From a virus, in IMG/VR virus record IMGVR_UViG_3300003690_000398, positions 1 through 23,914 of that record: a DNA stretch of 23,914 bases, one strand, 5' to 3'. A model generated the notes under the pieces. That model was not told where the DNA came from. It was given only the letters and a program-made list of their open reading frames with translations, and made no database searches. Numbering within the stretch: the first letter of the stretch is position 1; the number at the start of each line of letters is the position of its first letter. The position numbers and the translations under genes are program-made. Shown here one piece after another: positions 1 to 23,914 of this stretch.

Positions 1-76
1 CCCGGGTGGCGCTACAGATATATATATGTGATGGTCCTCACAAAAATCTCATTTTCAGCCTCCCTATGCAAATATC

Positions 77-105
77 TTGACAAACCCCCCAATATACGTT
101 ATCTG
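77..105 (+). promoter_or_regulatory. Possible sigma-70-type promoter upstream of the protease gene
   Basis: A perfect -35 box TTGACA (77-82) is followed after 17 bases by TATCTG (100-105), which matches the -10 consensus only at TAT. It lies about 37 bases ahead of the first gene. The rest of positions 1-141 shows no convincing gene; one frame is open over 1-108 but its translation is not recognisable and may be chance or the tail of an upstream gene. Confidence 0.35.
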
Positions 106-141
106 TAGTTATATGGCGGTTTAGGTAGTAAGGAGTTCCAA

Positions 142-813
142 ATGCGGCTACACTTGAACCTTTTCTATGCAAAAGTAATAGGGCTATTCCTGATACTGGG
201 TTCAATTGGATGCTCAACCTGCCATAGAGAGAAGGAAGAAGTACCTAGAAGTTCTTTGGAAATAAGGCAGTATGCTATATCTAATTCCTGTAGGATCACC
301 TGTGGTCAATCCTCGGGATCTGGTATATTAGCCACAGAGAATATAGCTCTTACAGCAAACCACGTTATCTCTGATTATCTATACGGGAGTATTGTTGGGG
401 TAGAAATACCCGGAGATCAGATATCAACGAATTGGGAGGTTGTATATTCTAGTTCTGTGTATGATCTAGCTATTATTAGACGACCAAGCTCCAAGGGACC
501 GGGACGTAGGCGTTGGGTCGGGTGGTCCCCCTCTCTCACCATCGGGCAAAGGGTTTACGCCTCTGGTTATCCTTGGGGCATTGGTCCTATATTGACAAGT
601 GGGTATCTATCCCGTATAAGTGGAGATTACTTTTGGATATCAGCAAACGCCTTACCCGGATCATCCGGTAGTGCAATATACGGATCAGACGGGAAGGTGA
701 TCGGAATACTTGTGAGAGGATTTGTTAGAGGGGGGGATTGGTCACAGTTTACTTTTCATGCTATTCCTGTTAGTTTGTTAGCAGGAGAGCTATCTAAATT
801 GGGCGTTAAGTAG
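142..813 (+). CDS. Trypsin-like (S1/HtrA-type) serine protease with lipoprotein-like signal peptide
   Basis: A 223-residue protein. Residues 1-23 form a basic-then-hydrophobic signal segment ending in GSIGC, so C24 is a possible lipidation site; serine at -3 makes this an atypical lipobox. The mature part shows the chymotrypsin-fold catalytic set: H74 in LTANHV, D108 in VYDLAI and S175 in LPGSSGSA, and the HtrA-like ASGYPWG stretch near 140. No PDZ domain follows, so it is a bare protease domain. It would act outside the cytoplasm, on the membrane or in the periplasm. An AAGGAG ribosome site (130-135) supports the ATG at 142. It heads the visible gene string, before a zinc-ribbon gene. Its role is not known: host envelope processing, superinfection exclusion and virion maturation are all possible. 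Protease identity is solid; the lipoprotein call is moderate. Confidence 0.85.
   Translation: MRLHLNLFYAKVIGLFLILGSIGCSTCHREKEEVPRSSLEIRQYAISNSCRITCGQSSGSGILATENIALTANHVISDYLYGSIVGVEIPGDQISTNWEVVYSSSVYDLAIIRRPSSKGPGRRRWVGWSPSLTIGQRVYASGYPWGIGPILTSGYLSRISGDYFWISANALPGSSGSAIYGSDGKVIGILVRGFVRGGDWSQFTFHAIPVSLLAGELSKLGVK
592..620 (+). promoter_or_regulatory. Consensus-like promoter inside the protease gene
   Basis: TTGACA (592-597), a 17-base spacer, then TATAAG (615-620, 5 of 6 to TATAAT). Transcription would start near 627 and cover 822 onward, so it could drive the packaging genes independently of the protease. The same TTGACAAG...TATAAG arrangement recurs at 14741-14769. Confidence 0.5.
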
Positions 814-821
814 GAGAGTTT

Positions 822-1157
822 ATGCCAAGTCATTTTAAGAAACAGATGATGTGTACCTGTAGTAATTCTACGTTCACTTCACAACCTGTTGTTTTTACCA
901 AGCCTGAAGGCAAGTGGTCTTTTGGTACCGATGTTGTTCTGAAGTGCCTAGTATGTCTGAAGGAGTATATTTTCGTGGATGGTACCACGCAGCTATGCTC
1001 TGTTACCCAGACGGACGGGAAGGCACTGGTAAGGAGTTCACACACAAGACAAGCTCCGTTACCAGATGTAGACTCGGTATCCGTTGGCGCTATGGTAGGT
1101 AAGGCTGTAAGGAAGAAGAAGCCCTCTCAGGAAATATTCCCTACAGGTGGAAAATGA
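822..1157 (+). CDS. Small zinc-ribbon-like protein of unknown function
   Basis: A 111-residue protein whose N-terminal half carries two cysteine pairs, C11-x-C13 and C42-x-x-C45 (KCLVCLKEY), separated by about 28 residues in a short beta-rich stretch. This spacing suggests a zinc ribbon, though the first pair is CxC rather than the usual CxxC. The C-terminal half is Ser/Lys-rich and probably disordered. GGAGAG just before 822 supports the start. The end overlaps the next gene by four bases (ATGA), so the two are probably translationally coupled. I do not recognise the family. Zinc-ribbon proteins beside terminase genes are common in phages, but no role can be assigned here. Confidence 0.7.
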   Translation: MPSHFKKQMMCTCSNSTFTSQPVVFTKPEGKWSFGTDVVLKCLVCLKEYIFVDGTTQLCSVTQTDGKALVRSSHTRQAPLPDVDSVSVGAMVGKAVRKKKPSQEIFPTGGK

Positions 1158-1411
1158 TTGAGGGGATAATTATCGGGATACTTCTTATCGGAGCGTTTTC
1201 TGGGGGACTATATACCGGACATAAGTTTTCAAAAGTCACCCAAGCTCCGAAATGGTTTCAAGCCCCGGTAAATACGGAACGGGCACAAGCCATAAAGGAG
1301 ATGAAGAACGAGGATGACTATCTAAAGAAGTTTATGGACTCTTACCAGAAGAGTATGTTTATGACCCAAGATGATTTTAAGGGGAAGAAGGATGTCGGAA
1401 GCACCGGATAA
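1154..1411 (+). CDS. Small single-pass membrane protein, unknown function
   Basis: 85 residues. Residues about 3-22 are a hydrophobic Ile/Leu/Gly segment (IIIGILLIGAFSGGLYTG), followed by a charged, mostly helical tail rich in Lys, Glu and Met. The absence of a signal cleavage site suggests a membrane anchor with a cytoplasmic tail. The start ATG overlaps the stop of the preceding gene (ATGA). Its 3' end overlaps the next gene by about 20 bases. It could be a holin-like or membrane-tethering protein; nothing in the sequence decides this. Confidence 0.65.
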   Translation: MIEGIIIGILLIGAFSGGLYTGHKFSKVTQAPKWFQAPVNTERAQAIKEMKNEDDYLKKFMDSYQKSMFMTQDDFKGKKDVGSTG

Positions 1412-1730
1412 GGAGTACACCTCTAGGAGATACTTGGAGTCTGAGGAAGAGATCGACAAGAACGAGGCTCTTGAAAAGGCCAAGAGTTATGTAAAGACCG
1501 GAAGGCGAGCTAGGGGACTAAAGAAGTTTCTAGACGAAGACTGGTTTATATCTAAACTATATAACTGGGCGGAGAACGCTTCAAAGGAAGACATGAAGAT
1601 GGATGCTCTTATTAGACTGGGACAACTTCTTCACGGTTATTTCCGTCCTTATGACAAGCAGAAGAATCAGGTTGCAGACGTTACTTTCTCGGAGGCACCA
1701 CCAATAGATGGCAAAGAGAAAGTACAATAA
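1392..1730 (+). CDS. Putative small terminase subunit-like protein
   Basis: 112 residues from the ATG at 1392, chosen because a purine-rich GGGGAAGAAGG ribosome site sits immediately upstream; an earlier in-frame start at 1371 would lengthen the overlap with the previous gene. The protein is helical and charged, with the central stretch DEDWFISKLYNWAENASKED and a Lys/Gln-rich end. No helix-turn-helix can be named with certainty. The call of small terminase subunit (DNA recognition for packaging) rests mainly on its position directly before the large terminase, its size and its helical character. It overlaps the next reading frame by 23 bases. It could equally be an unrelated small regulator. 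Confidence 0.5.
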   Translation: MSEAPDKEYTSRRYLESEEEIDKNEALEKAKSYVKTGRRARGLKKFLDEDWFISKLYNWAENASKEDMKMDALIRLGQLLHGYFRPYDKQKNQVADVTFSEAPPIDGKEKVQ

Positions 1731-1935
1731 GAGGGAGAGGACCCCCGCACAAGAGGCAGCACTAAAGAAGAAGAGATCTGAGGCTGCGAAGAAACGGTGG
1801 GCTAAGTGGAAGGAGAACAAAGCCACGACTAAGGCGCAGACTCCTGTTCCGCAAACTTCCCATGATTCGTTTAAGAAGCTTAACGTATCTATGGACTATA
1901 GCCCCAGACATATGCAGGTGCCAGAGAAGCACTAA
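1708..1935 (+). CDS. Lys/Ala-rich reading frame, probably the N-terminus of the large terminase
   Basis: 75 codons from the ATG at 1708. The first 45 residues are very basic and helical (RKYNKRERTPAQEAALKKKR). The stretch that follows ends in KKLNVSMDYSP, which resembles the lead-in to the phage terminase ATPase domain, where a D/P-H-P-x-Q segment and then the P-loop would be expected. Instead the frame runs out after RHMQVPEKH, while the ATPase continues in the +0 frame from about 1902. I infer that this is the start of the large terminase and that a segment carrying Walker A is absent here. A GGAGG site lies 13 bases upstream, rather far. The alternative is a separate small basic protein. 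Confidence 0.55.
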   Translation: MAKRKYNKRERTPAQEAALKKKRSEAAKKRWAKWKENKATTKAQTPVPQTSHDSFKKLNVSMDYSPRHMQVPEKH

Positions 1936-2720
1936 AGCAGATCTATAAATATAATCGTTTCCCTAATCTCGGATGGATCATCTCCCCTACCTACCCCATG
2001 AGCCAAGTCCCTGAGCGTATGTTCAAAGCATATGCCGGGGACTTGGTTGCTAAACACTTGAAGGGGGAACGGGCTTTCTTAATGGTCCCTCCGAAATCTA
2101 TGCCTAACAACTACTACAGAGTGGAGGTAAAATCTGCCGAGGAACCGGATCGTCTCCGTGGTCCGTCCCTCGGTTGGGTATGGATAGACGAGGGCGCGAT
2201 GATCTCAAAAGATTGTTGGGACATTCTTTTAGGTCGTGTCCTCGATTCCAAAGGCATCATTTTTATTACGACAACCCCAAGGGGAAGAAACTGGCTTTAT
2301 GAAGATGTATACCTCAGGTCGGAGAAGGACGAAAGATACGTTTGTTTGCAAGCACCTACAGCGGAAAATCCTCACTTGGATCCGAAAGAAGTCGAGAACC
2401 TACGAACCAGATATTCAGGCGAATTTGCGAAGCAAGAGCTAGACGCAGAGTTTATGAGCTTTGAGGGACTGGTGTACAAGGGCTACAAGCCTCCGTATCA
2501 CCATGTCAAGCGCAGGGAGATCCCTCAGAACGCAGAGATCGTATGTGGTGTTGACTTCGGATATAACGATCCATTCGTCTGCTTGTGGCTAGCTAAGTGG
2601 GATAACGTGTGGCACGTTGTCGATGAGCATTACCAGAACCACAAGACTATAGACTATCATATACGGGTTATAAAAGAACACCCTCTGAGCATCTGGAATA
2701 AACATTTATCCTGCTATTAA
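1902..2720 (+). pseudogene. Large terminase subunit, ATPase and start of nuclease domain (fragment)
   Basis: An open frame of 272 codons, with a first internal ATG at 1998. It starts with QTYAGAREALKQIY, exactly how the helix after a terminase P-loop (GKTYAGA...) reads, but the P-loop glycines and lysine are missing. Then come GWIISPTYPM, Walker B WVWIDEGA (Asp-Glu at 2187-2192), the FITTTPRGRNWLYE coupling motif, and nuclease motif I CGVDFGYNDP with its aspartate at 2553. The frame leaves the family after VIKEHPL and ends at 2720. The product of an intact gene cuts and pumps phage DNA into the procapsid at the portal. As written, the fragment could not hydrolyse ATP by the usual mechanism. 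Confidence 0.85.
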
Positions 2721-3129
2721 GACTCAGGACAAGGGATCTCGTAAGTGGATACACACCGGGATTCAGGAGGTGACTAGGTGGCTTAACCTGCAATCCCCTA
2801 ATGGAGATCCTCGGTTTGAGGTCTGGAAGAATTGTGTTAATACAAACGCAGAGTTCATGCAGTACAGGTACCGGGAGTCCAAGATGAATTCCGGGGAGAT
2901 ACCTGTTGATGTTTCTAATCATGCCATGGATGCGTTGCGATATGCGATAACGTCAGAGTCAAGAACTAGGGGAGACTTCCACCCAAGGTACCCGGATGAC
3001 AAGGGGAACGCAAAAATTATGACGAGCAAGGATAAGCTGAACAATACCTTGTCAGAATATTTTTCTCACGCAGACAAAAATAAGACTAGACAAGGGACCT
3101 CAATTTTCCCATCATGGTACATGGACTAG
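2689..3129 (+). pseudogene. Large terminase subunit, C-terminal nuclease part (fragment)
   Basis: An open frame in +1 relative to the preceding fragment. From 2692 it reads SGINIYPAIKTQ, the strand that normally follows the second conserved aspartate region of the terminase nuclease, then a long helix, and NHAMDALRYAI (2917-2949), the conserved C-terminal motif whose Asp (codon 2929-2931) completes the metal site. A GTG at 2770 gives an in-frame start of 119 residues, but no good ribosome site or reason for an independent protein is seen. About 20-25 residues expected between HPL of the upstream fragment and GINIYPAIK are absent, including the usual DP motif. This is the tail of the same terminase gene. 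Confidence 0.85.
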
Positions 3130-3132
3130 AAT

Positions 3133-3376
3133 ATGCCTATTTATATTTATAAGTCGTGTTCAAGTTTGTCCACGCTGGTCGTGCGGTAAGCAGATGGAGA
3201 GACAATTTAATGCTCCATCTATTAACAACGGGACTCGTTCTACTAACTCGTTCCAAAAGTATCGCAGGGCTTTCGGTAACTCGGTGGATAAGTGGAATAA
3301 TGTGGGCGACATGGATAAGCACATTAAGGCGAAGAACAAGGAATTTGGATTGAATATCGAACCTTTGGGGAGCTAG
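3133..3376 (+). pseudogene. FmdB-like zinc-ribbon protein, frame-broken
   Basis: The ATG at 3133 opens MPIYIYK, nearly the FmdB-family start (MPxYEYxC), but that frame stops at 3189. In the other frame the text runs VCPRWSCGKQMERQFNAPSI (3164 onward), matching the second zinc knuckle and the ERxxSAP end of FmdB-like phage proteins, then a 45-residue charged tail ending in NIEPLGS at 3376. The first knuckle (CxxCG) is missing and the second has two extra residues. The longest intact piece with its own ATG is 3194-3376 (60 aa). Phages often carry an FmdB-like gene beside terminase or portal; its function is unknown. The piece ends three bases before the portal start. Confidence 0.6.
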
Positions 3377-3379
3377 TAT

Positions 3380-5167
3380 ATGCCAATACCGCCTTCACTA
3401 GTAGGGGACAAGGGGGTTCCAAACGTATCGATGAACGAGGATGAACTCGTTGATCGCGTTTGGAAAGACATTAAGAAGGGTAAGAAACGCAGGGATATCT
3501 TTGCCAAGAACTGGCATAAGTGGTATTCCCTGTATTCTGGAAACCACTGGGACAAGGCTAGGCCAGAGTGGATGTCTGAGCCAGTAATCAATCTTACGTT
3601 CTCCACTATTGAAACCATCTTACCGATCCTTACGGATAACGCTCCTCAAATCTCAGTGGTTCCGTTTGAGCCAGATGATATTGATATCGCCAGAGTCTTG
3701 TCTGAGATAGTCAAGGCTAACTGGGAGTATAACGATATGGATGTCAAGCTACCTAAGGTTGTAAAGAATACCCTTATCTTCGGTAACGGGTTCCTAAAGG
3801 TAGACTGGGATCAGGGTGCGAGGAAGGGTCTAGGGGATATCAGAATGACTCCCATTGATCCAGAGAGCATTGTAGTCGATCCAAACGGGGTATGCCCAGA
3901 TTCTATACAATGGATAGCACAGGTCCAAAACGTACCGAAAAAACTACTTGAGTCAAACGAGGTTTGGGCAAGTAAGGTCGGGGATATCCGTAGTGGTACC
4001 TTTGACCCAACATTTACTATAAATAGAACTATATCCTCCCAAGGTTCCAGAAGGTCGGGAGACGCACAATATACAGATACCCAAGGGAAGCAAGCGTGGG
4101 ACTACACAACGGATGGTAGGCAGAACAAGGACACCGATGACTTAGTTACTCTGGTGGAGCTTTGGGAGCGCGATGCGTTTACCGGGGAGATCAGGAAGGT
4201 TGTTATCGCAAACGACACACTCCTAGAGGACTCCCCGTCACCATTCAAACACGGATACTTCCCTATAGTGCAGTTTGTTGACTACGCGGTAGGTTGGGAA
4301 TACTGGGCCTCGGGTGAGGTGCAGCACGTTGAGAAGCTACAGATGGAGATAAACAAGCGTCGAGGAATGATGATCGACATTCTAAAATTCACCTCGATGC
4401 CGATGCTCGTTGTAGATCCTACATCTGGTGTAGACTACGAGAACTTGGTGGCTCGTCCCGGCTTAGTTATACCAGCAATCGGTGGGGGACAGGCAGTAAA
4501 CTGGTTGCCACCCCCAAGGATGCCCGGTGAATTGTTTGCTATGAATGACCGGGATAAGCAGGACTTCGATACAATCCTTGGTAATGTAGACGTTTTGCAG
4601 GGTCGTCGTCCTACGGGCGTTGAAGCTGCTGCCGCTATCGAGGCACTTACTGAGGCAGCTAATACTAGGATGCGACTCAAGGTTCGGTATCTGGAGGCAT
4701 CGTTACGTCAGGTCGGAAGGCTTGTGGTATCAATGATTCAGCAGTTCTATAATACAAAGCGAATCATCAGGGTTACTGGTCGTGACGGTGAGGAACTTCT
4801 TGATGCTGCGGTTGACTTTATTACGGTAAATAATCCCGAGGGTGTTACAGATGAGGGTCAGCTTACCCTTGATAATATTATTCCTGAAGATACAGAGTTC
4901 GATGTTCGCATAGGTGCAGGGTCTACGTTGCCAGTTAGTAGAGCAACGAGATTTAGTCAGGCTATGCAGTTATATCAGGTTAAAGCCATTGACCAGACGG
5001 AGCTTCTCAAACATTCGGCTTGGCCGAGGTTTGAGGAAGTTATCGCTAGAATGAGACAGGAACAGGCTCAGGCTATGGCTATGATGAGACAAGCACAAGG
5101 AGGATCTCCGAGTGGTTCGGAAGGTCTAGGTGCCATGATGGGTGGCGGCAAACCGCCAGAAGAATAA
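3380..5167 (+). CDS. Portal protein
   Basis: 595 residues, the usual size for a podovirus portal. The N-terminal part has WYSLYSGNHWDKARPEW and then the segment INLTFSTIETILPILTDNAP, typical of portals of this type (a buried helix after the substrate-binding wing), followed by DPESIVVDPNG and a long helical stem around residues 310-480. The C-terminus is Met/Gln/Ala/Gly-rich (RMRQEQAQAMAMMRQAQGG), like a barrel or crown tail. GGGAG upstream supports the ATG at 3380. The portal forms the dodecameric ring through which the terminase loads DNA and on which the adaptor (9745-10608) docks. It follows the terminase, as in most tailed phages, and the frame is intact. Confidence 0.9.
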   Translation: MPIPPSLVGDKGVPNVSMNEDELVDRVWKDIKKGKKRRDIFAKNWHKWYSLYSGNHWDKARPEWMSEPVINLTFSTIETILPILTDNAPQISVVPFEPDDIDIARVLSEIVKANWEYNDMDVKLPKVVKNTLIFGNGFLKVDWDQGARKGLGDIRMTPIDPESIVVDPNGVCPDSIQWIAQVQNVPKKLLESNEVWASKVGDIRSGTFDPTFTINRTISSQGSRRSGDAQYTDTQGKQAWDYTTDGRQNKDTDDLVTLVELWERDAFTGEIRKVVIANDTLLEDSPSPFKHGYFPIVQFVDYAVGWEYWASGEVQHVEKLQMEINKRRGMMIDILKFTSMPMLVVDPTSGVDYENLVARPGLVIPAIGGGQAVNWLPPPRMPGELFAMNDRDKQDFDTILGNVDVLQGRRPTGVEAAAAIEALTEAANTRMRLKVRYLEASLRQVGRLVVSMIQQFYNTKRIIRVTGRDGEELLDAAVDFITVNNPEGVTDEGQLTLDNIIPEDTEFDVRIGAGSTLPVSRATRFSQAMQLYQVKAIDQTELLKHSAWPRFEEVIARMRQEQAQAMAMMRQAQGGSPSGSEGLGAMMGGGKPPEE

Positions 5168-5177
5168 GGAGGCAAAT

Positions 5178-5423
5178 ATGCCTATTGGAAAAAAGGGGAA
5201 ACTCAAGTCCCCAACTTACGAAGGGGGAGCTTTCCCGTCCGATCTTCCGTCAAGGACTAGTCCCGGTAAGGGTACGGTAGGTCCTGCGGGACTTGGTATT
5301 GGAAAGAATCCACCTGCGGGTAGTCTTTCTAGCCCTAAGCGACCGACTGGTTTTGCATCACCTAGTAAGGGTGTTGGACCGGATATGGGAAAAGCTAAGG
5401 GAAAGACTGGTCCTAACTACTAG
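5178..5423 (+). CDS. Small Gly/Pro/Ser/Lys-rich protein, unknown function
   Basis: 81 residues from the ATG at 5178, chosen because AAGGAGG sits eight bases upstream and straddles the portal stop; an earlier in-frame start at 5142 lies inside the portal gene. The protein is basic, without predicted hydrophobic core, and made almost wholly of Gly, Pro, Ser, Lys and Thr, with GKGT, GKGV and GKAKGK repeats, so it is likely disordered. It sits between portal and scaffold. I do not recognise it. A small virion protein or a DNA/RNA-binding peptide would fit its charge, but that is inference. Confidence 0.65.
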   Translation: MPIGKKGKLKSPTYEGGAFPSDLPSRTSPGKGTVGPAGLGIGKNPPAGSLSSPKRPTGFASPSKGVGPDMGKAKGKTGPNY

Positions 5424-5431
5424 GGGTAGCT

Positions 5432-6655
5432 ATGGCAACAGGAAGAAACCGGGATATGTCTAAGGAGTACCTCTCCACTATGGTGAGGATACGAACCGAT
5501 GTGCAAGGTCACATTATCGTACAGTTCCTTAATCCATCTACAGGTGAGTATTCGCAAACTCCTCCCGGCATTTCGGAACGCACCTCTGCTGAGTTTTGGG
5601 GTGGCGGCTCCGGTGGCGGAGGTGGGGGAGGAGGTTCCGGTGGAGGACCTCCGGGTGGTGGTGATGATGACCCCGGTAGGAAGGATGAACCAGACCCTAG
5701 AAATCGTAAAGAAGATCCAGCTTCAAGCTATCAACATGATGCCCCTGAACCTAATCAACCTGATGGACCGGGTGGAGGATGGAAAATACCGGATGACTGG
5801 GTTCCTACTGGTGGGGAACCTACTCCTGTTGGTGGTGGTGAGGACGATCCTGAGAACCCAACTGATGCCCCTGTCGCCACGGGAGATGATGGTGGTTACT
5901 ACGACCCAGTAGATCGTCCTGAGCAACCAGTCGGTACTGGTACTCCACCTCCTATACCAGAGGAAGAGGAAGTGAGGGACGAGGAGGAAGGCGGTCGCCC
6001 GTTACCGGGTGCCTTCCCTGAGTTCGGTAGTGAACCAGAAGGTTACGGTGGTCCTCCCGGTGGGTCAAACGATAACCCCCCTGATTGGCCCGGTTGGAGA
6101 GAAGGTGCCCCTAAACCACCGTTCTGGAAAAACCCAGAGGGTGAGAAAGAATTTGATAAGAGGAGGGAAGGAGAGGTGTGGGAAGCTATCCCCGGACCCG
6201 GTGGAGGAGGAGAACAGGAACCTGCGGAGTGGGAAGAGGATGAGCCTACCACTACTGGGGTAGGTCCAGAACCCGGTAGGGATCTTATGAAGGGGATGTC
6301 CTTTTCCGTAGGTTCGTCAGGGTTTTCTCAGCCCTCAGTAGAGAGTCAGGATGAACAGGCGCTTAACAGGCAGAGGATGGATTTTCTACGAGCTATCGAA
6401 GGTCCGGTAGATGCTGAGGCTATTTCTTATACTGACACGCTAGGGTCACCGGGTGATATTGGTATGCAAGGACAAAGGGGTTCACAATATATTGAAGGTG
6501 GCGCTGAGATTAAAGGTGGGATAAAATCGTTTGCAAACCCAATGGCAGCAGCAGATCACGCTAGAAAGCAGAATAGACGTAAGGCACTTATAGATGGAAT
6601 ACCAAGAGTTTCAAATCGGACAGATAGTGGTGGTGGTCACGGAGGTCCCGAGTAG
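5432..6655 (+). CDS. Long Gly/Pro/Glu/Asp-rich, mostly disordered protein
   Basis: 407 residues. Residues about 1-53 look foldable (VRIRTDVQGHIIVQFLNPST). They are followed by a Gly/Ser run, then about 220 residues of Pro, Gly, Asp and Glu with very few hydrophobics and a strongly acidic net charge. The last 110 residues regain helix-forming character (LNRQRMDFLRAIEGP and AAADHARKQNRRKALIDG). Such an acidic disordered linker between two small ends is unusual among portal-scaffold neighbours. GGGGTAG lies just upstream of 5432. The stop overlaps a GTG of the next gene. The function is unknown; a virion-associated tether or an assembly helper are possibilities. Open over its whole length, with no shift seen. 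Confidence 0.75.
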   Translation: MATGRNRDMSKEYLSTMVRIRTDVQGHIIVQFLNPSTGEYSQTPPGISERTSAEFWGGGSGGGGGGGGSGGGPPGGGDDDPGRKDEPDPRNRKEDPASSYQHDAPEPNQPDGPGGGWKIPDDWVPTGGEPTPVGGGEDDPENPTDAPVATGDDGGYYDPVDRPEQPVGTGTPPPIPEEEEVRDEEEGGRPLPGAFPEFGSEPEGYGGPPGGSNDNPPDWPGWREGAPKPPFWKNPEGEKEFDKRREGEVWEAIPGPGGGGEQEPAEWEEDEPTTTGVGPEPGRDLMKGMSFSVGSSGFSQPSVESQDEQALNRQRMDFLRAIEGPVDAEAISYTDTLGSPGDIGMQGQRGSQYIEGGAEIKGGIKSFANPMAAADHARKQNRRKALIDGIPRVSNRTDSGGGHGGPE

Positions 6656-6903
6656 TGAATATGAATAGAACTTCATTACTTAGGTCGGCATCTCCGCAGG
6701 AGTTACTTAGACCAAGCCCACCTAACCCCCATCAGGAGGACCCTATAATAATGCCATCTGAACCTCCTACTGACTTTTATCAGCAGTTAATGAAGTTATC
6801 TAGGTTCCCTCCTGATTGGATTCCGGGGATGGCACTTACTATGGAGGACATCGACGAGAGTTTTATGACTCCCGGAGATGATTTAGTAGAGGATGAATTA
6901 TAA
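6655..6903 (+). CDS. Small acidic Pro-rich protein, unknown function
   Basis: 82 residues from the GTG at 6655, preferred because GGAGGT (6641-6646) is eight bases upstream, whereas the in-frame ATG at 6661 is 14 away. The protein has Pro-rich N-terminal text (PSPPNPHQEDP) and an acidic end (DDLVEDEL), with a possible short helix DFYQQLMKLSRF. The composition resembles the neighbouring disordered proteins. The start overlaps the previous stop by one base and the end overlaps the next gene by 11 bases, so this is a coupled cluster. Family not recognised. Confidence 0.6.
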   Translation: MNMNRTSLLRSASPQELLRPSPPNPHQEDPIIMPSEPPTDFYQQLMKLSRFPPDWIPGMALTMEDIDESFMTPGDDLVEDEL

Positions 6904-7102
6904 AGTGTATTTTCCTAAGGACGGTAAAAAGTGGGTCATTCGTAACGACCACACTAAGAAAGTCCTTTACGCTGACTCCGTTATTATATTAAAAGAATCC
7001 GAGGCTGTGTGCGAACCTATTGACAAAAGTAGTACAGAATGTTATATATTAGTTACAGGAGCCGACAAAGAGGTATTCGATAGTGTATTGGTGCTTAAAT
7101 AA
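6893..7102 (+). CDS. Small beta-rich protein, unknown function
   Basis: 69 residues, starting at the ATG in GGATGAATT that lies within the 3' end of the preceding gene. It alternates hydrophobic and polar residues (NYKVYFPKDGKKWVIRNDH, then KVLYADSVIIL and CYILVTGADKEV), suggesting a small beta-barrel or sandwich. It is the last gene before the scaffold promoter and hairpin, and the promoter's -35 and -10 boxes lie inside its coding sequence. No family recognised; a small head protein is possible from position only. Confidence 0.6.
   Translation: MNYKVYFPKDGKKWVIRNDHTKKVLYADSVIILKESEAVCEPIDKSSTECYILVTGADKEVFDSVLVLK
7020..7048 (+). promoter_or_regulatory. Promoter ahead of the scaffold and capsid genes
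   Basis: TTGACA (7020-7025), a 17-base spacer, TATATA (7043-7048) preceded by TG one base upstream (an extended -10). A start near 7055 would give a leader of about 110 bases containing the hairpin at 7112-7141 before the scaffold ATG. Placing a strong promoter before the scaffold and major capsid genes would fit their need for high expression. Confidence 0.5.
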
Positions 7103-7111
7103 TTGTCGGGT

Positions 7112-7146
7112 TGTGGGAAACCCCGTTTTAAGTTTCCCGTATTTTT
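7112..7146 (+). terminator. Hairpin with T run before the scaffold gene
   Basis: A stem GGGAAAC/GTTTCCC (7115-7121 with 7132-7138), extendable by two G-U pairs and one U-A pair, a ten-base loop, then TTTTT at 7142-7146. This is the form of a Rho-independent terminator closing the 5178-7102 cluster. Because the promoter at 7020 lies upstream of it, it may act as a partial terminator or as a stabilising leader hairpin for the scaffold mRNA. Confidence 0.6.
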
Positions 7147-7166
7147 AGTTGAATTTGGAGTTTAGT

Positions 7167-7946
7167 ATGAGTGACGAACCAACAACCAACCCCGACTCTG
7201 GATCTGATGAGCAAACCTCAAATGATGAGGTTCAGGCAGGATCTAGTGAAGGACAAGTTGAATCTGGTGGTGAGTTTTCCGCCGGGGGAAAGGACTTTGG
7301 TAACCTAGAGGAACTCCGTAACGCCTATGCTGAGTTACAGAAAGGGTTTACAAAGAAGACCCAAGACCACTCAGAGTTTAGGAAGGGTGCGGAACAAAAC
7401 CGAAGGGCTATTGAACAAATCCGAAACACACCCGGATTGTCGGACCAAATCCGAGGGTATTTACAGAGAGATCAGCAGAGGCAAGGGCAACAGAGGAACC
7501 AACAAAGGCAAGGACCTCCGGGTGCTACACCCCTGTCTGGCGGACTTTCGGATGTGGACGAGCAGCGTATGGCTAGGATGGAGCTTCAGTTTGAAACCCA
7601 AAATCTGAGATCACAGCATCCAGAACTTTCAGACGAAAATCTGCGTGACGTTTATCAATTAGCGGCAGATATGTCTGATAAGTGGGACGCTGACGTACCG
7701 TTGGAAGATGCCTATACAAAGTGGGCATGGGAAAACAAAGGTGCGGAGTTGTATCAGAAGGGTCTTACAGACAAGGAAGCAGAGATCCGAAAAGGTCGCG
7801 CAGCAGGTACCACTCAGGCAGTTAGCGGCGGAGAAAGGACTAGACCCAAGTTTGATGGTAACGCTCCGGGTAATGAACGCAGGAGTTATATTGATTCCCT
7901 CCTTAAACGAGAGGGAATTGATTTGTCCGGGTTCGACCGGGGCTAG
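7167..7946 (+). CDS. Scaffolding protein
   Basis: 259 residues from the ATG at 7167, which has TTTGGAG seven bases upstream; an alternative TTG at 7149 would overlap that site. The N-terminal 45 residues are acidic and Ser/Gln/Gly-rich. Then come a coiled-coil-like segment LEELRNAYAELQKGFTKK, a Gln/Arg-rich linker (RDQQRQGQQRNQQRQ), a second helical part around residues 130-190, and a basic end. This pattern and the place directly before the major capsid gene are those of a phage scaffold, which guides procapsid assembly and leaves before or during packaging. No protease for its removal is visible in the head cluster. Sequence families of scaffolds diverge widely, so the call rests partly on position. 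Confidence 0.75.
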   Translation: MSDEPTTNPDSGSDEQTSNDEVQAGSSEGQVESGGEFSAGGKDFGNLEELRNAYAELQKGFTKKTQDHSEFRKGAEQNRRAIEQIRNTPGLSDQIRGYLQRDQQRQGQQRNQQRQGPPGATPLSGGLSDVDEQRMARMELQFETQNLRSQHPELSDENLRDVYQLAADMSDKWDADVPLEDAYTKWAWENKGAELYQKGLTDKEAEIRKGRAAGTTQAVSGGERTRPKFDGNAPGNERRSYIDSLLKREGIDLSGFDRG

Positions 7947-7971
7947 TTTTTTAGTGTATATGAGGTAAATT

Positions 7972-8919
7972 ATGGCTTTGCCGTATGACCAAATTACCGC
8001 TATGACACACGCACTTATCGAGGACAGTGCGGCGGATAACTTTTTCGATAGCAACCCTCTTTTTTATTGGTTGAAAGAAAAAGGACAGGTCATCTATGAT
8101 GGGGGTACTCATATTCAGGAACCCATTGTATATGACGATGTTGACGCTGCCGGGTCTTTTGCGAATTACGATATTCTTGATACTTCCCCGAATGAGCAGC
8201 ATACCGCTGCGGAAACAGATATTCGGAGGTATTATGTCAATATCGTAATTTCAAGACATGAGCTTCTCCGTGCGAGTGGCAAACAAGCGGTTATCAATCT
8301 CTTGGACTCTAAAGTTCAGGTAGGTAACTTAACAATGGCAGATCAGATTTCAACTGATCTTCACTCGGCTAATACAGATTCCGATGTTGGGATCGTCGGG
8401 TTACAGGCTATTGTTAAATCTACTGGTACTCTACATAGTATCGCTCCCGCAGACGCGCCAGTCTGGGCATCCTCTCTGGGTACCCTTTCTGGTGGCGCAT
8501 TGACCCTTCGGGCGATGGATGATCTGTGGGAAACTCTGTCCGTAGGAAATGACGCTCCTAAAATGTTGGTAACAACAAGAGCGGCACTTTCTAAATTCAA
8601 ATCTCTACTTGTCGCCAATCAGAGGTTCGGAGAAGCGGAAAAGGTTTCTGGCGGTTTTAGGGCTGTTATGTTCAATGATGTCCCTGTTTTTGCTGATCCT
8701 AAGACGGCGATCCTTCCGGGTAACGATCATTATATGTACTTCCTCAATCCTAGTTGGTTGAAGATGTATGTACATCGGGATGATAACTTCACCTCGACAC
8801 CGTTCCCGGTGACGCCTAATCAGGACGTTGTGGGTAGTCGTTTGACGGCATCTTTGCAGGTCATGTGTAACAACAGACGTATGCAGGGATATTTCAACGA
8901 CATTGATCCTACGGCGTAA
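7972..8919 (+). CDS. Major capsid protein (HK97 fold inferred)
   Basis: 315 residues. It starts MALPYDQITAMTHALIE, and the middle has DIRRYYVNIVISRHELLRAS followed by a helix that ends in MADQISTDLHS, a signature of a common phage capsid family (the spine helix after the E-loop strand). A C-terminal beta-rich part (VFADPKTAILPGNDHYMYFL, then LQVMCNNRRMQGYFNDIDP) matches the A-domain end. AGGT upstream supports the ATG at 7972. It is intact, lies between scaffold and the decoration-like gene, and would form the icosahedral shell. The HK97 fold is inferred from family resemblance, not seen directly. Confidence 0.85.
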   Translation: MALPYDQITAMTHALIEDSAADNFFDSNPLFYWLKEKGQVIYDGGTHIQEPIVYDDVDAAGSFANYDILDTSPNEQHTAAETDIRRYYVNIVISRHELLRASGKQAVINLLDSKVQVGNLTMADQISTDLHSANTDSDVGIVGLQAIVKSTGTLHSIAPADAPVWASSLGTLSGGALTLRAMDDLWETLSVGNDAPKMLVTTRAALSKFKSLLVANQRFGEAEKVSGGFRAVMFNDVPVFADPKTAILPGNDHYMYFLNPSWLKMYVHRDDNFTSTPFPVTPNQDVVGSRLTASLQVMCNNRRMQGYFNDIDPTA

Positions 8920-8935
8920 GGAAGGAGGAATTACT

Positions 8936-9124
8936 ATGGCTGAGAAGTTTCAAACTGGTGGTGTCCTCTTTCACGGGGATGCTGTTACTGATGCTGGGAC
9001 AACCCAGTTGTTTCCACTTGGATTCAAGATGGTCTTTCATCGTTTATTGCTGATGACGCTACAGGTCAAAAGTATTGGACCATCACAAACGATATCTCGG
9101 CATCTGATGTCGGTAAGGCTTTAG
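8936..9124 (+). pseudogene. Capsid-associated (decoration-like) protein, N-terminal piece
   Basis: Starts at the ATG 8936 after a strong AGGAGGAA ribosome site. The first 30 residues (MAEKFQTGGVLFHGDAVTDA, then GTTQLFPLG) are the start of a family often found right after the major capsid gene. After KM at about 9027-9032 the text turns into unlikely sequence (VFHRLLLMTLQVK) and stops at 9124, while convincing family sequence continues in another frame. The gene thus changes frame near 9000-9030, and probably lacks a middle section. If intact it would be a head decoration or head-fibre protein. Confidence 0.6.
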
Positions 9125-9363
9125 TTGCGGGTTCCGCTACTGCTATTATCGCAGATGGTGGGTTTGGGTGGATGCAGACTCAGGGATTTAAGACCCTGAC
9201 CACGGCGGCTGTCGGTGCTGTCGGCGACCTTGTTGGTATAGCCAATTCGGACGCAGGTGTACCGGAAGTTACCACGGTATTAGGTACTGTTGCAGGTAAG
9301 TGTAATGCTGCCCTTAGTACAAGTGGTGGCACGTTCACGTTCTGCTATCTTACTCTAAACTAG
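8992..9363 (+). pseudogene. Capsid-associated (decoration-like) protein, C-terminal piece
   Basis: Open frame in -1 relative to the N-terminal piece. From 9028 it reads DGLSSFIADDATGQKYWTI, then SDVGKALVAGSATAI, GFGWMQTQGF (around 9161-9190) and a Thr/Ala/Gly-rich end. GWMQTQGF followed by a VGD(L/P)VG segment is characteristic of the C-terminal half of decoration-like proteins beside capsid genes. The first internal ATG is 9172 (63 codons), with no good ribosome site, so separate translation is doubtful. A single ribosomal -1 shift could join the pieces, but no classic slippery heptamer is present at the junction. Confidence 0.6.
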
Positions 9364-9374
9364 GTGGTGTGGAT

Positions 9375-9402
9375 GGTAGTCTCCCCTCTAAGGGAGGCTA
9401 CC
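9375..9402 (+). terminator. Strong hairpin after the capsid cluster
   Basis: An 11-base-pair stem with one G-U pair (GGTAGTCTCCC at 9375-9385 with GGGAGGCTACC at 9392-9402) and a six-base loop, lying between the decoration-like gene and the next gene. Only a weak T-rich stretch (ATTTT) follows, so it may be a weak terminator, an attenuator or an mRNA-stabilising stem that separates high capsid expression from downstream genes. Confidence 0.55.
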
Positions 9403-9421
9403 TCTCCATTTTGGAGGCACT

Positions 9422-9745
9422 ATGGGATTCTTTGAACACGCAGAGCATGGATACCAGTTCATAGTACCTACAGTGTATAGCGGGGCACAGTCAGGGGTAG
9501 AGGTTCTCGCAGCCCAGTCAGGAAAAAGAATTGTTATAGACAAAATTATTTTCTCTAGGGATCAGGCAGGGACAATGAAGTTACTCTCAGCCTCTACTGA
9601 TGTAACGAATACTTTTTATTTTGATGCTAAGGGTGGCGTTGTTCTTGATGACCTTAGGTTGGTGTGTGGTAATACCGAGGCACTAAGTATCACAACTACC
9701 GGAGACGGAGATCACTCCATACTGCTGAGGTATTATACGCAGTAA
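9422..9745 (+). CDS. Small beta-rich virion protein, probable head component
   Basis: 107 residues starting after a perfect GGAGG site (9412-9416). The sequence is a chain of short beta strands (RIVIDKIIFSRDQAGTMKLL, NTFYFDAKGGVVLDDL, HSILLRYYT), suggesting an Ig-like or jelly-roll sandwich without signal or membrane parts. It comes right after the capsid-decoration locus and its stop overlaps the ATG of the adaptor gene (TAATG), so it belongs to the head-completion block. A second decoration protein is a reasonable guess, but no family is recognised. Confidence 0.6.
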   Translation: MGFFEHAEHGYQFIVPTVYSGAQSGVEVLAAQSGKRIVIDKIIFSRDQAGTMKLLSASTDVTNTFYFDAKGGVVLDDLRLVCGNTEALSITTTGDGDHSILLRYYTQ

Positions 9746-10608
9746 TGACTAATCTAGCCGCTTTAACTACTGACTTACAGACTAGGTTTGCCGATAAGGA
9801 AGGTAGGTTTCTTACCGAGGCAGATGCACACAGGTATCTTAATGTAGCGTACCACGAATTTTGTGGGAAGACAGATGCCCTTAGGCGGGAAACCGGAATT
9901 CCCGTAGTTGCAAACCAGTATATGTACGAGCAACCAAGGGACTTTGTAAAGCCCGGTATTATGATGTGGATGAAGGATACCAGAAGGCGACTAGAGTTTA
10001 AGCCTTTAAGATATTTTGCCGAGTATGGGGGACTTGATCTAACCAGAACAGGACCACCCTACTTTTATACATACCATATAGGGGAATTGGGGGCAAGTGG
10101 TGGGCAACTACGCCTTTGGCCCTCACCCACATCTAGTTCAGAAACTACTACCCATCCCGGTAATATTGGGGCTAGTGTTTCTACTATAACTGTAGTTAGT
10201 ACAGCAAACTTTAGAGATCGTGGTTGGGTTAAACTAGGCCAAGAGCAGATACTATATTATTCAAAGACACCCACAACATTTAATCAATGCGAGCGTGGTG
10301 TTGGTGGATCTATTGCGGGAACTCATCTTGCGGGTGGTACTGTTACTCAGCTTGATATCCATATGTGGTACTATTATCAGGATACTGATATGACTGGCGG
10401 GACACAGAGTCCCCAGTTCCCTGAGCCATTCCATGACTGTTTGGTAGTCGGGGCTTTATATAGAGCGTTGCTATCAGATGGTAGAGAGCAGCAAGCAAGA
10501 CCCGCACTTCAGGAGTGGGCAGGTATGCTAGGGTGGGGTAAGTCAGAGTTCCAGAAAGCCCAGTCTAGTAACTTCTTAAATATAGGTAGGCAAAGTGGGT
10601 ACGACTAA
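9745..10608 (+). CDS. Head-tail adaptor (podovirus neck protein, T7 gp11/P22 gp4-like role)
   Basis: 287 residues. The start LTTDLQTRFADKEGRFLTEA, then DAHRYLNVAYHEFCGKTDAL, is the helical pattern of phage adaptor proteins (short first helix, acidic turn, ALN-like second helix), followed by VVANQYMYEQPRDFVKP strands and the end HDCLVVGALYRALLSDG with a final helix. Between residues about 135 and 203 a beta-rich insertion (VSTITVVSTANFRDRGWVKL and QILYYSKTPTTFNQCERGV) looks like a small domain common in phage structural proteins. The adaptor binds the portal and carries the tail nozzle. Both ends overlap neighbouring genes as TAATG. Confidence 0.75.
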   Translation: MTNLAALTTDLQTRFADKEGRFLTEADAHRYLNVAYHEFCGKTDALRRETGIPVVANQYMYEQPRDFVKPGIMMWMKDTRRRLEFKPLRYFAEYGGLDLTRTGPPYFYTYHIGELGASGGQLRLWPSPTSSSETTTHPGNIGASVSTITVVSTANFRDRGWVKLGQEQILYYSKTPTTFNQCERGVGGSIAGTHLAGGTVTQLDIHMWYYYQDTDMTGGTQSPQFPEPFHDCLVVGALYRALLSDGREQQARPALQEWAGMLGWGKSEFQKAQSSNFLNIGRQSGYD

Positions 10609-12173
10609 TGGCAGAGCTTATAGAAGGTGCCGATAATCTAGAGGGTGGACTTGTTACCAACGTACCCAGTCACCTACTGAGGCGTAGCCAATCCCCCGAT
10701 GCTATTAACTTTGATCCATCTAATCAGGACGGAGTTACTAAAAGACAGGGCTTTACTACCTATCTAGCATCCGGTGATGGTGGTACTTGTAATACCGCAG
10801 GTATAATAATCGCTAGAGATACCGGGGTAGCATCAGGTAGTAAGAGAGTAGTAGTTGCGGCCACCAATGTAGCGGGGGCTTGGAAGCTATATGACGTTAC
10901 TGTTGCAGGGTGGTCACCTGCGGGTATACCGGGTGGTTGGGACTTCTCTGGGGCGACTGGAGATTTGTCTACATTTAGCTACCCGGTTGACTTACATATG
11001 TATGATGATCTTACTATTGTTCTAAACAAGGGTGGTGGTCCTTGGAAGAGCATAGGAAGTCCTGTTGCCATCGACTTAGGTGCCGCTGCTTCTGATATGG
11101 CTTTAATAGCAGGAGCGCAGTATGGTGAGATCCATAAGGGTAGATTTTGGGTGTCTGGAAGAACTGCTTCGCCAACTACTATTTATTGGAGTGACCTCCA
11201 TGACCCTACGAGTTGGACACCTAATGCGGAGTCACCAAACGCGGGTAACGAAACCCTAAATAAAAATGACGGGAATCAAGTTAATGGTATGTGTTCCGTA
11301 GGTGAGGTTCTGTATGTCTCTAAGATATCACCTGAGACTGGAACGAACCCCAACGGAACAGAGGGATCTATTTATGGACTTTTTGGAACGGACCAGATCC
11401 TCAGTTCTGCTATTAGAAAGGTTGCTAATTTCCCTGCGGTAAGTCACAGGGCGATGATTGATTATGATGGAGTCCTTGTGTGTGCTACCCCAAATGGGAT
11501 ATTCTCCGTATCTGGTAAGGGAATTGCCCTGTTATCCAGAGATATACAGGATCTATACGAATCAATACCAAATAAAGACAGTATACAAATCTGTAGATAT
11601 AGGAACCAAATACTATTCGCCTATGATTCAGCAGGTAGTTCTTGGCCCAATCAAGTCAACAATAGAATTTTGGTGCTAGATATAGGTCGTGGGAGATGGA
11701 GTCATTACACCGGAACAATCGGCAATATAAGCTGCATGACAAATGAGTGCGATACCGGGGAAGTAGTATTTATTGGTAACGGTGTAAATAGACGACTAAT
11801 GCAATATCCCGTTGGAACAAACGATAACGGTGTTGCGATAGCCTTCCACTGGTCCACCCCGGATCTAGACTGGGGAGATTTCTTTAGGGATAAGCAGGTA
11901 AAGCAGTTCTTTCTATACACCTTAGATACCGGAGACTTTGACCTGAAGCTAACTCGCACGTTGGATGGTGCCCCACAAACTGATACTCCTAATATAACTG
12001 TAAACGTGCAAGGGACAGGAACTATTGATAAGCTAGTCCACAGAGTTGTAACTCCATCCGGGGATAGGAACTCCCGGTTTACTAGGTTCAAAATAGAGAA
12101 CAACGAGCTTAATGAGCCGATAACTCTTCGTGGGTTTTCCTGCTATGCTAATATGTTAGATGCTACGAGGTAA
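10608..12173 (+). CDS. Beta-propeller-like tail nozzle/stabilisation protein
   Basis: 521 residues. The N-terminus NLEGGLVTNVPSHLLRRSQS, then DAINFDPSNQDGVTKRQGF, is typical of the tail nozzle or head-completion proteins of many podoviruses (the role of T7 gp12 or P22 gp10), where a portal-proximal arm precedes a beta-propeller. Most of the rest alternates short strands and turns with motifs such as GRFWVSGRTASPTTIYWSDL, DYDGVLVCATPNGIFSVSG and LVLDIGRGRWSHYTG, consistent with propeller blades. It follows the adaptor with a one-base overlap. Frame intact. The specific fold is inferred from repeat pattern and position. Confidence 0.75.
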   Translation: MAELIEGADNLEGGLVTNVPSHLLRRSQSPDAINFDPSNQDGVTKRQGFTTYLASGDGGTCNTAGIIIARDTGVASGSKRVVVAATNVAGAWKLYDVTVAGWSPAGIPGGWDFSGATGDLSTFSYPVDLHMYDDLTIVLNKGGGPWKSIGSPVAIDLGAAASDMALIAGAQYGEIHKGRFWVSGRTASPTTIYWSDLHDPTSWTPNAESPNAGNETLNKNDGNQVNGMCSVGEVLYVSKISPETGTNPNGTEGSIYGLFGTDQILSSAIRKVANFPAVSHRAMIDYDGVLVCATPNGIFSVSGKGIALLSRDIQDLYESIPNKDSIQICRYRNQILFAYDSAGSSWPNQVNNRILVLDIGRGRWSHYTGTIGNISCMTNECDTGEVVFIGNGVNRRLMQYPVGTNDNGVAIAFHWSTPDLDWGDFFRDKQVKQFFLYTLDTGDFDLKLTRTLDGAPQTDTPNITVNVQGTGTIDKLVHRVVTPSGDRNSRFTRFKIENNELNEPITLRGFSCYANMLDATR

Positions 12174-12174
12174 T

Positions 12175-12747
12175 ATGAAACCGAAACAAGACGACGAATA
12201 CGGTGATGGATTCCTTAAAAAATTCGTGGACTGGATGAATGAGAAGGATAGGAAGAGGGCAAAGAAGGAATGGGAAGACCGTGGTAGTATAGATTATTAC
12301 GGAAGGTTTCCAGAAGATAAGGGGTATATTCCCAATGATGGACCACACGAAGGTGGATATGGTAGTGGAAAGGACTTCACTAGGATTCCTGAGAGACACG
12401 GTGGTGGTTACGTGATAGGTGAACCAGTGGATAGTCCCAGTGGAAGGGACTGGGAAATAAAGGGAGATAAGCCTGTAAGGATTCGTAAGCCACCTATTGA
12501 CAAGGAGGGGTCTACGTTCACCTTTACTCCCGGACCCAAGGGTCAACTCGGAGAAGGTTGGCAACCGCTACCATACCCCGAAGATCCACCTTATACCCCA
12601 CCTAAACCTGTTCCTCCGCCGCTACCGAGTGGTGGTACCCTTACTGATACTCCGGGTCTAAGGGGTGGAGTAACAGACTTGATAGGTAGGAAGACCCCCA
12701 CAGGTAATCGTGGCACTAGAAGAAGAATATTGCGAGGACAAGCCTAA
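12175..12747 (+). CDS. Pro/Gly-rich charged protein of unknown function
   Basis: 190 residues from the ATG at 12175, which has GAGG shortly upstream; an earlier in-frame ATG at 12160 lies within the end of the nozzle gene. The N-terminal 40 residues are a charged helix (LKKFVDWMNEKDRKRAKKEW), then Gly/Asp/Tyr-rich text, a Pro stretch (PPKPVPPPLPSGG) and a basic end (TGNRGTRRRILRGQA). Low hydrophobicity suggests disorder. It links the nozzle gene and the small appendage gene in the same overlapping cluster. Not recognised; composition is like the proteins at 5432, 13194 and 14290. Confidence 0.65.
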   Translation: MKPKQDDEYGDGFLKKFVDWMNEKDRKRAKKEWEDRGSIDYYGRFPEDKGYIPNDGPHEGGYGSGKDFTRIPERHGGGYVIGEPVDSPSGRDWEIKGDKPVRIRKPPIDKEGSTFTFTPGPKGQLGEGWQPLPYPEDPPYTPPKPVPPPLPSGGTLTDTPGLRGGVTDLIGRKTPTGNRGTRRRILRGQA

Positions 12748-13085
12748 TGAGTTCTATATCAGGTGGAATACTTAGTTCAATAAGTGGGGCACAGCACGTT
12801 GCGTATACCGTTCAAACCGATAACTACACTGTACTTGATACAGACCTATTTATAGAAATGAATCACTTGGTTGGGGGGAAACTCATTACGCTGCCTCTTC
12901 TGGCTGACACCGCTAATGGCAGGATGATTATAGTTGTAAATAATAGCAACGGAACTACCAGAATTAGGCCAGTGTTCCCAGAGGCTATAAGTGGAGGGCT
13001 TCAATGGCAGTTGAACAACGTGTACGATTCTGTTATAGTGGTAAAAGGTAGCACACAATGGCTAGTTGCAAGTGAGAATGTATAA
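12747..13085 (+). CDS. Small tail-appendage-like protein
   Basis: 112 residues, a chain of beta strands with LVGGKLITLPLLADTANGRM, then IIVVNNSNGTTRIRPV and YDSVIVVKGSTQWLVASE. This arrangement (a transition strand, ITLP, GRxxxVxN, then a WxV end) is the short beta module found near the tips or collars of many phage tail fibres and receptor-binding proteins. It stands alone here rather than as part of a long fibre, so it may be a small tail or baseplate-like component. Start overlaps the previous stop (TAATG), and its own stop overlaps the next start. Module recognised; the exact role is inference. Confidence 0.6.
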   Translation: MSSISGGILSSISGAQHVAYTVQTDNYTVLDTDLFIEMNHLVGGKLITLPLLADTANGRMIIVVNNSNGTTRIRPVFPEAISGGLQWQLNNVYDSVIVVKGSTQWLVASENV

Positions 13086-13192
13086 TGCGTGTAAAGAAGA
13101 AGAAGAAAAAGAAGAAGAACGGATCTAGGCAGAGTATGCTTAGATCTACTAAATCAATAAAGAGTCCGTTACTTAATACAAGGGGATATTAA
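13085..13192 (+). CDS. 35-residue poly-lysine basic peptide
   Basis: A short open frame from the ATG overlapping the previous TAA. Residues 2-12 are RVKKKKKKKKN, followed by GSRQSMLRSTKSIKSPLLN and a TRGY end. Net charge is very high. The start is TAATG-coupled and the next gene starts two bases after the stop, so the frame fits snugly into the operon, which supports its being real. Highly basic small phage peptides may bind nucleic acid or acidic proteins; the next product has an acidic middle. The lysine-coding purine run could also serve as an internal ribosome-binding stretch. Confidence 0.6.
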   Translation: MRVKKKKKKKKNGSRQSMLRSTKSIKSPLLNTRGY

Positions 13193-13193
13193 A

Positions 13194-13646
13194 ATGCCGA
13201 GGGAAGTTTTCACTCCTGATGATACCAGTAGACGCAGAAAGCAGGAATGGTATGACAAGAGGAAGAAGCAGAAGTCTATTAAAGGTAAGTCTCTAAAGGC
13301 CGGGAAGGACTGGACTGGGGAGGACGACGATGATGACGCTACCAAGGTCAAGACAGATCCCGCTGGTCCACAACCAAAGGCTAGGGGAGACAAGGGCGAA
13401 TCCGAACCTGCCGAGTCAAAGAAAGAACCGGGGCCAGATGAAACCCCCGCCGATACCACGGATGCGACTGATGATGGTTCAGACCTTGCCGGGGGCATCG
13501 GGTTAGTGCTAAAGGGAGTATCTAGTATTAACAAAATTAAAACTGGTGGATCAAAAGGAGGGACTACTGGTAGCGTAGCAACTGATCTTATGGACCTTCT
13601 TGAAATGTTATCTGGTAAAAGAGCTAAGAGAAAGAAGGGGAAATAA
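13194..13646 (+). CDS. Charged low-complexity protein, unknown function
   Basis: 150 residues. The N-terminus is basic (SRRRKQEWYDKRKKQKSIKG), the middle is acidic (GEDDDDDATK, then ESEPAESKKEPGPDETPADT), and the C-terminal 50 residues contain a possibly folded helix (TDLMDLLEMLSG) and a basic end (KRAKRKKGK). The alternation of basic, acidic and basic blocks is typical of disordered virion or assembly-associated proteins. AGGGGA before 13194 supports the start. It precedes the ejection cassette by two bases. Not recognised. Confidence 0.65.
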   Translation: MPREVFTPDDTSRRRKQEWYDKRKKQKSIKGKSLKAGKDWTGEDDDDDATKVKTDPAGPQPKARGDKGESEPAESKKEPGPDETPADTTDATDDGSDLAGGIGLVLKGVSSINKIKTGGSKGGTTGSVATDLMDLLEMLSGKRAKRKKGK

Positions 13647-13648
13647 CA

Positions 13649-14281
13649 ATGCCTAAAGGTAGTGGTTTAGACAGTCCATATTACGATATCGGTATGGAAT
13701 CTCTGTCAGCAGGGTTCTCAGTATTTACGGGTATTATGATAGCGACTGGTGGAGCAGGTCTTATACCTGCTCTTATTGCAGGTGGAATTACTGTTATTGC
13801 ATCGTTCTTCTTTGGCGAGGATAAATGGGATCAGGCTAAAGATCAGATGCGAGAAGTTAGACAAGACGCTATTGATAAGATCGAGCTAGATATGACACTA
13901 GCAAATCAGGAACATGGTATCGCTAAGATGGATATTCGTGACCATATCTCTGCCGCAAATAGAGATGAGAGTTCCTCTATATCTGATACATTATTTAGTA
14001 GTGAGGATCAAAGATTTGGTAGACAAATGACAGGACTAGCAAATGTTAGACATAAAGTACCTCAGTTAATAACAGATACATTTTATGACAATGATGTATA
14101 TGATGGTGTAGCTAATTATAATAATGCTATGGCATATGGTGATAAATATATGGAGGGATTAAACTCTTTATATGGAGTATTGACTCCTAGTAGTCTTGGG
14201 AGAAGTCCTAATACTGCTGCTCAGGGTCAATGGACAGGATCGCAAAGTACCGGATGGGAGTCAAACTATGACTTCGCGTAG
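13649..14281 (+). CDS. Internal virion / ejection protein, T7 gp14-like role
   Basis: 210 residues, close to T7 gp14 (196). Residues 20-56 form a long Gly/Ala/Ile hydrophobic stretch (TGIMIATGGAGLIPALIAGG, then ITVIASFFFG) able to span or insert into a membrane as a hairpin, followed by an amphipathic charged helix (DKWDQAKDQMREVRQDAIDK) and helical text to about residue 100. In T7-like phages the smallest ejection protein forms the outer-membrane pore for DNA and the two larger ones extend it. Here it is the first of three size-matched genes. Sequence identity with T7 is not claimed; the assignment is by features and order. Confidence 0.6.
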   Translation: MPKGSGLDSPYYDIGMESLSAGFSVFTGIMIATGGAGLIPALIAGGITVIASFFFGEDKWDQAKDQMREVRQDAIDKIELDMTLANQEHGIAKMDIRDHISAANRDESSSISDTLFSSEDQRFGRQMTGLANVRHKVPQLITDTFYDNDVYDGVANYNNAMAYGDKYMEGLNSLYGVLTPSSLGRSPNTAAQGQWTGSQSTGWESNYDFA

Positions 14282-14289
14282 GAGAAATT

Positions 14290-14820
14290 ATGAGAACTAG
14301 AATAGGACCAAAGAATAAGCCACGCAGAAACCTATTGGGACAAGACCCTTTAGATGATATGTATTGGGATGAAAGTGTAATATGGGAAGGGCAAGATCCA
14401 CCACCGGACTTAGGTGATGATCCGATAGATGATATGTACTGGGATGAGAGTGTTATCTGGAACTCTGGTGGGAAGCCACTAGATTCTGGACCAAGACCCA
14501 GTACGCCCCCTACAGGAGCAGACGGATCTTTACCTAAACCCCCGTCAACAGTACCGGGTCCACGATCTGCTCCGGTTCCCGGAAATTTACCCATGCCCAA
14601 ACCCCCACGTGCTAAAAAACAAGCTGAAGTTAATCTGGAAGACCTGTGGCACGACTCTCCAAGTAACCCCGACTATGTAGCACCACTAAGTATAGATGAA
14701 GACGTTTCCGGGGCACCCATGCCTCTTAGAGAACCATCCCTTGACAAGCGGTCGGATAGAGAGTATAAGGGTAGACCGAGGATCAAGCAGAGGTTCAACA
14801 GGTTTTCAGGAGGTTGGTAA
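14290..14820 (+). CDS. Pro-rich protein with a duplicated YWDESVIW motif
   Basis: 176 residues. A 14-residue motif, DP(L/I)DDMYWDESVIW, occurs at 19-32 and again at 44-57, separated by 11 residues. It is followed by a long Pro/Gly/Ser-rich segment (RPSTPPTGADGSLPKPPSTV), a possible third relative EDLWHDSPSNPDY around residue 117, and a basic end (RPRIKQRFNRFSGG). The protein lies between the gp14-like and gp15-like genes; TAGGAG before 14290 and the TAATG overlap with 14820 mark it as part of this cluster. Function unknown; the duplicated aromatic/acidic motif looks like a repeated binding peptide. Confidence 0.7.
   Translation: MRTRIGPKNKPRRNLLGQDPLDDMYWDESVIWEGQDPPPDLGDDPIDDMYWDESVIWNSGGKPLDSGPRPSTPPTGADGSLPKPPSTVPGPRSAPVPGNLPMPKPPRAKKQAEVNLEDLWHDSPSNPDYVAPLSIDEDVSGAPMPLREPSLDKRSDREYKGRPRIKQRFNRFSGGW
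14344..14460 (+). repeat. Two copies of a 42-base coding repeat
   Basis: 14344-14385 and 14419-14460 encode nearly the same 14 residues (DP-L/I-DDMYWDESVIW) with several synonymous base differences, for example TATTGG/TACTGG and GTAATATGG/GTTATCTGG. The protein is kept while the DNA has drifted, so the motif is under selection rather than a fresh duplication. Confidence 0.8.
14741..14769 (+). promoter_or_regulatory. Consensus-like promoter before the gp15-like gene
   Basis: TTGACA (14741-14746), a 17-base spacer, TATAAG (14764-14769), inside the coding sequence of the preceding gene. Start near 14776 would give a 44-base leader before the ATG at 14820, carrying the AGGAGG site at 14808-14813. 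This is the same pattern as at 592-620. Confidence 0.55.
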
Positions 14821-17219
14821 TGCCGCAGCATTATTCGCAAGAAGAAGAGTGGGCGTTTTATAACCAAGAGGAGGAGCCTCAGAACTCCTTCATTGGTCCT
14901 GAAAATATGTTCACAGATTCTAACCCCGATCCGAATGAAATGAATAACTACCTTTCTGCCATGAGAAAGGTTAGATACTCAAAGAAGAAATATCGATCCG
15001 ATCCTATGGCCCAAAGACAGGGCTTTGTTGATATCGAAGAATACATGACTCCTGAGGAAAAGGTATCGTTCCGAAGAATTAGTCCTATCATGGCTAATTA
15101 CGAGTCTCAGTGGCTCCCCAATCAGGCACTCCCACAACCACAAACCTCTGATGAGAAAATAGCTTTCCAAGCTATACTGGAATCAAAGAGTCCTGCAACT
15201 GCAACTGAGGAGATTGATCTAACAGGATTTGAGGATCCTGTGGAGCCTCAGGAAGAAGGGAATATACTCGATACTTTCCGACCAGATCAGGGCCAACTGA
15301 ATCAAATGGCCGGGAACATAAATGATTCACGAACTGATATTCCTTGGCAGGGACCCCAGAACGCACCGGAGGAGATGGGAGGTGAGATGCAGCCGAATCC
15401 TCTTGAGGAGGACGAGGAAGCATACGATCCTGATGAGGGGGTCTGGAAGAGGGGTGCTGACTTCTTGAAGAAGGAGGGAAGTAATTACGGGGTAAAGCCA
15501 ACAGTTACCACCCCAATTGTTGATCTTCATGGTGGTGAGATAACAGATATAGTCGCACTAGCCGATCAACTGTCAAGCTGGGATCAAGGAGATAGCCCGT
15601 TTGACCCTCAACAGGCTTACGATTACTACGTTTCTGGTAAAGAGCATTACTGGTCTGATACCGGAACTGGAAATATGGTCCGTGGTACTGTCATCGATAT
15701 GATGCCACCACAGATGCAGCAAGCTGCGATCCAACTAAAGAAGATTGGTGACGAGCTTCCAGAGAATCCACTTGGTAGTGTAGCTAACTACTTAGCTAAG
15801 GAGTTCAACCTACAGAAGAGTGACGTTATTGAGGAAATGAGTCAGATAAGGAACAAGCTAAAGGAGGACGGTCTTGGTATCCCCCACTGGGTCTTAGTTG
15901 CTATGGTCGTTCTGATGGAACTGTCTAAGCCCGGTTCTGGTGTAGCAATAGCCTCTGCCTTAGGTCAAATGAAGGAAGGAAGGGATGACAGATTACTAGC
16001 TAGGTATGACCAACTTGATACCTCACTTAATAAATACTCTCCCGAAGAGATGCTAGACATCAGAAATAAGGAGGCAGATCTAGCTCTAAAGAATCAGAAA
16101 ATGTTTATACAGGAGGATACCCGACGACACCAGAGGGGGGAGGCTTTAGATGATAGGGTTGAAGAAACTGTAAAGAACATACAGATAGATATCCGAAAGT
16201 CAGAGGATCAGATAAACAGGATAAATTTGGATTCGACATCCTTTATGGAGTCACTATCTAAGGGAGCTAATATACATCACGGAGAAATTCTTCCAGAAAA
16301 TAAGGCGGTATTAGCTTGGATGGAAAACCTTACGGGTAACGAGATGAGAAAACAAGTTACCCTACAGGCGAAAATAGGAATTATACGGGAGGCACAGAGT
16401 AACGGGTTTGCGATAAACCCCCATGATGCGGATAAGATAGCGAACTGGACACAAAAGGCAGAGGGGTTGGCTTATTGGTTAATTAAAAATAACGGTAAGA
16501 AGATTTCCGATCCTGATATGTTATTTGAATTTCCTATGAATCTGCAAAATCAAGCTCCACTTGGACTTGACAACCCCCCGGCTATACCGATTCAGGGTAT
16601 CGGAGAGATTACACAAGCTGCCGAAAACCTAAACCGTATAGCAAACAACCCCCGGTATAGAAACGCTGAGACTGGTACACAATATTTCAAAAAGTTGGCA
16701 CAGACTCAGGCGCTTCTTCTGAATGAGTTCCAAAATCTAAGGGCGAAAGGTAAGAGGGAGAGGCAAGAAGCCCTTAAACATGAGAACAAGAGAGCCGCTA
16801 ACCGTAATAAGCGTGCGGCAGCTATGAAAAAAGCTATCGCTGACTTCAAGAGGTCACAGGGGGAAAAGGGTTCACAGGGGTCTAAGGGCGCGAATCAGCC
16901 AACTGGGAAACGATTGCAGGAATTACCGGGGCATACTAAGGGTCAGCGGGACAAGCCTTATCAGGGGATGGGGGATAAGATAGAGACAGCCACCGGGTTA
17001 GCCTTGAGCGGAGGAAGGGCGGGACCCAACGCAGGTGTCCATCCGTGGCCTTACCTAGAGCCTAAGCACAAGGAGAGAGCGACTGCCAGAGAAAAGGAAC
17101 TGAGGAGCCTACATGGGGGTAAACACGCAGGGGGAGCAGGTGTTGTAGGGACAAGGAGGGGACCGATGAGTACCCTCTTCGGGCATTTAATGGGGGAGAA
17201 GAATCCCCGTATGGAGTAG
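14820..17219 (+). CDS. Large internal virion / ejection protein, T7 gp15-like role
   Basis: 799 residues from the ATG at 14820 with AGGAGG at 14808-14813; T7 gp15 is 747. The first 220 residues are acidic and Pro/Gln-rich with short aromatic stretches; the rest is mostly helical and charged (LARYDQLDTSLNKYSPEEML, ERQEALKHENKRAANRNKRA). One hydrophobic segment, HWVLVAMVVLMELSKPGSGV near residue 357, may contact a membrane. A short collagen-like SQGEKGSQGSKG occurs near residue 682 and the end is Gly/Arg/Lys-rich. No lysozyme or other enzyme motif is seen. Its place between the gp14-like and gp16-like genes and its size support an ejectosome tube component. Sequence family not recognised beyond that. 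Confidence 0.6.
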   Translation: MPQHYSQEEEWAFYNQEEEPQNSFIGPENMFTDSNPDPNEMNNYLSAMRKVRYSKKKYRSDPMAQRQGFVDIEEYMTPEEKVSFRRISPIMANYESQWLPNQALPQPQTSDEKIAFQAILESKSPATATEEIDLTGFEDPVEPQEEGNILDTFRPDQGQLNQMAGNINDSRTDIPWQGPQNAPEEMGGEMQPNPLEEDEEAYDPDEGVWKRGADFLKKEGSNYGVKPTVTTPIVDLHGGEITDIVALADQLSSWDQGDSPFDPQQAYDYYVSGKEHYWSDTGTGNMVRGTVIDMMPPQMQQAAIQLKKIGDELPENPLGSVANYLAKEFNLQKSDVIEEMSQIRNKLKEDGLGIPHWVLVAMVVLMELSKPGSGVAIASALGQMKEGRDDRLLARYDQLDTSLNKYSPEEMLDIRNKEADLALKNQKMFIQEDTRRHQRGEALDDRVEETVKNIQIDIRKSEDQINRINLDSTSFMESLSKGANIHHGEILPENKAVLAWMENLTGNEMRKQVTLQAKIGIIREAQSNGFAINPHDADKIANWTQKAEGLAYWLIKNNGKKISDPDMLFEFPMNLQNQAPLGLDNPPAIPIQGIGEITQAAENLNRIANNPRYRNAETGTQYFKKLAQTQALLLNEFQNLRAKGKRERQEALKHENKRAANRNKRAAAMKKAIADFKRSQGEKGSQGSKGANQPTGKRLQELPGHTKGQRDKPYQGMGDKIETATGLALSGGRAGPNAGVHPWPYLEPKHKERATAREKELRSLHGGKHAGGAGVVGTRRGPMSTLFGHLMGEKNPRME

Positions 17220-17222
17220 AGT

Positions 17223-20200
17223 ATGGCTCAAGAATCTGAATCTGGCAATCTTTACCAAGAAGACCCTGTATACCGAAGAATCCAAAATCTAACCAACTAC
17301 TATAATCCCAAACAAAGGTCTGCTTACGTTTCGGCTCAGGGAGAAGACCCCATCTATGCCCCAAGGTACGCCGACCAGTATAGTAAAGGGGGTTTAGTAA
17401 ATCCGTGGGATGCTAAAAGAGCTAGGCAAGCACAGTCTATATATGATAAACCTGCCGAAGAGCCTGTAAAAATCAATCCCTATACTGGTCACTACGAGGG
17501 TGAAGAGAAGTCCGTTGGTGGGTTCTTTGAATTTCTTGCCGATGATTTCGTTCATATGGGCAAGGGATTTGCGATGATGGCAGTAGAGGCTTGGAATGAG
17601 TCTATCTGGCTATGGGATAACGCCGAGGATATCGGACTAATCTTTAACAAAACTCTTCCAGCAGAAAGTCAATCACGCCAGTTCCAGAAAACTTCCGCCC
17701 TTAATAAGTCTGTTTGGGATTGGATGGATACCTTCCAACTTGGTAAGGAGGTTAGGTTTACTGCTGACCAGATAATAGAGGCAACCATTAGTCCCTACGA
17801 GGACGGGCTAGTAGAGGCTATATATCACAGACCGTTTACCTTCTTTCTTGATCTTACTGCGGTGGTATCTTTAATAGGAAAGGCAGGTTCGTTGGCAGGT
17901 AATGCTGCTATCAGGTCCGGTTCTGTAGCTGCCAAGACTAAGTACATGAATAGACTTAGGGAAAGACCACCATCACGGCAATTCATTAACAACCCTGATG
18001 GGCGGAAGGTAATGATTAAGGAGCAGGGGAGTAGGTTCGACCAGAAGTATAGGGCATTATTTGAAAGACCCCGAAAGAAGCAGGTACAAAAAATCTCCCA
18101 GTTTATATCCGACTCTCCTTACTTGGCGTTTAAGGCACCGTTTAAGGTAGCAGATAACTCTATGGTTCGTGGTGCCTTTAAGGAAACCGGGATAGCGAAA
18201 AAGTATGTAGATATAAAATCTTATATAGCAGGTACCCCAACTGCTAGGGCAGCTATTAAAATGTGGGGATCAATCATGGGTAAGCTGAGGATGGAAGTAA
18301 ACCTTAACTACACCCATTGGTCAAATGATCTACCACTACTTATCCCTAGACATGGAGAACGGGCATACTGGCATTACTTTTATAAGGTAGATGAGTTAGG
18401 TAATCACGTTACATATTTTAGAGAGAAGGGAAAACTAAAGCACACCGACGAGTTGTGGTCAGAGCTTGGACTAGACGTTACTTCCAAAACACCGGGGGAG
18501 CTTGGTAAGAAGCAAAGTGTCGCGCAACTACAGGTGCTTAAAGAGAAGGCATCGCTACATAGCGACTGGTCTTTCAGTAATGCCGAGGCAGCTTACTGGG
18601 ACTTCGGTTGGAGAAAGTCTCAGGACGGAGCATTGTCAGCACGGGCACACTCCCTGCTTGCACACCTAGCATTTGAAAAGGCAGAGCTAGAGATAGGTGC
18701 AGCACTTCTAGCCATTAAAAACAAGGGTGGTAAAACCGCTAAGAAGTATATGATCTTTGGTGAGGAGGCACTCCCGGCAACAGAACGTCAGGTAATCCAC
18801 CAGAAATGGCGAGATAAGTATGTTAATGTTGACTACAAATCTGCCAGACAAGCATTAGCAGAAGTAAAGAGAATCATTAAACGTGCTGAGAGCGAGAAGC
18901 ATGGGATGGGGAAGCCTATAGTCCCATATGCCCCCTTTGTCCAAGCAAAGACTATGGATGTCCTTACCTTTACTGATGTACTAACTGGTGAGAGCTTGCT
19001 CAAATCTATAGGTAAGAAGGGGAATCTTGAGAAGAGGTTCGGTAGGGCTGCGATTACTATGGACGTTCATACCGTAGCGTTCAAACATTTCCAGAGAGCG
19101 GCAGATGTTAAGTATACCCTGCAAGCGGTTAGTGCCCTACAGAATAAGTGGGGTAAAAAGATGCGGGTTTCAGGGGATAAGGCACAGGCAAACATAGCCC
19201 GTACTCACCCAAACTGGGAGGAGACAGTACCCTCTCATATGCTGAATAAATATTTTGATAGCGAGTTAATGATACAACGGGGGATGGTAGACGAGTACGC
19301 AAAGCTATACTTGTCTATATCTGAGGAGTACAAGGCGTTAAGAAAAGATCCTAAGAGGCTTGCAGCGTGGTATAAAAACGACGAGGTTGGTAAGCAACTA
19401 GCCAAGGGTATCGAGATCCGAGGTAAGGTCCACAAAGAACTTACAGACGATCTAGTACAGGAAATGTCGGAGTTACGTTCCGCGCAGTTAAACCTAAACA
19501 ACTGGTCCAACAGACACAAGCATCTGGAACTTACTGAGAAAATCAGGAAGACTTGGGAAGACTTTCTTGTGAAGGAGATCGGTAGTGAGTGGAGATGGTT
19601 TGTTCCTAAGGAAATTAACCGGGTCATCCACTTACAGATCCAGTCACTAACGGGCGGTATAAAGCTTTGGGCACCGATTCTTAATCAGTACCGATTTATG
19701 GCACTCAATTTATTCCCCCGATTTTATATAAACAACTATATAGGTAACTCGATACTTACCCTGTTCTCTGGTGCTGCCCATCCAAAGTATGCAGAAGCTA
19801 AGAATCTATCGTATAAGTATTTCCCTGAAGCTATGCAGAATGTTATCACACAGGAACCAAACGCATTTATTCAAGCCACCTTTAGAAAAACCGGGTGGAG
19901 TAGGGTTGTATTAAAATATTCTAAGAAGATGATGCAGGAGTTTCAGGTAAGTGCTGAGTACACCCCAAGAATCCTAGCTATGGCACAGGGGTACCACGGT
20001 TCCCTGATGAAGAGGAGGTATACCAGAACCCTACAGGCTGCGGGAGACTTCGATCTGAAGATAGCCAAGGCGCTAGAGTCTGGAATGGAGGCGTACAGGA
20101 AACAGCAGGTACAGGCAGGTGCATCAATCGCAGCTACCAATCAATTCCTCGGAGAGATACGAAAGCAAAACGAGTTTAGAGAGGAGTTAGCTAGGAATGT

Positions 20201-22289
20201 AGCAAGTCAGGTTGACCTTCTAGACGAGCTTAAAGGCAAGAACGGTACTATGGCAGGTAAAGCCAAGACGGACCTAATAGCCACGCTCGTAGGAGACATG
20301 GAAGGTGTAATAGTAAAGCTAAAGAAACATGGTGCATCAGACCAGACTCCGTTTATAAAGTGGTGGGATGAACAGACTATTGGTGGGTTTACCCACTCCC
20401 AAATAGCAGGTCTTATTGATTATATAGGCAAGCCCGGTAGGTCTAAGGCATGGGAAATAGGTCTTAGTGGCGCAGTGGGTAGAACAAACTTAGCAGCACA
20501 GGAAATATTGAACGGATTCAGGCAGAGACTAACTGGTATTAAGGACATTGAGAAGGCTATTCCTGATGTTACTATGCGTGACCTCCCTAACGGTGGTATA
20601 GTTTATACCGGATACCACGGTACTTATAGCACAAGATCACCGGGTCGTAGGGGGAAGACTGATATCCATAGCGGTACCCATGCCGCTGCAAAGGATAGGC
20701 TATACAATATAGCACCGGAACGACTGGACGAGATGTCTCCACAGGCTAGGGCTGCATTAGCTAAGGTTAAGGGTCCTAAAGCACATGAGCCAAGTGGTGG
20801 TCCTGTTACTCCCGGCTCTAAGGGTAGGGTTTATGCTACCGAAACAACACTAAAAAAACCATACGGGTCTAGGTCTAAGCCTATCTCAGAGGTGGAGATG
20901 GCTAAGATACTAAGGAGTCCCAGAAAACTAGCGGCACTTAAAAAGAAGCACGACGGTATCGTTTATATTAACGAGGTAGAAGATGCAGGGAAGGTTAGCG
21001 TACTAGCATTTAGTAGCAGATCTATCAAGCTAGGAGAAAGGGTTGACAGTGTCAAGAAGATAAGACCCAAAAAAACGCAACCCAGATCTGTTACGCCGAC
21101 AGGCTACGCGGGTCGATTGGATCAGCTAGATGTTTTGGATATGTTTGTTAGGAATAATAAGTATTCCAAGGTAATCGGGAAGCATACTCTGGAATCAATG
21201 GGCATTCCTAAGAGTCAGATACCTGCCCTTATAAGAGATGCTGCTAGATACAGGACTAAGTTTAGAAGGTACGCCAGAGCAACCCAAAAGATGCTAAAGA
21301 AGATAGATGAGCTTAGTCTTGAGAAGGCTATACTTAAACTAGATGATGCTCTCAAGAAGCTCCCGCTAAGTAAGGCGGAAAAGATAAGAGCCACCATGTT
21401 CGGTGAAGCTATTGACCACATGGAAGTATTCTTTGGGGCATATAACTCAATTCACCCAATAGAGAAGGCACTTGTTAGGAACATATTCCCATTCTGGACG
21501 TTTCCAAAAACAATGTTCATGCTCATGTTCCGATATCCGGGTATAAGACCTAAGAGTGCAGCACTATGGGCACACGTTAGCGAGTATATGATACAGTCTG
21601 TCAACCCAGATACCGCAACAAGGAGGTTTGCTAACTCTATAGCCCTTGGTGGATATGCAGATGGATTCTTACGGTTTGTTAGGTACGGTAGTTGGAATCC
21701 ATTCGATGGTAACAGACTAATGCGGATAGGTAACGCACCTATATTCCCGCAAGGGCTTAATCCGGTCAATGCTAACCCGGCATTTAAGGTATTCATTGAA
21801 ACTACCTATGGTCGGGATACATTTACAGGGTACCCGGCAGGATCTAGAGAGTGGATGTCTCCTTCCGGGGAAATCATGGAACCAGATCCTACAGATCCCG
21901 GTAAGTTTAGATTTAGGACGCCACAGAAGCCATTCCTTGAGGCGGTAGCCTCCGCCTTCCTACCACATTGGAGAATGTACAGGGAAATTACTGATCCAAA
22001 TGCTACCATACCTAAAATCCCCGGGACTGACGAGTACCCGTATGAGCGTAAGAAATGGTGGGGTTTGATGCGCCTGTTAGGTGTGGGAGTTACCATTAGA
22101 GACGCTCAACAGTTGAAGGCACAGGACTATGCCTATAGAACCCAGCTATATGAACGCATAAGAAAGGTTTCTCAATTCTACGGCAAGGATGAGAAAGAGA
22201 TAGCGGAGAAGTGGTGGAAAATGTACCTGATCGGGAGAGATCAGAAGAACGGTGGTGGTGATAATTTCATGTTTAACCCGAGGTTCTAG
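17223..22289 (+). CDS. Giant internal virion protein (T7 gp16-like place) with embedded ADP-ribosyltransferase-like domain
   Basis: 1688 residues; T7 gp16 is 1318. GGAG (17213-17216) precedes the ATG. Amphipathic and hydrophobic helices lie at residues about 100-137 (FFEFLADDFVHMGKGFAMMA), 204-229 (FTFFLDLTAVVSLIGKAGSL), 819-851 (RFMALNLFPRFYINNYIGNS) and 1420-1443 (NIFPFWTFPKTMFMLMFRYP), the last two resembling membrane-contact segments of large phage ejection or polyvalent proteins. Residues about 1128-1270 show YHGT (1131-1134), HSGTHAAAKDRL (from 1149), GRVYAT, HDGIVYINEVED (from 1243) and VLAFSSRSIK (to 1269): the order and spacing of the ART-PolyVal type, with candidate H1132, a Tyr and E1251 or E1253 at the NAD site. 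No transglycosylase motif was found. The protein would be ejected with the DNA; catalytic activity is inferred, not shown. Confidence 0.75.
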   Translation: MAQESESGNLYQEDPVYRRIQNLTNYYNPKQRSAYVSAQGEDPIYAPRYADQYSKGGLVNPWDAKRARQAQSIYDKPAEEPVKINPYTGHYEGEEKSVGGFFEFLADDFVHMGKGFAMMAVEAWNESIWLWDNAEDIGLIFNKTLPAESQSRQFQKTSALNKSVWDWMDTFQLGKEVRFTADQIIEATISPYEDGLVEAIYHRPFTFFLDLTAVVSLIGKAGSLAGNAAIRSGSVAAKTKYMNRLRERPPSRQFINNPDGRKVMIKEQGSRFDQKYRALFERPRKKQVQKISQFISDSPYLAFKAPFKVADNSMVRGAFKETGIAKKYVDIKSYIAGTPTARAAIKMWGSIMGKLRMEVNLNYTHWSNDLPLLIPRHGERAYWHYFYKVDELGNHVTYFREKGKLKHTDELWSELGLDVTSKTPGELGKKQSVAQLQVLKEKASLHSDWSFSNAEAAYWDFGWRKSQDGALSARAHSLLAHLAFEKAELEIGAALLAIKNKGGKTAKKYMIFGEEALPATERQVIHQKWRDKYVNVDYKSARQALAEVKRIIKRAESEKHGMGKPIVPYAPFVQAKTMDVLTFTDVLTGESLLKSIGKKGNLEKRFGRAAITMDVHTVAFKHFQRAADVKYTLQAVSALQNKWGKKMRVSGDKAQANIARTHPNWEETVPSHMLNKYFDSELMIQRGMVDEYAKLYLSISEEYKALRKDPKRLAAWYKNDEVGKQLAKGIEIRGKVHKELTDDLVQEMSELRSAQLNLNNWSNRHKHLELTEKIRKTWEDFLVKEIGSEWRWFVPKEINRVIHLQIQSLTGGIKLWAPILNQYRFMALNLFPRFYINNYIGNSILTLFSGAAHPKYAEAKNLSYKYFPEAMQNVITQEPNAFIQATFRKTGWSRVVLKYSKKMMQEFQVSAEYTPRILAMAQGYHGSLMKRRYTRTLQAAGDFDLKIAKALESGMEAYRKQQVQAGASIAATNQFLGEIRKQNEFREELARNVASQVDLLDELKGKNGTMAGKAKTDLIATLVGDMEGVIVKLKKHGASDQTPFIKWWDEQTIGGFTHSQIAGLIDYIGKPGRSKAWEIGLSGAVGRTNLAAQEILNGFRQRLTGIKDIEKAIPDVTMRDLPNGGIVYTGYHGTYSTRSPGRRGKTDIHSGTHAAAKDRLYNIAPERLDEMSPQARAALAKVKGPKAHEPSGGPVTPGSKGRVYATETTLKKPYGSRSKPISEVEMAKILRSPRKLAALKKKHDGIVYINEVEDAGKVSVLAFSSRSIKLGERVDSVKKIRPKKTQPRSVTPTGYAGRLDQLDVLDMFVRNNKYSKVIGKHTLESMGIPKSQIPALIRDAARYRTKFRRYARATQKMLKKIDELSLEKAILKLDDALKKLPLSKAEKIRATMFGEAIDHMEVFFGAYNSIHPIEKALVRNIFPFWTFPKTMFMLMFRYPGIRPKSAALWAHVSEYMIQSVNPDTATRRFANSIALGGYADGFLRFVRYGSWNPFDGNRLMRIGNAPIFPQGLNPVNANPAFKVFIETTYGRDTFTGYPAGSREWMSPSGEIMEPDPTDPGKFRFRTPQKPFLEAVASAFLPHWRMYREITDPNATIPKIPGTDEYPYERKKWWGLMRLLGVGVTIRDAQQLKAQDYAYRTQLYERIRKVSQFYGKDEKEIAEKWWKMYLIGRDQKNGGGDNFMFNPRF

Positions 22290-23641
22290 TGGCAAAAGAT
22301 AAATACAAGAAACTACCGGAAGACCCGCTATCTACAGATATGCAGCGCCAACAAAGTCGTAACTATCTTGGGCTATCCCCCGGTAGGCACGGTATCTGGG
22401 GCAATCCCTCTGTCCCGGTAAACTGGGATGAGATCTCTGAGCCTATGACAAACCTTAGCTATGATATGATGATGGGTGGTGGAATAACAAACCTATCATT
22501 ACCCGGAGTTCTGGAGGGTAAGTGGTGGCATGGTGCTAGTGGTACTGAATTAGCTCCCTCGTTATCATTTAGGGTTTCACCATCTACTGGGTTCTATTAT
22601 AGACCACCAACAAGTAATTCTATCTGTCTAACTATTGACGGAGAGAACAAGGTTTGTTGGGATACAGATAATCAGCAGATGGTTGACGACTATGACTTGT
22701 TCTGGTCCAGTAGCACTGGTGGTGGTATAGGTAGGACAGATGGGGCACAGTGTCCATCTAGAGTATACGCAGGATTAACAGGGGTTGATACCTCAGGTGA
22801 GCTACGTTGGGGATCTACGGTATCCCCCCTTGCTTGGGCACAACACTCTAGGTTAATACACACGAACGCTACCCAGAGGACCTATACATTTCAGGACGCT
22901 AGTGGAACTATGTACCAAACTGGCGGTCTGGATGTAGCTATAGCAGACGGTGGTACCAACGCATCTACACAGACAGAAGGGTTTGATAACCTAGCTCCCA
23001 CTACTACAGAGGGGGATCTAATTATCCATGATGGTTCAGATAATGTAAGGCTAGGTATAGGAGCATCAAACCAGCATCTAATATCTAATGGTACTACGGC
23101 AACATGGGGGGATTATGCACCACCAGAATCTCCGATTAAATTAAGTTATAAACTCTTAGACCAGACTTATACTAATGTTCACCCTGTCTTTGTAAATGAT
23201 AACCACTTAGTTTTAGAGAACCTAGTTGCGGGACAACACTACTGCGGGAAACTTATTGTGTGGTATAAGGATGACACCGTTGTAACACCACAATGTATTT
23301 ATACAATAACTGCTGATTCCTCAGCGGTATCACTCGCTTACTGTGCATTTGGTGTTACCTCAGCGTTTGGGTCTATGGTAGTTTCCGGTGGTACTCTAGG
23401 GCTGGACTCTACATTTAAGCTTTACGACGAAACTGGTACAGGGTTTGTAAACTTGGCTATTTCTAACCAGTTCCACGGTGTCCCTAATACTGGTACGGTA
23501 ACTGAGTTTCACTTCTCCTTTCAGCTACTAGATGCGTCTGCTAACGGTGATATAGAGTTTGCGTTTGCTATATCTGGTGACCCGTCCCCTAGCGCAAGAA
23601 TAATGGCGGGTTCTTATGTTGAATATAGGAAGGTAACCTGA
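22289..23641 (+). CDS. Tail fibre/receptor-binding protein
   Basis: 450 residues from a GTG that overlaps the previous stop, with GAGG five bases upstream. Residues about 90-130 (FRVSPSTGFYYRP, then SICLTIDGENKVCWD) are the TGxYRP-type beta module common in the shafts of phage fibres. DVAIADGGTNASTQTEGFDN near 220 is the GGT(G/N)AST collar motif, followed by GDLIIHDGSDNVRLGIGAS and QHLISNGTTATWGDY. The last 160 residues are beta-rich and unique, as expected for a receptor-binding tip. The N-terminus would attach to the tail. The place after the gp16-like gene corresponds to T7 gp17. Host receptor unknown. Confidence 0.75.
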   Translation: MAKDKYKKLPEDPLSTDMQRQQSRNYLGLSPGRHGIWGNPSVPVNWDEISEPMTNLSYDMMMGGGITNLSLPGVLEGKWWHGASGTELAPSLSFRVSPSTGFYYRPPTSNSICLTIDGENKVCWDTDNQQMVDDYDLFWSSSTGGGIGRTDGAQCPSRVYAGLTGVDTSGELRWGSTVSPLAWAQHSRLIHTNATQRTYTFQDASGTMYQTGGLDVAIADGGTNASTQTEGFDNLAPTTTEGDLIIHDGSDNVRLGIGASNQHLISNGTTATWGDYAPPESPIKLSYKLLDQTYTNVHPVFVNDNHLVLENLVAGQHYCGKLIVWYKDDTVVTPQCIYTITADSSAVSLAYCAFGVTSAFGSMVVSGGTLGLDSTFKLYDETGTGFVNLAISNQFHGVPNTGTVTEFHFSFQLLDASANGDIEFAFAISGDPSPSARIMAGSYVEYRKVT

Positions 23642-23647
23642 TATAAT
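23619..23647 (+). promoter_or_regulatory. Promoter before the holin-like gene
   Basis: TTGAAT (23619-23624; TTGA matches), a 17-base spacer and a perfect TATAAT (23642-23647). Transcription from about 23654 would give a very short leader containing GAGGAT before the ATG at 23665. It would allow separate late control of the small membrane protein. Confidence 0.5.
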
Positions 23648-23664
23648 TATATAGTGAGGATCCT

Positions 23665-23898
23665 ATGCCTGATGAGAATAACAAGACCAAGTGGTATGTA
23701 AAGACTATACTGGGTATATTGTTTACTGGGCTAGCTGCGATATGCAGTGTACTATGGACAGACAGGATGGTTATGGAGACTAGGCTTAGAAGTGTAGAGG
23801 TCAAGGTGGGCAGACAGGATTCATTTCAGTCCGAGGTATTACGACGACTGGAAAGAATCGAGAGAAAACTAGACACAGCAGCAGGAGTAGGTAAGTGA
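23665..23898 (+). CDS. Small membrane protein with coiled coil, possible holin or spanin-like
   Basis: 77 residues. A short charged N-terminus, one hydrophobic span at residues about 14-31 (TILGILFTGLAAICSVLW), then a helical charged tail with heptad-like leucines and arginines (TRLRSVEVKVGRQDSFQSEV, then LRRLERIERKLDTAA), probably a coiled coil. This form fits some phage holins (XhlA-like) and small membrane proteins, and the position right after the tail fibre is where T7 keeps its holin (gp17.5). No signal cleavage or lipobox is seen. Holin versus spanin or another membrane protein cannot be decided here. Confidence 0.55.
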   Translation: MPDENNKTKWYVKTILGILFTGLAAICSVLWTDRMVMETRLRSVEVKVGRQDSFQSEVLRRLERIERKLDTAAGVGK

Positions 23899-23914
23899 AA
23901 AACTATCATTGGTT
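23895..23914 (+). CDS. Possible start of the next gene, cut by the window edge
   Basis: A GTG at 23895 overlaps the stop of the holin-like gene (GTGA) and opens the frame MKNYHW before the window ends. The four-base overlap is the coupling style used elsewhere in the window. An endolysin would be expected here in many phages, but six codons show nothing about function. There is only a weak GTAGG-like ribosome site upstream. Confidence 0.35.

Follow-up and report, generated by a model that had tools for sequence, protein, structure and literature searches.

Does the 1688-residue protein encoded at the gp16 position of this viral contig carry an ADP-ribosyltransferase (ART), and what would such a domain do there? 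The window examined is the whole stretch of 23,914 bases of the IMG/VR virus record IMGVR_UViG_3300003690_000398, and the protein in question is called P0001, or the carrier, throughout (Table 1). From first to last, the window encodes the portal, the capsid protein, the adaptor, the tail tube, several small proteins, the 801-residue protein, the 1688-residue carrier and the fibre-position protein, an arrangement similar to that in Anabaena phage A-4L. The carrier gene follows those for portal, capsid and tail tube and precedes the tail-fibre-position gene, a location expected of a protein of the A4 gp26 type. The 801-residue neighbor matched no family, and close relatives sought through it were not found.

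Table 1. Features of the window and of P0001, with positions in the window
Feature	Position	Strand	Basis
Portal protein	3380..5167	+	phrog_156, E 1.7e-63; A4 portal by blastp, 4.5e-6
Major capsid protein	7972..8919	+	phrog_9953, E 6e-49
Head-tail adaptor	9745..10608	+	SU10_adaptor PF24175, E 2.6e-15
Tail-tube (gp12-position) protein	10608..12173	+	phrog_511, E 5e-5; position
gp14-position protein, 210 aa, single strong hydrophobic segment	13649..14281	+	hydropathy; position only
gp15-position protein, 801 aa	14814..17219	+	position only
Carrier P0001, gp16-position protein, 1688 aa	17223..22289	+	open frame
N-terminal module, residues 165-234, hydrophobic segment 207-225	17715..17924	+	blastp 5e-6 to L120
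PRFYINNYIGN, carrier-family motif, residues 832-842	19716..19748	+	pattern search, blastp
Lineage-specific insert holding the ART, residues about 1103-1380	20529..21362 (approximate)	+	alignment with L120, L124, L128 and L130
ART-PolyVal-like domain, residues about 1126-1272	20598..21038	+	profile, hhalign, AF2
YHGT, residues 1131-1134; strand-1 histidine His1132 at 20616-20618	20613..20624	+	
HSGT, His1149 at strand-2 position	20667..20678	+	alignment
HDGIVYINEVE with Asp1244, Gly1245, Glu1251 and Glu1253	20949..20981	+	alignment
C-terminal carrier module, residues about 1390-1680, FPFWTF...NPAFKVFIETTYGRDTFTG	21390..22262	+	33% identity to L124, E 3e-41
Tail-fibre-position protein, 450 aa	22289..23641	+	position only

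Three other features of the window deserve mention. The large terminase region (1653-3129, + strand) is in pieces: 1998-2720 and 2770-3129 do not share a reading frame, and an N-terminal ATPase part is not present in frame upstream; the break may be a real defect, a deletion or a sequencing error. Adjoining the packaging genes, positions 142-813 (+) encode a 223-residue trypsin-like protease with a lipoprotein-type signal, which matches Trypsin_2 (E 2e-17) and the protease parts of PADLOC RT-Protease-type systems (4e-9). Such a protease, possibly exported, is unusual beside phage packaging genes. Between the portal and scaffold genes, positions 5432-6655 (+) encode a 407-residue protein of extreme Gly/Pro/Asp/Glu content.

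The ART-PolyVal-like domain of P0001

The carrier frame is open over 1688 codons and holds the motifs where an earlier note on this DNA, made by reading the sequence, had placed them. Homologous domains were collected from viral contigs using a degenerate DNA pattern for DGIVYxNExE, the motif of the query itself. Most of the 84 stretches obtained encode, within large phage proteins, a domain of the form VVYHGT...HFGT..A..R...VYLxIxNP...YDGIVYxNExE...SYIAFxPxQIKSA. A family profile made from 28 of these homologous phage domains, with the query excluded, matched residues 1131-1269 of P0001 with 42.6 bits (E 7e-12), versus 10.2 bits (E 0.07) for the best among 2000 in the shuffle control. Comparison of the ART domain by hhalign gave an E value of 5e-8 over 136 columns.

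Two controls were added because the collection of domains was biased by the DGIVYxNExE motif. After truncation ahead of the motif, so that neither it nor anything downstream contributed, P0001 was still the top sequence, over residues 1131-1163, with 10.0 bits and an E value of 0.064 for 2002 sequences. On the 185 residues upstream of the motif, the query scored 13.1 bits, whereas none of the ten motif-bearing proteins that are not ARTs exceeded 0.2 bits. A profile of the part after the motif, which consists of the C-terminal strand alone, was powerless to discriminate. At the level of sequence it is confirmed that the motif set of P0001 is not a product of chance and that the ART-PolyVal-type domain is real, its relationship being remote but significant.

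The earlier note had assigned the domain to the ART-PolyVal type. This assignment stands through the subfamily profile and its controls, but not through the Pfam profile of the family, PF18760, which gave no match to P0001 or to its domain at E values up to 10, left the query unmatched in a scan of the alignment and yielded no candidate in a six-frame search. The same profile matches 40 of the 43 sequences in the structural alignment (best E 9e-32). Since the subfamily matches PF18760 and the query does not, we regard the domain of P0001 as a divergent relative of ART-PolyVal that is tied to the family via an intermediate subfamily. Its identity to the aligned relatives is approximately 15-30%. 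Searches of P0001 and of its ART segment against Pfam, PHROG and PDB sequences returned nothing useful, the profile of the ART alignment matched no PDB sequence, and no whole-protein relative of P0001 was present in 50,697 phage records or in a single-sequence scan of viral contigs.

The predicted fold agrees with the sequence evidence; it is not strong by itself and is not independent of the alignment of homologues, since that alignment (43 sequences) was the input of the AlphaFold2 model. The model of the domain has a pLDDT of 70, with a core of about 80 to 92. Its best viral match is the virion RNA polymerase (vRNAP) of Roseobacter phage RD-1410W1-01 (E 5e-5), followed by several proteins named ART-PolyVal. 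The leading PDB matches, MbcT, ParT, NatT, diphtheria toxin and tankyrase, are all members of the ART superfamily, whose split beta-sheet the earlier note had expected. The strength of the PDB matches is moderate, with a Foldseek E value of 0.008 at best, none below 0.001, and VIA-align Z scores no higher than 7.0. The second-best PDB match is a chain of the A4 pre-ejectosome, 9k3a_B (E 0.056).

Conserved residues and predicted chemistry

The active site of ART-PolyVal domains was described as a histidine in strand 1, a tyrosine in strand 2 and an aspartate in strand 5 (PMC5512222). His1132 of P0001 is invariant in all 43 aligned domains. At the strand-2 position, which is His in 38 of 42 relatives and Tyr in two, the query has His1149, the first residue of HSGTHAAAKDRL (residues 1149-1160); nearly all of the relatives with His at this position match PF18760, and the HSGT of the query replaces their usual HFGT. 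Asp1244 and Gly1245, within HDGIVYINEVED (residues 1243-1254), are kept in 42 of 42 relatives, five of which lack the full NExE search motif and were found by profile. The segment that aligns with the VYLxIxNP strand of the relatives is approximately ALAKVKGPKAHEP (1177-1189), and VLAFSSRSIK lies at about residues 1260-1269. Judged from the alignment, conservation falls on His/His/Asp plus NExE and not on the His/Tyr/Glu cluster proposed earlier, from which the strand-1 His survives and the Tyr does not. Likewise, the proposed list of motifs holds for YHGT and the two segments around His1149 and Asp1244, but not for GRVYAT (near 1201-1206), which falls in a low-confidence loop of the AF2 model and aligns with no conserved column.

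Membership in the R-S-E ARTs of the T4 Alt/VIP2 kind was considered and rejected, because strand 1 of the query has His and strand 2 has HSGT. A large ART-PolyVal subfamily (alignment A3; loci L005-L088) is marked by a strand-2 HFGT and a strand-5 DGIVYxNExE; in these proteins His replaces the Tyr of the family, and their chemistry may be different. ART-PolyVal domains also occur in tandem: a single open frame of 2407 residues in Dolichospermum phage Dfl-JY45 (L004; 66928-73464 of its record) holds about five copies, and a similar locus, L041, holds five.

The retained residues bear on whether the domain would be an enzyme at all. It might have kept the ART fold and lost catalysis, acting within the core of the ejectosome as a structural element or one that binds DNA or nucleotides. 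The divergence of the domain below Pfam detection, its HSGT in place of HFGT and the low-confidence loop are compatible with this, as is the plasticity of ejection proteins in size and domains (PMC8954989). However, H1132, H1149, D1244, G1245, N1250, E1251 and E1253 have all been kept at an overall identity as low as that given above, and this argues against an inactive domain, which would be expected to lose some of its active-site residues. We consider loss of activity unlikely, though with some real weight.

If the domain is active, its substrate could be NAD+ itself. MbcT and NatT, which are among the closest solved folds, are toxins that degrade NAD+, and P0001 could by analogy degrade NAD+ or serve as an NAD-based counter-defence enzyme instead of transferring ADP-ribose to a host protein. 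The rank of a fold match is, however, no guide to chemistry; the toxin ParT, which modifies a protein, ranks equally high, and the viral matches are ART-PolyVal proteins. This makes a purely NAD-directed enzyme improbable, and the ART of P0001 is most likely a virion-delivered effector that would ADP-ribosylate a target (or consume NAD+).

The carrier and its ART-less relatives

Relatives of the carrier without an ART, of approximately 830 to 860 residues, were found by the pattern PRFxxNNxxGN, and four closer relatives, L120, L124, L128 and L130 (1034 to 1176 residues in their records), by a second pattern. In blastp, P0001 matched the closer relatives with E values of up to 3e-41 over residues 1396-1678, 2e-10 over 772-850 and 5e-6 over 165-234, the best value for any of the four being 3e-46. 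The hydrophobic segment of the N-terminal module is also present in the ART-less family. The portal family of the window is present in the records of all four closer relatives, where PF18760 has no match, and eight records of the carrier family hold this portal family.

The distance from PR[FY]xxNNxxGN to PFWTF is 263 to 307 residues in the four closer relatives versus 590 in P0001. The ART is located in the alignment gap, residues 1103-1380 or so being largely absent from these proteins. The shorter spacing of the motifs and the gap at the ART identify it as a lineage-specific insert, and the gain of an ART that the earlier note had put forward is borne out by this comparison of proteins with and without it. 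A segment of about 280 residues containing the ART would have entered the protein after the PRFxxNNxxGN module and ahead of the C-terminal PFWTF module. In base composition the insert falls inside the range seen across the remainder of the gene, which offers no hint of recent transfer. Searches brought up no close relative that shares the fusion, which is known from one 23.9-kb contig fragment; a scan of GTDB genomes with the ART-less family returned no relative. An AF2 model of the C-terminal module, built from five sequences, was discarded: its pLDDT of 38 deprives the fold matches of meaning, among them one with Z 2.5 to another A4 pre-ejectosome entry, 9k2v.

The family of the carrier can be related to a solved assembly, the pre-ejectosome of cyanopodophage A4 (PDB 9k3a), reportedly described by Hou et al. 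in 2025. Matching by sequence identified chain A of this structure as gp26 and chain B as gp27 of the phage, also known as Anabaena phage A-4L. The C-terminal module of P0001 together with the ART-less family aligned with the A4 gp26 family in hhalign with an E value of 2.5e-6 over 155 columns, the best among 100 column-shuffled controls being 0.081. P0001 alone compares weakly with A4 gp26 (E 0.09), the link passing through the ART-less family. Given this homology and a gene order that parallels that of A-4L, the carrier is best described, from its sequence, as a gp26-type ejection protein. The T7-like ejectosome protein of the earlier note is therefore kept as far as its gp16 position and its ejection type (A4 gp26 family) are concerned, but shows no similarity to T7 gp16 itself in PHROG, Pfam or PDB sequences, nor a relative in the phage records searched. 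It resembles T7 gp16 in position in the gene order, size and proposed role. The N-terminal transglycosylase domain carried by T7 gp16 makes that protein, too, partly enzymatic; P0001 has no transglycosylase, and no second enzymatic domain was detected in it, carrier and ART being combined in its 1688 residues.

Placement of P0001 outside the ejected set, as a tail or capsid component with an ART acting late, on the virion or on lysis, is very improbable: database entries for A4 homologues often read "tail protein" or "tail fiber", but A4 gp26 and gp27 are chains of the solved pre-ejectosome, and the order portal, capsid, adaptor, tail tube, carrier, tail fibre fits an ejection protein.

The A4 assembly has an ART-like segment of its own. 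Near the C terminus of gp27, at residues about 1425-1590, the sequence reads LYHGT...GSGTYFS...VDALTDGD, and a [YF]HG[TS]RV...GTxxY segment was seen by eye in six of six gp27 homologues, one of them deposited as "mono-ADP-ribosyltransferase-like protein". The match of PF18760 to the gp27 segment, with E 0.0035, is below the cut-off. The two systems share the carrier family, a similar gene order and an ART-like segment within one assembly. They differ in that A4 has the segment in gp27, behind a ParB-like part, and none in gp26, whereas in the window the gp26-like protein itself contains it. The ART segments of A4 gp27 and P0001 are not close in sequence, and gp27 resembles none of the proteins of the window. 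Among Saffermanviridae cyanopodophages, gp27 has the ART-like segment in L110 (20116-25269, - strand), L111, L112, L114 and L115, and is mostly deposited as "tail protein", "hypothetical protein" or "ParB-like". In Pbo-yong3, gp26, the neighbor of gp27, is deposited as DNA-directed RNA polymerase.

Proposed role at DNA entry

Our preferred reading, to which we give a probability of about 0.6, is that P0001 is an ART-bearing ejection protein of a podovirus that would modify an early host target or consume NAD+ during DNA entry. P0001 would be an internal virion protein. Because both its N-terminal and its C-terminal module place it in the A4 gp26 family, it would be packaged into the head as a pre-ejectosome component, exit with the DNA and help to build a channel across the host envelope. 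For T7 gp16, the region between two membrane segments was placed in the host cytoplasm (PMC8954989). If this topology holds for P0001, the ART, which has the N-terminal hydrophobic module on one side and the C-terminal module on the other, would be exposed to the cytoplasm as the DNA enters, before phage transcription. There, like T4 Alt, it would spend host NAD+ to ADP-ribosylate an early host target, for instance the polymerase or some other conserved factor; alternatively, it would consume the NAD+.

T4 Alt is a free head protein with an ART of the R-S-E clade that is delivered with the DNA at the start of infection. P0001 would work like it in the timing of delivery, and is unlike it in having an H-type active site and in being fused to its carrier. 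Polyvalent proteins are large virion-associated proteins in which unrelated domains are combined (Iyer et al. 2017). Those with ART-PolyVal domains, for example the vRNAP of Roseovarius Plymouth podovirus 1, resemble P0001 in being giant phage proteins that are presumably injected, and P0001 has their strand-1 His, strand-5 Asp and QIK-type end strand. It differs from them in lying below Pfam detection, in having His for Tyr in strand 2 and in that its carrier is an ejection protein of the channel type.

The delivery system was at first taken to be little described, which does not hold. A 2017 description of polyvalent proteins covered ARTs in giant phage proteins presumed to be injected (PMC5512222), a later survey placed 44% of phage ARTs in contexts suggestive of packaging in the head (PMC9503650), and the solved podovirus pre-ejectosome has its ART-like segment. 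Delivery of enzymes with phage DNA is thus already known, A4 gp27, the Roseovarius podovirus vRNAP and the polyvalent proteins being precedents. What is new is the fusion of an ART to a gp26-type subunit, the recognition of the carrier family and the gain shown against ART-less relatives. This connects predicted virion-delivered ARTs with ejection proteins of a class that has a relative in a solved pre-ejectosome.

Since the subunit that carries the ART here differs from that of A4, the comparison suggests that ARTs move between the proteins of the ejectosome, as lysozyme domains do between gp15 and gp16 of the T7 type (PMC8954989). A bolder and doubtful extension, which we put forward tentatively, is that the channel-forming ejection protein is itself the effector, each subunit holding an active ART in the host cytoplasm. 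If this were true, opening of the channel and reprogramming or disarming of the host would be one act, and, together with A4 gp27, the ejectosome would be a general, interchangeable mounting site for host-modifying enzymes. If active, the ART of P0001 would provide a testable case of an enzyme that works from the DNA entry channel before phage gene expression.
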